DNA of 64,000 nt, from the NCBI RefSeq assembly GCF_028890305.1, contig NZ_JARBXM010000002.1, positions 1-64,000 on the forward strand, read 5' to 3'. This DNA comes from Candidatus Methanosphaera massiliense (GTDB taxonomy: Archaea; Methanobacteriota; Methanobacteria; Methanobacteriales; Methanobacteriaceae). Below the pieces are notes generated by a model. It was not told where the DNA came from. It was given only the letters and a program-made list of their open reading frames with translations, and did not search any database. Below are positions 1-64,000 of the stretch, one piece after another (the first letter of the stretch is position 1; every line of letters starts with the position of its first letter). The translations under genes were made by a program, and so were the position numbers.

Positions 1-86
1 ATTTTCTATTATAATTTAATTTTAAAAGATCTGATAATGTTTTCATAAAGATTTTTATTATAAAATTATATGTTTTCTACAAAGCC
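1..86. mobile_element. Right-hand end of an insertion sequence (copy cut by the window edge)
   Basis: These 86 bases are identical to positions 39599-39684, the terminal-inverted-repeat end of the complete insertion sequence at 38482-39684. The end reads TTTCTACAAAGCC at 74-86. The rest of this copy, including its transposase, would lie to the left of the window. The unique flank begins at 87. Confidence 0.9.
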
Positions 87-146
87 ATAAAATTAATAAA
101 AAATAAAAAATAAAACCAACAAATATCAAAATAAAGCTTGAATACT

Positions 147-527
147 ATGGAAAATAAAAATTTGATAATTATCTGTATAACTATTATCATCTGCGTAGTA
201 GCAATATGTGGAACATTAATCTACGTTACAGGAAATCACATAGAAAACCAGACAAACAATACTACAACAAACAACACTACTATAAATACAACAGCAAATA
301 ACACAACAGACAACACAACAAACAGTACTACAACAACCACTAAAAAAACAACATCCCAACATAAAAGCTCAAACAGTGGCAGTTCGGATAGACCAGCTGT
401 AGATTCCTCCGGAATTACACGTGAACAAGCAGATTACTTCGGATACAGATATACAACAGCTCATGGAGGACATTACATTGGCTCAAATGACCATTGGGAC
501 GAACAGGCACAATGTTACCATGATTAA
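147..527 (+). CDS. Small membrane-anchored, Asn/Thr-rich exported protein
   Basis: The ATG at 147 is preferred over an in-frame TTG at 138; neither has a clear ribosome binding site. Residues 4-27 form one strong hydrophobic helix, which is an N-terminal anchor or uncleaved signal. About 50 residues of NNTT-type low-complexity linker follow, full of N-glycosylation sequons. A short C-terminal segment is richer in Tyr, Gly and His (GYRYTTAHGGHYIGS). The architecture matches the products at 642-1208, 40491-40685 and 47221-47607, so they look like a lineage-specific family of surface proteins in which only the design is conserved. No enzymatic motif is visible. It begins only 60 bases from the insertion sequence end, so its promoter could be affected by that insertion. 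Confidence 0.7.
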   Translation: MENKNLIIICITIIICVVAICGTLIYVTGNHIENQTNNTTTNNTTINTTANNTTDNTTNSTTTTTKKTTSQHKSSNSGSSDRPAVDSSGITREQADYFGYRYTTAHGGHYIGSNDHWDEQAQCYHD

Positions 528-641
528 AAACCAACATGACCCCCTCTTTTTTTTAATAATATTAATACTAGAAATGATATTTTATAAAAATAATTACTGA
601 AAAATTAGAATTAAAAAAAAAAAAGATAATAAAAAGGATTT
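528..641. terminator. Convergent terminator region
   Basis: Two genes converge here. A T9 run at 546-554 follows the plus-strand gene. An A12 run near 614-625, read as T on the other strand, lies after the minus-strand gene. Such T tracts are typical archaeal termination signals. No long stem is seen. Confidence 0.5.
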
Positions 642-1208
642 TTAAGCATATCTGGGAGTACATGTCTGTGAACCAGAATAAGTACCAAGATCATAGTATG
701 ATGAGAGTCTGTTACCATCCCCTGGTTCTATTTGTATTTCCGCTACATCAGGATATTTTGGCATAGGTGTGTTATCAGTTATTTTAACTGTACCATCTTG
801 TCCAATAGTTACGGTTTGGAATTCATAACCATCATTTAGTGATTGATCATCTCTAGAATAGAATATTCTTACTTTGATTGTTTTTCCAGCAGCATTAGTT
901 CCAAAGTTTAATGTGGCTGTTTCACCAGTATTTGGATTACCATCCGAATAAAATGTTACTGATGAAGGATATCCTGGACCAATATCAGATGATGAAGTTG
1001 ACTGTGTACTTGAACTACTGGATGAACTTGCAGAATTACCTCCTGAATTTGAGCTACTATTGTTGTTAGTTACTGTTGCCTGTGTAGTGTTCTGGTTTGT
1101 ATTATTATTTTCATCATGGTTGTCAAGTACAATAATTGCTGTTGCTGCTATTATTACAGTACAAATAATTATACAGATACATATTATTAACACTGAATTG
1201 TCCCTCAT
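642..1208 (-). CDS. Membrane-anchored exported protein with Ser/Asn linker and beta-rich C-terminal domain
   Basis: The start is the ATG at 1208, because GGAGGTGA lies just upstream of it; a GTG at 1223 overlaps that site. Residues 4-30 are a hydrophobic anchor (NSVLIICICIIICTVII). A Ser/Asn/Thr-rich linker runs to about residue 80. The last 105 residues are not low-complexity (PSSVTFYSDGNPNTGETATL, KIRIFYSRDD-like strands, Gly and Asp turns) and look like a single Ig-like or beta-sandwich module. The protein is probably exposed outside the membrane. It resembles 147-527 and 47221-47607 in plan. Function is unknown. Confidence 0.75.
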   Translation of the reverse strand: MRDNSVLIICICIIICTVIIAATAIIVLDNHDENNNTNQNTTQATVTNNNSSSNSGGNSASSSSSSSTQSTSSSDIGPGYPSSVTFYSDGNPNTGETATLNFGTNAAGKTIKVRIFYSRDDQSLNDGYEFQTVTIGQDGTVKITDNTPMPKYPDVAEIQIEPGDGNRLSSYYDLGTYSGSQTCTPRYA

Positions 1209-1367
1209 TAATTCACCTCCCACTATAAATTATCGTTAATAGTCCAGATTTAATTATAAGTAATTAGACTAGTTATTATCTAATTATTTGTAAAATATAG
1301 TAGTTATAATTTTTAATTCTAATCTAAAAAAAAATAGTAGGTGTGGTGGTGAGTTTTCATCTTTTTT

Positions 1368-2834
1368 TTAGTAATCCTCTGTTTTTGCTGGTAGTTTTGT
1401 TATTATTAGTGGTAATATGAATAGTACTCCGAATAGTATTAGTTCTACTGTTGTTGTTAGTGTATCTGATGTTAACATGTTAGATATGATTCCTGTTATC
1501 CATATTATAAATACTACTACTGGCAGTATGTATTTTATTAGTGTTATCCATGTTTTTCCTAGTTTTAGGAATGTTGCATTCTTGTTAATATTAGCTAGTA
1601 TGTCATCAATTCCATATATCCAGGCTATGAGTATTATTTCAATGATTACATTTAGAACTACTCCGAAGTTGTTGGCGAATGTGTCAAATATTCCCAGTAG
1701 TGTTGATCCCATGGATGTTCCAAACATTAGTGATATTAGTATTCCTAGTATACATGTTATTGTTACACTTTTTGACCTGTTGAAGTTAAATTTCTCACTT
1801 AATGCTAGTGCTATTGGTTCTATTACTGATATATTTGATGTTAATCCTGCAAATAGTAGACATAAGAAGAATAATGGTCCTATTATATATCCGAATATTC
1901 CCATTGCATTGAAGATTTGTGGAAATACTATGAATGCTAGTCCTGTTCCCTGTGTCACTAGTTGGTCTAGTGGTATGTTATTTGTTGTACTCATAAATCC
2001 TAGTATACTGAATACTCCTATTGCTGTGAATAATTCAAATGAACAATTACTTATTGCTACTATCAGAGCATTTTTTGGTATGTTTGTCTCTTCCGGCAGG
2101 TAGCTTGCATATGCTATACTGATACACATTCCCACACTTAATGAGAACAGTATTTGTCCAAATGCAGATAGCCATATGTTTACATTGGTAAGTGTGCTTG
2201 GCTGTGGTGTTAGCAGTGTCATTATACCAATACTTGCTCCCGGTAGAGTTACTGCGAATAATACTATAATTATCATCATTACAAACAGTAATGGGATAAA
2301 TATCTTATTAAATCGTCCTACTCCATCATTTAGGTTACGATGTGATATAAACCACATTATAAACCATATGATTAGCATTGCTATCATTACATAGACTGCT
2401 ATGTGGAATATTCCTCCCGGATTTGATGCTTCTAGCACTACATTGTTAAAGAATGCATTTGTATCTGTTCCCCAACCCTTAAAGAAGCTTAGAGGTATGT
2501 ATATTGCATCCCAGGCTACTACTGTACAATAGTAGGATAGTATGAGAAATGTTGATGTTAACATAAACCATCCGAAGTATTCATATTTCTTATTTATTTT
2601 TCGAACTATTCTGTTTATTCCTGCCTTGAATGTGTATCCACTTCCATATTCAAAGAATAGTAATGGAATACCCATACATATGATTGAAATTATGTATGGA
2701 ACTAGGAATGCTCCTCCTCCATTAGTATATGCTACGTAAGGATAACGCCATATATTACCTAATCCTACAGCTGATCCAATCATTGCAAGCAGAAAATTTA
2801 GATTACTTGACCATTTTTGTTTATCTGCTGACAT
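1368..2834 (-). CDS. Sodium:neurotransmitter symporter family (NSS) transporter
   Basis: A 488-residue polytopic membrane protein. The N-terminus WSSNLNFLLAMIGSAVGLGNIWRYPY is the signature of TM1 in LeuT-fold NSS proteins, where the unwound helix and its Gly-Leu-Gly-Asn bind sodium and the substrate carboxylate. About eleven to twelve hydrophobic segments follow, the usual number for prokaryotic NSS members. It is expected to import an amino acid with sodium, but the substrate cannot be read from the sequence. GGGAG lies about 12 bases before the ATG. It is a single gene, with a T run (TTTTTTT, minus strand) just after its stop at 1356-1367. Confidence 0.93.
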   Translation of the reverse strand: MSADKQKWSSNLNFLLAMIGSAVGLGNIWRYPYVAYTNGGGAFLVPYIISIICMGIPLLFFEYGSGYTFKAGINRIVRKINKKYEYFGWFMLTSTFLILSYYCTVVAWDAIYIPLSFFKGWGTDTNAFFNNVVLEASNPGGIFHIAVYVMIAMLIIWFIMWFISHRNLNDGVGRFNKIFIPLLFVMMIIIVLFAVTLPGASIGIMTLLTPQPSTLTNVNIWLSAFGQILFSLSVGMCISIAYASYLPEETNIPKNALIVAISNCSFELFTAIGVFSILGFMSTTNNIPLDQLVTQGTGLAFIVFPQIFNAMGIFGYIIGPLFFLCLLFAGLTSNISVIEPIALALSEKFNFNRSKSVTITCILGILISLMFGTSMGSTLLGIFDTFANNFGVVLNVIIEIILIAWIYGIDDILANINKNATFLKLGKTWITLIKYILPVVVFIIWITGIISNMLTSDTLTTTVELILFGVLFILPLIITKLPAKTEDY

Positions 2835-3321
2835 AAAAAAATAATAATCTCCCTTTTTTAGTATATTTTATAATAAATCATGAAAAATTTAGAAAAAATA
2901 TGTGAAAAAATATATTAGTTAATAGTTATATTTTGTTAAAACTAGATAATATAATTATACATGAATCTTCCATATATGAATAACCGAATATGAAACATTG
3001 CTGTGATATTGAAGTTATTAAAAGTAAAATATTGAATTATCATATTTAATCAAGATTATTATTAATATTTCTTTTAATGTATCTTTAAAATAATTCACCT
3101 ATTTTTAATCATTAAATTATTATTAAAGCTGTCACAAACTAGTATTATGGTAATGTTTTCCTGTTTTTTCTTTTTTTTAAAAAAGATAAGTCTGTAGTAT
3201 TCTTTTTATTAAATCTATTTTTATGGAAATTTTCCAGATAACCTTCTTTAAATATTATATTAAAAAAGGATTAATTGGTAAATATTAATAATAATATAAA
3301 TTCTATTAGAAGATGATATAA
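2835..3321. other. Divergent intergenic region, no gene seen
   Basis: This lies between divergently transcribed genes and must hold both promoters. It is almost pure A/T, with several TATA-like stretches (for example 3247-3260) but no convincing palindrome, RNA gene or ORF. Confidence 0.4.
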
Positions 3322-3801
3322 TTGAAACACCATGAAGATAAGACAAATGTTATGAGGTTATTAGAGCAGAGAAATATTCCATATAAAAGTCATTATTATA
3401 AGGATAGTGGATTAATAAGTGGAGTTGATGTAATTAATTATCTGCATGAAAACCCTAATAGTGCATATAAAACACTAGTAACAAGAAGTAAGACTGATGA
3501 AAATTACGTTTTTTTAGTACCTGTGAGTAAAGAATTAGATTTAAAATTAGCAGCAGAGGCTGTTGGTGAAAAGAAGATAAAAATGGTGAAATCAAAGGAA
3601 TTATTATCATTAACAGGGTATACTCATGGTGGATGTTCTCCAATAGGAATGAAACACACTTATCCAACTATTATAGATGATAGTTCTAAGCAGTTTGAAA
3701 CAATATATTTTAGTGGTGGAAAGATTGGTTATCAAGTAGAACTTAGATTAGAGGATCTTAGAAAGATTATTAATTTCAAGTTAAAACATATAACTAAATA
3801 A
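3322..3801 (+). CDS. ybaK: YbaK/EbsC-type Cys-tRNA(Pro) deacylase
   Basis: A 159-residue protein of the YbaK/ProX editing family, which hydrolyses misacylated Cys-tRNA(Pro) in trans. Family marks are KTNVMRLLEQ near the start, the NPNSAYKTLVTR segment (residues 45-56) with the conserved Lys, and GGCSPIGMK (residues 100-108). The length is typical. The start is TTG at 3322, giving the usual short lead before KTNVMRLL; the next ATG at 3352 would remove it. Only a weak AGATGAT site precedes the TTG. It stands alone, with T-rich sequence downstream. Confidence 0.88.
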   Translation: MKHHEDKTNVMRLLEQRNIPYKSHYYKDSGLISGVDVINYLHENPNSAYKTLVTRSKTDENYVFLVPVSKELDLKLAAEAVGEKKIKMVKSKELLSLTGYTHGGCSPIGMKHTYPTIIDDSSKQFETIYFSGGKIGYQVELRLEDLRKIINFKLKHITK

Positions 3802-3944
3802 AAAAATTTTATCTTATGCTCATTTTGTATTTTGTTTTTTTTTATTCCTTCTTTTATTGTAGGGTATATTTATTGGAATATCTAAAAATTAGTGATAAAT
3901 ATAAATAAAAAAAAGGGAGGTGTTGAAAGAATAATTCTCTATTT

Positions 3945-4685
3945 TTATTGTAATACAAAACCACCGTTAGGTGAGATTACCTGACCCGTGAGGTAAGGTG
4001 CTTGTAAAATATATTCCAGTGCTCCTGCTATATCAGAAACATCACCTATACGACCTATAGGTATTGTTGCTGCAAGTGCATTTAATTCATCCTGGTTTAC
4101 TCCACGAAGCATGTCAGTCATAATCATTCCAGGTGCAATTGCATTTACACGTACTTTACGTCCTGCAAATTCTAGTGCTAATGCCCGTACTAATCCTATT
4201 ACTCCTGTTTTTGCTGCACAGTAATCAGCCTGATTTATTACTCCTGTCATACCTCCTACTGATGCTGTACATACTATTGCTGTTTCACGATCTACCATGT
4301 ATGGTAATGTTAAGTGACACATGTGCATCATACTTACGAGGTTTGTGTTTATTACTCTTTCATAATCTTCTGGTTGTAAATCTATGAAATTACAGTTGTT
4401 TGTTATTCCTGCATTGTTAACTAGTGCATCTATTTTATCTCCAAATGTATCTACTACTGTTTCCACTAGTTTTTTACAGTCTTCGAATTTACTTACATCT
4501 GCTTGTATTGCTATTCCTTCTACTCCATATTTTGTTTTGATTTCTTCTATTATCTCTTCTGTTTTTTCTTTGGATGAATCACTTCTGTAGTTGATTGCTA
4601 CATTATAGCCCAGTTCTCCTAATTTGAGAGCCATTGCTTTTCCTATTCCTCTTGATCCACCGGTTATTATTGCATTTTTTGACAT
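3945..4685 (-). CDS. Short-chain dehydrogenase/reductase, FabG-like
   Basis: A classical 246-residue SDR. It has the Rossmann motif GGSRGIGK at residues 8-15, NNAGIT near 90-95, catalytic Ser in TASVGG and the YCAAK catalytic Tyr/Lys pair near 155-159, and a C-terminal PNGGFVLQ instead of the commoner VDGG. The best match by motif is the 3-oxoacyl-ACP reductase group, but archaea without fatty acid synthesis use such enzymes on other carbonyls, so the substrate is open. AGAGGAAAT precedes the ATG. The SDR at 25724-26494 is only distantly similar. Confidence 0.88.
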   Translation of the reverse strand: MSKNAIITGGSRGIGKAMALKLGELGYNVAINYRSDSSKEKTEEIIEEIKTKYGVEGIAIQADVSKFEDCKKLVETVVDTFGDKIDALVNNAGITNNCNFIDLQPEDYERVINTNLVSMMHMCHLTLPYMVDRETAIVCTASVGGMTGVINQADYCAAKTGVIGLVRALALEFAGRKVRVNAIAPGMIMTDMLRGVNQDELNALAATIPIGRIGDVSDIAGALEYILQAPYLTGQVISPNGGFVLQ

Positions 4686-5367
4686 TTTTTATTTCCTCTT
4701 AAATAGTGTTTTACTACACTTCAATATTTAGTTTTATTGTTATTATACTTTTTGATAATTTATTATGATTAATCATTATAGAAATATCAGAGTATATCTT
4801 AAAAAAGATAATTAATAAGATAATAACAGAGAACAGGCCATGAATCAAAAAAAGAAAACACTATAAACAAAAAAGAGAAATAAACTAAAATAAAATTCAA
4901 TAAATACAAAAAATATAGAGAATAAAAAAAATATAACACCATATTAAAAAAGAATAATATAAAAAAAGTATTATGAATTATTAATTATTTATACAGAAAA
5001 TAATTAGTCTTTGATTAATTGATTTTTAAGTTTAAGCATACTTTTTTATTTCAAAAAGTCTTTTTAACTTATATTAAAGCATATCATTTCGAAAGTATTA
5101 CTTAAAATCATTTCATAATACTTAAATCTATTTCTATTTCTATAACCTACTCTTATTAATTTTAAAGTATAAAAGAAGTCTGTCTGAATTTTGCCAGGTG
5201 ATTCAAGTCATATCTTATCTTTTAATAATAATTCATGATTATGTTTAAGTATGAAATTTACATCATTTTAATAGGGCTATAATTATAGTGTCTATATAAA
5301 AAAGATAAAATAGTAAAAAAAGAAGATTATTTTTTAAAAAAATAATAATAATAATAATAGTAAAAAA
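4686..5367. other. Intergenic region with one inverted repeat
   Basis: About 680 bases without a credible ORF. One inverted repeat is visible: AAGTATTA at 5093-5100 and TAATACTT at 5116-5123, separated by 15 bases. Simple repeats of AAT occur at 5341-5357. Nothing else is recognisable. Confidence 0.4.
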
Positions 5368-5970
5368 TTATACACTACTATTATTTGTCTCTTCTGGTGG
5401 TTGTACTTCGTTAGCAAATGCTCCTCCACTGATTACTCCAGTATATGCATTTATCTCATATTCACCTACTGTTTCACCATGATATACTATTACATATAAA
5501 TAGCATATATTATCACCAGATCCTATTGTTGAATGGTATACTGCTGTTGCACCATCATAGTCACCGCCACGTAGAGAATTTTCTGCTATTTGTTTTGCTT
5601 TTGCTTTAGATATGAGTTTATTATTTGGTGTGCTGTTATTTGCATTGTTTATCACTGGCTTATTTGCATTGTTTTGATTATTAGTGTTTACCGTTGTTGG
5701 CTGTGATTGACTGTTAGGATTACTACTAGTTGATACTGCCTGAGCACTGCTACTGTTTGATGATGGATTCTGGGAATTTCCACTAGTTGCAACTGTATCA
5801 TTAGCTACTCCTTCTTCACCAGATGATAACAGATCTATTGTATTTGTTGAACCATCATTAACTGAAGCTAATGGATTAAATAATTTTCCAGCATCGTTAA
5901 TATTATATGTTGCAGCTACCACTCCTATTAGTGCTACAATTAATATTGCTAATACTACTTTTTTATCCAA
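5368..5970 (-). CDS. Exported protein with Asn/Ser linker and C-terminal PepSY-like domain
   Basis: The start codon is TTG at 5970, seven bases after GGGGTGA. Residues 2-20 are a signal or anchor helix (KKVVLAILIVALIGVVAA). A low-complexity Ser/Asn/Gln linker follows, to about residue 120. The C-terminal 75 residues (KLISKAKAKQIAENSL, then YLYVIVYHGETVGEYEINA and TGVISGG) fit a PepSY/YpeB-type domain, which often inhibits peptidases or acts as a periplasmic binding module. It belongs to the same style of surface protein as its neighbours. Placement outside the cell is inferred from the leader. Confidence 0.75.
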   Translation of the reverse strand: MDKKVVLAILIVALIGVVAATYNINDAGKLFNPLASVNDGSTNTIDLLSSGEEGVANDTVATSGNSQNPSSNSSSAQAVSTSSNPNSQSQPTTVNTNNQNNANKPVINNANNSTPNNKLISKAKAKQIAENSLRGGDYDGATAVYHSTIGSGDNICYLYVIVYHGETVGEYEINAYTGVISGGAFANEVQPPEETNNSSV

Positions 5971-6380
5971 TATTTTTCACCCCAATTTATTTTAGTTTGT
6001 ATAGTATACTTTTAATCTCTTTACATATATATTTTATTGAATAACAGATTCAGAAACGAAAAATCAAGATTATTAGAATTTTTATAAAGTTAAATCTATC
6101 ATAGTAACTTATATGCTGTTATCTTTTAGTGTTAGTTACAGTTTATATTCCTCTGATTAATTTATGTATTTCTTATTTTATGATTCTACTATACAATAAG
6201 TACACTTCTTATATGATAATATTAATCCATAATTATGTAGTTTTTTCATTATATAATTATTATTATATAACTAATTTCTTTTTTGTATATAAAACTATAC
6301 TGTATACTCAAAAATAACTTAAAATATGAAACTAAATATAATAAGTTAAAAGTAATACAATAAGAAGAGGTATTTATTTA

Positions 6381-6440
6381 ATGAGTAATAATAACAATAG
6401 AAAAATTAAAAGGGTCAACAAAAATTACAGAGCAGATTAA
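6381..6440 (+). CDS. Possible 19-residue peptide (leader peptide or chance ORF)
   Basis: An ATG preceded by AAGAGGT at about ten bases opens 19 codons rich in Asn, Arg and Lys (MSNNNNRKIKRVNKNYRAD). The spacing and ribosome binding site resemble real starts in this genome. It lies about 730 bases before the nitrogenase-like operon, too far for ordinary attenuation. It may be a decayed gene start. Confidence 0.22.
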   Translation: MSNNNNRKIKRVNKNYRAD

Positions 6441-6613
6441 GACTAAAAACAATACATCAGTACACAAGAATTCCGAAATTTTTTCATTACTATAGACACC
6501 TAACCTTTAAATAGTAGGTAATACTAACATTGTAGTAAGATAACTTTGTTATGTTTGTTATCTTTTAAAAAAAATGTAGGATGAAATATATTTAACTCGT
6601 CAAAATTAGTTAC

Positions 6614-6637
6614 ATAGCTAAGTAATATCTTAGCTAT
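6614..6637. ncRNA. Perfect 9-bp hairpin, possible structured RNA element
   Basis: ATAGCTAAG at 6614-6622 pairs perfectly with CTTAGCTAT at 6629-6637 across a six-base loop. Only 17 bases later a second perfect hairpin follows (TTCTTGT 6655-6661 with ACAAGAA 6667-6673). Two adjacent perfect stems with more G and C than the surroundings suggest a structured transcript or leader. The orientation is unknown. Confidence 0.35.
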
Positions 6638-6987
6638 ATAAGTACTAGTAACACTTCTTGTCCTCAACAAGAATAATAATCTTTGAGAATACTATTTTTT
6701 GACAGCCTTTGACTAATTAAAATTATATCTTACGATGATAATCTTTACAGTTAAATGCTGTAAATTATTTAATTTGAATGGGATACTTTGTATGTATTAT
6801 GAAAGATTCATGGTATATGCGTTGTATTTTTTGATTCTGATTTGACATGATACTTTCATCGTGTTTAATAAAAAGTATAACTTTTTAGCAGTATCATGTA
6901 TTATTGGATAATGTTTGTAGTTTAAGTTAAATAATTTGTATTTATTAGAAATTTAGGTAGGAATGTTTTATTAAATTATATTCTTAC

Positions 6988-7000
6988 TTAACATTGTTAA
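6988..7000. promoter_or_regulatory. Palindromic operator-like site, distal copy
   Basis: TTAACATTGTTAA is a near-perfect palindrome. The 12-base core TAACATTGTTAA recurs exactly at 7063-7074, 74 bases downstream, and a looser version (TACTAACATTGTAGTA) lies at 6522-6537. Repetition upstream of a single operon suggests a regulator binding site. It is not the GGAA-N6-TTCC type bound by NrpR. Confidence 0.5.
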
Positions 7001-7055
7001 TTAAATTTAATCAAACCATTATTAATATACCATATTCATAAAATATTAAACAATA

Positions 7056-7074
7056 TTTAATATAACATTGTTAA
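7056..7074 (+). promoter_or_regulatory. Probable TATA box overlapped by the proximal palindrome
   Basis: TTTAATATA at 7056-7064 is a good archaeal TATA box about 100 bases before the first nitrogenase-like gene. The second exact copy of TAACATTGTTAA (7063-7074) overlaps its end, so a bound regulator would block TBP or RNA polymerase. This is inference from position. Confidence 0.45.
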
Positions 7075-7167
7075 CTTAAATAATATACCAAATACAACAA
7101 CAATTTAATAAAAAAAAGATTATGATCAAAAAAACATAAACACAATATCAATAAGGAGATTGAATAT

Positions 7168-8853
7168 ATGAGTCCAAAAGGAGATCATAAAAAAAATCAC
7201 CCACATAAAACAGAACAAGGAACCTACAAAATAGGAAAATGTAAAAGAAGAAAAATAAAAGAAATACTAGGAATCGACCTAGAAAACAAACCGGAAGTAC
7301 AGGACATAAACCTCAACACAATAACAAGCCCCAACAGAGAACAAAGAGCACACGGAACCAACATATACTATGGAAAAGCATCAAAACTACTGGATGACGC
7401 TGTAAACTCAAACATACAGATACAAGAAAGAAAATTCCAACAATCAGGAGGATGTGTACTAAACTTCTATCTAGCAGTGAGAATAAGCACAATAAGAGAT
7501 GCAGTAGTAATATACAACGCACCAGTAGGATGTTCCGCCTCAGCACTAGGATACAGAGAACTATTCAGAGGAGTACCAGAAGAATTAGGAAGACCCCACA
7601 GCTACAAACTAAACTGGATGACAACAAACCTTCAACAAAATGATGTAATCTACGGAGCAGGAGAAAAACTAAGAAAAACAATACTTGAAGCAGAGGAAAG
7701 ATACCATCCGAAAGCAATATTCATACTAACCTCATGTACAACAGGAATCATAGGAGAAGACATAGAAGGTACAGTAGAAGACGTACAACCAGAAGTAGAA
7801 GCTACAATAGTACCAGTACACTGTGAAGGAGTAAGAAGCAGACTGGTACAAACAGGATACGATGCATTCTGGCACGCAGTACTAAAATACCTAGTAAAAA
7901 AACCAGAGAAAAAACAAAAAGACCTGGTAAACGTGGCAAGTATGCTATCATATACATGGCAAGACAGACTAGAAATAAAAAGACTACTAGGAAAACTAGG
8001 ATTAAGAGTAAACTTCATACCAGAATTTGCAACAGTAGAACAATTCGAAAGACTAGGAGAAGCAGCTGTAACAGCACCAATATGTCCGACATACACAGAC
8101 TACCTTTCACGAGGATTAGAACAAAAATTCGGAGTACCATACTTTTTATATCCAGTGCCAACAGGATTTAAAAACACTGATGAATGGCTAAGACAAATAG
8201 GAAAATACACAGACAAAGAAGAAGAAGAAGTAGAAGAACTAATCAAAGAAGAACATGCAAAATGGGAACCAAAACTAAATGCAATCAAACAACAATTCAT
8301 AAAAATATCCAATGAACGTAAAAATGGAGAAAAAATAAAAGTACTAGGAGCACTAGGACAAGGAAGACTAGTATCACAAATGCCATATTTCGATGAATTA
8401 GGCCTGGAAGCACCAGCAGCAATGGCACAGGACTTTGATGAACTACTAATAGATGAATTAGCAGATATCATTGAAAGAAAAGGTGACTTTGACATAATGG
8501 TTAATACATTCCAAGCAGCAGAGCAAGCAAATGTAACATCAAATATAAAACCAGATTTAACATTAACTTGTCCATTCCAAGGAGGAAGCTGGAAAAGAGA
8601 TACACAAGTAACAAGAATTCACTCATTACGAGGAGATCCGGCACCAGAAAGTGCTCAGTCAGCATATTCCGGAGCAGTAGCATATGGAGAATTTTTATTA
8701 CGTGCATTTATCAATAAAGCATATCAGAAAACATTATCTGAAAAAACAGAGCCAGCATATAAAGACTGGTGGTATGAACAAGAAGATCCATTATACTTTG
8801 TTGAAAACAGAGATAATACTAAAAACAATGAAGAAGAAGTATATGGTAAATAA
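7168..8853 (+). CDS. Nitrogenase-like reductase, NifD-type subunit
   Basis: A 561-residue NifD/NifE superfamily protein with AAGGAGA before the ATG. P-cluster-type cysteines are Cys96 (SGGC), Cys122 (APVGC) and Cys190 (TSCTTGIIGEDIE), equivalent to NifD Cys62, Cys88 and Cys154. Both active-site cofactor ligands are present: Cys306 (PICPTYTDYLSR) for Cys275 and His485 (RIHSLRGD) for His442. Val104 and Arg130 fall at NifD Val70 and Arg96. In the VPVHCEG block, NifD His195 aligns with Tyr231 and Gln191 with Val227, so dinitrogen reduction is doubtful. A 55-residue, Lys/His-rich N-terminal extension is unusual. K, H and B partners follow. The closest described idea is a group IV nitrogenase-like enzyme such as methylthio-alkane reductase (MarD). 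The alignment is from memory. Confidence 0.85.
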   Translation: MSPKGDHKKNHPHKTEQGTYKIGKCKRRKIKEILGIDLENKPEVQDINLNTITSPNREQRAHGTNIYYGKASKLLDDAVNSNIQIQERKFQQSGGCVLNFYLAVRISTIRDAVVIYNAPVGCSASALGYRELFRGVPEELGRPHSYKLNWMTTNLQQNDVIYGAGEKLRKTILEAEERYHPKAIFILTSCTTGIIGEDIEGTVEDVQPEVEATIVPVHCEGVRSRLVQTGYDAFWHAVLKYLVKKPEKKQKDLVNVASMLSYTWQDRLEIKRLLGKLGLRVNFIPEFATVEQFERLGEAAVTAPICPTYTDYLSRGLEQKFGVPYFLYPVPTGFKNTDEWLRQIGKYTDKEEEEVEELIKEEHAKWEPKLNAIKQQFIKISNERKNGEKIKVLGALGQGRLVSQMPYFDELGLEAPAAMAQDFDELLIDELADIIERKGDFDIMVNTFQAAEQANVTSNIKPDLTLTCPFQGGSWKRDTQVTRIHSLRGDPAPESAQSAYSGAVAYGEFLLRAFINKAYQKTLSEKTEPAYKDWWYEQEDPLYFVENRDNTKNNEEEVYGK

Positions 8854-8871
8854 GCAAGAGGAGCTGTTAAA

Positions 8872-10257
8872 TTGGCAAAAAATTCAGAAGAAATCAAGAA
8901 GGAAATTAATCAGAGTAAATACCACTTAGATCCTAAAACAACTGACATTGAAAGAGAATCCGTAGAAGCTCCAAGGTACGGCTGTGCATTATCTGGAGTA
9001 TATGCAACAACTCTCGGCTTAAACAATGCTATTCCTATCCTACACTCAGGAGCAGGATGTGGTGTAGCACATCTATTTGGAACACTATATCCTGGAGGAC
9101 AATCCTGTGGACAAAATAAGGGAGGAACAGCAACTCCATGTTCATGTCTAGTAGAAGAACATGTGATTCTTGGTGGAGAAGAAAAATTAGATAACCTCAT
9201 AGATTCCACAATAAAAATATCTAACTCTAACTTCTACGTTGTAATCTCAGGATGTGTACCATCACTAATAGGAGATGATGTAGATAGTGTAGTTGAGAAT
9301 TACCAGTTCAATCATGATATTATACATGTAAATGCACCTGGATTTAAAGCACACTCCTTCGAGGGATATAATCTATTCTGGGATTCTCTTATTGAAAGTG
9401 ATATATTACAGAAACAGGAAGTTGAAAAGAATACTATTAACATATTAGGAGTGCTACCTTATAATAATGTTTTCTGGAAAGGAGATTTATATGAAATAAA
9501 ACAATTATTCGCAGCACTTGGTGTTAATGCAAATGTTATTTTCGGATATGGTGATGGATTAACAAATCTTAAAAATGTGCCAAAAGCAGCACTTAATGTG
9601 GTTGTAAACCCATGGTTAGGTGTAAGAGCAGCAAAAAAACTTAAAGAAAAATTTGGAACTCCTTACATAACTTTTCCAGGTATACCTATAGGTGCTAAAC
9701 AAACATCATCATTTATTGATAGAGTAGGTAGAACTTTAAATATTGATGAAGTAAAATTATCTAATTTCATAAAATCAAAAGAAAAAAATTATTACCACAT
9801 ATTTGAAGCACCAGGGGATGCTATAATATTAAGTCGTCCTAACCAGTACTTTGCAGTTGTTGCAGATAGTGCATATGCAATTGGATATACGAAGTTTTTA
9901 ACTAATGAATTAGGATATCTTCCGGATATTGTGCAGATAACAGATAATCCGCCAGTAGAGGTAAGAGAGAAGATTATTAAGGAAATCAATAATTCATTAG
10001 AATCCACAATTACTCCTGATGTAATATTTGAAGCAGATACTTATCGTATTCGAGAAAATTTAAAGGATAGACCATTTACATTCCTACTTAGTAGTTCATT
10101 AGAAGCTCCGACAGCTTCAGAGGATTTTGGTGCATGTCATGTAAGTGCAGCATTCCCTATATTAAGTAGTGCTGTTCTTGTAAATCATTATGGTGGATAT
10201 TATGGTGGATTAACATTATTCGAAGATCTGGTTTCAACATTTGTAGGACCATTATAG
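8872..10257 (+). CDS. Nitrogenase-like reductase, NifK-type subunit
   Basis: A 461-residue protein starting at TTG 8872 behind GAGGAGC, 18 bases after the D-type gene, so the two are cotranscribed and probably coupled. The three P-cluster cysteines of NifK are conserved: Cys38 (YGCALSGVY), Cys63 (HSGAGCG) and Cys128 (ISGCVPSLIGDDVDS). Extra cysteines at 79, 90 and 92 lie in a Gly-rich stretch where NifK has C-V-S-D, and could add or change ligands. The end (LVNHYGGYYGGLTLFEDLVST) matches the NifK/NifN pattern. Expected to form an alpha2beta2 complex with the product of 7168-8853, with an Fe-S cluster at the interface. It is shorter than NifK proper, as usual for simpler group IV proteins. Confidence 0.85.
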   Translation: MAKNSEEIKKEINQSKYHLDPKTTDIERESVEAPRYGCALSGVYATTLGLNNAIPILHSGAGCGVAHLFGTLYPGGQSCGQNKGGTATPCSCLVEEHVILGGEEKLDNLIDSTIKISNSNFYVVISGCVPSLIGDDVDSVVENYQFNHDIIHVNAPGFKAHSFEGYNLFWDSLIESDILQKQEVEKNTINILGVLPYNNVFWKGDLYEIKQLFAALGVNANVIFGYGDGLTNLKNVPKAALNVVVNPWLGVRAAKKLKEKFGTPYITFPGIPIGAKQTSSFIDRVGRTLNIDEVKLSNFIKSKEKNYYHIFEAPGDAIILSRPNQYFAVVADSAYAIGYTKFLTNELGYLPDIVQITDNPPVEVREKIIKEINNSLESTITPDVIFEADTYRIRENLKDRPFTFLLSSSLEAPTASEDFGACHVSAAFPILSSAVLVNHYGGYYGGLTLFEDLVSTFVGPL

Positions 10258-10282
10258 GAAAAATAATAAGGAAGGTGATTAA

Positions 10283-11161
10283 ATGACAAAAAGAAAACAA
10301 ATAGCAATATACGGAAAAGGTGGAATAGGAAAATCAACAACAACATCAAACCTATCTGCAGCATTATCAGACCTAGGATACAGTGTAATGCAAGTAGGAT
10401 GTGACCCAAAAAATGATTCAACCACAACACTCAGAGGTGGAAAAACCATACCCACAGTACTAGACACCATACGAGAAAGAAAAAACAACCTAGACAACAT
10501 AGTATATGACGGATACAATGGAATATACTGTGTAGAAGCAGGAGGACCTGAACCAGGAGTAGGATGTGCAGGTCGAGGAATCATAGCAGCAATAGAATTA
10601 CTAGATTCAAATGGAATAATAGAAGACTATGATCCAGACATAATCATTTATGACGTACTAGGAGACGTAGTATGTGGAGGATTTGCAATGCCGATTCGTA
10701 AAGGAGTAGCAGAACAAGTATACACTGTAACATCCTCTGACTACATGGCAATATATGCTGTAAACAACCTATTTAAAGGAATACTTAAATATGCAAACAA
10801 GGGAGGAGCTTTAGTTGGTGGAATTATTGGAAACTCCATAAAAAACTCCACACAGGAAGCAATGATAGAGGACTTCAGTAACCATACTGGAACAAATGTA
10901 ATAAACTATGTGCCAAGGTCATCAACAGTAACAAGATGTGAATTAGATGGAGTTACAACAATAGAAGGAGCACCGGATTCAGAACAAGCAGAAGTATATA
11001 GAAATCTAGCAAGAAATGTTATAGAAAATAAGGATAAAATAAAACCAAAACCATTCTATGGAGACGATTTATCAGAATGGGGATCCACATGGATAACAGA
11101 ACTACTCCAAGCAGAAAAAGTTGAAAGAGATAATATTCAATCAGAAGGTTCAGGAATATAA
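10283..11161 (+). CDS. NifH-like reductase (Fe protein)
   Basis: A 292-residue P-loop ATPase with an excellent AAGGAAGGTGA site. Motifs are GKGGIGKS (residues 11-18), DPKNDST, switch II D-V-L-G-D-V-V-C-G-G, and the two cysteines that bridge the [4Fe-4S] cluster between subunits, Cys95 (GVGCAGRG) and Cys131. The Arg of CAGRG, the ADP-ribosylation site in some NifH proteins, is present. It should be the ATP-driven electron donor to the D/K pair just upstream. Sequence alone cannot separate NifH from BchL, CfbC or MarH roles, but the neighbours point to a dedicated partner. A T8 run at 11217-11224 after the stop suggests termination before the nifB-like gene. Confidence 0.92.
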   Translation: MTKRKQIAIYGKGGIGKSTTTSNLSAALSDLGYSVMQVGCDPKNDSTTTLRGGKTIPTVLDTIRERKNNLDNIVYDGYNGIYCVEAGGPEPGVGCAGRGIIAAIELLDSNGIIEDYDPDIIIYDVLGDVVCGGFAMPIRKGVAEQVYTVTSSDYMAIYAVNNLFKGILKYANKGGALVGGIIGNSIKNSTQEAMIEDFSNHTGTNVINYVPRSSTVTRCELDGVTTIEGAPDSEQAEVYRNLARNVIENKDKIKPKPFYGDDLSEWGSTWITELLQAEKVERDNIQSEGSGI

Positions 11162-11309
11162 TAGTGATAATTTACCCCAATAATCATGAAATTTCCCCAT
11201 AAAATCCTAAACCTTCTTTTTTTTAAAAACAAAGCATATCCTCAATATTTCTCCACTAAAAAAATAGAATGTAAAACGTTAACATAATCATAAAAAGGAG
11301 TGAAAAACC

Positions 11310-12176
11310 ATGAGTAAAGAAGATACAAGCTTTTCACATATAACAAAAGTACATCCCTGCTTTAATGAAAAGATACATGATAAAGTAGGAAGAATACACA
11401 TACCAATAGCACCAAAATGTAACATACAATGTGGATTCTGTACAAGATCAATAAACAAAACAGAAAACAGGCCAGGAGTATCCTCAGAAATAATGACCGT
11501 GAATAAAGCAATAGAACACATAAGAAAAGTAACAAGTACAGACCAGCCCATAAATGTAGTAGGAGTAGCAGGTCCTGGAGACTCATTATACAATGAGAAC
11601 ACACTTAAATTATTCAAGAAAATAGGAGAAGAATTTCCAGAAATGATTCTATGTATGAGTACAAACGGATTACTAGTACCTGATTATGCAGAGGAAATAC
11701 AAACAGCAGGAGTAAAAACCGTGACAATAACAATCAACGCCATAGACCCAGAAATAGGTGTTCAAATATATGATAACATACACTACCACGGAAAAACATA
11801 CCATGGAAGAGAAGGATTTGAATTACTCCTGAAAAATCAATTAAAGGGAATAGAACTACTATCACAGAAAGGAATAATAGTAAAAGTAAATAGTGTACTA
11901 ATACCAGGACTCAACGATGAACATATAATTGACATAGCACGAGAAGTGAAATTCCGTGGAGCATCAATAATGAATATAATACCATTAATACCTTTAAATA
12001 AATTCAAAGGATATTCACGTCCTGGTTGTGGCGAATTAAGTAAAGTACGAGATGAAGTAGAACAAATAATACCAGTATTTAGAGCATGTACGCAATGCAG
12101 AGCTGATGCCTTCGGAATACCTGGAAAACAAGATCAAGACTTCGCATTAGGCTTAACCCCTGCTAGTCACTACTAA
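11310..12176 (+). CDS. nifB: NifB-like radical SAM cofactor maturase
   Basis: A 288-residue minimal NifB of the archaeal type, lacking the C-terminal NifX-like domain. It shows the NifB pattern HPC (Cys17), the radical SAM motif CNIQCGFC (Cys37, 41, 44), ENRPGVSSE, and the C-terminal C-x-x-C-R-A-D (Cys260, Cys263) that holds a further cluster. NifB fuses two [4Fe-4S] units with a carbide from SAM to give the eight-iron NifB-cofactor. With no NifEN here, that cofactor may be inserted directly into the D/K pair. AAGGAGTGA precedes the ATG. The 148-base gap after the H gene holds a T run, so this gene may have its own promoter. Confidence 0.92.
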   Translation: MSKEDTSFSHITKVHPCFNEKIHDKVGRIHIPIAPKCNIQCGFCTRSINKTENRPGVSSEIMTVNKAIEHIRKVTSTDQPINVVGVAGPGDSLYNENTLKLFKKIGEEFPEMILCMSTNGLLVPDYAEEIQTAGVKTVTITINAIDPEIGVQIYDNIHYHGKTYHGREGFELLLKNQLKGIELLSQKGIIVKVNSVLIPGLNDEHIIDIAREVKFRGASIMNIIPLIPLNKFKGYSRPGCGELSKVRDEVEQIIPVFRACTQCRADAFGIPGKQDQDFALGLTPASHY

Positions 12177-12233
12177 TTCCAAATATATAAATCACACTAC
12201 TACTACTTTTTTTTATTTTAATATACAACAGGT

Positions 12234-12259
12234 ATTATTCTTCTCAAAAAAAGAATAAT
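12234..12259. terminator. Bidirectional stem-loop terminator
   Basis: ATTATTCTT at 12234-12242 pairs perfectly with AAGAATAAT at 12251-12259 around an eight-base loop. It lies between convergent genes, with a T8 run at 12208-12215 on the nifB side. Confidence 0.55.
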
Positions 12260-12290
12260 AATAAAAATGTGGAGGGGATTGTGTTAGAAT

Positions 12291-12758
12291 TTATTGGTTA
12301 ATAAATTCCTTTAATTCTTCCTGTGATTCACTGTCTGTTAATCTTTTTCCTTGTTTCCAGCTGATTTCAGGGTATGCTTTTTCTAAGTCATTAACTGGTC
12401 CTGTTACTCCTGTTCCACCAGATGTTACGAATGTGATTATTGATTTATCACTGAAATCCGTGCTTTCTAGGAATGTGCTTATTATGTTTGGATATGTATA
12501 CCACCATACTGGGAATCCCAGTACTATTGTATCATATTCTGATACATCTATCGTGTTTTTTATTGCTGGTCTTATTGATTTATCCTCTTTTTCATTTGTT
12601 GTTCTGCTGTTCTGGTCCTGCCAGTCTAGATCAGCATCTGTATATGCTGTCTCGGGCGTTATTTCAAACAGGTCATCATCATCTATTTTTGACAGTTTTT
12701 CAGCAGCGTTCTTTGTTACTCCGCTAGCTGAGAAGTATGCTATTAATTTTTTTGTCAT
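12291..12758 (-). CDS. Flavodoxin-family protein
   Basis: A 155-residue flavodoxin fold. The N-terminal KLIAYFSASGVTKNAAEKL carries the FMN phosphate loop (S-A-S-G-V-T-K). GFPVWWYTYPNIISTFLE supplies the aromatic residues over the flavin, and TFVTSGGTGVTGP is the second flavin loop. Long-chain features resemble the flavodoxin_4 group with NAD(P)H- or quinone-related roles. It is convergent with the nitrogenase-like cluster and could supply low-potential electrons, but that is proximity only. The ribosome binding site is poor (GTTGAT). Confidence 0.88.
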   Translation of the reverse strand: MTKKLIAYFSASGVTKNAAEKLSKIDDDDLFEITPETAYTDADLDWQDQNSRTTNEKEDKSIRPAIKNTIDVSEYDTIVLGFPVWWYTYPNIISTFLESTDFSDKSIITFVTSGGTGVTGPVNDLEKAYPEISWKQGKRLTDSESQEELKEFINQ

Positions 12759-12815
12759 ATTTTATCAACTCTTATACTATATTATATAATATAGATATAG
12801 ATATATTTAACTATA

Positions 12816-13394
12816 TCAATACAGTAGTGCTGTCAGCAGTGTAAGATACTCAGGAAACCTGCCATTTTCAAAGTCTATGCTTTCTAATTCAAAGCCGAAG
12901 ACATCGGTAAGCGTTTTATTAACCAGTGTGCCTATGGATTCTATTGAATGTCTGACCTTGTCAGGGAATCTGCATGGTTCATCATTTATTCTGCTGCATT
13001 CCTCACAGATATCACAGAAACCGGCAGATAATACCAGACCATCAGCTTCAGCCTCTTTAGCCATTAACTCTGACAGTATCCTACTTTTTTCCTTGAAAAG
13101 TGTCATGTCAACAATATCAATTATCTCATCAATATTGAAGCTTTTCTGTCTAAATTCATCAGTGAAATTTAATTTCAGAGCTATTAACTTTATATTGTCA
13201 TACCTTGTCCAGTATTCACTGACATCCTCCCTGAATTCAGGACATCCCCAATTGTTATTGTACATGTTACATTCCCTGCATAATTTTCCAGTGTATTCCA
13301 GGTCCACAAAGTTCTCATAGAATTCACTGGTGGGAACTGTTTTCACAATACGTTCCACTGTATACACGTCATCTAGATTAAGATTATCAATCAT
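12816..13394 (-). CDS. DUF2284 predicted metal-binding protein
   Basis: A 192-residue product from the ATG at 13394, which has GGTGAT upstream; an in-frame start at 13421 lacks one. Two Cys clusters stand out: CRECNMYNNNWGCPEF near residues 30-46, and GFCDICEECSRINDEPCRFP near 128-150. This is the DUF2284 pattern seen in anaerobes, thought to bind an Fe-S cluster or metal. The role is unknown. It is separated from the flavodoxin by 57 bases on the same strand, so the two may be an operon. Confidence 0.82.
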   Translation of the reverse strand: MIDNLNLDDVYTVERIVKTVPTSEFYENFVDLEYTGKLCRECNMYNNNWGCPEFREDVSEYWTRYDNIKLIALKLNFTDEFRQKSFNIDEIIDIVDMTLFKEKSRILSELMAKEAEADGLVLSAGFCDICEECSRINDEPCRFPDKVRHSIESIGTLVNKTLTDVFGFELESIDFENGRFPEYLTLLTALLY

Positions 13395-13492
13395 TGTTAT
13401 CACCACAGCCTTAATAATCATTATCTGTCTTTAAGTATAAATCATTATAGGTATAAAAATACAACCTTACTAAAACATGGAATATAGATGAA

Positions 13493-13527
13493 GTGATATA
13501 GGGTTCGTAGTGTATTTATGGTATTCT
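13493..13527 (+). repeat. Dispersed repeat, copy 1
   Basis: This carries the core ATAGGGTTCGTAGTGTATTT followed by GGTATTCT. Related copies lie at 17079-17128, 22535-22587 and, inverted, 34411-34450. This copy is about 160 bases upstream of the frameshifted membrane-protein pseudogene. Confidence 0.65.
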
Positions 13528-13687
13528 CTTGATGTTCAATATTGAAGGGTAAACAAATTTATTTAAACATGGATAATCATATAAGTTTATAAGAAAAAAA
13601 TAGTAGTAAGACATAAGATATTGTCACCTATAAAATATAATAGATATTACCCATATTAAACAGGACAAAACCAATAGGATAATAGAC

Positions 13688-14336
13688 ATGACTATCAACA
13701 TAGGATTGGGTTGGCTAGTAATTGGCAGTACTGCTAGTTTTTTTATGATATTACCAGTTTCTCTTTTAATTCGTAAGTTTCTCTTAAGTGATTATTTCTA
13801 TAATAAGACAGGTTATAAAACGTATTATGTTAATGATAATGGTTCACGGAATTTCATAGACCCTGTAAATTATTCAGTTTGTTTTATTTTTTTGTGCTTG
13901 TTGGTTGGATGACTTATTCAATATCTTTCTTTACAGAAAATTATTTCTTCTTTCATCTCGGATTAGTTTTATGTGGTTTACTTACATACTGTTCTGTTAT
14001 CACATTTCTTCGTAAGAAAATCTTTTATTATGATGGAGACAAATACGCAAGTGAGAAAAGATATTTTGGAACTTACCCGTCATGCAGTTTAGCCTGGGAA
14101 TATCTCATATCATGTTTAACACATTAATTCTATCAATGTATCTGGTATCCCATAAAACATCCATCATCTACGGTTTAATAATACTATTAGTAATATTACA
14201 TGTATTCTTATTGCCTGATTATATGAATAAAGTGTTACCCTGGGAAGTCAGAACAGAAAAAGGGGTTTTTGTGGAGAGTGTCATTATAATACAGGTAGTC
14301 TTCTATACAGTTTTATATCTAACATTCGTTTATTAA
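13688..14336 (+). pseudogene. Frameshifted membrane-protein gene, relative of 34539-35189
   Basis: Three overlapping frames together match the intact 216-residue product of 34539-35189 along its length: KFLLSDYFYNKTG, then FFTENYFFFHLGLVLCGL, then LPDYMNKVLPWEVRTEKG. The first break is in the T run at about 13886-13892 and the second lies at about 14100-14115. The intact protein has about five hydrophobic segments. Two shifts in one gene make a decayed copy more likely than sequencing error, though both could be errors. No known function. Confidence 0.8.
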
Positions 14337-14397
14337 AGAGATACAAATGATAATATCTCCTCTTCTCCTCTTTTTCTTTTATTGTTAAAACATGATT

Positions 14398-15585
14398 TTA
14401 TGGTGTTCTGTAAGGATAAACCTGGTATTTATCATAATAATCTTCTAGCCAGAGCTTTAATATCGGATCTGCAATCATGTACTCTTTATTGTCTAATTCT
14501 ATTAGGATGAGATTCTGAAGTTTTTTAAGGGGTTTGCTTATTGACCCTGATGTGACATTTAATTTCTCAGCCAGGTCTTTTCTTTTCAGAGGTTTTTTTA
14601 TCAGGGATGTTATGATTTTCTGTTCCTGATTGGTTAGTTCATACCATAGGTTAATGTAATGCATTGCTAGAAGAGGAAGGATATGTTTAAATTCTTCCTT
14701 TAATGTATCCTTATCAAGTAACTTATCAGGGGGCAGGCACTTTGCAAATGTGTTGATATATGTCGGAATACCTCGGGTATAGGTATAGAATTGTTTTAAG
14801 CCGTCTTCAGTGAATGTCAAGTGGTCTGCTTTTTCCTTAAGATAGGACCTGGTAGTTTCATATGAAAACGGCTTTATTTCAAGGGTAAGTATTCTGCCGC
14901 CGAATGCTCCGTTACTTCCGGCAACCTGTTCTATGAATTCATCTTTTAAACTCATACTGCCAGTCAACACGTAAGCCACATTTTTCTGGTCCTGTATGCT
15001 GCTTCTCAGAAACCATAAAAAGCTGTCCAGTTGCTGATTCAGTTCTTTCAGTAATTGGAATTCATCAAAGAATATGAAGACTCCTTTTATTTCCTTTTCA
15101 TATTCATGGTAGATTTCCTGTGGAAGGTTTATTACAAAGTTGGCCAGCTTGGTGTAGTTTTCATTTATTTCAGGTACTGGTATTGGTAGATTGTTGTAGT
15201 TAATGATTTTATCAATGCTTATATCATTGGTTTTGAATATTTTTTTAATTTTCTTGTCAAATGTCTTTAATCCTTTTTTCTCGCATTCCTTTATTATGCA
15301 GTCATATAATAACCTGATTACAGATTCCCTGTCGAATCTATTGTCCTGGTATGCGTCTGACTTGGATAGGTCTGCATAGATTACCAGAAATTCCTCATCG
15401 AATTGCCGTTTTATTTTTCTGATAAGTGCTGTTTTTCCAACACCTCTGATGCCTGTGAGAAATAGTGTGGGTGTGGAGCCCTGTGTGCTGCTGTATAGCA
15501 GATTGCTTATCATGTTAATGTCATCTACTCTGTTATAGAATTGTGAGTCTGTTAATTCGTTATCTGTACCCCATGCTATTGTCAT
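14398..15585 (-). CDS. Archaeal AAA ATPase with C-terminal winged helix
   Basis: A 395-residue member of the archaeal ATPase_2/AAA_16 STAND-like group. Walker A is GIRGVGKTAL (45-54), Walker B is GVFIFFDEFQLL with catalytic Asp-Glu, and TGSMSLKDEFIEQVAGSNGAFGGR carries a sensor region. From about residue 315 a winged helix-turn-helix is visible (LIKKPLKRKDLAEKLNVTSGSISKPLKKL). Many such proteins occur in archaea without defined roles, sometimes linked to mobile elements. AAGGTG precedes the ATG. Upstream lies an array of repeated CAATACAT boxes that the winged helix might bind (autoregulation, inference). Confidence 0.85.
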   Translation of the reverse strand: MTIAWGTDNELTDSQFYNRVDDINMISNLLYSSTQGSTPTLFLTGIRGVGKTALIRKIKRQFDEEFLVIYADLSKSDAYQDNRFDRESVIRLLYDCIIKECEKKGLKTFDKKIKKIFKTNDISIDKIINYNNLPIPVPEINENYTKLANFVINLPQEIYHEYEKEIKGVFIFFDEFQLLKELNQQLDSFLWFLRSSIQDQKNVAYVLTGSMSLKDEFIEQVAGSNGAFGGRILTLEIKPFSYETTRSYLKEKADHLTFTEDGLKQFYTYTRGIPTYINTFAKCLPPDKLLDKDTLKEEFKHILPLLAMHYINLWYELTNQEQKIITSLIKKPLKRKDLAEKLNVTSGSISKPLKKLQNLILIELDNKEYMIADPILKLWLEDYYDKYQVYPYRTP

Positions 15586-15610
15586 AATTAATACACCTTA
15601 TTGTTTTTTT

Positions 15611-15713
15611 ACAATATATAATGTATTTTGCAATACATATAAATGTTATTGTTATTTACAATACATAATGTGTTCAGCAATATAAACTATACTTATTGTA
15701 ATCTGCAATACAT
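15611..15713. promoter_or_regulatory. Tandem 47-bp repeat with iteron-like CAATACAT boxes
   Basis: Five boxes of [AG]CAATA[CT]A start at 15611, 15630, 15658, 15677 and 15705, so spacing alternates 19, 28, 19, 28. The underlying unit is 47 bases, duplicated with few differences (15611-15657 and 15658-15704) plus a partial third. It fills the promoter region of the ATPase gene, whose ATG is at 15585, and ends at the stop of the dus gene. Confidence 0.7.
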
Positions 15714-15721
15714 CCAGAGTT

Positions 15722-16711
15722 TCAGCTGTTATCTATTATATACTCCTTATAATATTCATCGAGAAGATTAAACAGTTCATCCCTTGTACTGACTCTGAAA
15801 ATTTTTTCTTTGATTACATGATTTCTGGGAAAATACTTAACATAATATGAGAGAGGGTTTCTAATTTTTTTAAAAGTCCTTTTTTCATCATTATCCTCCA
15901 GAAACAAATCCACATGCCTCTTTATCAGATTAATTCTCTCCTCGATAGTTATTTCTCCGGGTCTGATTCCATAATCAAGGTAATCAACACATTCCTTAAT
16001 CAGCCATGGATTTCCGAGCACTCCCCTTCCGATCATCACAGCTTCGCAGCCTGTCTCATCTATCATTCTCTCGGCATCAAAACATGAATTGATATCACCA
16101 TTACCTATGACCGGTACGGATGCCTGTTCCTTGACTTCTCTGATAATGGACCAGTCTGCCTTGCCGGAGTATCCCTGGGTTTTAGTACGTGGATGAACAG
16201 TAATTCCCGATGCACCCGCATCTTCAACAACTCCAGCAATCTCAACGGCATTAACACTTTTTTTATCCCATCCACTTCTGATTTTAACTGTTACAGGAAT
16301 TTTGACAGTGTCTGTGACTGCTTCTACAATACTATATGCCCTTTCCGGGTCCTTTAGTAAAGAACTACCTGCATTGGAGTGTACAGCCACCTTCTTTACA
16401 GGGCAGCCCATGTTTATATCTATAATATCGGGCCTTACTTTGTCATATACATATCTTGATGCTATCCTGAATGAATCGGAATCCTGTCCGAACAATTGTA
16501 CTGATATAGGTCTTTCAGAGTCAGTCATGCGGAGCATTTTATCTGTTTTCTTACTTCCATATTTGACTGCATTGGTGGATATCATTTCACTGGAGACAAG
16601 GCCGCAGCCCATTGATTTGACAATAGTCCTGAAAGATGAATCACATACTCCTGACATTGGGGCTAATATGACCTGGTTATCTATCTTTACATCTTTAATT
16701 TTCCATTTCAT
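15722..16711 (-). CDS. dus: tRNA-dihydrouridine synthase
   Basis: A 329-residue Dus-family flavoenzyme that reduces uridines in the tRNA D-loop. It has the FMN barrel start ILAPMSGVCDSSFR, the catalytic-Cys segment DINMGCPVKKV followed by NAGSSLLKDP, VTVKIRSGWD, HPRTKTQGYSGKADW and VIGNGDI, and GRGVLGNPWLI for phosphate binding. The length is typical. The C-terminal helical domain (KRTFKKIRNPLSYYVKYFP) binds tRNA. No strong ribosome binding site is seen before the ATG. The gene is cotranscribable with the ATPase gene below, though the repeat array separates them. Confidence 0.93.
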   Translation of the reverse strand: MKWKIKDVKIDNQVILAPMSGVCDSSFRTIVKSMGCGLVSSEMISTNAVKYGSKKTDKMLRMTDSERPISVQLFGQDSDSFRIASRYVYDKVRPDIIDINMGCPVKKVAVHSNAGSSLLKDPERAYSIVEAVTDTVKIPVTVKIRSGWDKKSVNAVEIAGVVEDAGASGITVHPRTKTQGYSGKADWSIIREVKEQASVPVIGNGDINSCFDAERMIDETGCEAVMIGRGVLGNPWLIKECVDYLDYGIRPGEITIEERINLIKRHVDLFLEDNDEKRTFKKIRNPLSYYVKYFPRNHVIKEKIFRVSTRDELFNLLDEYYKEYIIDNS

Positions 16712-17323
16712 AAAATCATGCGCTGAATTTTTTTATTATTTGGTTTTGTATAAGATCTATATTTGTATAATAAAATTCATTAAAAAAATATTAAATCATT
16801 CCAAAATCTTGAAACTTTAATATACTACCATGAAATTCAATATTACACTTAACTTAAAAAATCAAGGAATAGTGGTAAGTTAAATAGTGATATAAGAATA
16901 ATAAATATCTATTTAAATATTAGGAATAGGTATGAGTATATTAATAAAAGAAATCTGTTCTACAAATAATTATCTGAAATCCGGACAAATTAAACTTTCC
17001 GATTTTAGAATTTAAACACCAGAAAAACATGATTTATAAAGTTATTAAAAAAATAGAAAAAGTAATTTAACATTTTATTCTGTTTTTGTATTGTTTGGTG
17101 TAGGGTTTGTGATGTATTCTTGGATATTTTATGGATATTTATATTAAACTGAAAAATAATTCATTATTTTAGTAAAAAAAAAGGTAAATACATACTTAAA
17201 TAGAAATCAGACCCATAAAATTTATATAATTTATTAAATATATATAGTAATAATTAGTTTATAAATATACTAATTATTATAAATTATTTTAATAAAAAAT
17301 AAAGGAGTGAAAATAGACAAATT
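16712..17323. other. Divergent intergenic region before the large surface protein
   Basis: It holds dispersed repeat copy 2 (17079-17128) and AT-rich promoter sequence (TTTATATAA near 17220). No ORF or RNA gene is recognised. Confidence 0.4.
17079..17128 (+). repeat. Dispersed repeat, copy 2
   Basis: It shares about 45 bases with copy 3 (22535-22587), including TCTGTTTTT, ATTGTTTG and GTAGGGTT. It lies about 200 bases before the large surface-protein gene, in direct orientation with copy 3, so the two copies bracket the 17.3-22.4 kb cassette. Confidence 0.65.
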
Positions 17324-20300
17324 ATGAAAATAAAGTACAAAATATTAATACTACTTACAATAATATTACTCTCTGTTTCCGTAGTTAATGCAGCAAATAT
17401 AGAAAATAACTATACAAATCAAACCAATCAAAAAACATATACATATGAACATTCAATAGTACAACAAAACACTACACATAGCAATAAATATACAAAATAT
17501 CAAGACAATAATAAAAACAACAGTAAACTAGATGATAATATTAAAAATAAAACAATAAAAAAGAAACAAATTAATTTTAACAAAAATAAAACATTACTAC
17601 GTTCAACCACAGTAAACAGCTATTCTTATAATGGTATACTTAGTGGAGCTAATAGAACAACCAATTTTATTAATAATAACCATAGATTACCTGCTGTTGT
17701 TGGTATTGATGGTAAAAATGTTAATATGAATGATTTTTTATACTTATTATGTAAATCACTTAATAGCACATCATCAACAACGCTGACAAATTATTCACAT
17801 GTATCCAGTACTACAGGAACAAACTGTAACAATGTGAAAATATATAAAAAAGATTATCTAACCCTCTCAAATGAAATAATAAAATGTTACGATATTAATA
17901 AACGTAATCCTAAAGACATCTCATTATACAGTAATACTATCAGTTATGATGATGCAATCTACTTTTATGCAAGAGCAGTAGCATGGAAATACAACCATAA
18001 AGGAACGTTACCCAATTATGGGACAGTAATCGCACTTTACAATAATGACTATTCGACAGAAGAGGATGCACTGATAATAAATACAACCACACCATTCACA
18101 ATAAACTCTACAACAAAACAATTAAGTAACGGAAAATACAATCTGACACTGAAATCCTCTGAAAACTGTACAATTTATTATACAACTGATGGAACCACGC
18201 CAACGAACAACAGTACGAAATATGCCCGTACGCTGACAATATCAAATGATACAGTAATAAAATATTATGGAATCAATAAAAACAAACAAAAAACACCAGT
18301 GCTTACCTATGGAATATATCAACCATCAACACCATATATAACAAACAAACCACAGTTAGAACAAAATGGATATGAAAATAAGGTAAACATAGCAACATCA
18401 CAGAAAAGCACAATATACTACACAATAAATGGAACCAAACCAACAACTCAAAGCACAATATACACACAACCCTTAACAATACATAATAATACATTATTAC
18501 AATACTTCACCATAACAGAAAAAGGAAAGAAAAGTCCAACCTATTACTACAAACTACAAAATCCCACACCCTATGTAACAATCTTAAACAACACAGAAGT
18601 AGACCATAACTACCAAAATATTAAAATAATAGCAAACAAACCTGGAACAATATACTACACCCGAAATGGAACATTACCGACCAACAAAAGCAATAAATAT
18701 AATGCTAGCAGCCAACTAAACATATCAATAAAAACACAGATAAACGCGATACTCCAAGACAAACAAGCAAAAAAATCAGAAAACAAATTCTACCAGGCGC
18801 CACAAATAATAACACTACCAATAGTAACAGTAAATGTATATTCTTACCATTATCAAATTAGTAAAACACAGCGAATATATTTCAGAATGGATGAAAACCA
18901 GGAAACATATTATACAACAGATAATACCAATCCTAAAAACAGTAGCACGAGAAAAATAATGAAATATTCACCAAAAATACAAAATATGTGTTTCAACATT
19001 ACAAATAACACAATAGTCAAATATTATACAAAAGATACAAAATTAAATATCACTTCAAACATATATACATATAAACCTTTGAAAAATCAAAGCGAAGAAA
19101 TAACCATAACAATATTAAACACAACTCCACTATACACAAAAGGAGCAATAAACACAAAAAAAGAAGAAAAAGTGAAAATAGCAGTGAATGGATTAAATTT
19201 TCTAGTTAATGTCGCACAAGATGATACTGATAATTGGAACAGTTTATACGATAAAGAAGAGTATACATTAAATAATACAAGTAAAATAATAATAGAAACT
19301 CCATATATGACAAAAATAAAAGAATATACTTTAAAAAATGGACTAAGAACAAGAATGAACTACACATACACAATGAAAATACCATATCAAAAAATAAAAT
19401 TCACAATAAATAATACTACAATATTAAATCTAAATAATAAAACAATGGAAAACAAAATAAAAAATGGAAGTTATCTATTATACGATTATAGTACTAAAAC
19501 ATGCAAAACAACATCCTCTGGAAATCTAACAAAACAGGGAATTCTAATTAATATAGCTAACAATACCATTATCATAAAAACATATGACTATACTTATGGT
19601 GATGTAAATCAAGTAAGTATAACAAAAGAATGGGTGAACTACAATACCATAAAAGTATCCTCTATAAATAATGGCATGAAAAAAGAAATAGGAACATTAT
19701 ACATGCCCTCCCTAGATTATATTGATTGTTATTTTATAAGTAATAATTTTTATAAATCAGATTATATTCATGATTATTTAAGTTCAACAAAAATAAATAA
19801 TAATCGAACATTAGAATCCGTTGAAACGTATATTTTAACAAATCAGAAAATAACATATGACACCTTGAAAAACTGGACACAAAAATATTCATTATATAAT
19901 AAAAGTGTTTATAAATCATGTTATGGAACATTCTTAACAGGATTAACACATTTATTTTTACATAATGCTATGATGACTGTTATTGATCATGAACTTAACA
20001 TAACATCCAAAGCATTCTACAATACACAAATGCGTGTAGCTATAACATGTAGTGGTCATACAAGTGTAGATATAGACGATGGATCTCATGGAACTATTAT
20101 AAATAGTAATAATGAATCAAATTTCAAAATTCATAACTTCCTAAATGGTTATGTATGTTCCTATTTAGAAGATTTGGTTTTATATATGGCAGGGGATAAC
20201 AATAGTGGGTCTGCTTATACATACTTTGTAAATGACGTTTTTAATTATAAAACTATTAATTTTACTTATGATAATAATACAGGTCAAATGAAAATACATA

Positions 20301-21043
20301 CACAAGGTAATAATGACTATTATATTATAATATACGCTGATGGTTCAACAGAATGGGCAATATCTAATCATAGAGATGAAATCAAAACATTAAAAATGAC
20401 ATCTCGTTACAATAAGTCTACAGATAATGATACGTTTATAGATAATGAATTAAATGGAGGTAGTGGAACACCAGGTTATGGTTATAATTATGAATCAACT
20501 GCAACAGATATACTTTCTGAATCCATTTCTAGTTTAGATAATATATTAAGTTGGGGATCAAAAAATTTAAATTTATCCGATGCTCAATGGGAAACTTTTA
20601 ATTTTGCTGAGGACCAAGCTGGTTCAATATTGATTGGTACTGGTATTTGTTTGATTTGTGCAAGTGGCGTTGGAGCAATACCTATAGCACTCATAGCTGG
20701 CGGATGTGCATTATGTTATTTTTCAACAGGCGTTAATGAAGTAGATGATTTTTTTAATCCCTACTATTATATTAAAGGAGCGTGGAGTATTTCTGCAGCA
20801 GTTGTTACTGGGTGTGTGGGTGGTCCCGTTACAGAAGAATTTGCAAAAATAACCGCTACTACTATAACAAAAGAAATAGATAAAGAAATAATAACAGCAT
20901 CAATTCGTGAAGCATTAGCTAGAAATAATTTAAACGATACTGAGAAAATTCCTAGATTTTGTATGGATGCTATTGAAGATAAATTTCAGGATTGGGGAAT
21001 AGATTATGTTTTAAATAATACCGAACGAATTGTTCCATCATAA
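17324..21043 (+). CDS. Large exported pseudomurein-associated protein with chitobiase-like repeats
   Basis: 1239 residues. The signal peptide is residues 1-23 (ILILLTIILLSVSVVNA). Two pseudomurein-binding repeats follow, near 109-155 (NNHRLPAVVGIDGKNVNMNDFLYLL) and 209-240 (IYFYARAVAWKYNHKGTLPNYG). Residues 260-585 hold at least four chitobiase C-terminal-type modules (YYTTDGTTPTNNS, YYTINGTKPTTQS, YYTRNGTLPTNKS, YYTTDNTNPKNSS). A middle domain has Cys, His and Asp in CYGTFLTGLTHLF (about 865) and SGHTSVDIDDGSHGT (about 910), possibly enzymatic but unproven. Near residues 1099-1139 is a Gly-rich hydrophobic stretch, then a charged helical tail. AAGGAGTGA lies 13 bases before the ATG. It is probably a wall-bound adhesin or effector. 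Three small membrane-protein genes follow. Confidence 0.82.
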   Translation: MKIKYKILILLTIILLSVSVVNAANIENNYTNQTNQKTYTYEHSIVQQNTTHSNKYTKYQDNNKNNSKLDDNIKNKTIKKKQINFNKNKTLLRSTTVNSYSYNGILSGANRTTNFINNNHRLPAVVGIDGKNVNMNDFLYLLCKSLNSTSSTTLTNYSHVSSTTGTNCNNVKIYKKDYLTLSNEIIKCYDINKRNPKDISLYSNTISYDDAIYFYARAVAWKYNHKGTLPNYGTVIALYNNDYSTEEDALIINTTTPFTINSTTKQLSNGKYNLTLKSSENCTIYYTTDGTTPTNNSTKYARTLTISNDTVIKYYGINKNKQKTPVLTYGIYQPSTPYITNKPQLEQNGYENKVNIATSQKSTIYYTINGTKPTTQSTIYTQPLTIHNNTLLQYFTITEKGKKSPTYYYKLQNPTPYVTILNNTEVDHNYQNIKIIANKPGTIYYTRNGTLPTNKSNKYNASSQLNISIKTQINAILQDKQAKKSENKFYQAPQIITLPIVTVNVYSYHYQISKTQRIYFRMDENQETYYTTDNTNPKNSSTRKIMKYSPKIQNMCFNITNNTIVKYYTKDTKLNITSNIYTYKPLKNQSEEITITILNTTPLYTKGAINTKKEEKVKIAVNGLNFLVNVAQDDTDNWNSLYDKEEYTLNNTSKIIIETPYMTKIKEYTLKNGLRTRMNYTYTMKIPYQKIKFTINNTTILNLNNKTMENKIKNGSYLLYDYSTKTCKTTSSGNLTKQGILINIANNTIIIKTYDYTYGDVNQVSITKEWVNYNTIKVSSINNGMKKEIGTLYMPSLDYIDCYFISNNFYKSDYIHDYLSSTKINNNRTLESVETYILTNQKITYDTLKNWTQKYSLYNKSVYKSCYGTFLTGLTHLFLHNAMMTVIDHELNITSKAFYNTQMRVAITCSGHTSVDIDDGSHGTIINSNNESNFKIHNFLNGYVCSYLEDLVLYMAGDNNSGSAYTYFVNDVFNYKTINFTYDNNTGQMKIHTQGNNDYYIIIYADGSTEWAISNHRDEIKTLKMTSRYNKSTDNDTFIDNELNGGSGTPGYGYNYESTATDILSESISSLDNILSWGSKNLNLSDAQWETFNFAEDQAGSILIGTGICLICASGVGAIPIALIAGGCALCYFSTGVNEVDDFFNPYYYIKGAWSISAAVVTGCVGGPVTEEFAKITATTITKEIDKEIITASIREALARNNLNDTEKIPRFCMDAIEDKFQDWGIDYVLNNTERIVPS

Positions 21044-21088
21044 TATTCGGAAAAGAATATATAAAAGATTTAATAAGGAGGGAAAGTA

Positions 21089-21265
21089 ATGGAAATAGAA
21101 AATATATCTTATAAAAGATTGAAAATATTATTAATAATAGGACTTATTATTTTAATATTAGGAATAATTATAAATGAAAGACATATCTTAGGAATAGGTA
21201 TTGGATTTACTTTAATGGATATTATTTTATTAATTTATAAAAGGAAGGATAAAAAAGAAAATTAA
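21089..21265 (+). CDS. 58-residue two-helix membrane protein
   Basis: The ATG at 21089 has a near-perfect AAGGAGGGAAAG site and sits 45 bases after the surface-protein stop. The product is mostly two hydrophobic helices (KILLIIGLIILILGIII and LGIGIGFTLMDIILLIY) between basic ends, closing with KRKDKKEN. It was too short for routine gene calling. The position suggests cotranscription with the large exported protein; an immunity or accessory role is only a guess. Confidence 0.7.
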   Translation: MEIENISYKRLKILLIIGLIILILGIIINERHILGIGIGFTLMDIILLIYKRKDKKEN

Positions 21266-21357
21266 TCCTCTTTTTATCTTTTTATCCTTGAATAAAGAGA
21301 AGATATTACTTAAATAAATTAAATGTTAAAAAATAGAAATGAAAGGAGCTAATTTTA

Positions 21358-21732
21358 ATGGTTGATTTGAAATATAAATTAATGTTTTTAGTTGGACTCA
21401 TATTTTTTGTAATTGGCTTATTTAACTTAAATAATGAATATCATGTTATTCTATGGTTAGGTTGTATTATTATGGCACTATCTTTTATTTCATATAACGG
21501 GTCTACTGATGAGATGAAAAGGATTAGTGAAAATTATGCAAGAAATGTAAGAAAATCTACATGGAGTAAAGCTTATATTGTAGCTAAATTAATATTATGT
21601 ATAGTTATGTGCATATGTGCTGTATTATTTTCTGATAAGCATAGGTGGTTGGGTATAATTGGTCTTTTATTGAGTATTTATGTTATTCCTGACACTTATA
21701 TAACTTATGTTAAAAGACGTGAAGATGACTAA
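21358..21732 (+). CDS. Small membrane protein, 124 residues
   Basis: An AAAGGAGCT site precedes the ATG. Two hydrophobic helices in the first 45 residues (LMFLVGLIFFVIGLF, VILWLGCIIMALSF) are followed by a charged stretch (NGSTDEMKRISENYARNVRK) and two more helices. The start resembles the 58-residue product just upstream in plan (YK-start, helix, polar loop, helix). The stop overlaps the next gene by eight bases, so translation is coupled. No family recognised. Confidence 0.7.
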   Translation: MVDLKYKLMFLVGLIFFVIGLFNLNNEYHVILWLGCIIMALSFISYNGSTDEMKRISENYARNVRKSTWSKAYIVAKLILCIVMCICAVLFSDKHRWLGIIGLLLSIYVIPDTYITYVKRREDD

Positions 21733-22429
21733 ACCTTATTTAAGTAGTATATTTTTTGGTGATATTGTGTATGAACTTATAGTTTCTGTGTTTTCTATAT
21801 TTATAGGCTTTTTTATCAGTATTATCTGGAGTTATTATGTTTTACGTCCTTATTATGTTTATTTAAGTAGTAAAATGGATGAACCTTTTTATGATGGTGT
21901 TTCTATGGTTACTTCAGCTGAAACATTTCGTGGAAAATATTTCCTTTTTAATGGTTTATTAATATTTGCTCCTTTTGTATTTGTAGCTTCAGTAGTTCCT
22001 GATCTTTTGTTTCATAATATTTTTTATTATATGAGTTCTGTTATTTTTTGTAGTATTATCCTGGTTGGATTTATTATAGATTTAAGGGAGGATATTTTTG
22101 TTCATCCACGATTTGTGAAGCATGGTGAAATCAGTATTTTAGAACATTTTAGTCCTGATGGGTATTGTTACACTGCTTATTATATGTTATGTATGATTAT
22201 TATTGTTATGTTAGTCATTTTTGGAGTATTTTATTATTTATTTATTCCTAATACGGATAGTATTATCATGATAATTATCGGTTTTATTTCTTTGGTTTTT
22301 ACAGTATTTCCTGATCTAATTGACAAAGTTACGCCTTTTGATATGAAGACAAGTACGGGATTTATTATATATGCTATATTTATTATTATATTATTATTTA
22401 TAATATCATTAAATGTATTAGTGATGTAG
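21725..22429 (+). CDS. Polytopic membrane protein, family of 34539-35189
   Basis: The ATG at 21725 overlaps the previous stop by eight bases; an earlier ATG at 21707 is possible. About five to six hydrophobic segments are seen. The C-terminal part (FPDLIDKVTPFDMKTSTGF) corresponds to LFPDYMNKVLPWDVRTERGF in the product of 34539-35189 and to the pseudogene at 13688-14336, so three members of this family lie in the window. The function is unknown. It is the last gene of the surface-protein cassette, followed by dispersed repeat copy 3. Confidence 0.75.
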   Translation: MTKPYLSSIFFGDIVYELIVSVFSIFIGFFISIIWSYYVLRPYYVYLSSKMDEPFYDGVSMVTSAETFRGKYFLFNGLLIFAPFVFVASVVPDLLFHNIFYYMSSVIFCSIILVGFIIDLREDIFVHPRFVKHGEISILEHFSPDGYCYTAYYMLCMIIIVMLVIFGVFYYLFIPNTDSIIMIIIGFISLVFTVFPDLIDKVTPFDMKTSTGFIIYAIFIIILLFIISLNVLVM

Positions 22430-22831
22430 TATTGTCCTTTAATGTGATATTTATAGAATAAATGGTAATTTATTCTATTGAATATTGATAATAATATTTT
22501 TTTTTATATTCTTTTTTTTTAGTTAGGTTTTTTGTCTGTTTTTTGATTGTTTGATGTAGGGTTCGTGGTATATTTTCGGGTATTCTGGCATAGTTGATTA
22601 GGTGTGTTTATGTAGATCTGTTTTTTATAATTAGTGTTCTCTTTTTTGTATGATTTGAATATTTTTTTTTGTTCATGTATTGAATTTCAGCTATTTTTTT
22701 TTATTTCAGTATAGACATAAATCTTCCACCAGAACTGAGAAAAAAAGCAAGAAGGTCACGATAAAAAATCAATATTCACAGGCTAGAAAAAGAATTAATA
22801 GACGGAATATAAATAAAAAGAAGTTACATAT
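22430..22831. other. Intergenic region with dispersed repeat and decayed ORF
   Basis: Dispersed repeat copy 3 lies at 22535-22587. At about 22706-22762 a short open stretch reads IDINLPPELRKKARRSR and then stops, and another frame nearby reads INIHRLEKELIDGI before a stop. These look like gene remnants cut short where the IS630-type element begins at 22832. Confidence 0.4.
22535..22587 (+). repeat. Dispersed repeat, copy 3
   Basis: The core is GATGTAGGGTTCGTGGTATA followed by GGGTATTCT. It lies about 105 bases downstream of the last gene of the surface-protein cassette, in the same orientation as copy 2 upstream. Confidence 0.65.
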
Positions 22832-24206
22832 TATAGTTTTTTACTAAAAGTTTATACCTAATGGATTATAAATGTATATTCATGGAAAAATTTAATAATA
22901 AAATTGAAAAACATTTAGAACTTTCAGAAATTTCAGACATGCTGAAAGAGTACAAGGAATATTACACTGTTTATAGGCGTCTTTTGTTAATTAACATGGT
23001 TGCAAATGGTGAAAGTATTGCTAAAGCCTCAAAAAACATTAATATTTCAAGAAAAACAGGCGAACGTTGGGTCAAACAATATAATGAAAATGGCGTTGAT
23101 GGTTTATTTTCAAATTATTCCAATTGTGGAAGAAAATCATATTTAACTGATCAACAATTAAAAGAATTGAATGAAATCATAACTGGAAATGAAGAGAAAT
23201 ATAATTTAAAAGATGTACGAAACTTAATTAAAGAAAAATATGGTATAACATATAGTGAGAAGCAAGTATGGGTTATTACAAGACAAAAATTAAATTTAAA
23301 CTATGGAAAACCATTCATTAAATACAACACACGTCCTAAGAATCCTGAAGAAGATCTTAAAAAAAACTAAAGACAACAGACATACAAACAGAATATTTTG
23401 CTTTTTTAGATGAAACATCTTGTCAAAATGTTCCAAATGTTACAAGAATATTATATGCTCCTGGAGAAAAAAATATACAAACAAAACATCCAGTAAAATT
23501 TGGAATAAATGTAACTGGATTTCAAGGAATCAATTGCAACTCATATATGGAGGTAAATACAAAAAACAATGCATTTCACTTTGTAATTACCTTATGCCAT
23601 TACCGTATTGAAAACATGACTAATAGATTAGGTAAACAATTAATCAAAGATGCAATAAACAATGAAAACTTATCTGATGAAAAAATAAAAAAATATCTAT
23701 CCTCTAAATCACTAAATGAAATGGATTTGATAAATAAAATCAATGATGAACTATATAATGACAATTCCAAACAAATTTCCATAGAAAAAATTCAAAAGAT
23801 TTGCAGGAAAGAAGACAACAACAATTCAAGAAAAATAGGGTATGAAAAAAGATTAAGATTACTGAATAACCTATCAAATCCAAAAATAATGGAAATAAAC
23901 TCAAAAGAAAAAAGAATAAATATTATTTTAGATAACGCAAGAATACATCATGCTAAAATTGTTGAAAAAGCCTGTGAAATATTGAACATAAATTTAATCT
24001 TTTTAAAACCATATTGCCCTGATTTAAATCCAATTGAAGATGTATGGCGTAAAATTAAATCTAAAATATATAAATCAATGTATGAAAATTTAAACAAATT
24101 AATAGAAATATTTGAACGTGAATTCTATAAAATAGTTGATTTAACATCATTTTACACAAATTGGGTTAATGAATATTTAGGTATAAACATTTGGTAAAAT
24201 ACTATA
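22832..24206 (+). mobile_element. IS630-type insertion sequence, about 1375 bp
   Basis: Inverted ends of 30 bases at 22832-22861 and 24177-24206 match at 27 of 30 positions and both begin TATAG, consistent with the TA target used by the IS630/Tc1 group. The left end runs up to the transposase start codon and the right end contains its stop codon. The element encodes one transposase in two frames. Confidence 0.88.
22861..24197 (+). CDS. IS630-type transposase read through a -1 frameshift
   Basis: The first frame (22861-23370) gives a helix-turn-helix region (GESIAKASKNINISRKTGERWVKQY). The DDE domain lies in the -1 frame. An A8 run at 23359-23366 joins them: a one-base slip back gives an open path from KKLKTTDIQTEYFAFLDETS to the end, about 445 residues in all. 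The catalytic triad is visible: Asp in FLDETSC, Asp in IILDNARIHHA, Glu in YCPDLNPIEDVW. IS elements of this group often use programmed slippage on A runs, but a chance indel in an inactive copy cannot be excluded. The start ATG overlaps the terminal repeat. Confidence 0.8.
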
Positions 24207-24973
24207 ATTTCAATGTAAAAACAATATTTTTTTTTCTGTATGATTATCTGTATTTTTTTTATTTTGGATTCTTTTTATTACAAGAGTTCCATTACAGATA
24301 ATTCATAAAATGATAAATAATTATCCCTTATATCAATTTTCTGAACATTTTAAGTAAACATCAAATGAATAACGGAATATGTCCTAAAAAGATATAAACT
24401 CTCTGCTCTTATATTGACAGAGAAACCATTTAAGTGTCTTAAAGACAATCTTCAATAGATTCATAGTGGTATGTAAAGATCATCTCTAAAAATAATTCAT
24501 CATAAGATCAATTATCTTTTTTTTATCACCATGTATAATGTTTTTTTACCTTTTTATATCCTCATAAAAAAATATCAAGCTTAACAAAGTTAAATGTTAT
24601 TATTTGGTTTATCAATTCAAGTATATATAATTACCTGATTTCATTTGTTTACTGAAAGTGGTGCATTTTGATCATATGTTCATATTTTTTTAGTGTAATA
24701 TAATGTGTAATTCATATTACCCTTTTTTTTAGTTATTCATATAAATCACGTTGTAATTGGATATGTAATTTAATTCTAAATAAAATATATTCTAAAAACA
24801 TATACTTAAAATAAAAATTATAGTATAATTGTAATGTTTTCTTATTAAATTGTAATAAGAATTAAATAAAAATAACTATTAAATTTGTTTAATCCAAAAA
24901 AAATCTTAATAAATCATGAAAAATATTGTAAAATTAAGTAATTAAATTTAAAAAAAATAAAATGATGAAAAAG
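24207..24973. other. Intergenic region, nothing recognised
   Basis: About 770 bases of AT-rich sequence between the IS and the DUF5654-like gene. Short T runs and TATA-like stretches are seen, and one small stem (GTCTTAAAGAC at 24437-24447). No ORF with a ribosome binding site was found. Confidence 0.4.
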
Positions 24974-25222
24974 TTATTCATCTTCAATGTCAATTCCTAC
25001 TTTACCCATTAATCTACCAATGAATAATGTTACAATAACAGCAATAATAGTTACAACAACAGCATAAATTAACATACCTATTAATGCTGATCCTTGTTCT
25101 AAAAATTCATTTAATAATGCTTGGATAGCCTCATTCCATGCTGAACCTGCTACAAATGCGAAAGCTGTTGTCATAAGGATGGAAATAGTTTTTAACATTT
25201 CTTTTTGGATATTATCTGCCAT
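24974..25222 (-). CDS. DUF5654-like small membrane protein
   Basis: 82 residues from the ATG at 25222, which has a perfect AGGAGGTG; a start nine bases earlier is less likely. The sequence runs MADNIQKEMLKTISILMTTAFAFVAGSAWNEAIQ, then a second long helix (LIGMLIYAVVVTIIAVIVTLFIG) and an acidic tail. This is the usual form of the DUF5654 proteins common in methanogens. Its role is unknown. The strong ribosome binding site suggests good expression. It stands alone. Confidence 0.8.
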   Translation of the reverse strand: MADNIQKEMLKTISILMTTAFAFVAGSAWNEAIQALLNEFLEQGSALIGMLIYAVVVTIIAVIVTLFIGRLMGKVGIDIEDE

Positions 25223-25723
25223 AAAATACACCTCCTACTTAAATAATCATGTATTATACATACTTGTTAATAATATTATAATTATTATAATATTTAAAAT
25301 TAAGTTAGATGTTTTAGAAGAATATTTTCAGAAAAGAGTAGTTTTTTATTTTTAATATTTTACCTTATTATATTATTAATTAAACAGCTTGTAGAAAACC
25401 TATCTTTTTATAACAAAATTTCATAGGAAACCTCGTTAAATCTTTTAAAAGTAATTTATTATAAAAAATTAATAGTAGAATCAAAAATTTACTTAAAACA
25501 AATTTAAATTTTAAAAACAAAGAATAATGATAAGTTAAAAAGTAATACTATAATAAGAAATATTCCTTTGAAGATAAAATATGTTAAAAAAAATTGATTT
25601 TTACATGAAAAAAGAAGTAATATGCATTTCGTTCCATATAATATTTAATAGAAATAACAAAGAACAGGTATATTGAAAAATAGAATATATAATTTATTTA
25701 AAAAAAAGGTGATTAAGTTGGAC
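25223..25723. other. Intergenic region with a possible IS-end relic
   Basis: AT-rich, with no ORF. At 25389-25425 the sequence resembles the left end of the insertion sequence at 38482 (GTAGAAA, CCTAT, TTTTT and CAAAATTT in the same order), so a decayed end of a related element may be present. Confidence 0.4.
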
Positions 25724-26494
25724 TTATATTGCTGTCCATCCACCATCAATACATATTAATTGACCAGTACAATAACTAGATGCATCACTTGCTAGGTAAA
25801 TTACTATACCATCTAATTCTCCTTCTTTTCCAAGACGACCCATTGGACAATATGCTTTAATTAAATCCATAAAACCTTCCATTTCCACTGTATTATGAGT
25901 TAATTCTGTATCAAATACTGCTGGACCTATTGCATTACATGTTATATTATATTTAGCCCATTCTACTGCTAGATTTTTTGTTAAGTTCATTACTGCTCCT
26001 TTTGCTGAGGAATATGCACTTATTCCTCCACCAGGGAAGATTACTCTGGAGTGTATTGAACCAATATTAATTATTTTACCATAGTTTTGTTTAATCATTA
26101 TTTTTCCTACTTCTTTACAACAGTAGTATACTCCACTAAGATCTACTTTTATGTGTTGATCCCATTCTTCTGTTGGTTGGTCCATCACTGGTTTATTGTT
26201 TCCCATACCTGCTGCGTTGATTAGTATATCTATTCTTCCATAATGATCCACTACTTTTTTCACAGATTCTTGAATGTTAGGTACATTAGTTACATCTGTT
26301 ACTGCATACATTACCTCAGTACCGAACTCATCCTCAATATTTTTCTTGTTCTCCTGTAATCTTTCCTCTCTTCTAGCAAATAATGCTAATTTTACACCCT
26401 GACTTGCTAATGCTTTAGCCATTTGTAAACCTAATCCTGAAGAAGCTCCTGTTACTACGGCTACTTTATCTTTTATATCAAAATAATTTTTCAT
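25724..26494 (-). CDS. Short-chain dehydrogenase/reductase
   Basis: 256 residues from the ATG at 26494, which follows TGGAGGAAATC; the in-frame start at 26509 would overlap that site. Motifs are VVTGASSGLGLQMAKAL (cofactor loop), NAAGMGNN, the catalytic IGSIHSR Ser and YSSAKGAVMNLTKNLAVEWA with Tyr and Lys, and the C-terminal TGQLICIDGGW. ALFARREERL after strand 2 favours NADP(H). It is most like gluconate 5-dehydrogenase or 3-oxoacyl reductase relatives. The true substrate is unknown. Confidence 0.88.
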   Translation of the reverse strand: MKNYFDIKDKVAVVTGASSGLGLQMAKALASQGVKLALFARREERLQENKKNIEDEFGTEVMYAVTDVTNVPNIQESVKKVVDHYGRIDILINAAGMGNNKPVMDQPTEEWDQHIKVDLSGVYYCCKEVGKIMIKQNYGKIINIGSIHSRVIFPGGGISAYSSAKGAVMNLTKNLAVEWAKYNITCNAIGPAVFDTELTHNTVEMEGFMDLIKAYCPMGRLGKEGELDGIVIYLASDASSYCTGQLICIDGGWTAI

Positions 26495-27185
26495 AATGAT
26501 TTCCTCCAATAATTTCTAATAATGAGCTATTATACATCATCAATAGAATAATTTAAAGTTTTTTAACTCTTATTTTTTAATTTATAATGATTAATATATA
26601 TAGTTATCTACTATTTATCATGATTAATTATTAAGAATTTATTCGACATAAAGACACATATATCCCCAAAAAGACATAAAAGAAAAAATACAACCCCAAA
26701 AAAATAATACAAAAACAATGAAAACACAACAAACAATAAAAACACCCAAAAATAAAAGCAAAAAAACAACAAAACCCCAAAAACAAAACTACAAAAAAAA
26801 CAACCCCTAAAACACGAAAATAAAAATCAACAAAAATTAAATAAAAAAATAATAACAATCCACGCATAAACAACAAAAACAAAAACAAAAAACCAGTATC
26901 TCAGCTTTTTAAAGATGCAAATAAAAAAAAAGAAAAAAAAAACATATAACAGTACACCAAAACCTACCAAAATTATAGGAAATTTAGAAAACATGTCGAC
27001 ATCAACTTAGGATACTCGAGTCAATATCAAACATGCTAAAAAATGATATCAGAACATAAAACATAAATTCAAGAAACTCATATGATAAAAACTAATAATT
27101 TATAATACCTTCATATTAAAGTTAACAATGAGAATATATCCATTATTTGTAATTCTTTTCAATAAAATAATATTTTTACAGGGAA
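26495..27185. other. Intergenic region with strand-asymmetric A/C-rich block
   Basis: It contains the A/C-rich block described at 26640-26930. The remainder is AT-rich and has no credible gene. It marks the left edge of the defence island. Confidence 0.5.
26640..26930. repeat. A/C-only low-complexity stretch
   Basis: For nearly 300 bases the plus strand is almost wholly A and C with few T and only a handful of G (runs such as CAAAAACAAAACTACAAAAA). The opposite strand would encode a Phe/Leu/Cys-rich 85-residue ORF without a ribosome binding site, which is not accepted as a gene. No regular period is obvious. Confidence 0.6.
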
Positions 27186-27929
27186 CTAAGAATATTCCTC
27201 AATAAAATCTACTACACATGTTTTAAGTGTATCCTTATCCATTAGGGGATATAATTTAATAGGATAATTTTGTCTAAACTCATATAACATAGCAGTAGCT
27301 ATTTCTTTTTCTCTACCATTATGATAGATCCTCTCAGTCATTGCTAAATTTTCTTCATCAATTATATCTAACATATTTATGATAAAGTTCTTATTTCTTA
27401 ATATAGGATAAGTTAACATAGTAGTATACGTAAATCCATTATTTGCAATCAGACGATAATATCTATCTTGTTCTTTTATTTTTTCTTTTTCATCTTCTAT
27501 ATCCTGTGTTTTTGTTTCAACTGCTTGAACTCCTAAGACATATTTATAAACATAATTTTCTCTATTAAATGCTTTAACTACTATATTTTTAAAACTATTA
27601 TGACTATCCATTATTTGAGGATAGTTTTCTATTATAAAGTTTACCTTTTTCGTACAGAACAAGGAGTGCCAAAATGATTCTCTAAACCATGTTTCTTTTG
27701 GTAATTCTCTCATGTAACTTTTTGATAATGTGTAAAAAGCTTCTAGAAATTCTGACTCTCGTTCTTTTTTCTTTTGTGTTTTTATATATATTGGAAAGTC
27801 TGGTGCTTGATCCAGGTAAATATAGTCTTCTCCGAAATAATCATTATTTTCCTTAATTTTATCTTCTAAAAAATCATAATAGAATTGTTTATTAGTTTTA
27901 TATCCATTCTTTAATAACTTAATTTTCAT
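27186..27929 (-). CDS. Unknown protein, third gene of GHKL ATPase operon
   Basis: 247 residues from the ATG at 27929, with AAGGGATG upstream; an ATG at 27941 is an alternative. The frame overlaps the preceding gene by 11 bases. The content is mixed alpha/beta with aromatic-rich segments (LPKETWFRESFWHSLFC, YVYKYVLGVQAVETKTQDIED, DRYYRLIANNGFTYTTML). The pattern of DUF6339-like proteins came to mind but cannot be confirmed. No nuclease motif is certain. The tight operon with the GHKL ATPase implies a joint function, probably defence. Confidence 0.7.
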   Translation of the reverse strand: MKIKLLKNGYKTNKQFYYDFLEDKIKENNDYFGEDYIYLDQAPDFPIYIKTQKKKERESEFLEAFYTLSKSYMRELPKETWFRESFWHSLFCTKKVNFIIENYPQIMDSHNSFKNIVVKAFNRENYVYKYVLGVQAVETKTQDIEDEKEKIKEQDRYYRLIANNGFTYTTMLTYPILRNKNFIINMLDIIDEENLAMTERIYHNGREKEIATAMLYEFRQNYPIKLYPLMDKDTLKTCVVDFIEEYS

Positions 27930-28788
27930 ATGTACACACATCCCTTACAGCTTTTGAGTAATCTTTCAACATGTTATGAGTAATTAATGTAATTACATAA
28001 TCTATATTGTCAAAATTTAATAAATTAACTCCATTTTTTTTCATCAGATGATGTAGTTTTACATCTAATTTATCATCAGGAACTTCCATTTCCTGTATAT
28101 ATACTTCTTCTGTATCTTCTTTAGAGTATGTGTTTATAAATCGTAGAAGTGCTTTTTGAAGTCCTGCATAATAATAAACATTATTCAAGTTTTCATCACC
28201 TAAATCATTGAACAACATTTCTTTATATTTACTTGAAATAACTATTTTTTCAGAACTTAATACATACTGAATACTGCTTTTTTGTGTATTATCCAATCTT
28301 TTTTCAAATAGTTGTTCAGGATCCGTATCAAATCCATCAAAACGAATTACGTTAGAATATCCCAATAACGTATATCTTGGAAGAATTATGTTTTTCTTGT
28401 ATGAATTATAAAAGAAATCTAAATCATTATTGTTTTCAAAAGAAATAATATCATTAGATACTATAAATAGTTGAAATTGACTTTTATCAACTAAACTTAT
28501 TTTATCCTTATGAATTAATATCTCTTTTTGAGAAGGATAATTTAAAGTTATGTTTTCATCATCTTTTGTGTGTATTATACATGTTAAAAATGCTTTATTT
28601 ATCTTTAATAATTTCTTAAGATATTCTGAAGGAATTTTATATGTTATTAAAAAGTTATAATATTCTCCATCTTCTTTAATTTCATCTTTTATGTCTAGAA
28701 TATCAAATATAAAATCATTATCTTTATAACTTTCAGACTTACGTGTTAATACAGGATAAGGAAAATGTGCGTCACTATCATAAATCAT
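27919..28788 (-). CDS. Unknown protein, second gene of GHKL ATPase operon
   Basis: 289 residues; the start overlaps the stop of the ATPase gene by four bases (ATGA type). The first residues, MIYDSDAHFPYPVL, form a compact motif, followed by alternating strands and helices and a C-terminal helical region (KLHHLMKKNGVNLLNFDNIDYVITLI). No catalytic motif or known family is recognised. The four-base overlap shows translational coupling with the ATPase, so the products are likely partners in one complex. Confidence 0.7.
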   Translation of the reverse strand: MIYDSDAHFPYPVLTRKSESYKDNDFIFDILDIKDEIKEDGEYYNFLITYKIPSEYLKKLLKINKAFLTCIIHTKDDENITLNYPSQKEILIHKDKISLVDKSQFQLFIVSNDIISFENNNDLDFFYNSYKKNIILPRYTLLGYSNVIRFDGFDTDPEQLFEKRLDNTQKSSIQYVLSSEKIVISSKYKEMLFNDLGDENLNNVYYYAGLQKALLRFINTYSKEDTEEVYIQEMEVPDDKLDVKLHHLMKKNGVNLLNFDNIDYVITLITHNMLKDYSKAVRDVCTYEN

Positions 28789-30647
28789 TGTTTTACCTCT
28801 AAGTAATATAATAATTTCATTGAATGATTGTATTCTTCTTTAAGATTAATATTTAATAGAGCTATTCTATTTTTAACTGTTATATCTTTAATTTTATTGT
28901 TTATAATTTTACATTTATTTTTAGATAATTCATCAGTAACTATTGAATAATTATTATCTATATTAAAGTCAATATCCTCCTCTTCACCATTTCCTATTTG
29001 AATTTTTATGCTTAAATCTACTTTTTTAATGTTTTTTAATTCGGGCATGTTTGAAAAATCAAATAGAACATGTTCATGGTCGCGAATAATTTGACGTTTA
29101 ACCTGTGTGGGATTTGCATAAAAATTCTCAATTTCTATATTTTCTGAATCATCTTCTTTTAATGATTCTTTTCTAGATGTATTATTATTGTTATCACCAT
29201 CTACGTTATTCTGACGTGTTTTCTTTTTATGAATTCTGGGAGTAGTAGTTTTTTTCTCTGTTCCTTCAGTTTTCACTAGATTAAGTAATGTCTTTCTACT
29301 TTTTTCGTCTAATTGCCTACTAAGATGTACATTATATGAGAATATATGACTACTTGTATCTATATCTCCCTCTGTAGGGTTTTTCTGTTCTTCTATTTTA
29401 TCCATTATTTTCTTAATTACATTAGAAATATTGTTAATGAATTTTTTTCCTGATGGTTGTAATGAGTCATCCAATTCTGCTTCATTGATTTCCGTGTGTG
29501 CTATGTTTTCAAGGGATTTTAATCTAGCATCGCCTTCTGATGTTTGAGGAAGTAATATACCGTTAAAGGGTTTGAAGCTATGATTAGTTATTGTTTTATC
29601 CTCTATTTTCATACCTATTGTTCTTATTATTGCTATTCTTGCTTTTTTTATTTTTTTATCATATTTTAAATACAGATTAAATGGATATTCCTGTTCAAGA
29701 TCTTTTATAATTATTTCCCGTGGTTTTTCATCTTGGTATGTTTGATAATATAATGGTGTGAATTCTTTTCTGATTTCTGTAGGATTTTGTGTATAATACT
29801 TTGAATCTAGTATGTATTTTTTAATATTCTTCTTATTAATTTCTATTTCATCTACAAATACAATTAACTCATTTCTAATAATTGCTAAGAAAAAACTATC
29901 ACAAATACTTTTAATAATTTCTTTAGTATTAGCATATCCTTTTCTAAGGAAAGGAATTATTATTTTTAATCCGGGAGTATCTTTCATAAATAATCCGTCA
30001 TATGTATTTTCATATGGAATAAAATCATGAGGTATCTTTTTAGCAAAATACCCCGTACTTTTATAGAACTTTGACTTATATTCATGTTCAATAAGATGTA
30101 CAGTACCCCCTAATTGTTTATTACCTTTAAGATCACAATTAGCAAAATACATTATATGAAGAGAGGAGGATGCATTAGATGCTATTTTACCTACACCATG
30201 TGAACCGCCTCTTTGCTTCTCAAATTCACGGTCAGTATCCTTAGTATGTCCCCCCATTGTAAAAGCATAATCAGAATATCTCTCTTTTGAAAGACCTCTT
30301 GTATTACAATCTTCAAATGATATATAGTCTACTATTTCCTGCTGGATATCTTTTTGCATAGTCTTAATAGTTTTAAGAGTATAATCACTGATATTTGGAG
30401 GAGTGTGTAAACAATTAATTCTTTCTTTAAATTCTTCATTAATTCCAGGTAAATCTTTAGTGTTTATTTGTCCAGTTTTTATTCTGACTATTACTGGCTT
30501 ATCCTCTTTTTGTGTACTTGCATCTAGAGAATTCTGTATGTTTTCTCTTACAAGTCCACTAATTCCATTTTTATAAAAATCTTTCAAATGGCCATTGAAT
30601 TCAAGAGTATCTAAATAATCTTCTTCAGAAAAACTCCACTTATTCAT
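28785..30647 (-). CDS. GHKL (HSP90/MutL-type) ATPase, probable defence protein
   Basis: 620 residues from the ATG at 30647 behind GAGGT; an upstream TTG overlaps that site. The Bergerat ATP fold is clear at the N-terminus: N box RENIQNSLDAS (34-44), a G1-like FEDCNTRGLS (111-120) and G2 GGSHGVGK (147-154). The centre has beta-rich segments (GLKIIIPFLRKG). A charged low-complexity linker (THRIHKKKTRQN-type, GDNNNNTSRKESLKEDD) lies near 470-510, before a C-terminal beta domain. MutL-like GHKL ATPases are known as components of prokaryotic restriction-modification loci, and a 5mC methyltransferase, a nuclease and Vsr are encoded nearby. The exact system is not recognised. Confidence 0.78.
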   Translation of the reverse strand: MNKWSFSEEDYLDTLEFNGHLKDFYKNGISGLVRENIQNSLDASTQKEDKPVIVRIKTGQINTKDLPGINEEFKERINCLHTPPNISDYTLKTIKTMQKDIQQEIVDYISFEDCNTRGLSKERYSDYAFTMGGHTKDTDREFEKQRGGSHGVGKIASNASSSLHIMYFANCDLKGNKQLGGTVHLIEHEYKSKFYKSTGYFAKKIPHDFIPYENTYDGLFMKDTPGLKIIIPFLRKGYANTKEIIKSICDSFFLAIIRNELIVFVDEIEINKKNIKKYILDSKYYTQNPTEIRKEFTPLYYQTYQDEKPREIIIKDLEQEYPFNLYLKYDKKIKKARIAIIRTIGMKIEDKTITNHSFKPFNGILLPQTSEGDARLKSLENIAHTEINEAELDDSLQPSGKKFINNISNVIKKIMDKIEEQKNPTEGDIDTSSHIFSYNVHLSRQLDEKSRKTLLNLVKTEGTEKKTTTPRIHKKKTRQNNVDGDNNNNTSRKESLKEDDSENIEIENFYANPTQVKRQIIRDHEHVLFDFSNMPELKNIKKVDLSIKIQIGNGEEEDIDFNIDNNYSIVTDELSKNKCKIINNKIKDITVKNRIALLNINLKEEYNHSMKLLYYLEVKQ

Positions 30648-31040
30648 ATAATACCTCAAATATTATTTTTTTGTAAATTCTCGTCTCCATGTTTAACTTC
30701 CATTAAAGATAAGCAATAGAAAAAGTAACATAAAAAAATCATATTATATTCATTAATAAAATATAAATCTCTGAATATATCAAATAAATTTTAATATAAT
30801 TACTTATTTTTATTTATTTTGATATAATTTAGTTTATTATTAATTATATTTAAAATTTATCATCTATTTTACTTTATTATTCACAAATAAACTTGTAAAT
30901 ATTACTTTATTTTTAAAAATATTAATTATTAAATATGTAAAAGGGAATTTAAGAGTAAAAAATAACTTTAAAATAAAACATTTTGATAAAACTAGAAAAT
31001 AAATATATCTTTAAATATAATTTCAAAAATATAGTTACAT
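30648..31040. promoter_or_regulatory. Divergent promoter region between ATPase operon and restriction gene
   Basis: About 390 bases, over 85 percent A/T. It must carry promoters in both directions. TATA-like sequences are too many to choose between, and no palindrome stands out. Confidence 0.4.
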
Positions 31041-31598
31041 ATGTTGCATGAAGAAAGAACATTAATTATTGAAGATAAAGAATATACATCTACTGTAGAT
31101 ATAGTTGAAGCCAAAGACAAAGATATTATCATTGATATTTACAATCAATGGAGAGACGTTTCTAGTAAACTATCCTATTTAGGCTGTAGACGATTAAATT
31201 TCCCCGAAATAAGCGAATTAATTTTTTGCAAATTATTTGATTGCTGGAGGACTAACAATATAGACATAAATCATAGTTCTTTTGACTGTTACAATCCCAA
31301 AACAAATAAAAGAATACAAATTAAAGCAGCAAGTTCAAAAAACGAATTGACAAGTTTTGGACCAAAATCAGTGTGGGATGAGCTATATTATATGGAATTT
31401 TATAAAGATGAAACATATGACGGTACATTTGATATTTATTTAATACCTAATGAACTAATATACAATAATAAACAAAATGAAAACGAAACATTTGTAGATC
31501 AACAAAAAGATGGAAAAAGACCACGTCTCCATATAAGAGAACTAATCAAAGATAATAATATAAAACCAATTGGAACATACAATATCAATGACATATGA
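31041..31598 (+). CDS. Bsp6I-like type II restriction endonuclease
   Basis: 185 residues. The segment FPEISELIFCKLFDCW (about 54-69), then SSFDCYNPKTNKRIQIKAASSKNELTSFGPKSVWDELYYMEF and DGTFDIYLIPNELIY match what I recall of the Bsp6I family, whose members cut GCNGC sites. The QIKAAS stretch with upstream Glu and Asp residues fits a PD-(D/E)XK active site. It converges with a 5-methylcytosine methyltransferase gene 26 bases away, as expected of a type II pair. No ribosome binding site is visible at the ATG, so the message may be leaderless. Confidence 0.7.
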   Translation: MLHEERTLIIEDKEYTSTVDIVEAKDKDIIIDIYNQWRDVSSKLSYLGCRRLNFPEISELIFCKLFDCWRTNNIDINHSSFDCYNPKTNKRIQIKAASSKNELTSFGPKSVWDELYYMEFYKDETYDGTFDIYLIPNELIYNNKQNENETFVDQQKDGKRPRLHIRELIKDNNIKPIGTYNINDI

Positions 31599-31624
31599 TT
31601 AAATTTTAAAAAAAAAGTAAGAAG

Positions 31625-32935
31625 TTATAGATTATCATCTATTAACTTCAATATATCAGTCACCACTTTTTCTATCCAATAACTAGCAAGTGGAGGTACT
31701 GCTTCACCTATTTGTGCACGGACTTCCGCTGTATTTCCATTAAACAAATAATTATCAGGAAACGTCTGTATTCTTGCTCTTTCTCTATTTGTTAATGCTT
31801 GTCTATCATATTCATAATGATAACCACCAGTTCCACCACCACCGTATGCTATTATAGTAGGTGATGGTTTTAATGGATGTAATCTTCTATAAATATTACT
31901 CATTAATCCTTTAACTTTCCAAGGAGTATTCTCAACAGCTTTAAAGTTATAGAATGGTGGAATATGATGTAATCTTTCAGTTACTTTACGATTTTTTCTA
32001 GGAAATTTATTAGAATTATCTAAGTATTGTTGTTCAGATATTTTTTTATTATAATATCCTAATATTTTAAGAATTTTTTCATGTTCTAACATTGCTTTAT
32101 TAATCTCTTCAGAGTTATTAAAAGATATATTGTTATTTGATAAATAATCATCAACTATATTAAGTTTTAAAGATTTGTATTCAGATTTCCAACGATTAGC
32201 TTCATCGTTGTCTATATCATCCATACATCCATTATATTTTTTTATAATATCCAAGTAGGTATCGTTTAATTCTGATAAAGGTTTACCTTCAAAAATTTCT
32301 AAAGGTGTTAATGGATATTTTCCTAGTAGCTCATTTGACAAGTATTTAGATAAAATATGATTTATCGCTACATCTTGATTTTTTATTAAACTCTTTTTAA
32401 CACCAATTATTATCAATCGTTTTCTTGCTTGAGGTACGCCAAGAGTACTGAAATTAATAATATCATTAAACACCAATTTATATCCAGCATCAATAAAATC
32501 CTGTTGAATCAATTCATAAGCTAATCCTTTATTTGCAGAAGTCATTCCAACTACATTTTCAAATACAAATACTTTAGGTTGAGCTTTTTTCAAAATTCTT
32601 AGATATTGTTCATATAATTTCCCACGTTTAACTTTTAATCCAGCTCTTTTCTCACTTCCTCTGAGTACACTAAAATCTTGACAAGGAGGTCCGCCTAAAA
32701 TAACATCTGCTTCATAAGAGATGTCTAGTTCATGAATATCACCACAGATCCCCACTTCTTTCTCATCAGTATAATCATTTAATTTAATAAAAGATAATTT
32801 ATTATTTTGAGTATATGTTTTTAGATGAGCTTCAAGTAATTCATTAGAAGCTATTAAATCATAGTTTCCACTATTATGAAATCCCCAATCTAAACCACCT
32901 GCACCCGTAAATAAACTAATTATTTGCCTAGTCAT
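31625..32935 (-). CDS. DNA (cytosine-5) methyltransferase
   Basis: 436 residues from the ATG at 32935, with GGAG seven bases upstream; the earlier TTG is inside that site. Motif I is SLFTGAGGLDWGF, motif IV is GGPPCQDFS with the catalytic Cys, motif VI is FENVVGM, motif VIII is QARKRLIIIG, and motifs IX-X are RERARIQTFPDNYLF and QIGEAVPPLAS. The target-recognition region, about residues 200-330, is large. It methylates the C5 of a cytosine at the site of the companion endonuclease, probably that of 31041-31598. It overlaps the regulator gene by eight bases. Confidence 0.95.
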   Translation of the reverse strand: MTRQIISLFTGAGGLDWGFHNSGNYDLIASNELLEAHLKTYTQNNKLSFIKLNDYTDEKEVGICGDIHELDISYEADVILGGPPCQDFSVLRGSEKRAGLKVKRGKLYEQYLRILKKAQPKVFVFENVVGMTSANKGLAYELIQQDFIDAGYKLVFNDIINFSTLGVPQARKRLIIIGVKKSLIKNQDVAINHILSKYLSNELLGKYPLTPLEIFEGKPLSELNDTYLDIIKKYNGCMDDIDNDEANRWKSEYKSLKLNIVDDYLSNNNISFNNSEEINKAMLEHEKILKILGYYNKKISEQQYLDNSNKFPRKNRKVTERLHHIPPFYNFKAVENTPWKVKGLMSNIYRRLHPLKPSPTIIAYGGGGTGGYHYEYDRQALTNRERARIQTFPDNYLFNGNTAEVRAQIGEAVPPLASYWIEKVVTDILKLIDDNL

Positions 32936-33134
32936 GTTCTTCTCCAAATATCTTTTGTTTTAATGTTGTTGATATAAAAGAGTTTTCTGTTAGCCATGCC
33001 ATTGTTATATTTTTTACAACTTCGGAATCACTATTACCTAATTCTCCTTTAAGTTTCTGAAGTAATTCATACTGTTCCTTGGTGAAGTTCACCTGTATTC
33101 TTTTAACATCTTTTGTCATGATTTCACTAGTCAT
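32928..33134 (-). CDS. Ribbon-helix-helix regulator of the R-M genes
   Basis: 68 residues. RIQVNFTKEQYELLQKLKGELGNSDSEVVKNITMAWL is the strand-helix-helix pattern of CopG/Arc-type DNA-binding proteins. The start is ATG 33134, or ATG 33119, which has a GTGA just before it. The stop lies eight bases inside the methyltransferase gene, so the two are coupled. A perfect inverted repeat 43-66 bases upstream is a likely operator. This is the position expected of a controller protein of a restriction-modification operon. Confidence 0.75.
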   Translation of the reverse strand: MTSEIMTKDVKRIQVNFTKEQYELLQKLKGELGNSDSEVVKNITMAWLTENSFISTTLKQKIFGEEHD

Positions 33135-33460
33135 AATATATTTATTATATTAATGTTTATAATAAATATTATATAAATATTACTCATAATTGAGTAATAT
33201 CTGTGTTTTATTTAAGTATAATAGTGTTAAAGTAATGAAATAAATCCGTAACTCTATTCACATACTATATAAAAAAAATATTAGATATAAAAAGAACAAA
33301 ATAAAAAAAAATTCATTTAAAAATCAGATGAAAAGAAAAAAAAAATATAAATTTAATGAGAGATTGTACCATTAATTATTGATTGAATTGGAGCCATGTT
33401 GTTAGAAGCCCATACTTGTTATATTGACCAGAATATCTATCAGAACTATTAGCTATTAAT
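33135..33460. other. Intergenic region with operator and possible ORF fragment
   Basis: It holds the inverted repeat at 33177-33200. On the minus strand at about 33360-33495 a frame overlapping the end of the vsr gene stays open for roughly 45 codons (ending LLTTWLQFNQ) and looks protein-like. Confidence 0.45.
33177..33200. promoter_or_regulatory. Inverted repeat, probable operator of the R-M regulator
   Basis: ATATTACTC at 33177-33185 and GAGTAATAT at 33192-33200 are perfect complements with a six-base spacer. The site sits in the promoter region of the ribbon-helix-helix gene, as autoregulatory sites of controller proteins do. Confidence 0.6.
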
Positions 33461-33880
33461 TTATTTCTCAGACGTGATTTTAATGTATAAATTTTCAAGT
33501 GTCTTTTCTTTTTTGTCCTTTTTTAACTGGCATTCCCATACAGTGATGACATTCCATCCCATTGATTTCAATAGTTTTATATTAGCTTCATCACGCTCTT
33601 TGTTTCTATATAATTTCTTCTTCCAATAATCAACATTAGATTTTGGCATCTTAGCATATTTACATCCCTCGTGTAAATGCCAAAAACAACCATTAATAAA
33701 AACAATTGTATTATATTTAGGCAGTACAATGTCCGGAGTTCCAGGATATCGTTTATCATTCTTTCTGAAGCGAAGGCCTTTTGAAAATAAATAGCTACGA
33801 ACAATTATTTCTGGTTTTGTATCTTTACATTTAATCTGTGACATATTATAACTGCGAGTCTCTTTACTAACTTTGTCCAT
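33461..33880 (-). CDS. vsr: Very short patch repair endonuclease Vsr
   Basis: 139 residues with the full Vsr pattern: RSYNMSQIKCKDTKPEIIVRSYLFSKGLRFRKND, PGTPDIVLPKYNTIVFINGCFWH with the catalytic Asp, HEGCKYAKMPKSNVDYWKKKLYRN, and WNVITVWECQL. The His/Cys set that holds a structural zinc is present. Vsr nicks at T:G mismatches made by deamination of 5-methylcytosine, so it protects this host from the mutagenic effect of the nearby methyltransferase. It is 327 bases upstream of the regulator on the same strand. The ribosome binding site is weak (GGTAGT). Confidence 0.95.
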   Translation of the reverse strand: MDKVSKETRSYNMSQIKCKDTKPEIIVRSYLFSKGLRFRKNDKRYPGTPDIVLPKYNTIVFINGCFWHLHEGCKYAKMPKSNVDYWKKKLYRNKERDEANIKLLKSMGWNVITVWECQLKKDKKEKTLENLYIKITSEK

Positions 33881-34262
33881 AATACTACCAACTCTGGTTT
33901 AAATTCTATAATAGATAATTATTCTTTTAATTTTTGTTATGCATATTTTTTTCCATTATTTTTTTTAGAGGTCTAATATAATCTTAATGAAAATATTATT
34001 ACAAATTCATAAATTCAAAAAAAATAAAATAAAATAAAATTGTTAAAAAAAATCTATGAAATTAACAGAGGAAAAAAAATAATTAAAATATATGATACCA
34101 AAGGGAAGTAAAATTTTTTTAATTTTCATGTTTTTCCGAGTAAGTTTTATATAATTCCGGTGTGTAATATAGTATTATAAAAATATTGGCTGATACGGCT
34201 TCATGTGTCTTTTCAGGTATGTATCAAGACATCTCGTTTGTTTTCCGGATTTTCTGTTTTAG

Positions 34263-34286
34263 TTCGTTATAGTTACCTATAACGAA
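34263..34286. ncRNA. Perfect 10-bp hairpin, possible small RNA end or terminator
   Basis: TTCGTTATAG at 34263-34272 pairs with CTATAACGAA at 34277-34286 across a four-base loop (TTAC). It lies in a comparatively G/C-rich intergenic block. A transcript on either strand would fold here. Confidence 0.4.
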
Positions 34287-34410
34287 GTAAAAATTTGGCA
34301 CGATAAAAAAATTATAAAAAAAGTCAATAATACAAAAAGAATAACAATTAAAAAAAATAATTAAAATAAATACACCCTTTTTACATTATATCCTAAAAAA
34401 TCCAACATCA

Positions 34411-34450
34411 CTAAAATACTAAAAATACACCACGAACCCTATATCAAGAA
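34411..34450 (-). repeat. Dispersed repeat, copy 4 (inverted)
   Basis: Read on the minus strand it contains GATATAGGGTTCGTGGTGTA and then TTTTTAGTATTTTAG. It lies about 90 bases downstream of the membrane-protein gene at 34539-35189, as copy 3 does for the relative at 21725-22429. Confidence 0.65.
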
Positions 34451-34538
34451 TGTAAAAATATAATAAAAAACATGATTAAAAAAGAATACCCGAAAAAATA
34501 AAAATAAAAAAAATATTTTTAAACTATTTTATTATTAT

Positions 34539-35189
34539 CTAGTAGAACAATGTTATGTACAAAACTATATAATAGACTATACTTATTATAACAGTAGTTT
34601 CAATATAAAACCCTCTTTCTGTTCTAACATCCCATGGTAACACTTTATTCATATAATCTGGGAATAATAAAACATGTATGGTTATTAATAATATAATTAA
34701 ACTATACATAATAACAGGCCTATGGAGTGAAAAATACGCTGCTATAATTAATGTACTAAACATAGATGTGTATAATGTCCAAGCCCCACTATATAATGGA
34801 TAAGTTGTATAATATCTTTTTTCACTTGCAAACTTATCTCCCTCATAATAGAAAAACTTCATACGAAGAAATATTATAATATCACAATAGGTAAATAGAC
34901 CACATAAAATTAATCCTAGATGAAAGAAGAAATAATTTTCTGCAAAGATAGAGAATACATAAGTAGGCAAACAAGCTAAACAACACATATATGATGTATT
35001 CACTATTAAATTTACTGAATCTATCCACGCTCGTGACCCATTTTCTCTAATGTAATATAGTTTACGTCCTGTTTTATTATAAAAATAATCACTTAAGAGA
35101 ATTTTACGAATTAAGAAAAAAAGGGATGGTGGGAGAATCAAACTAGCAAGTAATAACCAACCAGGAAAAATATCTATAATTATGTCCAT
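34539..35189 (-). CDS. Polytopic membrane protein, intact relative of the 13.7-kb pseudogene
   Basis: 216 residues with about five hydrophobic segments, and the family blocks LLSDYFYNKTGRKLYY, NYFFFHLGLILCGLFTYC, YEGDKFASEKRYYTTYP and FPDYMNKVLPWDVRTERGF. The start is odd. The ATG at 35189 directly abuts AGGAGG, with no spacing. In the pseudogene the aligned start ATG falls two codons further on, where this gene has ATA. Initiation at a non-ATG codon seven bases after GGAGG is possible. It overlaps a tiny signal-peptide ORF upstream. The function is unknown. Confidence 0.78.
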   Translation of the reverse strand: MDIIIDIFPGWLLLASLILPPSLFFLIRKILLSDYFYNKTGRKLYYIRENGSRAWIDSVNLIVNTSYMCCLACLPTYVFSIFAENYFFFHLGLILCGLFTYCDIIIFLRMKFFYYEGDKFASEKRYYTTYPLYSGAWTLYTSMFSTLIIAAYFSLHRPVIMYSLIILLITIHVLLFPDYMNKVLPWDVRTERGFYIETTVIISIVYYIVLYITLFY

Positions 35190-35314
35190 CCTCCTATTGG
35201 TTTAGTTGTAGTTGCTGGTAGTGTATGATTTGATTTTATACTCGCAGATACATTACTCATACAAAAAATAGTAGTAATTAATAGCATGATTAAAAAAATA
35301 ATATATTTGTTAAT
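35180..35314 (-). CDS. Possible 44-residue secreted peptide, unusual ATT start
   Basis: The minus strand encodes a textbook signal peptide: a basic start, KYIIFLIMLLITTIF, then a cleavage-like NVSA followed by SIKSNHTLPATTTKPIGGWT and a stop. A GGAGG at 35324-35328 is spaced nine bases from an ATT codon that would begin MNKYIIFL; the first in-frame ATG, at 35287, would cut the leader in half. It overlaps the start of the membrane-protein gene by ten bases. It may be a real small gene with a rare start, or the remains of a signal-peptide exon lost by frameshift. Confidence 0.45.
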   Translation of the reverse strand: MNKYIIFLIMLLITTIFCMSNVSASIKSNHTLPATTTKPIGGWT

Positions 35315-35601
35315 GTATAAAAACCTCCATATATTTTTTCATATAATATTATTTGATAATTATAGTATTAATAATACACGATATAATAAAATAATTTTGT
35401 ATTAATTTATATAATATTTGATTTATGGTTTATGAGAACGTTCACCTTTTTTTATCTAAAATTTCAATACGCCCTTATATAAAAATGTTAATGTTTTTTT
35501 AGATAACAGTTATTTTAAGAAAACTTATATATTATTTCTTATTAAACAATATTATAGATTAAAATCTATTTTCATTGACTTTATTTAGAAAGAGGAATAT
35601 T

Positions 35602-36055
35602 ATGACACTTTCAGAACAGTTTAAAGAGGAAAATATTGAAAACATTAGAATTTATCATTATGTTGAAGAATTGGTTTATAGTTACAGAACATATGAGAGA
35701 GAATTATTAAAGGATACTGATATTTCTATTGTTGAAGCACCTTTTTTATTAAGAATAAGATTTTCAGATAATGCTAGTCAATGAATTATCTAAATTATTT
35801 AAAGTTAGTAAAGGTTATACTGCTAAGTTGCTTAGAAAGTTTGAAGATAATTCATGGGTTACTAGAAAGGAAGATCCTGATAATCATCGTAAGAAGATTG
35901 TTAAACTTACACCAGAGGGTTTTGAAAAAACAGAGGAACTTTTGGTTATTATGGATTCATGGGAAAATAAGATTACACAGAATTTATCACATGTTGAAGT
36001 AAGTATTTTGAAAAAGCTTCTTTTTCAGCTTGTTAAAGAATCAGGAGATAATTAA
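35602..36055 (+). pseudogene. MarR-family regulator broken by a frameshift
   Basis: The first frame from ATG 35602 (AGAGGA upstream) reads through helices 1-2 to FSDNASQ and stops at 35784. The second frame continues NELSKLFKVSKGYTAKLLRKFEDNSWVTRKEDPDNHRKKIVKLTPEGF, which is the MarR recognition helix and wing, to 36055. Together they make a normal length of about 150 residues. The one-base shift lies at about 35775-35784. It may be a true loss, a sequencing error or frameshifting. It precedes an aldo/keto reductase gene that it may have controlled. Confidence 0.78.
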
Positions 36056-36254
36056 TTAATTGTCAGATTAGGATGTAGTTGTTTCAAGGTTTGTTTTTTG
36101 GAATAGGTATTTTGGATTTATTATAAATTAATAGTTTTATTAGGAAACATTTTTATAAGATAACTGTATATTAATTAATAACAAGATGTAGAATAATAAA
36201 AAAATCAAATTAATATCCAAAAAAAGAATATCAATAAAAAAAAAGGTGAAAAAT

Positions 36255-37145
36255 ATGGAATACGTAACATTAAACAATGGAGTAAAAATGCCAATTTTAG
36301 GATTTGGAGTATACCAAATACCTCAAGAAGAAACAAAACAAGCAGTACTAGACGCTATAAGTGTAGGATACAGATCAATTGATACTGCACAAAGTTACTT
36401 CAACGAAGAACAAGTAGGAGAAGCAATAAAGGAAACAGACGTACCACGTGAAGAATTATTCATTACAACAAAAGTATGGATAGATAACTATGGATACGAT
36501 AAATGTAAAAAATCAGTAGAAGAATCTCTAGAAAAACTAGGAGTAGACTACATTGATTTAGTACTATTACACCAGCCATTTTCAGATTACTACGAAGCAT
36601 ACAGAGCACTGGAAGACTTATACAAAGAAGGCAAAATAAGAGCTATAGGAGTATCCAACTTTTATCCAGATAGAATAACAGATATTTGCTTATTTGGACG
36701 TGAAGTAATTCCAGCAGTAAACCAAGTAGAAACAAACCCAATGAACGCACAATACGAAGCACAAGAAAACATGGAAAGCCTAAATGTACAAATGGCTGCA
36801 TGGGCTCCTTTCGGTGAAGGAATGCAAGGAATGTTCACAAATGAAACTCTAGTAAATATTGGTAAAAAATATAACAAGTCAGCAGCACAAGTAATACTAA
36901 GATGGTTAATCCAAAGAAAAGTAGTAGTTGCATGTAAATCAACACACCTAGAAAGAATAAAAGAAAATTTTGATATATTTGACTTTGAATTATCTGATGA
37001 AGACATGGAAGAAATAAAAACATTAGACAACAAAGATAGTTTGTTCTTTGATCATGCAGACCCAGAAATAGTTAAATGGTTCGATGAAATGACTGTAGTG
37101 AGACGTACACAGCACAGAGCATCAGAAGAACAGAAAAAATGGTAA
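36255..37145 (+). CDS. Aldo/keto reductase
   Basis: 296 residues from ATG 36255, six bases after AAGGTGA. It belongs to the AKR family: GFGVYQIPQEE, GYRSIDTAQSYFNEEQVGEAI (catalytic Asp, Tyr), FITTKVW (Lys), LVLLHQPF (His), IRAIGVSNF, VNQVETNP, and VACKSTHLERIKENFDIFDFELSDED for NADP(H) binding. A soluble barrel enzyme reducing aldehydes or ketones. Its distance from the MarR gene (about 200 bases) and the TATA-like TTTTTATAAG near 36150 suggest its own promoter. It is codirectional with a second AKR gene 325 bases downstream. Confidence 0.92.
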   Translation: MEYVTLNNGVKMPILGFGVYQIPQEETKQAVLDAISVGYRSIDTAQSYFNEEQVGEAIKETDVPREELFITTKVWIDNYGYDKCKKSVEESLEKLGVDYIDLVLLHQPFSDYYEAYRALEDLYKEGKIRAIGVSNFYPDRITDICLFGREVIPAVNQVETNPMNAQYEAQENMESLNVQMAAWAPFGEGMQGMFTNETLVNIGKKYNKSAAQVILRWLIQRKVVVACKSTHLERIKENFDIFDFELSDEDMEEIKTLDNKDSLFFDHADPEIVKWFDEMTVVRRTQHRASEEQKKW

Positions 37146-37470
37146 TACTGCCCGAAAACTCTTAAGATAAAAAATGAAGTATTAATTAAATAATCTCTAA
37201 CCCCCTTAAATCCTCTTTTTTATTTTCAAATTATATGGACATAATTCATCAAATAATTCTAATTTTTAACAAAAAATTCAAACCCCATAAAATATAAAAT
37301 ATCAACCATGACATCTATATCATATGATATAAAAATGGTATAAAAATAAAACTTAAAAATTCAAAAAAAAATATAGTCAGAATCATCACCATATTTTAAT
37401 CATAAAAGCGGTAATACAAAAAAATTTTTTAATAAAATAAGATATAAAAAAATTATAGTAAAATTTAAAG
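37146..37470. other. Intergenic region, no feature seen
   Basis: AT-rich gap between two aldo/keto reductase genes. T runs near 37206-37217 may terminate the first. No ORF or palindrome found. Confidence 0.35.
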
Positions 37471-38346
37471 ATGAATATTATGATTACAGAGAAACATATT
37501 TTAAATAACAACGTAGAAATTCCGTCCATTGGCCTTGGTACCTGGAATTTAGATAATAACATTGTAGTAGATGCAATAAGTGATGCTGCAAGTATTGGTT
37601 ATAGACTTTTTGATACAGCAGAATCCTATGGTAATGAAGTAGGAGTAGGTAGAGGAATAAAAGAATGTGGCACTCAACGTGAAGATATATTTCTTACAAC
37701 TAAACTAGCAGCAGAGTACAAGGATTATGATACAGCATGTAAGGCAATTGACAATTCACTTGAAAGATTAGATGAGGATTATGTTGATTTAATGATTATT
37801 CATTCTCCTGAGCCATGGGATGACTTTAGAAATGAAAATCACTACTTTGAAGGTAATGTTGAAGCGTATAATGCATTAGAGGATGCTTATCATGATGGAA
37901 AAATAAGGTCTATTGGCTTATCAAACTTTCTAAGCGTAGATATTCAGAATATAATTAATAATTGTAGTGTTATACCACAGGTAAATCAGATACTATGTCA
38001 TATTGGAACACCATCACTAGACTTGATTGATTTCTGTCAGGAACGAAATATTACAGTTGAGGCTTATAGTCCTATAGCTCATGGCGTTATATTAGATAAT
38101 AGTGATGTTGGCCGAATAGCTGATAAATATAATGTTTCAATACCAGCACTCTGTGTACGTTATACTATGGAATTAGGATGTATACCATTACCTAAGAGTA
38201 GTACCTTAGAGCATATGCAGGATAATATTAATGTAGATTTCAAGATAAGTAATGAGGACATGAATTATCTTAAATCATTAGTTATAAATGATTATGGTGA
38301 TGCTAATGATTTACATATTTATTCTAGTAAAAATCTAACTGGCTAA
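37471..38346 (+). CDS. Aldo/keto reductase, second copy
   Basis: 291 residues. Motifs are GLGTWNLDNN, GYRLFDTAESYGNEVGVGRGI with the catalytic Asp and Tyr, FLTTKLA with Lys, LMIIHSPEPWDD with His, IRSIGLSNF, and PLPKSSTLEHMQDNINVDFKIS at the cofactor site. It is only moderately similar to the protein of 36255-37145, so this is not a recent duplication. The start is ATG 37471, with a second ATG at 37480; neither has a strong ribosome binding site. A large hairpin lies downstream. Confidence 0.9.
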   Translation: MNIMITEKHILNNNVEIPSIGLGTWNLDNNIVVDAISDAASIGYRLFDTAESYGNEVGVGRGIKECGTQREDIFLTTKLAAEYKDYDTACKAIDNSLERLDEDYVDLMIIHSPEPWDDFRNENHYFEGNVEAYNALEDAYHDGKIRSIGLSNFLSVDIQNIINNCSVIPQVNQILCHIGTPSLDLIDFCQERNITVEAYSPIAHGVILDNSDVGRIADKYNVSIPALCVRYTMELGCIPLPKSSTLEHMQDNINVDFKISNEDMNYLKSLVINDYGDANDLHIYSSKNLTG

Positions 38347-38382
38347 AAAAAGGGGTAATATATTTTAGAAATAGTTTATTTT

Positions 38383-38440
38383 AGGAGTAGTTATAAGAAT
38401 CGAGGTACACGGCTCATTGGTGATTCTTATAACTACTCCT
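38383..38440. terminator. Perfect 19-bp stem with 20-base loop
   Basis: The arms 38383-38401 and 38422-38440 are exact reverse complements (AGGAGTAG at the outer end). The loop, 38402-38421, is relatively G/C-rich (GAGGTACACGGCTCATTGGT). It follows the stop of the aldo/keto reductase by 37 bases and lies 42 bases before the insertion sequence. It may be a terminator, a small RNA or a miniature transposable relic. Confidence 0.6.
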
Positions 38441-38481
38441 ATATTATTTGTTTTATATTTTATAAAATATTTATATTTTAG

Positions 38482-39684
38482 GGCTTTGTAGAAATCCTAT
38501 TTTTGCAAAATTTGAATAGATCTATAAATATTATAAAACACATTTTTTAATTTTGTTTCTTTTATTTGTAATTTCGTAGATCTACTATTGTTTATTCCAT
38601 TAAATCTTCTTTTTTGAATACTATTCACACATTCTACTTGATTTCTGAAGTTATATACTGGTTTTAAGAAGATAGTTCTACATTTACTCCTATATTTTCC
38701 TGATTTTTGTCTAGTTTTCACAGGTATTTGTGGTAATGCTGTTGTTTCTTCTACTATTGTTTTTTTAATTATTTCTGAGTCATATGCTCTATCTGCTAAT
38801 ATATACCGTGGTTTGTACTTCTTTATTGCTCTAATTGCACTTATTGCAAATACTGTATCGAATTTTGGTCCTTTTAAAGCATTGTAATGTCTTATTAACA
38901 TATATTTTGAATCGATTGTGATATGGTTTTTTATGTATTGTCGTCTTGTTTTATTTGTTCTATTGTTGTAATAGATGTCTGAATAGGAATTAGTGTATCC
39001 TGTTCCATCTAAACTGAAATAACACTCTTTCACAGGGAAATATTGTAATAATAGTCTGTTAATATTGTTTATTTGTTTTGTTTCTATTCTTTTGAAGAAT
39101 TTCTGAATTGTTGTGTGATGTGGTATCGTTTTTAGTCTTAAAGCTTTCTGTAATTTAGTTGATACGTTTAGATTATCAATTGTTGTTCTGTAATCGTATT
39201 TATTGTATATTTTATAAGCTATTATTGCAAATAATTGTGGTTGTGTGTATTTTTTCTTTGAATAGTGTGATGAATATTTGTTAAAAGTTAATTTAGCATA
39301 ATTATATGCTGTTAATACGAAATCTAACATCATATTGTGTGTTAAATTTATTTTTTCATTTTTGGATATTTCTGATAAATAATTATTATTTTGTCTTTGA
39401 ATTCCAAAATCGAAAAGTTTAAGTTGTTTAGAATTCAAATACTTATTTGTAGAATAGATATTTTCGTTTAGCATATTTATATCTATTCTACTCTTTAAAT
39501 AAATACTTATTCTTATTGTATTACTTTTAAACTTATTATTATTCTTTGATTTTATAATTTAGATTAATTTCAAGTGTAATTTTTTTATTTAATTATCTAT
39601 TTTCTATTATAATTTAATTTTAAAAGATCTGATAATGTTTTCATAAAGATTTTTATTATAAAATTATATGTTTTCTACAAAGCC
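38482..39684 (-). mobile_element. Complete insertion sequence, 1203 bp, ISM1-like, with 8-bp target duplication
   Basis: The ends are GGCTTTGTAGAAA (38482-38494) and its exact complement at 39672-39684. Both flanks carry TATTTTAG (38474-38481 and 39685-39692), a perfect 8-bp target-site duplication, so the copy is intact and fairly recent. Size and duplication length resemble ISM1 of Methanobrevibacter smithii. A second copy ends at position 86 of the window. Confidence 0.92.
38497..39474 (-). CDS. DDE transposase of the insertion sequence
   Basis: 325 residues. Catalytic blocks are CYFSLDGTGYTN (first Asp), RYILADRAYDSEIIKK (second Asp) and FRNQVECVNSIQKRRFNG (Glu). PHHTTIQKFFKRI near 117-129 is the helix region found before the catalytic core in IS5/ISNCY-type transposases. 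It appears full-length and undisrupted, so the element may still be active. The start is the ATG at 39474. Confidence 0.88.
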   Translation of the reverse strand: MLNENIYSTNKYLNSKQLKLFDFGIQRQNNNYLSEISKNEKINLTHNMMLDFVLTAYNYAKLTFNKYSSHYSKKKYTQPQLFAIIAYKIYNKYDYRTTIDNLNVSTKLQKALRLKTIPHHTTIQKFFKRIETKQINNINRLLLQYFPVKECYFSLDGTGYTNSYSDIYYNNRTNKTRRQYIKNHITIDSKYMLIRHYNALKGPKFDTVFAISAIRAIKKYKPRYILADRAYDSEIIKKTIVEETTALPQIPVKTRQKSGKYRSKCRTIFLKPVYNFRNQVECVNSIQKRRFNGINNSRSTKLQIKETKLKNVFYNIYRSIQILQK

Positions 39685-39700
39685 TATTTTAGTTAAAATA

Positions 39701-40387
39701 TTAGTAGAGTTTATCTCCACTGTACAGGTTTTCCTCTGTGTATATTCTGATAATTGTGTCAAGGTTATCATCATACATTAATCTGTAGCCTATAGCTCCA
39801 CCATCTACTGTTTTTACATTGTTTAATTTATGGTTACTGCCTTTGCTACTGTTATTTATTATGTACCACATGCCGTGTGGTGTGTATATGAATAGTTCTC
39901 CATTTCCTTCTTTTCTTCCATCTTTATAACTATCATCTGGGTCGTATATCTTTGTTGAGTGTATTACTAGTCTGCTTAAATCTTGTTGTGGTTGGGTTCC
40001 TCCTTTTGTAAATAGTGCTTGTATCCATGTTAATGTTTTGTCTTTTAATTTTTGTTTTTCGATTGGGTTTTGGAATGCTTTTTCTATTTTTTGTCTTCTT
40101 TTTTCTAGTGTATTTGTTATGTGTAGTATTTCTTCCACCTTTGGAACATCTTTCTCTAGGCATCTGTATCCTTCTGGTCTTCCTGTTACTTTTATTATTC
40201 CATCTGAAAAGTCTTTTCTTCTATAATTTTTCATGTATGGTTTTACTTTCTCAAATTCTTCATCAGGTATTTTCTGGTTTAATCCATATAAGTATCCGTA
40301 TTCTATTGCATCGTAGCATTTTGTTTCTAATCTTAATTCTTTTTCTTCTGTCATTCTATGTGCCCCATTGTGTTTTCTACTATACAT
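39701..40387 (-). CDS. Unknown soluble protein beside the insertion site
   Basis: About 228 residues if begun at the ATG 40387 (MYSRKHNGAHRM); ATG 40354 (MTEEKELRLE) is also possible, and the upstream part of the ORF is a hydrophobic stretch unlikely to be translated. It contains basic, helical segments (KRRQKIEKAFQNPIEKQKLKDKTLTWIQALF) and a beta-rich end (GNGELFIYTPHGMWYIINN, GGAIGYRLMYDDNLDTIIRIYTEEN). No family recognised. The insertion sequence ends 16 bases beyond its stop, so the coding part seems intact but its natural terminator was displaced. Confidence 0.6.
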   Translation of the reverse strand: MYSRKHNGAHRMTEEKELRLETKCYDAIEYGYLYGLNQKIPDEEFEKVKPYMKNYRRKDFSDGIIKVTGRPEGYRCLEKDVPKVEEILHITNTLEKRRQKIEKAFQNPIEKQKLKDKTLTWIQALFTKGGTQPQQDLSRLVIHSTKIYDPDDSYKDGRKEGNGELFIYTPHGMWYIINNSSKGSNHKLNNVKTVDGGAIGYRLMYDDNLDTIIRIYTEENLYSGDKLY

Positions 40388-40490
40388 TTTATATATCAAT
40401 ATATATAAATATATTGAATTAATTACTTTTATCACCAAAACTTCTATAAAAAAAATCAACCAAAAATAAATATAAAGAGTACTGATTCAA

Positions 40491-40685
40491 ATGAACAACG
40501 AACAAAAACTAGGATTAACAATAATAATAATCCTCCTAATACTAGGCTCAATCATCATAATCACAGAACAACACACTAACAACAATACCACAAAAAACAC
40601 TACTCAAAACAATACAGCATACCCTAAATCAATAGTAAATATACAATCATACCAAGACTATGGAAGAGAAAACTACTACCGCTGA
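40491..40685 (+). CDS. Small membrane-anchored Asn/Thr-rich peptide
   Basis: 64 residues: a hydrophobic helix (LGLTIIIILLILGSIIIIT), a short NNNTTKNTTQNNT linker and a polar tail ending GRENYYR. Same design as 147-527 and 47221-47607 but much shorter. Only weak ribosome binding sequence precedes the ATG. The stop lies 29 bases before the next gene. Confidence 0.5.
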   Translation: MNNEQKLGLTIIIILLILGSIIIITEQHTNNNTTKNTTQNNTAYPKSIVNIQSYQDYGRENYYR

Positions 40686-40713
40686 AAAATACAATAAAGG
40701 AGGAAAAAAGTAT

Positions 40714-41133
40714 ATGAAAATGCCAGAAACTATAGATACAAACATGTTTGCACCATGCGGAATGAACTGCCAAGTATGTATCAAACACATAACAGGAAAC
40801 AATCCCTGCCCAGGATGTCAAATAGACAGTCCAAACAAGACAAAAAACGCGTTAAAATGTAAGATAAGAGCATGCCTACCCAAAAAAAGAGTAAAATACT
40901 GTGGTAGATGCAGTGAATTCCCATGTAAACTAATAAAAAAACAAGATAAAAATAATAAAAAAAGATACAATTATTCATCACTAGAAAATGCTAAAAAAAT
41001 AAAAAACACTGGAATAAAAAAGATAATGACCTTAAACAGGCAAGAGTGGACCTGTCCTGACTGTGGAGGAATAATAAGTATCCAGGAAAGAAAATGCACC
41101 GATTGCGGAAAAGAAAAAAAAATTAATGACTAA
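40714..41133 (+). CDS. DUF3795-type cysteine-rich protein
   Basis: 139 residues from ATG 40714, which has AAAGGAGG upstream; the longer frame from 40660 lacks one. The N-terminus FAPCGMNCQVCIKH, then NPCPGCQID, KCKIRACLPKKRVKYCGRCSEFPCKLI matches the DUF3795 pattern of anaerobes, which probably binds metal. A C-terminal zinc ribbon follows: WTCPDCGGIISIQERKCTDCGKE. It converges with the CCG-domain gene with a four-base overlap of the stops. The role is unknown. Confidence 0.8.
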   Translation: MKMPETIDTNMFAPCGMNCQVCIKHITGNNPCPGCQIDSPNKTKNALKCKIRACLPKKRVKYCGRCSEFPCKLIKKQDKNNKKRYNYSSLENAKKIKNTGIKKIMTLNRQEWTCPDCGGIISIQERKCTDCGKEKKIND

Positions 41134-41837
41134 CTTAAATGTTCATCCATTAATTCATAGAAGTCAACACATTTATCCTCATCAATCTTACTTAATGTAT
41201 GATAACATGCAGGACAATATGTTATAACTCTATCACCACTAACAGTCCTAGTAGCCATCTTCTTAGTAAGCTCTGAGCTACCAGCTCTTACACCTGCACC
41301 AAATCCACAGCAGGAATTAGCTCTTTTTTCAGGTACATTTTTTATTATAGACCTTGCTAAATCCTTCTTATCAAGAGCATGACATGGATCCATTACAACA
41401 TGGCCTGTACCATCTATTTCTTCATCACTGACTAAGTCCATAGCAAATACTACTTCTATATCAAATCCGGGAAGTCTTGTATATTGTTTTGTGAATGTTT
41501 CATAACAGCCCGGACAAAGCGTGATAATCTTCTTAACACCATGCCTGTTAAACTTTTCTATATTAGCCTTTGCTACTTTATCACCGGTTTCATCATCACC
41601 TAAATAGTACAGCATTAATCCACAGCATGTTTCATCAGATAATACTGTAAAATCAATTCCTTTCTTGTTTAATAAATTAATAACTGCATTTGAAATGTGT
41701 TCTTCTCTAAAGTGTGTTGTGCATCCCCTATGTAATATAACTCCATGGATTTCCCCATCATCTACTATGTCCATGTCTTCTCCATAACTATTGCCTTTTT
41801 CTAGTATATTTTCTCTTATTCTTTCTAGATAACCCAT
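41130..41837 (-). CDS. HdrB-like protein with two CCG cysteine domains
   Basis: 235 residues. Two CCG repeats are clear: GCTTHF, ETCCGLMLYYLG and LCPGCYETF in the first half, and DPCHALDKK, NSCCGFGAGVR and YCPACYHTL in the second. In HdrB these motifs hold noncubane [4Fe-4S] clusters that act on disulfides; stand-alone relatives serve lactate or glycerol-3-phosphate oxidation or unknown thiol chemistry. No HdrA or HdrC partner is nearby. AGGGCTGAT precedes the ATG, and the gene follows the DUF4258-like gene by 28 bases. Confidence 0.85.
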   Translation of the reverse strand: MGYLERIRENILEKGNSYGEDMDIVDDGEIHGVILHRGCTTHFREEHISNAVINLLNKKGIDFTVLSDETCCGLMLYYLGDDETGDKVAKANIEKFNRHGVKKIITLCPGCYETFTKQYTRLPGFDIEVVFAMDLVSDEEIDGTGHVVMDPCHALDKKDLARSIIKNVPEKRANSCCGFGAGVRAGSSELTKKMATRTVSGDRVITYCPACYHTLSKIDEDKCVDFYELMDEHLS

Positions 41838-41865
41838 GATAAATCAGCCCTTTATAATATATTTC

Positions 41866-42243
41866 TTAGAAGTATTTTTTTCTTTTCTGCATTGCTTGTA
41901 TTCTTTTCTTCTCAACCTTTTTATAACTATCTGATTTGTACTTGTTTTTTTGTCTATTTGTCTTTCCAAGGGGCATGATAGTAACTAAGTCTATCCTATT
42001 TCCTTTACATGCTATAACAACTTTTAATTCTGAATAATCCTTGTTAGATGGTGCAGGGTATACTACTTCATACATGTCTTTACCACTAGGCTCGTATCTT
42101 AATGGTTCTTCATTAAAAATAGTATCAACAATATATTCCCTGGTGATTCTGTTATCATCTAGTCTTTTTACGAAGTGCCTGTTTTCAAAACACCATTCAA
42201 TATCTCCCACATCACCAATAATAAATTTATCAAATGCATCCAT
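41866..42243 (-). CDS. DUF4258-like protein
   Basis: 125 residues. HFVKRLDDNRITREYIVDTIFNEEPLRYEPSGKDMYEVVYPAPSNKDYSELKVVIACKGNRIDLVTIMP has the short helix-strand layout of DUF4258 and RelE-like small proteins, followed by a very basic tail (KTNRQKNKYKSDSYKKVEKKRIQAMQKRKKYF) suited to RNA or DNA binding. No antitoxin-like partner is seen upstream. It is the first gene of a two-gene unit with the CCG protein. Confidence 0.6.
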   Translation of the reverse strand: MDAFDKFIIGDVGDIEWCFENRHFVKRLDDNRITREYIVDTIFNEEPLRYEPSGKDMYEVVYPAPSNKDYSELKVVIACKGNRIDLVTIMPLGKTNRQKNKYKSDSYKKVEKKRIQAMQKRKKYF

Positions 42244-42404
42244 ATTATCATACTCTAAATAATTTTTTTTAATAATTAATATGTATGTTAAAACACTTAT
42301 TATATTTTATATTATTATATAAAATTTAGTATTATTAATTAAAGACTAAGTAAAAAAGTTTTTAATAAAAAAAGGGGTTGATAAGTAATTTATTGTAGAG
42401 AATA

Positions 42405-44681
42405 TTATTCTCTACCTTTTTTAAGAGATTCAACCATGTTAATCTTCTTAATTTTACGTGACAATAGATAATTAACTAGTAATGATACTAATATCACAAG
42501 TATAAATGAATATAGTACAGCTGTCCACGAATAGTTAATTGGATAATAGAAATCTTCTCCGGAACTTTCCATCAGGAGTCTTAGAACATAAAATCCTACA
42601 GGTACTCCTAGAATAAATCCGACAATCGATAGGAATAAATTCTTTGTTATGAATAACTTCTGAATAGCTCTGGATTTGAATCCAATGACTTTTAATGTTG
42701 CAAAATCCCTTAATGATTCTGTGAATGATAACACATTAAGACTATATAATATTATCACTGATAGAACTACCGATAATACTAATAATAATGCAATCATTGA
42801 ATAAAATACTTCTACCATTTGATCCCAACTACCTTTAAGTTCAGAGATAGTATTTACACTATTTATACCATCCAAGTTTTTATCAACATCACTCCTACTA
42901 GTTACAATTGTAGTTGGCGTGAAATTAAGGCCTATACTATCAAGTTTAGCTGGTGTCATGACAATTCCCTGTGTTGATGGATTTGCACATATACCTGTAA
43001 TTGTTGTATTAACCCATTTATCTTCACCATAAATATGCCATTCTATAGTATCTCCTACTTTAATATCTAATAGTTGTGCTGTTTTTTCGGTTACATAGAT
43101 ACCATTATCATCATAGGATATATTCTTCTTATACTTATCAGTTGGCGTTATAAGATTTGATCTATTATATACACTTAATGGAGCTGATTTTTCAATACCA
43201 TTATGTTTAATCTCAACATTAGTTGTCATTACTTGTAATCCCTTATATTTATCTACAAGATTACTAATTTCTTCACCCGTAGCATTATCTTCTAAGACAA
43301 TCTGAGAGTTGTAATGACTAATTCCACCATACTGCCATTCTCCTAAGTCATACATCGCATCATTCATACCAAAGGATGCTACTAATAGCATTGTACAGCC
43401 TAACATTCCTAGTATTGTAACAAAGGATCTTACCTTACTTCTATTCATGTCCCTGATATTCCATTTAATATTAAATGAGAGATTTCTCCAAAACTTGGTT
43501 TTATCAATGAATCTTGCCTTTGAAATTTTTGGTGATTTAGGTTCTAATGTATCTGCTGGTGATTCTTTTGAGATATTACGCACTGCTAGATAAGTAAATA
43601 ATATTGATAATATTACTATTATAGCTGGAACTAATATAAAACTTATATTAAATCCTGGTGTCCACACAGGTATTGTATAAAATTCAGACATTGTCGGATA
43701 GAATAATGGTGGAACACAAATTATTCCTATTATATACCCAGCTATACTTCCTGTTATTGTCAGTACTACAGGATATGTTAAGTAATGCAGTATTATTGTC
43801 TTATTAGAGAATCCTAATGATTTTAGTACGCCTATTATTGTTCTTTGATTAGATACTATTCGTGTCATTGTTGTAAGCAGTGTTAATAGAGCTACTACTA
43901 CAAAGACTATTGGGAACATTGCCCCCATCATGATATGTTGCTGTATTTCAGATTCTATAACTTTATGGCTATTATGATTTTCTAAGCTTAAGTATGTTGT
44001 ATATTTATCCATCACATTATCTAACTGTTGATGATATTCTGTGGTATTACTATCTGTTTTTATTAGTAGCGTATTGTAACTTATGTTATCTGCTGATGGA
44101 AATGCTTTATATGATAGGTATGCGAATCCCTGTAATTTAGGGTCGGGAATTATCGATTTTTTCGGTGTTTCATACACATATTCTGGTGAATATCCGAGTC
44201 CTTTAACTGTTTTGTTTATTGTAGTTCCATTAAAGTCAAAACTAATCTTATCCCCTACTGATAATTGATGAGCATCAGCATATTTTTTATCTAACCATAC
44301 TCCATCTGTATCATCAATATTTAAATCTGATCCCGTGACTGGATAATACTTGGATAATGTATTATTTTCTACAAAATGCAGGTCTACCTCTGGATTATTT
44401 GTCTGATTCTCTATTGTTGATATTACTAGCTGTCTTTCTAACTGTTTTGTAGCTGACATATTCTGTATTTTCTCTGTGGCAATGTTATCAAAGTTATCAT
44501 TGTATAACCATACATTTGCCATGTTAGTTTGATCATAATACTTGTTTAACTGTTCTTCTACACCGTACCCCTCAGATCCAATACCTACAAAGGTACCTAC
44601 TGCTAGAAATATCATTAGAAATATGGCAATGAATTGTAATTTATGGTCTGATAAATCTCTTATCATTTTCTTGTATAACAT
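42405..44681 (-). CDS. MacB/FtsX-type ABC transporter permease
   Basis: 759 residues from ATG 44681, five bases after GGTGA. The first helix (LQFIAIFLMIFLAVGTFVGIG) is followed by a large outer domain, then an FtsX domain (GAMFPIVFVVVALLTLLTTMTRIV, RTIIGVLKSLGFSNKTIILHY), a second outer domain after NIRDMNRSKVRSFVTILGMLGC, and a second FtsX domain (YSMIALLLVLSVVLSVIILYSL, FATLKVIGFKSRAIQKLF). This is the double FtsX form of Gram-positive and archaeal exporters. It overlaps the ATPase gene by 41 bases. The substrate is unknown, perhaps a peptide or lipid. Confidence 0.92.
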   Translation of the reverse strand: MLYKKMIRDLSDHKLQFIAIFLMIFLAVGTFVGIGSEGYGVEEQLNKYYDQTNMANVWLYNDNFDNIATEKIQNMSATKQLERQLVISTIENQTNNPEVDLHFVENNTLSKYYPVTGSDLNIDDTDGVWLDKKYADAHQLSVGDKISFDFNGTTINKTVKGLGYSPEYVYETPKKSIIPDPKLQGFAYLSYKAFPSADNISYNTLLIKTDSNTTEYHQQLDNVMDKYTTYLSLENHNSHKVIESEIQQHIMMGAMFPIVFVVVALLTLLTTMTRIVSNQRTIIGVLKSLGFSNKTIILHYLTYPVVLTITGSIAGYIIGIICVPPLFYPTMSEFYTIPVWTPGFNISFILVPAIIVILSILFTYLAVRNISKESPADTLEPKSPKISKARFIDKTKFWRNLSFNIKWNIRDMNRSKVRSFVTILGMLGCTMLLVASFGMNDAMYDLGEWQYGGISHYNSQIVLEDNATGEEISNLVDKYKGLQVMTTNVEIKHNGIEKSAPLSVYNRSNLITPTDKYKKNISYDDNGIYVTEKTAQLLDIKVGDTIEWHIYGEDKWVNTTITGICANPSTQGIVMTPAKLDSIGLNFTPTTIVTSRSDVDKNLDGINSVNTISELKGSWDQMVEVFYSMIALLLVLSVVLSVIILYSLNVLSFTESLRDFATLKVIGFKSRAIQKLFITKNLFLSIVGFILGVPVGFYVLRLLMESSGEDFYYPINYSWTAVLYSFILVILVSLLVNYLLSRKIKKINMVESLKKGRE

Positions 44682-45387
44682 TTTCATCACCAATTAAATT
44701 ATCTATATTTGCTGGCGTTTTTGTTTCTATTTCTTCTATTTTACCATTTCTTAGGTGTATTATTTTATCTGCGATTAGTGCTATGTCTTCGTTGTGTGTT
44801 ACTACTACTATTGTTGTCTTATTTTTTTTGCAAAGGTCGTATAATAGTTTGATTATCATGTTTCCTGTGTCTGTATCTAATGCACCTGTTGGTTCATCAC
44901 ATAGTAGCATTTCCGGTTTTTTTACTATTGCTCTTGCTATGGATACTCTTTGCTGTTCTCCTCCTGATAATTCTGATGGAAAATGGTGGTAATGATTCGA
45001 GAGGTTTACCTGGTTTAGTGCTTCTTCTGCATTGATTTCTTTATTTATAACGTCTTCTATTAATTCTATATTTTCTAGTGCTGTTAGGTTGGGTATTAGG
45101 TTGTAAAATTGAAATATGAATCCGATTTTTTCTGCCCTGTATTCTGTCAGTTGATTGTCGTTGTATTTTGTTATATCATTATTGTCAAATATTATGTTTC
45201 CTGTTGTTGTGCTATCTAATCCTCCTAGCAGGTTTAGTAGTGTTGATTTTCCAGATCCTGATGGACCTAGTATTACTATGAATTCTCCTTTGTCTATTGT
45301 GAAGTTCAGGTTGTTTACTGCTTTTAATTTTGTTTCCCCATTTAAATATTCTTTTGTTACGTTTTTAAATTCTATAAATGGTTTCAT
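44641..45387 (-). CDS. MacB/LolD-type ABC transporter ATPase
   Basis: 248 residues. Walker A is GPSGSGKSTL, Q-loop FQFYNLIPNLTALEN, signature LSGGEQQRVSIARA, Walker B MLLCDEPTGALD and the H-loop VVTHNED. The EPTGALD form and the lead GETKLKAVNNLNF place it in the MacB/LolD group. GAGGTGA precedes the ATG. A DtxR-like palindrome lies 65 bases upstream. It works with the overlapping permease gene. Confidence 0.94.
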   Translation of the reverse strand: MKPFIEFKNVTKEYLNGETKLKAVNNLNFTIDKGEFIVILGPSGSGKSTLLNLLGGLDSTTTGNIIFDNNDITKYNDNQLTEYRAEKIGFIFQFYNLIPNLTALENIELIEDVINKEINAEEALNQVNLSNHYHHFPSELSGGEQQRVSIARAIVKKPEMLLCDEPTGALDTDTGNMIIKLLYDLCKKNKTTIVVVTHNEDIALIADKIIHLRNGKIEEIETKTPANIDNLIGDENVIQENDKRFIRP

Positions 45388-45451
45388 GTGTTTTTTTCAC
45401 CTCTATTGATTTTGTTATTGATTATTAGTTTATTCATAATAGTATATAAAT

Positions 45452-45465
45452 TTAGGTTAACCTAA
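45452..45465. promoter_or_regulatory. DtxR-like palindrome upstream of the ABC exporter
   Basis: TTAGGTTAACCTAA is a perfect 14-bp palindrome. Its half-site TTAGGT is that of DtxR/IdeR-type metal-dependent repressors. It lies 65 bases before the exporter ATPase gene. Confidence 0.6.
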
Positions 45466-45580
45466 TAATAAACACTTTTCACCAAAATAAGACAAAAAAG
45501 AAAAAATAATCAAGAAATAAATTACAGGATTACTTCAGTTTTTAGTATAACCTGAAATAAAAAAATTAATAAAAAAATAT

Positions 45581-45652
45581 TTAGGTAAACCAAAACCTTT
45601 ATATAGTATCGAGTACAATATTTAATTGACTAAGAATTTAGGTAAAACTAAA
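45581..45652 (+). promoter_or_regulatory. Orphan promoter flanked by two TTAGGT boxes
   Basis: TTAGGTAAACCAA (45581-45593) lies just upstream of a TATA box TTTATATA (45598-45605), and TTAGGTAAAACTAA (45639-45652) lies about 35 bases downstream. GGAGGTAAC at 45662-45670 follows. This reads as a repressible plus-strand promoter, but only a 19-codon open stretch (NTRIKEINNLYPTQERLN, no ATG) is found beyond it. Confidence 0.5.
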
Positions 45653-46337
45653 AACTTAGTTGGAGGTAACAAACAAAAAATAAATACCCGAATAAAAGAA
45701 ATCAACAACCTATATCCTACACAAGAAAGATTAAACTAACATAATAAATTATAAATCACCTATATAATTTATACAGATTTCTTTTAGAAAAAAATAAAAT
45801 TAAAAAAAAAGATTATATAATAAAATATTTTCAAAAAAAACTTTTCATAAAAAAAATAAAGTATAAATAAACATCCTACAATAAAAAAAAATATTTATTT
45901 ATACATGAAAAAATCCCCGATATTGAAAAATAAATTATTATATAAAACTCCTTATTAATGTAAAGTAAATCAATGAGATAAAAACCCCCATTGTGCAAAA
46001 AAATAATAATAGGAAAACATACTATTTTATTTTTTTTTAAATAAAAACTATAATAATCTTCAAACAAAAAATACATAAAATATAATCTCTTTAATGATAA
46101 GAATAAGTTATTAATAATAAAGAAACTAAACCAAAGATTAGACTAAAAATCTACCATATTGTCTAATCATCTATTTCATTATACCTCCGTTTATATATTT
46201 TTAAACACCACTCAATCTACTTATTCTAAATAATAGATCCAATTTCTAATTCTAAAAAAAATAAATAAAATAATAGATTAAACTAGCTAAAAACTAACTG
46301 AAAAAAAGAAAATAAGTATTAATAAAATAATACCCTC

Positions 46338-47057
46338 CTATAATAAGAATAATAATGATATTGGTATATTTAACTCCTGTAAAATCATCACAAGACTCAA
46401 TATAACTAAATCAATGATTGCATGAACAGTATATGATACCCATATATTTTTAGTTCTAATATATGCTAATGTAACAAACATTGATGAAAGACCAACATTC
46501 AACACAGAAAATAACAGATTACTATATGCTCCAACATGTATTAATCCAAATAATCCTGAACTGACAATTAATCCAATGACAATACCAAGCATACGATTCT
46601 TTGAAAACCTGTAAACTAATGCTAACACTAATATAAAGGGCACTAACCGGATTATTTCCTCACCAACAATTTGAATAACAGTCATAACTAATGTAACATA
46701 AGTAACATTATACATTACAGGATTCTGTGTATGACTAACACCATTAGATAATAAAGTAAAGCCTACAATAAATGATGTTAAATAATAACCAATAACACAG
46801 AAGATAATAATACCAATATCATCCTCATGGAATTTCTTAAAAAATAAACTTAAATCCCATCTACAAGCATAAGCTAATGTTATGACATTTATTATAGAAA
46901 ATAAAGTAGAACCAAGAACCCGTATTGGTACTATAGCCAGTACAAGAAATGATACAATAATTCCCAGTATTAATATAATAACATCTCTTGCTCTTAATTT
47001 AGGATTGTTATTATAAAATGGAAAATCCCGTCCATACTTATCTAACTTAAAATTCAT
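46338..47057 (-). CDS. CPBP-family intramembrane metalloprotease
   Basis: 239 residues from ATG 47057 (GAGTTGAT upstream). About seven to eight membrane helices. The three CPBP/Abi motifs are present: VGEEIIRLVPF (EExxxR), FGLIHVGAY (FxxxH, fourth His of the site) and WVSYTVHAIIDLV (HxxxD). In eukaryotes the family removes CaaX tails; prokaryotic members act in self-immunity and membrane-protein processing. Single gene, with the membrane helices spanning nearly the whole length after a polar start. Confidence 0.88.
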   Translation of the reverse strand: MNFKLDKYGRDFPFYNNNPKLRARDVIILILGIIVSFLVLAIVPIRVLGSTLFSIINVITLAYACRWDLSLFFKKFHEDDIGIIIFCVIGYYLTSFIVGFTLLSNGVSHTQNPVMYNVTYVTLVMTVIQIVGEEIIRLVPFILVLALVYRFSKNRMLGIVIGLIVSSGLFGLIHVGAYSNLLFSVLNVGLSSMFVTLAYIRTKNIWVSYTVHAIIDLVILSLVMILQELNIPISLLFLL

Positions 47058-47220
47058 GAAAAATATCAACTCATTTTAAAATATATTAATAAAAGAATTT
47101 CTATTTGGATTTTTTTATAATATAGTATTTATAAATAGTAATACTTATTATTAAAGTTTAAAAAAATAGTGGAATATTATTATCCTAAAAAAAGGAAGTG
47201 GATAATAATTATTTTGGTAA

Positions 47221-47607
47221 CTACTCCATACTTGGTAAGTATTTCTGATCACTATCATATGAACTACCAATTAGTTTACCGTTGTAATCATACTGTCTGA
47301 AGTTACCGTCAGAATATTCAACCTGTTTGTAATGACTACCATCACCAGCTTGATAATTTTCTTCATCATGTGTACTAACTACTGATGGTCCATTATTTGA
47401 GTTAGAACTTGAGGAATCACTAGAACTTGATGATGGTGTATCATTACTAGTGGTATTATTAGTAATGTTAGTAGTATTGTTTGTAATATTAACTGTTGTA
47501 TTATTAGTAGTGTTGTTTTCTGGTTGATATAATGAAAAAGCAGATACTGCTCCAATAATTACAATAATAACAATCACTAAGAGTAATAAGACTGGTTTAT
47601 CACGCAT
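47221..47607 (-). CDS. Membrane-anchored Asn/Thr/Ser-rich exported protein
   Basis: 128 residues; the start is ATG 47607, six bases after AGGAGGTAT. One helix (PVLLLLVIVIIVIIGAVSAF) leads a NNTT and SSSS-type linker to about residue 80. A soluble end with repeated Tyr and Gly (YQAGDGSHYKQVEYSDGNFRQYDYNGKLIGSSY) follows, which looks like a small beta-hairpin repeat. Design as in 147-527 and 642-1208, sharing the MRD start with the latter. Probably surface-exposed; the function is unknown. Confidence 0.75.
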   Translation of the reverse strand: MRDKPVLLLLVIVIIVIIGAVSAFSLYQPENNTTNNTTVNITNNTTNITNNTTSNDTPSSSSSDSSSSNSNNGPSVVSTHDEENYQAGDGSHYKQVEYSDGNFRQYDYNGKLIGSSYDSDQKYLPSME

Positions 47608-47712
47608 CAATATACCTCCTAATTTATTTAATTAAATACTATTAATATAAAAACTAAATAGTTTGTATTTAATATTTTTAAAAATTAATGAAAAATAAGT
47701 AAAAAAATGTAG

Positions 47713-47785
<73 letters not shown>

Positions 47786-47899
47786 ATATAAATATAATCT
47801 ATTATAGTTTAGTACAAATAATAATTATGAAAATTATCATATATAAATATTTCCATTAAAGGAAATTATGAAAAAAATAAATACAAATTAAATTTTTAT

Positions 47900-49123
47900 T
47901 TATAATTCAATTTGCTTTGAAAATGCTATTGTTTTTAATCTTGGATTACCTTGAAGAATTATTTTAACCTTTAATACTCCATCATAAATCTCAACATTAT
48001 GCCTACATGAATATTCATTTTGAACATGTTTAGTATCAATAACCTGTGAGTTTATAAGTAAAATACAATCACAATCAACAGGCATATGATGAATATCTTC
48101 GAAATGAGCATCTACCTTTAAATAGTTGTCTTCAACAGAGCATCTAGTAAATTTACCTATAACTTGTATTGGCATAATAGACTGCTCATCAACAATAGGA
48201 CATAATGGGTTATCTAGGAATCTTTCTGTTCTTAGTTCTATTATATCATTAGGTTTAAACCATTCTACTAAATCTTTATTAAAGTACCAGTGATCCCAGT
48301 AAGAAAATACCTCTCTGTAATATGTTAAACATGCTGGAATAATTCTATGACCAGAGGAGTCATTTAAAAGCAATAATTTCTTATTGGTATAACTATTTTC
48401 ATTCTTACAATAGACAGAAGCACGATTAGAAAACCATTTAAACTCATCAGGAATAGATTCAGAAGCATTGACAATATTATCCGTAATTTTAACCTTTTCA
48501 GTAGGAACCTTAAGATATTTCTCTTTTAATTCACCTTCACCATAAGACCAGTTACGAGTTGACAATAAATCACCCTTATAATCATCAACTGACACTATAT
48601 CTAACTTACTCATAAGTAATCTTAAATATTCCTCATATGAACGATTTTCATGTAAATCAGATAAAATATATGCAGCTACATTAACACCAGATTTTCGATT
48701 AATATGAGTATCATTAATATCATAATCATCAGAGTCAATGACAACAGATAAATCAGATACAACATCTCCTAAATTATCCACATGTCTTACAGGCTTATCT
48801 GTATCGAATGGTAATTGATCTTGTAGAGTTACACTTTTATCTGGAATAGCATATAAACCATAAGCCATGTCTCTTCTTTTAAAGAATTTTTTCTTAGATT
48901 GTATACTTTTTCTAAATAAGTCATAATCTACACGTCCCTCATATGTAGAATCATAGTGTTGTCTAATTTCATTATTATTATCATTAACTAAAAATAATGT
49001 ATCTTTACCAACAAGTGTATGTTTCAAATCCTTGAATAGTTCAATGAAATCTAAGGGTTCATCATCAATATCCTTTTCTTCATTCCTATGAAATAAATTT
49101 TTTAATTTACTTAAAATACTCAT
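47900..49123 (-). CDS. SGNH-like (AlgX/DltD-type) protein, possible polysaccharide acetylation factor
   Basis: 407 residues. The C-terminal half has KKLLLLNDSSGHRIIPACLTYYREVF, then WDHWYFNKDLVEWFKPNDIIELRTERFLDNP, the layout of DHHW/AlgX-type SGNH hydrolases that modify surface polymers. The usual nucleophile motif G-D-S is N-D-S here. The N-terminal half is soluble and charged and lacks the usual membrane anchor or signal peptide, so a cytoplasmic role is possible. No MBOAT partner is nearby. Function by weak motif resemblance only. Confidence 0.5.
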   Translation of the reverse strand: MSILSKLKNLFHRNEEKDIDDEPLDFIELFKDLKHTLVGKDTLFLVNDNNNEIRQHYDSTYEGRVDYDLFRKSIQSKKKFFKRRDMAYGLYAIPDKSVTLQDQLPFDTDKPVRHVDNLGDVVSDLSVVIDSDDYDINDTHINRKSGVNVAAYILSDLHENRSYEEYLRLLMSKLDIVSVDDYKGDLLSTRNWSYGEGELKEKYLKVPTEKVKITDNIVNASESIPDEFKWFSNRASVYCKNENSYTNKKLLLLNDSSGHRIIPACLTYYREVFSYWDHWYFNKDLVEWFKPNDIIELRTERFLDNPLCPIVDEQSIMPIQVIGKFTRCSVEDNYLKVDAHFEDIHHMPVDCDCILLINSQVIDTKHVQNEYSCRHNVEIYDGVLKVKIILQGNPRLKTIAFSKQIEL

Positions 49124-49272
49124 ATTATCAATTTCTCTATATTTTATCTCTAATATAGTAATGTATGATAATAAAAATAAATATATTTTTTTAAAATTTA
49201 AATAAATTAAAAACTAAATTAATATTTTAATGAAAATTAAATAAAAAAAGAAGAAGTTTAGAATTATGCATA

Positions 49273-50223
49273 TTAAACTAAACTCGCCGAAATCAAATTA
49301 TTATATTCATAACTTATAAATGAATTAGAAAAGTAATTTAACACTTTAATATGTGATTTCTCATCTATTGATTTCTGAATACCATTACCTGTATCCATCT
49401 TTATACTAGAAGAATCATTAGCACTATACATAGTATTAGCATTACCCTCTTCTACATGTTCCATATAAACTGAAAAACTCATGATAGCTGCAGGTATAAA
49501 TATGATTATAGCTAATATTATGAAATTTCTTGTAACTTTTCTATGCTGCTCTGGTGTTAAACCCTTAACTGTAGGTAATTTTAGTAATCTGACCATTATT
49601 GTTGCTGAACCACCAATACAAAATGCATTAATAAAGAATAAATAAAATGCCATTAATGATACGTGCCATTGGGCAGTTGCAAGACCATAACCTACAGTAC
49701 ATAATGGTGGCATAATAGCAGTAGCAATGGCTACACCTGGTATAACAACAGTACCACTATCTTCCCTCGTTAATGCAAGTATTCCTGCAAGTCCACCACA
49801 CACGGCAATCAACACATCAGTTAGTGTAGGTTCTGTACGTGCTAATAATTGTTCTGTTGGAATGGTTGTAGTTATCAATGAAAATCTAAAATATAACGTG
49901 GAAATTATTATTGCAACTACAACTTGAAAAGCTACCTTAACAAGTGCATTTCTAGTCATTTTATAATTATTAGTTCCTGCACCATAACCAGCTGCGGTTA
50001 TACCACCCATAAGTGGTGATATTAACATTGCTCCTATAATCACAGCAACTGAATTAGAATTTAGCCCTGCTGAGGCAATAAATATTGATAGTATCAATAA
50101 TACAGCATTTGTACCTTTTACTCTTGTACCACCGATAACTCTTTCATAGATTACATCTGGTTGAGCAGTGTCCATGCTTAAATCAAAAACTTCCCTAAAT
50201 ATCGATTTTAATTTCTCAAACAT
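49273..50223 (-). CDS. DUF389-family membrane protein
   Basis: 316 residues. The sequence GTNAVLLILSIFIASAGLNSNSVAVIIGAMLISPLMGGITAAGYGAG is the hallmark of the DUF389 (TIGR00341) family, followed by VCGGLAGILALTREDSGTVVIPGVAIATAIMPPLCTVGYGLA. About six to seven helices. Its function is not established. A hydrophilic tail of about 60 residues follows the last helix. It stands alone with a long A/T leader. Confidence 0.88.
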   Translation of the reverse strand: MFEKLKSIFREVFDLSMDTAQPDVIYERVIGGTRVKGTNAVLLILSIFIASAGLNSNSVAVIIGAMLISPLMGGITAAGYGAGTNNYKMTRNALVKVAFQVVVAIIISTLYFRFSLITTTIPTEQLLARTEPTLTDVLIAVCGGLAGILALTREDSGTVVIPGVAIATAIMPPLCTVGYGLATAQWHVSLMAFYLFFINAFCIGGSATIMVRLLKLPTVKGLTPEQHRKVTRNFIILAIIIFIPAAIMSFSVYMEHVEEGNANTMYSANDSSSIKMDTGNGIQKSIDEKSHIKVLNYFSNSFISYEYNNLISASLV

Positions 50224-50348
50224 GATATCACTAGTTTCAATAATGATTAAATTTCTAGATTTTTTAATATTTATAGTTTTTATAGAAAAGTAGGATATTT
50301 TTAGAAATAATACGAAAAAAAGAAGAAGAGGAAGTTATTAATTGTTTT

Positions 50349-50660
50349 TTAGATAAATTTAACTGCCGTACCATAACAATGTACTTCTGAAGAATTTTCA
50401 ACTATTGAACTAGTGTTAAATCTAACCATTACTATTGCATCAGCGTTTAATTTCTTTGCTTGTTCTATCATTCGTTCTTCTGCTGTGTTTCTTGATTCCA
50501 TCATCATTTCTGTGTAAGCGTGTAGTTCTCCACCCGTGATGTTTTTTATTCCCTGTGTGAAATCTCTGAAGATATTTTTTGATTGGATGTTGTTTCCATT
50601 TACTAATCCTAGAATTTCATATTCTTTTCCAGGTATGTTTTCAGTTGTTGTGATTATCAT
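50349..50660 (-). CDS. YbjQ/UPF0145 family protein
   Basis: 103 residues from ATG 50660, which has AAAGGAGAT upstream; the longer frame is not likely to be used. MIITTTENIPGKEYEILGLVNGN, then GGELHAYTEMMMESRNTAEERMIEQAKKLNADAIVMVRFNTSSI is the compact YbjQ fold, which forms pentamers and is sometimes called heavy-metal-binding without firm proof. The length is typical. Confidence 0.9.
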   Translation of the reverse strand: MIITTTENIPGKEYEILGLVNGNNIQSKNIFRDFTQGIKNITGGELHAYTEMMMESRNTAEERMIEQAKKLNADAIVMVRFNTSSIVENSSEVHCYGTAVKFI

Positions 50661-50774
50661 ATAAGTAATCTCCTTTTTTTTATTAAATCTATTTATTACT
50701 CTTTTATATCTTGATAAAGTTACTAATAAGTTTTTTTTATTTAATGTGAAGAGCATAAATAGCTTTATATTTAT

Positions 50775-51422
50775 TTATTCTATGAAGCTATATAAATCTT
50801 CTGGTTTATCTATAACACCCATTATATGATTTTTATTCATGTTTTTCTCATTTCCTTGTCCCCATTTAACTATTACGCAATCTACTCCTGCATTTTGTGA
50901 TGTTTCTACATCTACATTTGTATCTCCCACATATAAAGCTTCTTCTTTTTTTATGTTGGATTTTTTAAGGATATTCAGTAGATTGGTTGGATCTGGTTTA
51001 GGTAGAATATTAGGGTTATTTCCTCTTATATAATTAAATGTTATGTCATTTAAGAATTTTGATGTATAATATTTTATTGATTCTGTTTTTCTGTTAGAGT
51101 TTATTGCTAAATTTATGTTATTTTCTTGTAATGTTTGTAATAGTTGATGTATTCCATCATAAAGTGTTGTTAATTCATTAGGATTGTTTAGGTATATTTT
51201 TTGGTAGGTTGTTTTTACTTTTTCGATGTTTTCTGGTGTATTATTTTCTTTTAATACATTTGATATTACTTGTGTTATATCTCCTCCAACTGCATTTTCA
51301 TATTCGTTGTATGTTAGTTGGGGGAAATTATGTTTTTTTAATGCTATGTCAAGACAATTTGCTACATCAGGCATTGTGTTGAATAATGTTCCATCAAAAT
51401 CAAATATAATTAATTTTTTCAT
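50775..51422 (-). CDS. HAD-superfamily phosphatase, phosphoglycolate phosphatase-like
   Basis: 215 residues from ATG 51422; an in-frame GTG at 51431 sits in the ribosome binding region. HAD motif I is IIFDFDGTLFNT, motif II NLAINSNRKTES, motif III around KPDPTNLLNILKK, and motif IV ALYVGDTNVDVETSQNAG. The alpha-helical cap between motifs I and II fits the Gph/PGMB subgroup. It hydrolyses a small phosphate ester; the substrate cannot be told. It lies 114 bases upstream of the ybjQ gene on the same strand. Confidence 0.88.
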   Translation of the reverse strand: MKKLIIFDFDGTLFNTMPDVANCLDIALKKHNFPQLTYNEYENAVGGDITQVISNVLKENNTPENIEKVKTTYQKIYLNNPNELTTLYDGIHQLLQTLQENNINLAINSNRKTESIKYYTSKFLNDITFNYIRGNNPNILPKPDPTNLLNILKKSNIKKEEALYVGDTNVDVETSQNAGVDCVIVKWGQGNEKNMNKNHIMGVIDKPEDLYSFIE

Positions 51423-51541
51423 ATTTTCCACTTTAATTATTTTATGATAAATGATTATATGTTGTTTTTTTCTAATAGATTATATATTATACTATTAAGT
51501 TTATAGTTTATAATAATAGAAGATTATCTTAGGTGATTTTT

Positions 51542-51883
51542 ATGTTAAGTGAAGGTTACAAGGAAACTGAGAATACTAGAATTGAGAAGGATAAGGAGAA
51601 TGAAAATGAAATAAGCATGCTGTATGATTTTGGTGTTATTATTTTTGAGCATGTTATTCTTGAATCTGATAAGTATTATTATAGTATTTGCTGGTTTAAT
51701 CCTAAGAAGGTTTATGATGTTTTAGTTGAAGATAAAGAAAGATGTGTCGTTGATAGTTTTGATACTTTTAAGGAATTGCCACCTAAGTTATCTAAGCTTT
51801 ATTCTATGATAAAAGGTGAGTCTGTTTGTTTAGATGATGAAGTTATTAAGTGTAATAGTCATTGTGTTGAGTATAGTTTATAA
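51542..51883 (+). CDS. Unknown small acidic protein
   Basis: 113 residues from ATG 51542, six bases after AGGTGAT. Charged N-terminus (KETENTRIEKDKENENE), then a beta-rich stretch DFGVIIFEHVILESDKYYYSICWFNPKKVYDVLVED and a helix. Three Cys near the end (ESVCLDDEVIKCNSHC) might bind metal. No family recognised. It is oriented away from the HAD gene, with a shared 120-base promoter region. Confidence 0.6.
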   Translation: MLSEGYKETENTRIEKDKENENEISMLYDFGVIIFEHVILESDKYYYSICWFNPKKVYDVLVEDKERCVVDSFDTFKELPPKLSKLYSMIKGESVCLDDEVIKCNSHCVEYSL

Positions 51884-51969
51884 TCATTTATCTTCTTTTT
51901 ATTATTTTATAATGTATTTTTTATTTATTCTTAAATTTAATGGATTTACTTGAATTTTTTATTGTAATG

Positions 51970-52013
51970 TTTATATAGTATGTAGTTTATATTATTATAT
52001 ACCCCTAGGGGTA
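51970..52013 (+). promoter_or_regulatory. feoA promoter with C4-G4 palindrome
   Basis: A TATA box TTTATATAG begins at 51970. About 22 bases after it, where transcription should start, lies the perfect 14-bp palindrome TACCCCTAGGGGTA (52000-52013). GC-rich symmetry in this AT-rich setting implies an operator. A near match occurs upstream of cbiM at 62425-62440. Confidence 0.65.
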
Positions 52014-52039
52014 GTGGTATAATAAGGAGTTGACAAAAA

Positions 52040-52276
52040 ATGACTAGAACAGTAAATGATTTAAAAGAAGGAGAAACTGGAGTAATAAAAAAACCAAAAA
52101 TAACAGGATCTCTTGGTAAACATCTACGTGAAATGGGATTTGTTAAAGGAACACCCATAACATTTCAAAGAAAAGCACCACTAGGATACCCAATAGAAGT
52201 AAGAATTCAAGGATTTTCACTAGCTTTACGTGAAGAAGAAGCAGAATCAATAGAAATAGAAGATAACTCTATTTAA
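52040..52276 (+). CDS. feoA: FeoA-family protein
   Basis: 78 residues with AAGGAGTTGA before the ATG. The SH3-like FeoA fold is plain: TVNDLKEGETGVIKK, LGKHLREMGFVKGTPI, APLGYPIEVRIQGFSLALREEEAESI. FeoA assists FeoB in ferrous iron uptake or acts as a domain of metal regulators; no FeoB gene follows here. The upstream palindrome implies metal-responsive control. Confidence 0.92.
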   Translation: MTRTVNDLKEGETGVIKKPKITGSLGKHLREMGFVKGTPITFQRKAPLGYPIEVRIQGFSLALREEEAESIEIEDNSI

Positions 52277-52564
52277 TCATTTTAACCCTTAATCACCAAA
52301 AACAATATTTCCAAACATAATTATTTTTTTTAAATTCTATTTTTAATCAATTACAATTTAGAAAAAACCATCTTATTCTAAGAATAATCTCTATTTGTTT
52401 TATTATTATTAATCTGATAAGGACATGTTCATTAAAAATAATATATTCATTTTCATATATATCAAAAAATTTATATATAATCACTATAATAAAAATACAT
52501 TAAGTAATTAAAATACGAATAATGCTCAACATGTTATCAAACAAAAGATTAATGAGGCAAAAAC

Positions 52565-53182
52565 ATGCAAAAGGAAATAAATAAAGAAAGTATAGTAACT
52601 ATAAAAATTGCAACCCCAGATGATGCAGAAGAACTACAAAAAATATACAAAAAATACGTTAAAAACACTGCGATAACATTTGAAGTAGCTGTACCATCAG
52701 TAAAAGAATTCCGAGATCGTATAACCAACACCCTCAAAACATACCCCTACCTAAAAGCAGTATACAATGATAAAATTATAGGATACTGTTATGCAAGTAA
52801 ATTTATAACACGAGCAGCATGTAACTGGTCAGTAGAAACATCAATATACGTAGATGAAGATTACAAACAATTAGGAGTAGGGTCCAAGTTATACGATTCT
52901 TTAGAAAAAATACTAAAAGAACAAAACATTACTAATCTTAATGCATGTATAAGCTACCCTAAAATTGAAGATGAATACCTAACAAAAAACAGCGAAAATT
53001 TCCATGAACACATGGGATTCAAAAGAGTAGGAGAATTTCACAACTGTGCATATAAATTCAACAACTGGTACAATATGATATACATGGAAAAAATAATAGG
53101 AGACCATGAAAACAATAAAGAACCCATAAAAACATTTGATGAAGTACGAGAAATAGTAAAAGAAAAATACAACATATGTTGA
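52565..53182 (+). CDS. GNAT acetyltransferase, phosphinothricin acetyltransferase-like
   Basis: 205 residues. IKIATPDDAEELQKIYKKYVKNTAITFEVAVPSVKEF at the start is like the PAT group, and VETSIYVDEDYKQLGVGSKLYDSLEKIL holds the acetyl-CoA loop (Q-L-G-V-G-S). ISYPKIEDEYLTKNSENFHEHMGFKRVGEFHNCAYKFNNWYNMIYMEK completes the domain. A basic helical extension of about 30 residues follows. It acetylates a small amine, possibly as detoxification. A weak site (ATGAGG) precedes the ATG. Confidence 0.88.
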   Translation: MQKEINKESIVTIKIATPDDAEELQKIYKKYVKNTAITFEVAVPSVKEFRDRITNTLKTYPYLKAVYNDKIIGYCYASKFITRAACNWSVETSIYVDEDYKQLGVGSKLYDSLEKILKEQNITNLNACISYPKIEDEYLTKNSENFHEHMGFKRVGEFHNCAYKFNNWYNMIYMEKIIGDHENNKEPIKTFDEVREIVKEKYNIC

Positions 53183-53261
53183 CAGCAATTAACATAAAAA
53201 AAGAAAACCAGATACAATAATATACAACTAAAAATATAATCATTTAAGGAATAACGAAAAA

Positions 53262-53612
53262 ATGAACACAAAAAATCTAACACTAAACGATTTAGGAATA
53301 AAAGACGAATTAATATTCATAAAAGGTTACCATAAATATCTACTAGAATACTGTATAGAAAACAACATTCCCTACGATGGCAAAATAGCACTAAAAATCA
53401 TGGAATTAAACGAAGATATAGACAGAATAACAGCTAACCCTGATGATATAATAAAACCCGAAGACATGAAACTATTAATAAGAATTGCTGAAGGAAGAGT
53501 ATTTCTAGAAACAACAAAACTATCCGAAATATACAACACAAAAAACACACATGACATATTAAGAGTACCAAGATACAAAATGTACCACGTCCTAGAACAT
53601 CATGGATACTAA
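53262..53612 (+). CDS. Unknown small helical protein
   Basis: 116 residues, with no clear ribosome binding site except AAGGAATAACG 7-17 bases before the ATG. Predicted mostly helical and acidic (DELIFIKGYHKYLLEYCIENNI, MELNEDIDRITANPDDIIKPEDMKLLIRIAEGRVFLETTKLSEIY). No family recognised. It lies 79 bases after the acetyltransferase on the same strand and may share its transcript. Confidence 0.6.
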   Translation: MNTKNLTLNDLGIKDELIFIKGYHKYLLEYCIENNIPYDGKIALKIMELNEDIDRITANPDDIIKPEDMKLLIRIAEGRVFLETTKLSEIYNTKNTHDILRVPRYKMYHVLEHHGY

Positions 53613-53738
53613 ATAAAATAAATACTTATTTATATTTTTTTTAACTTAAGTTTAATATAATAAATGTCTATTTAGAAAAGACAGATAACAATAAGTAATA
53701 TAACACTGTAAATTAATCAAAAAAAACGAGGTATATTT

Positions 53739-53981
53739 TTGGAATATAAAAAAGAACTTAAGAAAATATTTTGGAACCCTATAGCTTTTTTTATAAGCTT
53801 CTTCATGAGCTTATTAATGCCACTCATTTTTGCCACGCCAATGGGCATGCCCATAGAAATGTGCTTATTATACTGGCCTATTCGATGGCTAGTAGCATAT
53901 CTTATAGTAACACTATTTGTAAACAAGATAGCATTCAGATTAGCACAAAAAATATTTGGATTTAAACCAGGAGTCCAGTAA
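53739..53981 (+). CDS. Two-helix membrane protein, DUF2798-like
   Basis: 80 residues beginning at TTG 53739 behind ACGAGGTAT. Two helices, FFISFFMSLLMPLIFATPMGMP and WPIRWLVAYLIVTLFVNKIAFRLAQ, have the spacing and the F-M-S, P, W-x-R-x pattern of DUF2798 proteins. The function is unknown. It converges with the HD hydrolase gene. Confidence 0.62.
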   Translation: MEYKKELKKIFWNPIAFFISFFMSLLMPLIFATPMGMPIEMCLLYWPIRWLVAYLIVTLFVNKIAFRLAQKIFGFKPGVQ

Positions 53982-54000
53982 AAACTCCTTTACATATTTT

Positions 54001-54636
54001 TCATATATTATTCCACTCCCGATAAAATTCTTCAAGAAAATCTCTCATAAACTGATCTCTTTTTATTGCAATATTATAACCCGTCTCTGTATTCATCATA
54101 TCTTTTAATAGTAACAGTTTCTCATAGAAATGATTGATAGTAGTCGTTTTATTCTTAACATACTCGTCACTATTCATGTTAAGATTAGGCTTACTATTTG
54201 GATTATAAATCATATTGCCTCTGCTACCACCATAAGCAAATGCTCTGGCAATACCTATTGCCCCTAATGCATCTAATCTATCAGCATCCTGTACAACCTG
54301 ACCCTCAAGTGAAGAAGGAATTTCCGTGTCATTTGCCTTGAAAGAAACTGTTTTTATAATATCTGTTACTTGTAGTTGTACCTGTTTATCAATATTATAC
54401 TTATTCATAAGTTTACATGCATTTTCAACTGAATCCATATTTCTTCCTGTTATCTTATAATCATCAACATCATGAAGTAATGACGCAAGTTCCACTATTT
54501 CTGTATTTGCTCCTTCTATTTTAGCTATGTATTTTGCTATTCTCATGACACGCAGTGTGTGAAAAAAATCATGTCCTCCATAATCATTCTCAAATATCTC
54601 TTCAACATCATCCATTAATTCCCTAGAAAATACCAT
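54001..54636 (-). CDS. HD-domain phosphohydrolase
   Basis: 211 residues. The metal-binding pattern is complete: HDFFHTLRV (first His), LASLLHDVDDYK (HD pair) and VVQDADRLDALGAIGIARAFAYGG (last Asp). This is the group of small HD hydrolases acting on nucleotides. GTGG lies before the ATG at 54636. It is 38 bases downstream of comB and likely cotranscribed. Confidence 0.92.
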   Translation of the reverse strand: MVFSRELMDDVEEIFENDYGGHDFFHTLRVMRIAKYIAKIEGANTEIVELASLLHDVDDYKITGRNMDSVENACKLMNKYNIDKQVQLQVTDIIKTVSFKANDTEIPSSLEGQVVQDADRLDALGAIGIARAFAYGGSRGNMIYNPNSKPNLNMNSDEYVKNKTTTINHFYEKLLLLKDMMNTETGYNIAIKRDQFMRDFLEEFYREWNNI

Positions 54637-54674
54637 TTAAATCTACCACTTTTTTAAATAAATATTAATGAAGA

Positions 54675-55376
54675 TTATAAATTAATTATTTTACCATCCT
54701 TATATAGAGGAACTATGTCAAGTTTACTGATTTCATGACAAACTACTATGTCATCTTTAAAACCATGTTTTGTTAATCGTTCTGCTGCAAGAGAGGTATC
54801 TATTAATTCTCTAGCTCTATCATGATTACTTGATAATAACTTTGAAATCAATGCAGATTCTTCAACATCTAAGTCAATAGATCTTTCATTAGCAATATTT
54901 ACTATTTCTTCAACTATTAACCCAGCACCTATACAATCTTCTGTACTGAAAAGTCCATGCCATCCAGCCATGATTAATTCTATTTCATCGGTAGCTAATG
55001 ATAATGCTTTATCTGCAACAGCACGTGCATTAATTGCAGATCCTATTAATATCTTAATATTCTTATTTCTGTTATATATGTTTTCTAATACACGTGTTCC
55101 ATTAGTAGTTTTTAATACTAGTGTGTCAGCAGTATAATCTTTAATTTTATGTGGAGAATTTGATAAATCAAATCCTTCGATTGGTTTTAAATCCTTTTCT
55201 CCAGCTAGTATTGTATTATTATCCTGTAAATCTAATGCTTTATCCGTACTGTTAACAGGAATTACTTTATTGAAATTATTTAATGCCACTGTTATTGTTG
55301 TACTTGCTCTTAATAAATCAATGACAATTGTTAAATCATCAGTAGTAGAATTAAACTGAGATACTCTTATTTTCAT
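54675..55376 (-). CDS. comB: 2-phosphosulfolactate phosphatase (coenzyme M biosynthesis)
   Basis: 233 residues from ATG 55376, after GAGTGAAAA. TIVIDLLRASTTITVALNNF, ILAGEKDLKPIEGFDLSNSP, LVLKTTNGTRVLENIY and IGSAINARAVADKAL match ComB, the Mg-dependent phosphatase that makes sulfolactate. This is one of the clues that the organism is a methanogen. No comA or comC lies adjacent; the downstream partner is the HD hydrolase. Confidence 0.9.
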   Translation of the reverse strand: MKIRVSQFNSTTDDLTIVIDLLRASTTITVALNNFNKVIPVNSTDKALDLQDNNTILAGEKDLKPIEGFDLSNSPHKIKDYTADTLVLKTTNGTRVLENIYNRNKNIKILIGSAINARAVADKALSLATDEIELIMAGWHGLFSTEDCIGAGLIVEEIVNIANERSIDLDVEESALISKLLSSNHDRARELIDTSLAAERLTKHGFKDDIVVCHEISKLDIVPLYKDGKIINL

Positions 55377-55635
55377 AGTTTTCACTCATTAATTTTTTTT
55401 AATTACTTATTATTTCTAATTTTATTAATATATTAAATAAGTGATGTACAATAAATATACTCAAAAAATTTTTATATACTATCAAAAATAAATATAATTA
55501 CAACAAATGTACAAAAATTGTACATATTTAGAAATATTAATAATAAGTATTGCTACAAAAAAAATGTGGATTATATTACTATATTAAAACAAAATATAAA
55601 AATATAGACAATACTCCACATGGAGGATAAGATAT

Positions 55636-56691
55636 ATGAAAGATGATAAAATCATATATATAACAAATGAAGAGGTAAACAAACCCAATCCAAACACGTC
55701 ACAGGAAATACCTCAAGAAGAACAAAAAAACATAAAACAACCAGAAAAGAAAAAATCGTTATATAAATACCTGACAACAATACTATTAGCTATATTAATT
55801 TATGTTCTATGTGCATGGTCTTCACAGGTACCCATGGCAGAAATAATAGACGTAGAACTACCTACAATAGTATTTGCATCACTAATAATTACATGTCTAG
55901 TAGAAAACAACTATGAAAAAATAGCATACATTGGATATCTTATAGTAATATGTGTAATTTATCTAATACAGCCAAGTTATGCATTTCTCATATTATCAGC
56001 ACTAATAGCACAAGCATGTACATCAATAACATACAAGATATTCTACAATGTTTATGATTACAATATTAATAACACAGAAGTAGTAAATAAAAAACAAAGT
56101 AGAATAATCCAATATTATCATAGAATGAAATATCACATAGCCCTATCTATAGTCATCTTTATTGCATTTACATTACTATCATACTATTACCCATCAGTAT
56201 TCCAGCAATTAGTAATGCCAGCTCTTCAAGGAATGAATGAAGGAGTAAACAATGGAACAGTACAACTATCAACAGTACCATTATTTACCAATAACTTCAC
56301 AGTAGCAATAAACATGTTCTTAGGCGGAGCATATTTCAGTATAGTAACACTATACCTACTAATATACAATGCATTAGTAATTGGATTTACAGGATCAACA
56401 CTACCAATAGTATACTACCTTACATTCACATTACCACATGGAATAGTAGAACTCACAGCTATAATACTATCAGGAGCTGCAGGATTTAGATTAACACAGG
56501 CAATAATAACAATACTTAGTGGAATTCCAAATGATGACGCACCATTTACTGATTATGTGATTGTTGGTGGACGAATGATAGTTGATAGCTTAATATTACT
56601 AGTAATTTTCACAATACTATTAATAATCGCAGCATTCATAGAAGCTAACTTAACAATACCTCTTGGAACAACAATATTAGGACTTATATAA
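55636..56691 (+). CDS. SpoIIM-like integral membrane protein
   Basis: 351 residues with TGGAGGATA before the ATG. A polar, Pro/Gln-rich N-terminus of about 45 residues precedes about eight helices. The second half has the SpoIIM (DUF95) blocks NNFTVAINMFLGGAYFSIVTLYLLIYNALVIGF and LPHGIVELTAIILSGAAGFRL. In methanogens this family is common and of unknown function. The extra N-terminal membrane part is not usual for SpoIIM. Confidence 0.88.
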   Translation: MKDDKIIYITNEEVNKPNPNTSQEIPQEEQKNIKQPEKKKSLYKYLTTILLAILIYVLCAWSSQVPMAEIIDVELPTIVFASLIITCLVENNYEKIAYIGYLIVICVIYLIQPSYAFLILSALIAQACTSITYKIFYNVYDYNINNTEVVNKKQSRIIQYYHRMKYHIALSIVIFIAFTLLSYYYPSVFQQLVMPALQGMNEGVNNGTVQLSTVPLFTNNFTVAINMFLGGAYFSIVTLYLLIYNALVIGFTGSTLPIVYYLTFTLPHGIVELTAIILSGAAGFRLTQAIITILSGIPNDDAPFTDYVIVGGRMIVDSLILLVIFTILLIIAAFIEANLTIPLGTTILGLI

Positions 56692-56841
56692 AAAAAATAA
56701 TATCTCCTCTCTTCTTTTTCTTTTAATGACTGTTTAAGATACACTCTTTTTTTTATTATATAATCAGCATTATTTAAAAAAAATAATAAATGAACATTTC
56801 TAAATATTAATGTAAGGAATAAAATTTGGAGTTTTAATATT

Positions 56842-57627
56842 ATGGAACTTATTGATATTGGTCTTAATTTAATGCATAAATCTTATAAAAATGATAGAAA
56901 AAAAGTTATGGATGATGCCACCGAAAATGGTGTGACAAAAGCTATTATTACCGGAAGCAGTGTACCTTCAAGTATTAGTGCTGCTAATTATGCTACCAAC
57001 TATCCTGGAGTATTATATTCTACCTGTGGTGTTCATCCTCATGACGCAAAGACTTGTGATGAAAATACTATACCTACTCTTAGAAAACTTGCCTCAAAAG
57101 ATTGTGTAGTTGCTATCGGTGAATGTGGATTAGATTATAACCGTAATTATTCTCCACAGAATGTTCAGAGAAAATGGTTTGAAGAACAGATTAAACTAGC
57201 TGAAGAACTTGACATGCCCCTATTTTTACATGACAGAGAATCTTATGATGATTTTGCTAAAATCCTTAGAAAACATAAAAATGTTACAGACCGCTCTGTA
57301 GTTCATTGTTTTACAGGAACTAAATATGAAGCTGAGGATTATCTTGACCTTGGATGTTATATTGGTGTTACCGGATGGATATGTGATGAAAGACGTAACC
57401 AAGATTTATTAAAGGCTATTAAAATAATTCCACCAGAAAAATTAATGATTGAAACAGATGCACCATTTTTAATGCCACGTGATTTTGAGAAGAAGCCTAA
57501 GAAAAATAGAAATGAACCAAAATATCTTCCACATATATTAAAAAGAATTGCAAAGGAAATGAACATACCATATGAAAAATTAGGAGAAATAGTAACTAAT
57601 AATACTAAAGAATTCTTTAGAATTTAA
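56842..57627 (+). CDS. tatD: TatD-family metal-dependent hydrolase
   Basis: 261 residues with TTTGGAG before the ATG. The TIM-barrel metal site is visible, though the first H-x-H is replaced: IDIGLNLMHKSY (normally D-x-H-x-H), TCGVHPHDAKT, AIGECGLDYNRNY, LFLHDRESYDDF, VVHCFTG and MIETDAPFLMPR. The N-L-M-H form of the first motif is seen in TatD proper. It acts as a 3'-5' DNase in bacteria; the archaeal role is less certain. Confidence 0.92.
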   Translation: MELIDIGLNLMHKSYKNDRKKVMDDATENGVTKAIITGSSVPSSISAANYATNYPGVLYSTCGVHPHDAKTCDENTIPTLRKLASKDCVVAIGECGLDYNRNYSPQNVQRKWFEEQIKLAEELDMPLFLHDRESYDDFAKILRKHKNVTDRSVVHCFTGTKYEAEDYLDLGCYIGVTGWICDERRNQDLLKAIKIIPPEKLMIETDAPFLMPRDFEKKPKKNRNEPKYLPHILKRIAKEMNIPYEKLGEIVTNNTKEFFRI

Positions 57628-57682
57628 TCCTTCTCTAACATCCTTCTTTTATATTTTATTACACTTTCTATTAAAATAATTA

Positions 57683-58240
57683 TTATATAAAATACCATAC
57701 TATTGATGATAATAAACAAAAGACACTTATTAATTCAGGATATCCATTTAACCCTATACTGATACCTAGGATAAATAATACTAAAACTATCATGACTTCT
57801 TTTTTATTATAACTGATTTCATTTAATTTCCCACTAATATTTACTAAACATCTGGTTAATATCAGAAATGTTATGTATACTAGAATAAAATTAATACTAT
57901 ATATTAACTGTGAGATTAATGAGTGAAAATTCTCTGAGAGTAATGATGTTATGTAAGGTAATATAATTAACAGTACTAATAATACAGCTGTAATTATAAT
58001 AACTGAATTATTGATAGTTCTTACCTGTTGAAATATAGTATGATGATTCATCCATAGGGTTATACATATTATAAAACTTATAATATATGGTAAATATAAG
58101 AATTTTAGTTTCCATATAGCTGCTAATGATGGCTGTTCTAGTTGAGGTAATTGTATTACTAGTACTGTCATTATGATAACAATAACAGCATCGGATATTA
58201 CTTCTATTCCATCAGAATTTATTTCTTTTTTTGTAATCAT
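57683..58240 (-). CDS. TMEM175-like (DUF1211) membrane protein
   Basis: 185 residues from ATG 58240, behind GGTGAAAAGG. NSDGIEVISDAVIVIIMTVLVIQLP is the TM1 of the TMEM175 potassium channel family, whose R-x-x-x-F-S-D motif is reduced here to G-I-E-V-I-S-D. Five more helices follow, including LWMNHHTIFQQVRTINNSVIIITAVLL. It probably forms a tetrameric cation channel; selectivity is uncertain given the altered motif. Confidence 0.85.
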   Translation of the reverse strand: MITKKEINSDGIEVISDAVIVIIMTVLVIQLPQLEQPSLAAIWKLKFLYLPYIISFIICITLWMNHHTIFQQVRTINNSVIIITAVLLVLLIILPYITSLLSENFHSLISQLIYSINFILVYITFLILTRCLVNISGKLNEISYNKKEVMIVLVLFILGISIGLNGYPELISVFCLLSSIVWYFI

Positions 58241-58644
58241 AATCCTTTTCACCATTATTATATATTTTAGTTTATTTTTATATTAATTTTTAAATATAAA
58301 AACATTTATATATTAATATATATTGATACATAATCATGTGCAGATAATGATAAAGAAAAAACAATTAAAAATAGTAATAAAAATAATAATACTAATTTAA
58401 TTTTAGAAAAAACTTTAGAATCTGCAAAAAAATAAAGACTAAAAAAAAATTGTTAACAATAATAATAACAAATTATCCTATTATACTAACTTAGAAAAAG
58501 ATAGTATAAATTTATTATCAATCAAAAAAGAAATACTCCCCCTATTAGGGAGTATTCTACTTTTTTTAAATTAAAAACTAGTTTTATTAATAAAGAACAA
58601 TAAACATAAAATAAACTAGAAAAAAAGGTAGGATGTAGGTTTAA
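58241..58644. other. Divergent intergenic region with hairpin
   Basis: About 400 AT-rich bases. It holds the inverted repeat at 58532-58556 upstream of the arsR-type gene. No ORF or RNA gene is seen. Confidence 0.4.
58532..58556. promoter_or_regulatory. Inverted repeat upstream of the ArsR-type gene
   Basis: AATACTCCC (58532-58540) and GGGAGTATT (58548-58556) are perfect complements with a seven-base spacer. A T7 run follows at 58561-58567, so it could be a terminator of a short transcript. Alternatively, at about 90 bases before the ATG, it could be a regulator site. Confidence 0.5.
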
Positions 58645-58986
58645 ATGAATCATGAAGATTTAAAAAAACAAAACATTAAAGAACTGCGAGAACTCGAAAA
58701 AACATTACCCTCCAATGAAGAATTTGAAGATTATTCTGATAAATTAAAAGCATTATCAGACCCTACAAGATTAAAAATTCTATACTTATTGGGAACTGAT
58801 TTAAAGTGTACCTGTTCTATCCAAGAAGTTCTTGATAAACCACAATCAAACATATCACACCATCTAAAGATACTAAAAAACGCAGGATTTATAGAAAGTG
58901 AAAAAGATGGTGTATGGGTATATCATAAACTAAAAGATCCAAAACTTATTGAATTATTAAATCAGATAATAAATATCATAAAATAA
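58645..58986 (+). CDS. ArsR-family transcriptional regulator
   Basis: 113 residues; AGGATGTAGG precedes the ATG. The winged helix is standard: LKALSDPTRLKILYLLGTDLKCTCSIQEVLDKPQSNISHHLKILKNAGFIESEKDGVWVYHKL. The CTCS pair (Cys-x-Cys at the start of helix 3, residues 54-56) resembles the metal or arsenite sensor of ArsR/CadC-type repressors. No transporter follows, so its target is elsewhere or is the next gene, 22 bases downstream. Confidence 0.9.
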   Translation: MNHEDLKKQNIKELRELEKTLPSNEEFEDYSDKLKALSDPTRLKILYLLGTDLKCTCSIQEVLDKPQSNISHHLKILKNAGFIESEKDGVWVYHKLKDPKLIELLNQIINIIK

Positions 58987-59008
58987 TACTTTCCAAAATA
59001 ATAAAAAA

Positions 59009-59965
59009 ATGATTAAGATGAATGATAAAATATATTGTTCTTGCTGTGGCGTAGAAAACTCTATAAACCAAGATTATTGTAAAGATTGCGGGGAGATCTT
59101 ACATAATTTCAAGGAATATGAAACAAATAATGAAATCAACACTATAGAGGAATTATTTACAGCCACTCATTATCATCAATTAACAGATAAAATATTGAGA
59201 ATAGAATCATATAAAGCAATTATTCAGAACATTATAGAAACAGGTGAAAATGAAATAATATATAAAAAGAAAATGACCCCCCTAAATAGAATAAAAGCTA
59301 TTGCTGATGCATATGCTAAAGTAATATATAAAAATAGAGGCAATACATATGGTGAGTACGCATACAATGTAATATGTATAGATAAACAGTTTGACTCAGC
59401 AATCCAAATAGCCACGATATTACATGAATTAACACATCACCTATTTAATGAGATAATAGAAGAAATATTAATCTTTCTATGGAATGTAAGAAAAACACCT
59501 ATGCTTGAATCATTTATACAAACAATGATAACAATACCATCCATACTATTAATCAGTGAATATTGTGCAAGTAGTATAGAAAAAGAATACTTACCACCGG
59601 AATATGTTTCATACTCATCCTTTAATTCAATATGTGCTGATTTAAACTATGATAAAAACATAATTCTACGGGCAGTTATTATAGGTAAGAGTATGACTGA
59701 GAGCATACATCAAATATTAAGTACATTTATAGATAAAGAATTAGAAGAAAAAATAATCAAAGAATTCCAAATAAATAATACTAAAACAATAGCTGAACCT
59801 ATCTGTATAACTGACATTGAAAAAAGTAATTATATATTACAAAATGTCTACCTTATGGATATGATAATAAACAGTTATGAAATAATGAATGATAAGCAAA
59901 TATATCCAAAAATAATAAAAAATAAGGAATATTATGAAAAGTTCTATGAAAAAGAGAGTGCTTAA
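59009..59965 (+). CDS. Zinc-ribbon protein with HExxH-type motif
   Basis: 318 residues. The N-terminal zinc ribbon is YCSCCGVENSINQDYCKDCGE. A long helical domain follows, containing TILHELTHHLFNEIIEE near 144-160, which fits the HExxH zinc site of metallopeptidases, with a possible third ligand in EYCASSIEKEY. Whether it is a protease is unproven. It begins 22 bases after the arsR-type stop and probably belongs to that operon. It converges with the 59962-61398 gene, whose product also has a zinc ribbon. Confidence 0.65.
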   Translation: MIKMNDKIYCSCCGVENSINQDYCKDCGEILHNFKEYETNNEINTIEELFTATHYHQLTDKILRIESYKAIIQNIIETGENEIIYKKKMTPLNRIKAIADAYAKVIYKNRGNTYGEYAYNVICIDKQFDSAIQIATILHELTHHLFNEIIEEILIFLWNVRKTPMLESFIQTMITIPSILLISEYCASSIEKEYLPPEYVSYSSFNSICADLNYDKNIILRAVIIGKSMTESIHQILSTFIDKELEEKIIKEFQINNTKTIAEPICITDIEKSNYILQNVYLMDMIINSYEIMNDKQIYPKIIKNKEYYEKFYEKESA

Positions 59966-61398
59966 TCATTAATCTTTTCATGATAAATCTTTGTTAATTC
60001 AAAATTCATATTATTAATATCTTCACTGTTTAAACATTTAAGAAGATAATTTAAAGATTCTTCTTTTGAAAAAATTAATTTATCAACATTCATTGAATCA
60101 TAAGCAGTGGAAAAGCTTATTTTTAATTTATTCATATTTATTGAATTATCTGTTAACACGTTACTTAAATATTCAATGAAATTCGAATCAATTGGCTTAA
60201 TACTTTTAACAGACATGTAATTATAATTTAATCCAAAAATAAACTTCTTTAATAATGTTACAATTTGATTTAAAGTATCTTTATTAATTTCATAATAATA
60301 TGCCTCTAAATCATAACTAGATATACAGGAACCAAGCATTCTTTCTTTAAAGAAATTTTCACGTTTAAAAATAATATATGATACAAGTAAATCCTCTTGA
60401 TCAACATTTTGATTAGTAGAAATGAAATTATCAAAACTAATAATATCATCCATACACGTGTTGATTATGAAAAAATTATAAATTAATACATGTTTATTAT
60501 TATTTAAATATGCCTCTCCTTTATCAGTTAAAGAATAAAGCCAGTTGTCCCTTTTATTAGCTATTTTATGAATATCCTTATAATCTAATACTGATAAAAA
60601 ATTTGAAAAATTCTGATAAAATTTACCCTTACGAATTTTAATTAATCCATCATTTGCTAATTCATTTATTACTTCAAGAACATTGTTTATTTTATATGAT
60701 GAGTAAACTTCTTTATTAATATATTCGATACTCTCATATTTTTTAATATAATATAATAAAATTACTTTAAAATAGTGATGATAAAGTTCAATTTTTTCAA
60801 TCTTATTTTCATATAAATCTTCTAATTCTTTATCCTCAATTATATTTCTTAATTCCGATGGATCTTCATTAAAAGAGGTTAATTCAATTGTATTATCTCT
60901 GTTAATTCTTAAAATATCTCCTGGTTTAATCTGTGTAGATTTTATACTGGATAATAATTCAAATAATGTAATTTGTGGAACTTGTTCATAGCCACAATTA
61001 TAACAATATTTATCTATAGCCAATATAGGACATCCACATTTTTCACAAATAACCTTGTTCTCATTATGATTATTCAGATATAATAAAACATCTTTATTAA
61101 ACTGGAATATGTGATTATTATGTGATTTATGAGAAGATAAAAGATTTAAAACATAATTTAATCTAGGAATAACATCTTCTTTAGCTAATTTTCCAGATAA
61201 TATTTCATTATTAAGTTTTAATTTAACAATATATCCATCAGTTTCATTTAAATGTAATTCAGATAATTTTTGTCGATATCCATCTGATAAATCATTAGTT
61301 CCTGTGACTTCATTAAATAAATCTAATGCATCATTTATATCTGGTGACATAATATTAATATCCATAATTTTTATATAATTTATTTTATCAATGAACAT
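59962..61398 (-). CDS. Unknown zinc-ribbon protein
   Basis: 478 residues as drawn; starts at ATG 61365 or 61350 are equally plausible, since no ribosome binding site is clear. Residues 1-110 are mixed. A zinc ribbon VICEKCGCPILAIDKYCYNCGYEQ lies near 117-140. GDILRINRDNTIELT starts a second part. KINNVLEVINELANDGLIKIRKG and LYSLTDKGEAYLNNNK near 240-300 look like a winged helix. The stop overlaps the convergent zinc-ribbon gene by four bases. No known family is recognised; a regulatory role is possible. Confidence 0.6.
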   Translation of the reverse strand: MFIDKINYIKIMDINIMSPDINDALDLFNEVTGTNDLSDGYRQKLSELHLNETDGYIVKLKLNNEILSGKLAKEDVIPRLNYVLNLLSSHKSHNNHIFQFNKDVLLYLNNHNENKVICEKCGCPILAIDKYCYNCGYEQVPQITLFELLSSIKSTQIKPGDILRINRDNTIELTSFNEDPSELRNIIEDKELEDLYENKIEKIELYHHYFKVILLYYIKKYESIEYINKEVYSSYKINNVLEVINELANDGLIKIRKGKFYQNFSNFLSVLDYKDIHKIANKRDNWLYSLTDKGEAYLNNNKHVLIYNFFIINTCMDDIISFDNFISTNQNVDQEDLLVSYIIFKRENFFKERMLGSCISSYDLEAYYYEINKDTLNQIVTLLKKFIFGLNYNYMSVKSIKPIDSNFIEYLSNVLTDNSINMNKLKISFSTAYDSMNVDKLIFSKEESLNYLLKCLNSEDINNMNFELTKIYHEKIND

Positions 61399-61687
61399 AA
61401 TTAAACATTGGCATTATATAAAATATTATTTCTGTACATTATAATATATCAATAAATATTATTAACAAAAAGAGTTGAATAGCTTTTCATTTTTAATCTT
61501 ATGAATATACTCTTTATTTTTTCAAATCCCTATTTTCAAATGTAATTTTAGGATTATTTTGTTAGAATTCTAAAATTTAAATAATTTAAAAAAAAAGGTT
61601 TATGTTTTTCATGAAGATTTTATTTATATTATTTAGGGTGCATATTATTGAATAAAAAAAAAATAAAAAATAAAAAATGAGTAATGA

Positions 61688-62308
61688 TTAATTATCATCT
61701 GACATTACAGGTACTAATTCTGGTTTAAGACTTTTTAATGCTCTCATAACAATTATTGTTACAGCACCTTCAAGTACTCCTACACCTGCCTCAACAGGTA
61801 CTATTATGGTTAGTCCATAAGTTATTGGGAATGTTCCTGCTATTGCATATTCTATACTTGCTATTAATCCAAGTAATGTTATTGTACCAAAACCTGATAT
61901 AAATAATGCTACATCTCTGTTTATTTTATGTAATAGTTTATATATTCCATAAGCTATTATTGGTGCTAGTATAGCTAAGTTTAATAGGTTTACTCCTAAT
62001 GTGGAGATTCCTCCTTCTCCAAAGAATGCTTGTATTATTGTTACGAACATGTATACTATCATTGAAGTTCTTAAATCATATAGTGCTAGTATTGTGATTA
62101 AGGATACGTGGACACATGCTGCAACAGGTAGTGGAAGTTCAATCATTTGAACTATTACAGTAGCTACTACAAACAATGCAATCATAGGTATACTCTTTTC
62201 ATCTAGTTGGTCTTTAGATTTATAGAATATTATTGCTAGAAGTATTATTGCAACTGCTGCATATATTATTAATGGATATCCTGTAATCATTCCATCTGGT
62301 ATGTGCAT
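61688..62308 (-). CDS. cbiM: CbiM-type substrate-binding membrane subunit of a cobalt/nickel ECF transporter
   Basis: 206 residues, with GAGGTGA before the ATG. The invariant start MHIPDG provides the N-terminal metal site (amino group, His2). IELPLPVAACVHVSLITI holds the second conserved His, and about six to seven helices follow. CbiN, CbiQ and CbiO are not next to it, so the energising module must be encoded elsewhere. Regulation through the GC-rich palindrome upstream is likely. Confidence 0.92.
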   Translation of the reverse strand: MHIPDGMITGYPLIIYAAVAIILLAIIFYKSKDQLDEKSIPMIALFVVATVIVQMIELPLPVAACVHVSLITILALYDLRTSMIVYMFVTIIQAFFGEGGISTLGVNLLNLAILAPIIAYGIYKLLHKINRDVALFISGFGTITLLGLIASIEYAIAGTFPITYGLTIIVPVEAGVGVLEGAVTIIVMRALKSLKPELVPVMSDDN

Positions 62309-62408
62309 TTATTTTCACCTCAAAATTTTTTTTATAATTAATAACTCGAATTAAACCTATGAGATAAGTTTAGTTATTTAATTCCTAGTTAGTATTATGT
62401 AAATACCA

Positions 62409-62440
62409 CTATATAAACGTTCTATAGCCCTATAGGGGTA
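62409..62440 (-). promoter_or_regulatory. cbiM promoter with GC-rich palindrome
   Basis: On the minus strand TACCCCTATAGGGCTA (62425-62440) lies just upstream of a TATA box TTTATATAG (62409-62417). The sequence is an imperfect version of the TACCCCTAGGGGTA palindrome at the feoA promoter. The shared element suggests one metal-responsive regulator. Confidence 0.55.
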
Positions 62441-62487
62441 TACGTATAACGTTAAACTAAATTATAATAAAAATTAGTGGAGGTTAA

Positions 62488-62553
62488 ATGAAAATATGCT
62501 CATATGATAAATTACTAAACCATGACATGATAAAGAAGTATAATTTATCTTAA
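62488..62553 (+). CDS. Possible 21-residue peptide divergent from cbiM
   Basis: The ATG has an excellent GGAGGTTAA site. The frame reads MKICSYDKLLNHDMIKKYNL plus Ser and a stop. It shares the palindrome region with cbiM and faces away. It could be a true microprotein or the first codons of a lost gene. Confidence 0.35.
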   Translation: MKICSYDKLLNHDMIKKYNLS

Positions 62554-62629
62554 AAAAAATAATAATTAGTAATAAAATAATAAAAAAAGAATAATACTGA
62601 ATAAAAAAAATGTTAAAAAAAGAAGAAAA

Positions 62630-63760
62630 TTAGAAATATTGATAATCATCAAAAGCAAAAGAAACAGCTTTTAACACTTTAGGAATATCAATATGCTTAC
62701 TACAAACATCTATACAGTTATCACATCCAATACACTCATATGCTCCCCTATATTTCTTATTCAACACAAATGTTTGATAAAATCTTTTCTGAGAATAATT
62801 TCTCAAACCAGAGGACATTCTGTATGTATTAAATAAATTAAGATAATTTGGTATTAATATATCCATCGGACAAACATCTAAACATTGTAGACATCCAACA
62901 CAAGGAATTTCCATCCTACTTTTGATTATACGAACTCCTCTATTAATTATTTCTTTTTCTTCATCAGTAATTGGTTTAAAATTAACCATATAACCTACAT
63001 TATCAGCAACATGCTCAATTTTACTCATGTCACTTACAACCATGATAACTCCATCCAGACTAGCTAAAAATCTAACAGCCCATGAAGCATTAGATAATTT
63101 ATTATCATAATTATTATATAATCTAATAACTGTTTCAGGTAAATCAATTAAAGTTCTTCCTTTATATGGATCCATAACTATTATATCTTTTCCATGTTTT
63201 CTAGCTACATTATAATAGTTACCCGAGGATACTTCAAAATTATCCCAATCAAAGTAATTTAAAGGTAATTGTAGTACATCTACTTCATGATGTTTATCTA
63301 ATAAACCATCTAAATCCTTTGGTTTTCCAGAAAAACAAATTCCAATATTCTTTATCTTACCTTCATGTTTCTTATTTTCCATGAATTTGAATGATTCATC
63401 TTTAACTAATTTTTTTTCAGAGAAGGAATCAATATCAATCATATAATAATCAAAATAGTCAACACCACAACGTTCTAGCTGCTTATTAAATATTTCTTCC
63501 AAGTCATATGATCCATCTACAGACATAGTTGGCAATTTATCAGCTAATATTACTGATTCACGAGGATATCTGTTAATTACAGCTTTATGAATAGCCACTT
63601 CTGACATGCCATTATGACTAATGTATGATGTGTCAAAGTAGTTGAATCCCTTTTCAATGTAAAGGTCAACCATACCATTTAATCTATCAAGGTCAATACT
63701 TTTTATATCTTTCTTATTTACTAAAGGCAGGCGTTTAAATCCAAACCCTAATTTTTTCAT
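62630..63760 (-). CDS. Aldo/keto reductase fused to a two-cluster ferredoxin domain
   Basis: 376 residues. The barrel has GFNYFDTSYISHNGMSEVAI (catalytic Asp, Tyr), ILADKLP (Lys), YYMIDIDSFSE and IKNIGICFSGKP. After about residue 280 come CVGCLQCLDVCPMDILIP and CIGCDNCIDVCSKHIDIP, two [4Fe-4S] motifs. The residue usually His (HxxD) in the substrate pocket is Asp here. Such ferredoxin-linked AKRs are common in methanogens and lack assigned substrates. It is followed upstream by a homologous gene cut by the window edge. Confidence 0.9.
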   Translation of the reverse strand: MKKLGFGFKRLPLVNKKDIKSIDLDRLNGMVDLYIEKGFNYFDTSYISHNGMSEVAIHKAVINRYPRESVILADKLPTMSVDGSYDLEEIFNKQLERCGVDYFDYYMIDIDSFSEKKLVKDESFKFMENKKHEGKIKNIGICFSGKPKDLDGLLDKHHEVDVLQLPLNYFDWDNFEVSSGNYYNVARKHGKDIIVMDPYKGRTLIDLPETVIRLYNNYDNKLSNASWAVRFLASLDGVIMVVSDMSKIEHVADNVGYMVNFKPITDEEKEIINRGVRIIKSRMEIPCVGCLQCLDVCPMDILIPNYLNLFNTYRMSSGLRNYSQKRFYQTFVLNKKYRGAYECIGCDNCIDVCSKHIDIPKVLKAVSFAFDDYQYF

Positions 63761-63820
63761 GTTATATCACAAATCCCTAACTATATTATTATATATTAAA
63801 TTCATACCATATAAAAAAAT

Positions 63821-64000
63821 TCAATTATCAAATGTTTTTACTACTTTTTCCAGATTATTAGGAATATTGATATTTTGAGGACATACTTCCATACATTGTT
63901 TACATTTAATACATTTATCTGGAGATGCGTGATTAGAATATGAAACGTAATTATTATAATACATGGAATATGAATTCTCATGATTTAACAATTTTTGTTT
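63821..64000 (-). CDS. C-terminal part of a second ferredoxin-fused aldo/keto reductase (partial)
   Basis: The last 59 codons of a gene that runs out of the window. CIKCKQCMEVCPQNINIP is the second [4Fe-4S] motif, followed by NNLEKVVKTFDN and the stop TGA at 63821-63823. It lines up with the end of the product of 62630-63760, so the two are tandem duplicates 60 bases apart. Confidence 0.85.
   Translation of the reverse strand, partial: KQKLLNHENSYSMYYNNYVSYSNHASPDKCIKCKQCMEVCPQNINIPNNLEKVVKTFDN

Follow-up and report, generated by a model that had tools for sequence, protein, structure and literature searches.

Known nitrogenase-like enzymes

Mar, the methylthio-alkane reductase MarBHDK of Rhodospirillum rubrum (PDB 9fmg, 9d9u), is described in the accessible part of its report as an [Fe8S9C] C–S reductase, with Arg428-His429 on loop I as a possible hallmark (PMC12552129). 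The available portions of two other reports describe Endomicrobium proavitum as fixing N2 without NifEN and with all ligands in place, 15N2 incorporation being credited to its Group IV-A enzyme (PMC9147875; PMC11257099), and scaffolds loaded with the L-cluster are described as reducing N2 in the accessible text of a third (PMC13245594). Methanosphaera was described in 2026 as being without a nif operon, as far as the available text goes (PMC13135261). Within the accessible parts of the literature, no paper was found that describes in methanogens the clade of D subunits treated here, which figures and supplementary trees (e.g., PMC12176620, PMC3464626) may hold unnamed.

A compact D-K-H-B operon in Methanosphaera

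The window is the whole 64,000-nucleotide stretch analysed from contig NZ_JARBXM010000002.1 of Candidatus Methanosphaera massiliense. It holds four genes in the order D-K-H-B, all on the + strand and separated by spacers of 18, 25 and 148 nt; the extent of 7168..12176 given for the cluster by an earlier sequence-only reading of the same DNA was confirmed.

7168..8853, + strand: D subunit, NifD/MarD-like catalytic alpha subunit, 561 aa (PF00148, 5e-68)
8872..10257, + strand: K subunit, NifK/MarK-like, 461 aa, TTG start (PF00148, 1e-62; MarK 9d9u, 5e-83)
10283..11161, + strand: H, Fe-protein-like ATP-dependent reductase, 292 aa (PF00142, 2e-100; motifs)
11310..12176, + strand: B, NifB-like radical SAM cofactor synthase, 288 aa (TIGR01290, 4e-86, below cut-off)

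Ten of the 11 gene pairs have dN/dS of 0.04-0.18 and the 11th is saturated; this is a compact operon under purifying selection. B scores 289.5 bits against the nifB-like model TIGR01290, whose cut-off is 343.65. The cluster cysteines of the three partner proteins are kept, as the sequence-only reading had it: K retains Cys38/63/128 by alignment, H retains Cys95/131 together with GKGGIGKS, and B carries the motifs HPC, CNIQCGFC and CTQCRADAFG.

Ligand positions and pocket residues of the D subunit

Residue columns were read from a 60-row MAFFT alignment that also puts Cys73, Trp195, Phe199 and Cys270 of MarD, as published, in the right columns. All positions listed below are assigned by alignment.

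7453..7455, + strand: Cys96, P-cluster ligand position
7531..7533, + strand: Cys122, P-cluster ligand position
7735..7737, + strand: Cys190, P-cluster ligand position
7846..7860, + strand: Val227 to Tyr231, at NifD Gln191/His195 and MarD Trp195/Phe199
8083..8085, + strand: Cys306, position of the cofactor Cys ligand (NifD Cys275, MarD Cys270)
8365..8367, + strand: Arg400, NifD Arg359 position; 28 of 28 clade rows
8569..8574, + strand: Cys468-Pro469, opposite MarD Arg428-His429 (loop I) in MAFFT, loop register uncertain
8620..8622, + strand: His485, position of the NifD His442-like cofactor ligand (loop II); 28 of 28 clade rows

The three P-cluster cysteines thus fall where the sequence-only reading had put them. 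Its claim that both cofactor ligands are kept holds for Cys306 and depends on the alignment for His485, which lies two columns off NifD His442 in MAFFT and directly on it in a profile-profile alignment of the clade against 12 NifD-type sequences. In the AF2 model of D, residues 469-474 and 477-487 have pLDDT below 50, so that the ligand swap is not visible in the structure model. Val104 and Arg130 do occupy the NifD Val70 and Arg96 columns, as had been proposed; they carry little weight as evidence because both positions vary within the clade, with V in 20 and R in 23 of 28 rows.

The Gln191/His195 pair is the N2-specific pair of nitrogenase and is needed for N2 fixation. None of the 28 distinct sequences sampled from the clade has either residue, and the alignment columns agree with the earlier assignment of Val227 to the first position and Tyr231 to the second. 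The pocket departs from that of Mar as well. Trp195 and His375 of Mar occur in all 11 Mar-type rows and in none of the 28 clade rows, and Phe is found at the MarD Phe199 position in three clade rows; MarD His194 is present in six of the 11 Mar-type rows, so it is not constant even there. At the MarD Arg428-His429 site, the MAFFT register gives C-P in 27 clade rows and A-P in one, which places a proline in 28/28 at the position where 11/11 Mar-type rows have His429. The hhalign register instead puts R-D of the window D at this site; there is no His in either register.

Phylogenetic placement

The clade comprises 28 distinct sampled D sequences (support 100/100) from methanogens, Methanoperedens, Geotalea, Chlorohelix and some Bacillota. 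Two D trees join it to the Mar type, one at 95/89 and the other at 91/68. The K tree supports the clade itself at 100/98 and this join at only 60/84. The trees were rooted on Nif-type rows, with CfbD and BchN in the alignment and outside the trees. The D tree omits eight of 26 loci (L004, L008-L011, L015, L022, L024), which are near-copies, partial or broken, and one D row of a Methanothrix contig entered the trees and counts, its second D copy being set aside. Many loci from further genome scans were likewise unused; some of these scans scored no more than a few top candidates per genome. One sequence labelled NifD-like (L066) groups with NifE.

In these trees the D clade is apart from Nif; it belongs to Group IV, probably as sister to Mar. 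The sequence-only reading had proposed a simple NifB-cofactor enzyme reducing something other than N2, akin to Mar or forming a new Group IV branch. This is supported in part: the trees and the fold match favour a simple Group IV enzyme near Mar, accompanied by its own NifB, D is apart from Nif and has a residue other than His at position 195, and the genome search returned no nifEN; a substrate other than N2 is favoured.

Genomic context of the operon and its relatives

A PF00148 profile search of the whole genome returned three matches, namely D, K and a CfbD-like gene, and hence neither nifE nor nifN. The earlier statement that nifE, nifN and nifI are missing is thereby extended genome-wide for the first two, while for nifI it stays an observation made by eye in the window only. 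The CfbD-like gene and a CfbC-like gene both lie elsewhere in the same genome, and a second NifB gene lies at C1:4914-5735 with methanogenesis markers 5, 15 and 17. The operon is patchily distributed, D being found in four of 20 genomes of the genus. All 10 chosen genomes that hold a clade D also encode a canonical NifD keeping Gln/His.

The relatives' loci were chosen by similarity, so that counts of their neighbours describe no random sample. Eighteen of the 32 loci have ABC-transporter, MetY, CysK, PatB, HcyBio, URO-D or NifX-like genes no more than 10 kb away, a count that includes generic ABC ATPase matches and one PatB match (L017) at 25% only. The other 14, including the close relatives L004, L005, L007-L011 and L028, are without such a neighbour, several of their contigs being short, and no sulfur or transport neighbour was found at the window locus. 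Mere presence of NMT1 or PF01053 is uninformative, since the two are near-universal in Methanobacteriota (121 and 151 of 151 genomes, respectively). Proximity is another matter: of 52 NMT1-family binding proteins in 11 relatives' genomes, 10 are encoded no more than 10 kb from D (in six of the 11), against about 0.35 expected from density. The matches of these binding proteins to SsuA all stay under the curated cut-off. Individual loci are more specific: MetY above its cut-off 3.3 kb from D (G540), PALP enzymes 65-66% identical to annotated CysK at L020 and L027, HcyBio (PF01837, 2e-98) close to D in a sister Methanosphaera MAG, and annotated MetY and ABC genes in Chlorohelix. Taken from the relatives' gene neighbours rather than the window's own, this context suggests that the substrate class of the window D may be organosulfur. 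Chlorohelix also holds a clade-type and a Mar-type D within one 30 kb stretch, and different substrates are therefore suggested for the two; the substrate of the window enzyme is probably not identical to that of Mar.

Proposed function and alternatives

We lean, by a modest measure, towards D-K-H-B being a NifB-cofactor C–S bond reductase for organosulfur scavenging. What can be read directly is the operon, the residues at ligand positions, the absence of Gln191/His195 and of the Mar loop-I His, the separate clade, a genome free of nifEN, and sulfur and transport genes beside D in relatives. Dimeric H would hydrolyse ATP and feed electrons to (DK)2, in which they would pass through an [Fe8S7] P-cluster to an [Fe8S9C] cofactor (NifB-co/L-cluster). 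The NifB encoded in the operon would supply this cofactor, which would contain no Mo and need no maturation on NifEN; Cys306 and, by analogy with NifD, His485 would hold it. A site devoid of the Gln/His pair could then reductively cleave a C–S bond in an organosulfur compound, and the sulfide or thiol set free would enter Cys/Met synthesis; the window copy, with no such neighbours, would share this function with its relatives.

An unlikely alternative, though the best of those considered, is plain Mar function in a rearranged pocket, with dimethyl sulfide (DMS), ethyl methyl sulfide or 2-methylthioethanol converted to methanethiol and a hydrocarbon. Mar is the closest solved enzyme to the window D; MetY, which can use methanethiol, neighbours D in some relatives; and Phe199 is retained in a few clade rows, with His194 variable even within the Mar type. 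Against this stand Trp195 and His375, both fixed in the Mar type (11/11) and missing from the clade (0/28), as is Arg428-His429 when read in the MAFFT register, and the coexistence of both D types in Chlorohelix. Somewhat less probable still is that the enzyme acts on a non-sulfur substrate (another small molecule or a tetrapyrrole) or serves as a cluster scaffold, the sulfur neighbours of distant relatives being irrelevant to the window's branch. The lack of sulfur neighbours around D in the window and in most close relatives, and its patchy occurrence in the genus, would fit; the main signature residues, though, are common to sulfur-linked and unlinked clade members, and HcyBio lies near D in the sister MAG. 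That the operon encodes a minimal nitrogenase using [Fe8S9C] itself, like Group IV-A (Nfa), is improbable: Cys306, the NifD-like His485, Arg400, the lack of NifEN and the precedents of E. proavitum and L-cluster-loaded scaffolds (as far as the accessible texts of PMC9147875, PMC11257099 and PMC13245594 describe them) speak for it, whereas Gln191 and His195 are gone throughout the clade, the chosen clade-D genomes all carry a canonical NifD, and the presumptive NflD1/NfaD is of the Mar R-H type in a genome (G603) with no clade D among the five D genes seen.

If the preferred reading, a C–S bond reductase, is true, Group IV scaffolds would hold one and the same [Fe8S9C] cluster in two ways, by a loop-I His in Mar and by a loop-II His in the D clade, and nature would have provided a test of how the protein, and not the metal cluster, determines whether N2 or C–S chemistry results. 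For Methanosphaera it would mean a nitrogenase-family enzyme that had escaped notice and possibly a way of scavenging sulfur. More tentatively, and with the odds somewhat against it, the enzyme may be a third type of [Fe8S9C] enzyme, distinct from both nitrogenase and Mar. It would bind the cofactor through a Cys/His pair of the nitrogenase type, within a Group IV scaffold where related enzymes rely on a loop-I His, and would reductively desulfurise imported organosulfur in gut methanogens and other anaerobes; such a route would not depend on MCR and might give off a small hydrocarbon as well.

Comparison with known systems

CfbCD of F430 biosynthesis belongs to the same superfamily. CfbD has no K partner, whereas the window D has one and scores 51.3 bits against the TIGR03282 cut-off of 268.4; CfbD identity is rejected on this profile score and partner, CfbD itself being outside the trees. 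Isethionate reductase, IsrBHDK, has a four-gene B, H, D, K set and a sulfur context in common with the clade, but the accessible description leaves IsrD with a single P-cluster cysteine out of three and without Cys275 and His442, and gives Isr a BciD-like radical SAM protein (PMC11423573). The window D keeps Cys96/122/190/306 and its B is NifB-like, which sets the operon apart from Isr by description.

Nfa (Group IV-A; E. proavitum, Heliophilum NflDK1) likewise belongs to Group IV and, according to reports, has no NifEN and encodes NifH and NifB at the same locus. The presumptive Heliophilum NflD1 (G603_D1, from a genome that is likely Heliophilum fasciatum) is of the Mar R-H type and groups with the other sequences of that type, outside the clade of the window D, which is probably not Nfa; E. 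proavitum enters this comparison from descriptions only. Mo-nitrogenase NifHDK has the P-cluster cysteines and the Cys275 and Arg359 positions in common with the window D, in the profile-profile alignment also that of His442, and often Val70/Arg96 with the clade. A canonical nitrogenase (Nif/Vnf/Anf) is nonetheless rejected on the absent Gln191/His195 pair (0/28) and the lack of nifE/nifN in the genome; the window D also lies apart in trees and far under the NCBIfam cut-offs.

Mar remains the best match in sequence and fold, with a common B, H, D, K gene set, common P-cluster cysteines and cofactor Cys, and 34% identity to the window D over 446 aligned residues. Membership of the MarD clade is rejected, the D clade being separate from it at 100/100 in two D trees. 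Unlike Mar, the window D is without Trp195, His375 and the loop-I His429, and has instead a NifD-like loop-II His and an Arg at the NifD Arg359 position.

Operon Organization and Family Assignment

The four-gene D-K-H-B cluster claimed by the sequence-only reading was confirmed by profile search, with PF00148 in both D (NifD/MarD-like) and K (NifK/MarK-like), PF00142 in H (Fe-protein-like) and a NifB-like radical SAM match in B. The operon and its surroundings are as follows.

7168–12176, plus strand: D-K-H-B operon
12291–13421, convergent with the operon end: Flavodoxin_4 and DUF2284 genes; the flavodoxin could be a candidate electron donor
22861–24197 and 38497–39474: transposase-like ORFs, recognized by eye
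28785–33880: ORFs that by eye suggest DNA-methyltransferase and Vsr-type nuclease genes, next to an ATPase-like ORF; a possible defence island

None of the four products reached the NCBIfam cut-off of any named family, H narrowly missing that of nifH (385.7 bits; cut-off 394.35). When each gene was compared to two or three sister loci, dN/dS lay at 0.04–0.18 for 10 of the 11 pairs and was saturated for the remaining one.

The Cofactor Pocket

The window D belongs to a Group IV clade of 28 distinct sampled sequences, probably sister to methylthio-alkane reductase (Mar). Its pocket was compared with 11 Mar-type rows at MarD landmarks named in PMC12552129. The Trp195, His375, and Phe199 positions retain W, H, and F in 11/11 Mar-type rows, whereas the clade carries V/I/M/S/L/N at the first, D or E at the second (28/28), and Y (25/28) or F (3/28) at the third; a histidine at the His194 position occurs in 6/11 Mar-type and 0/28 clade rows. 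In loop I, the Arg428-His429 pair is R-H in 11/11 Mar-type rows versus C-P in 27/28 and A-P in 1/28 clade rows in the MAFFT register, which is uncertain in this loop. In loop II, His485 is conserved in 28/28 clade rows within an H-x-x-R-x-D pattern and falls on NifD His442 in the profile alignment (two columns off in MAFFT); apart from it, only position 455 in the 440–545 stretch is often histidine (19/28). Arg400 aligns with the NifD Arg359 position. Since a loop-I histidine is also seen in the 5 rows of a third, "H-only" branch of Group IV, it may be ancestral and the loop-II histidine a replacement. Judged from these alignments, one side of the pocket is closer to nitrogenase than Mar is, and the Gln191/His195 side is like neither.

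Distribution and Genomic Context

The D of MAG RUG12825 is 99% identical to that of the window. D is found at ≥64% identity in 27/151 Methanobacteriota genomes (4/20 in its own genus), at ≥60% in 9/392 sampled genomes from the phylum of a Methanosarcina (a further one, G155, has D in broken pieces), and in 2/299 genomes from the phylum of a Syntrophomonadaceae MAG (64% and 44%), with at most the best few candidates per genome scored in the latter two samples. Relatives occur in Methanobrevibacter, Methanosarcina, Methanothrix, Methanoperedenaceae, Geotalea, and Chlorohelix, and in Deltaproteobacteria and Planctomycetota MAGs; one genome (G218) has three copies. In two Methanosarcina genomes D is broken (L024:9980–11523; L022:9980–13158), with K fragmented as well in L022.

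A canonical NifD keeping Gln/His is present in 10/10 examined genomes that also carry a clade D (same family, with further weak matches in the 151-genome search), so in these genomes the role of nitrogenase does not have to fall to the operon. Canonical NifD is probably absent from 15 of the 27 clade-D Methanobacteriota genomes, as each gave only three matches.

Across the window's own genome (1.79 Mb, 2 contigs), PF00148 matched D, K, and one CfbD-like gene, and PF00142 matched H, one other strong place, presumably CfbC-like, and two weak places. NifB-type genes number two, plus one partial match. The second NifB shares a stretch of C1 (L132:4905–8768) with the methanogenesis marker genes 17, 15, and 5, which fits the role in MCR activation proposed for NifB in PMC12176620. 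The identity of the window NifB is 72% with this second copy, 85% with the operon NifB of the relative's locus L005, 78% with that of L006, and 40–49% with those of bacteria and Methanoperedens; on these values, the operon gene appears to have arisen by duplication of the archaeal NifB.

Gene Neighborhoods

In deeper lineages, the operon is surrounded by SsuABC/TauABC-like transporters, NifX-like proteins, CysK, MetY, and a PatB-type aminotransferase; URO-D/MtaA-CmuA-like methyltransferases lie nearby too, the one tested scoring under its cut-off. By BLASTP, 18 of 32 loci (34 with clade D, two merged as same-genome repeats) have at least one neighbor within 10 kb matching these references, a count that takes in a weak L017 match and some generic ABC ATPases. 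The remaining 14, including most of the nearest window relatives and with several contigs short, had no reference-like neighbor within 10 kb. Of the 52 NMT1 proteins in 11 relatives' genomes, ten are encoded no more than 10 kb from D, spread over six of these genomes, compared to ~0.35 expected by density (52 in ~35 Mb; flank at most ~0.24 Mb), four of the ten forming a single, hence not independent, array. The window genome's sole NMT1 gene, accompanied by a permease and an ATPase ~78 kb downstream on the same contig, adjoins cysteine-desulfurase-like and IscU-like ORFs (recognized by eye); it counts as no evidence, because many genomes of the phylum carry NMT1 genes. At L006/L144, HcyBio (homocysteine biosynthesis) is the divergent neighbor but one.

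Two plasmids carry multiple systems. A single Chlorohelix allophototropha stretch (L067:8044–30284) holds window-type and Mar-type H-D-K systems with ABC transporters, MetY, and two NifB-like genes. Treponema saccharophilum pTS2 (L068:2800–21392) holds two Mar-type D-K pairs accompanied by MetY, CysK, NifB/NifX-like genes, and an ABC transporter.

Proposed Mechanism

By analogy with the family, H would push electrons into (DK)2, where the P-cluster would pass them on to an Fe-only carbide cluster, provided by the operon's NifB, at which the substrate would be reduced. The bond cleaved is predicted to be C–S, a prediction resting on kinship to Mar and on the relatives' neighbors.

Comparison with Known Systems

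The Group IV-A (Nfa) reference was judged via the presumptive Heliophilum NflD1, of Mar R-H type, and E. proavitum by description only. On contig C7 of presumptive Heliophilum fasciatum (G603), a D/K cluster spans about 105–140 kb, and its first D, of the Mar R-H type, lies near NifH, NifB-like, NifX-like, CysK, and MetY genes. If this D is NflD1, the Nfa reference, then Nfa is not the window's clade. E. proavitum NfaD is stated, in PMC9147875 and PMC11257099, to have all nitrogenase ligands; such a protein would fit the window's clade better, in conflict with this conditional separation via G603.

The presumptive Heliophilum NflDK1 (L137:1607–15692, L138, G603:C7) itself bears the Mar signature C73/Q74, W195, F199, H375, and R428-H429, surrounded by MetY, CysK, NifX-like, and ABC-transporter genes. 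A published prediction makes it the nitrogenase of Heliophilum; given this signature and these neighbors, sulfur scavenging is a better fit than N2 fixation.

Isethionate reductase (Isr) was set apart by description, the IsrD cysteines reported in PMC11423573 ruling it out, and CfbD of F430 biosynthesis was ruled out by profile score and the K partner.
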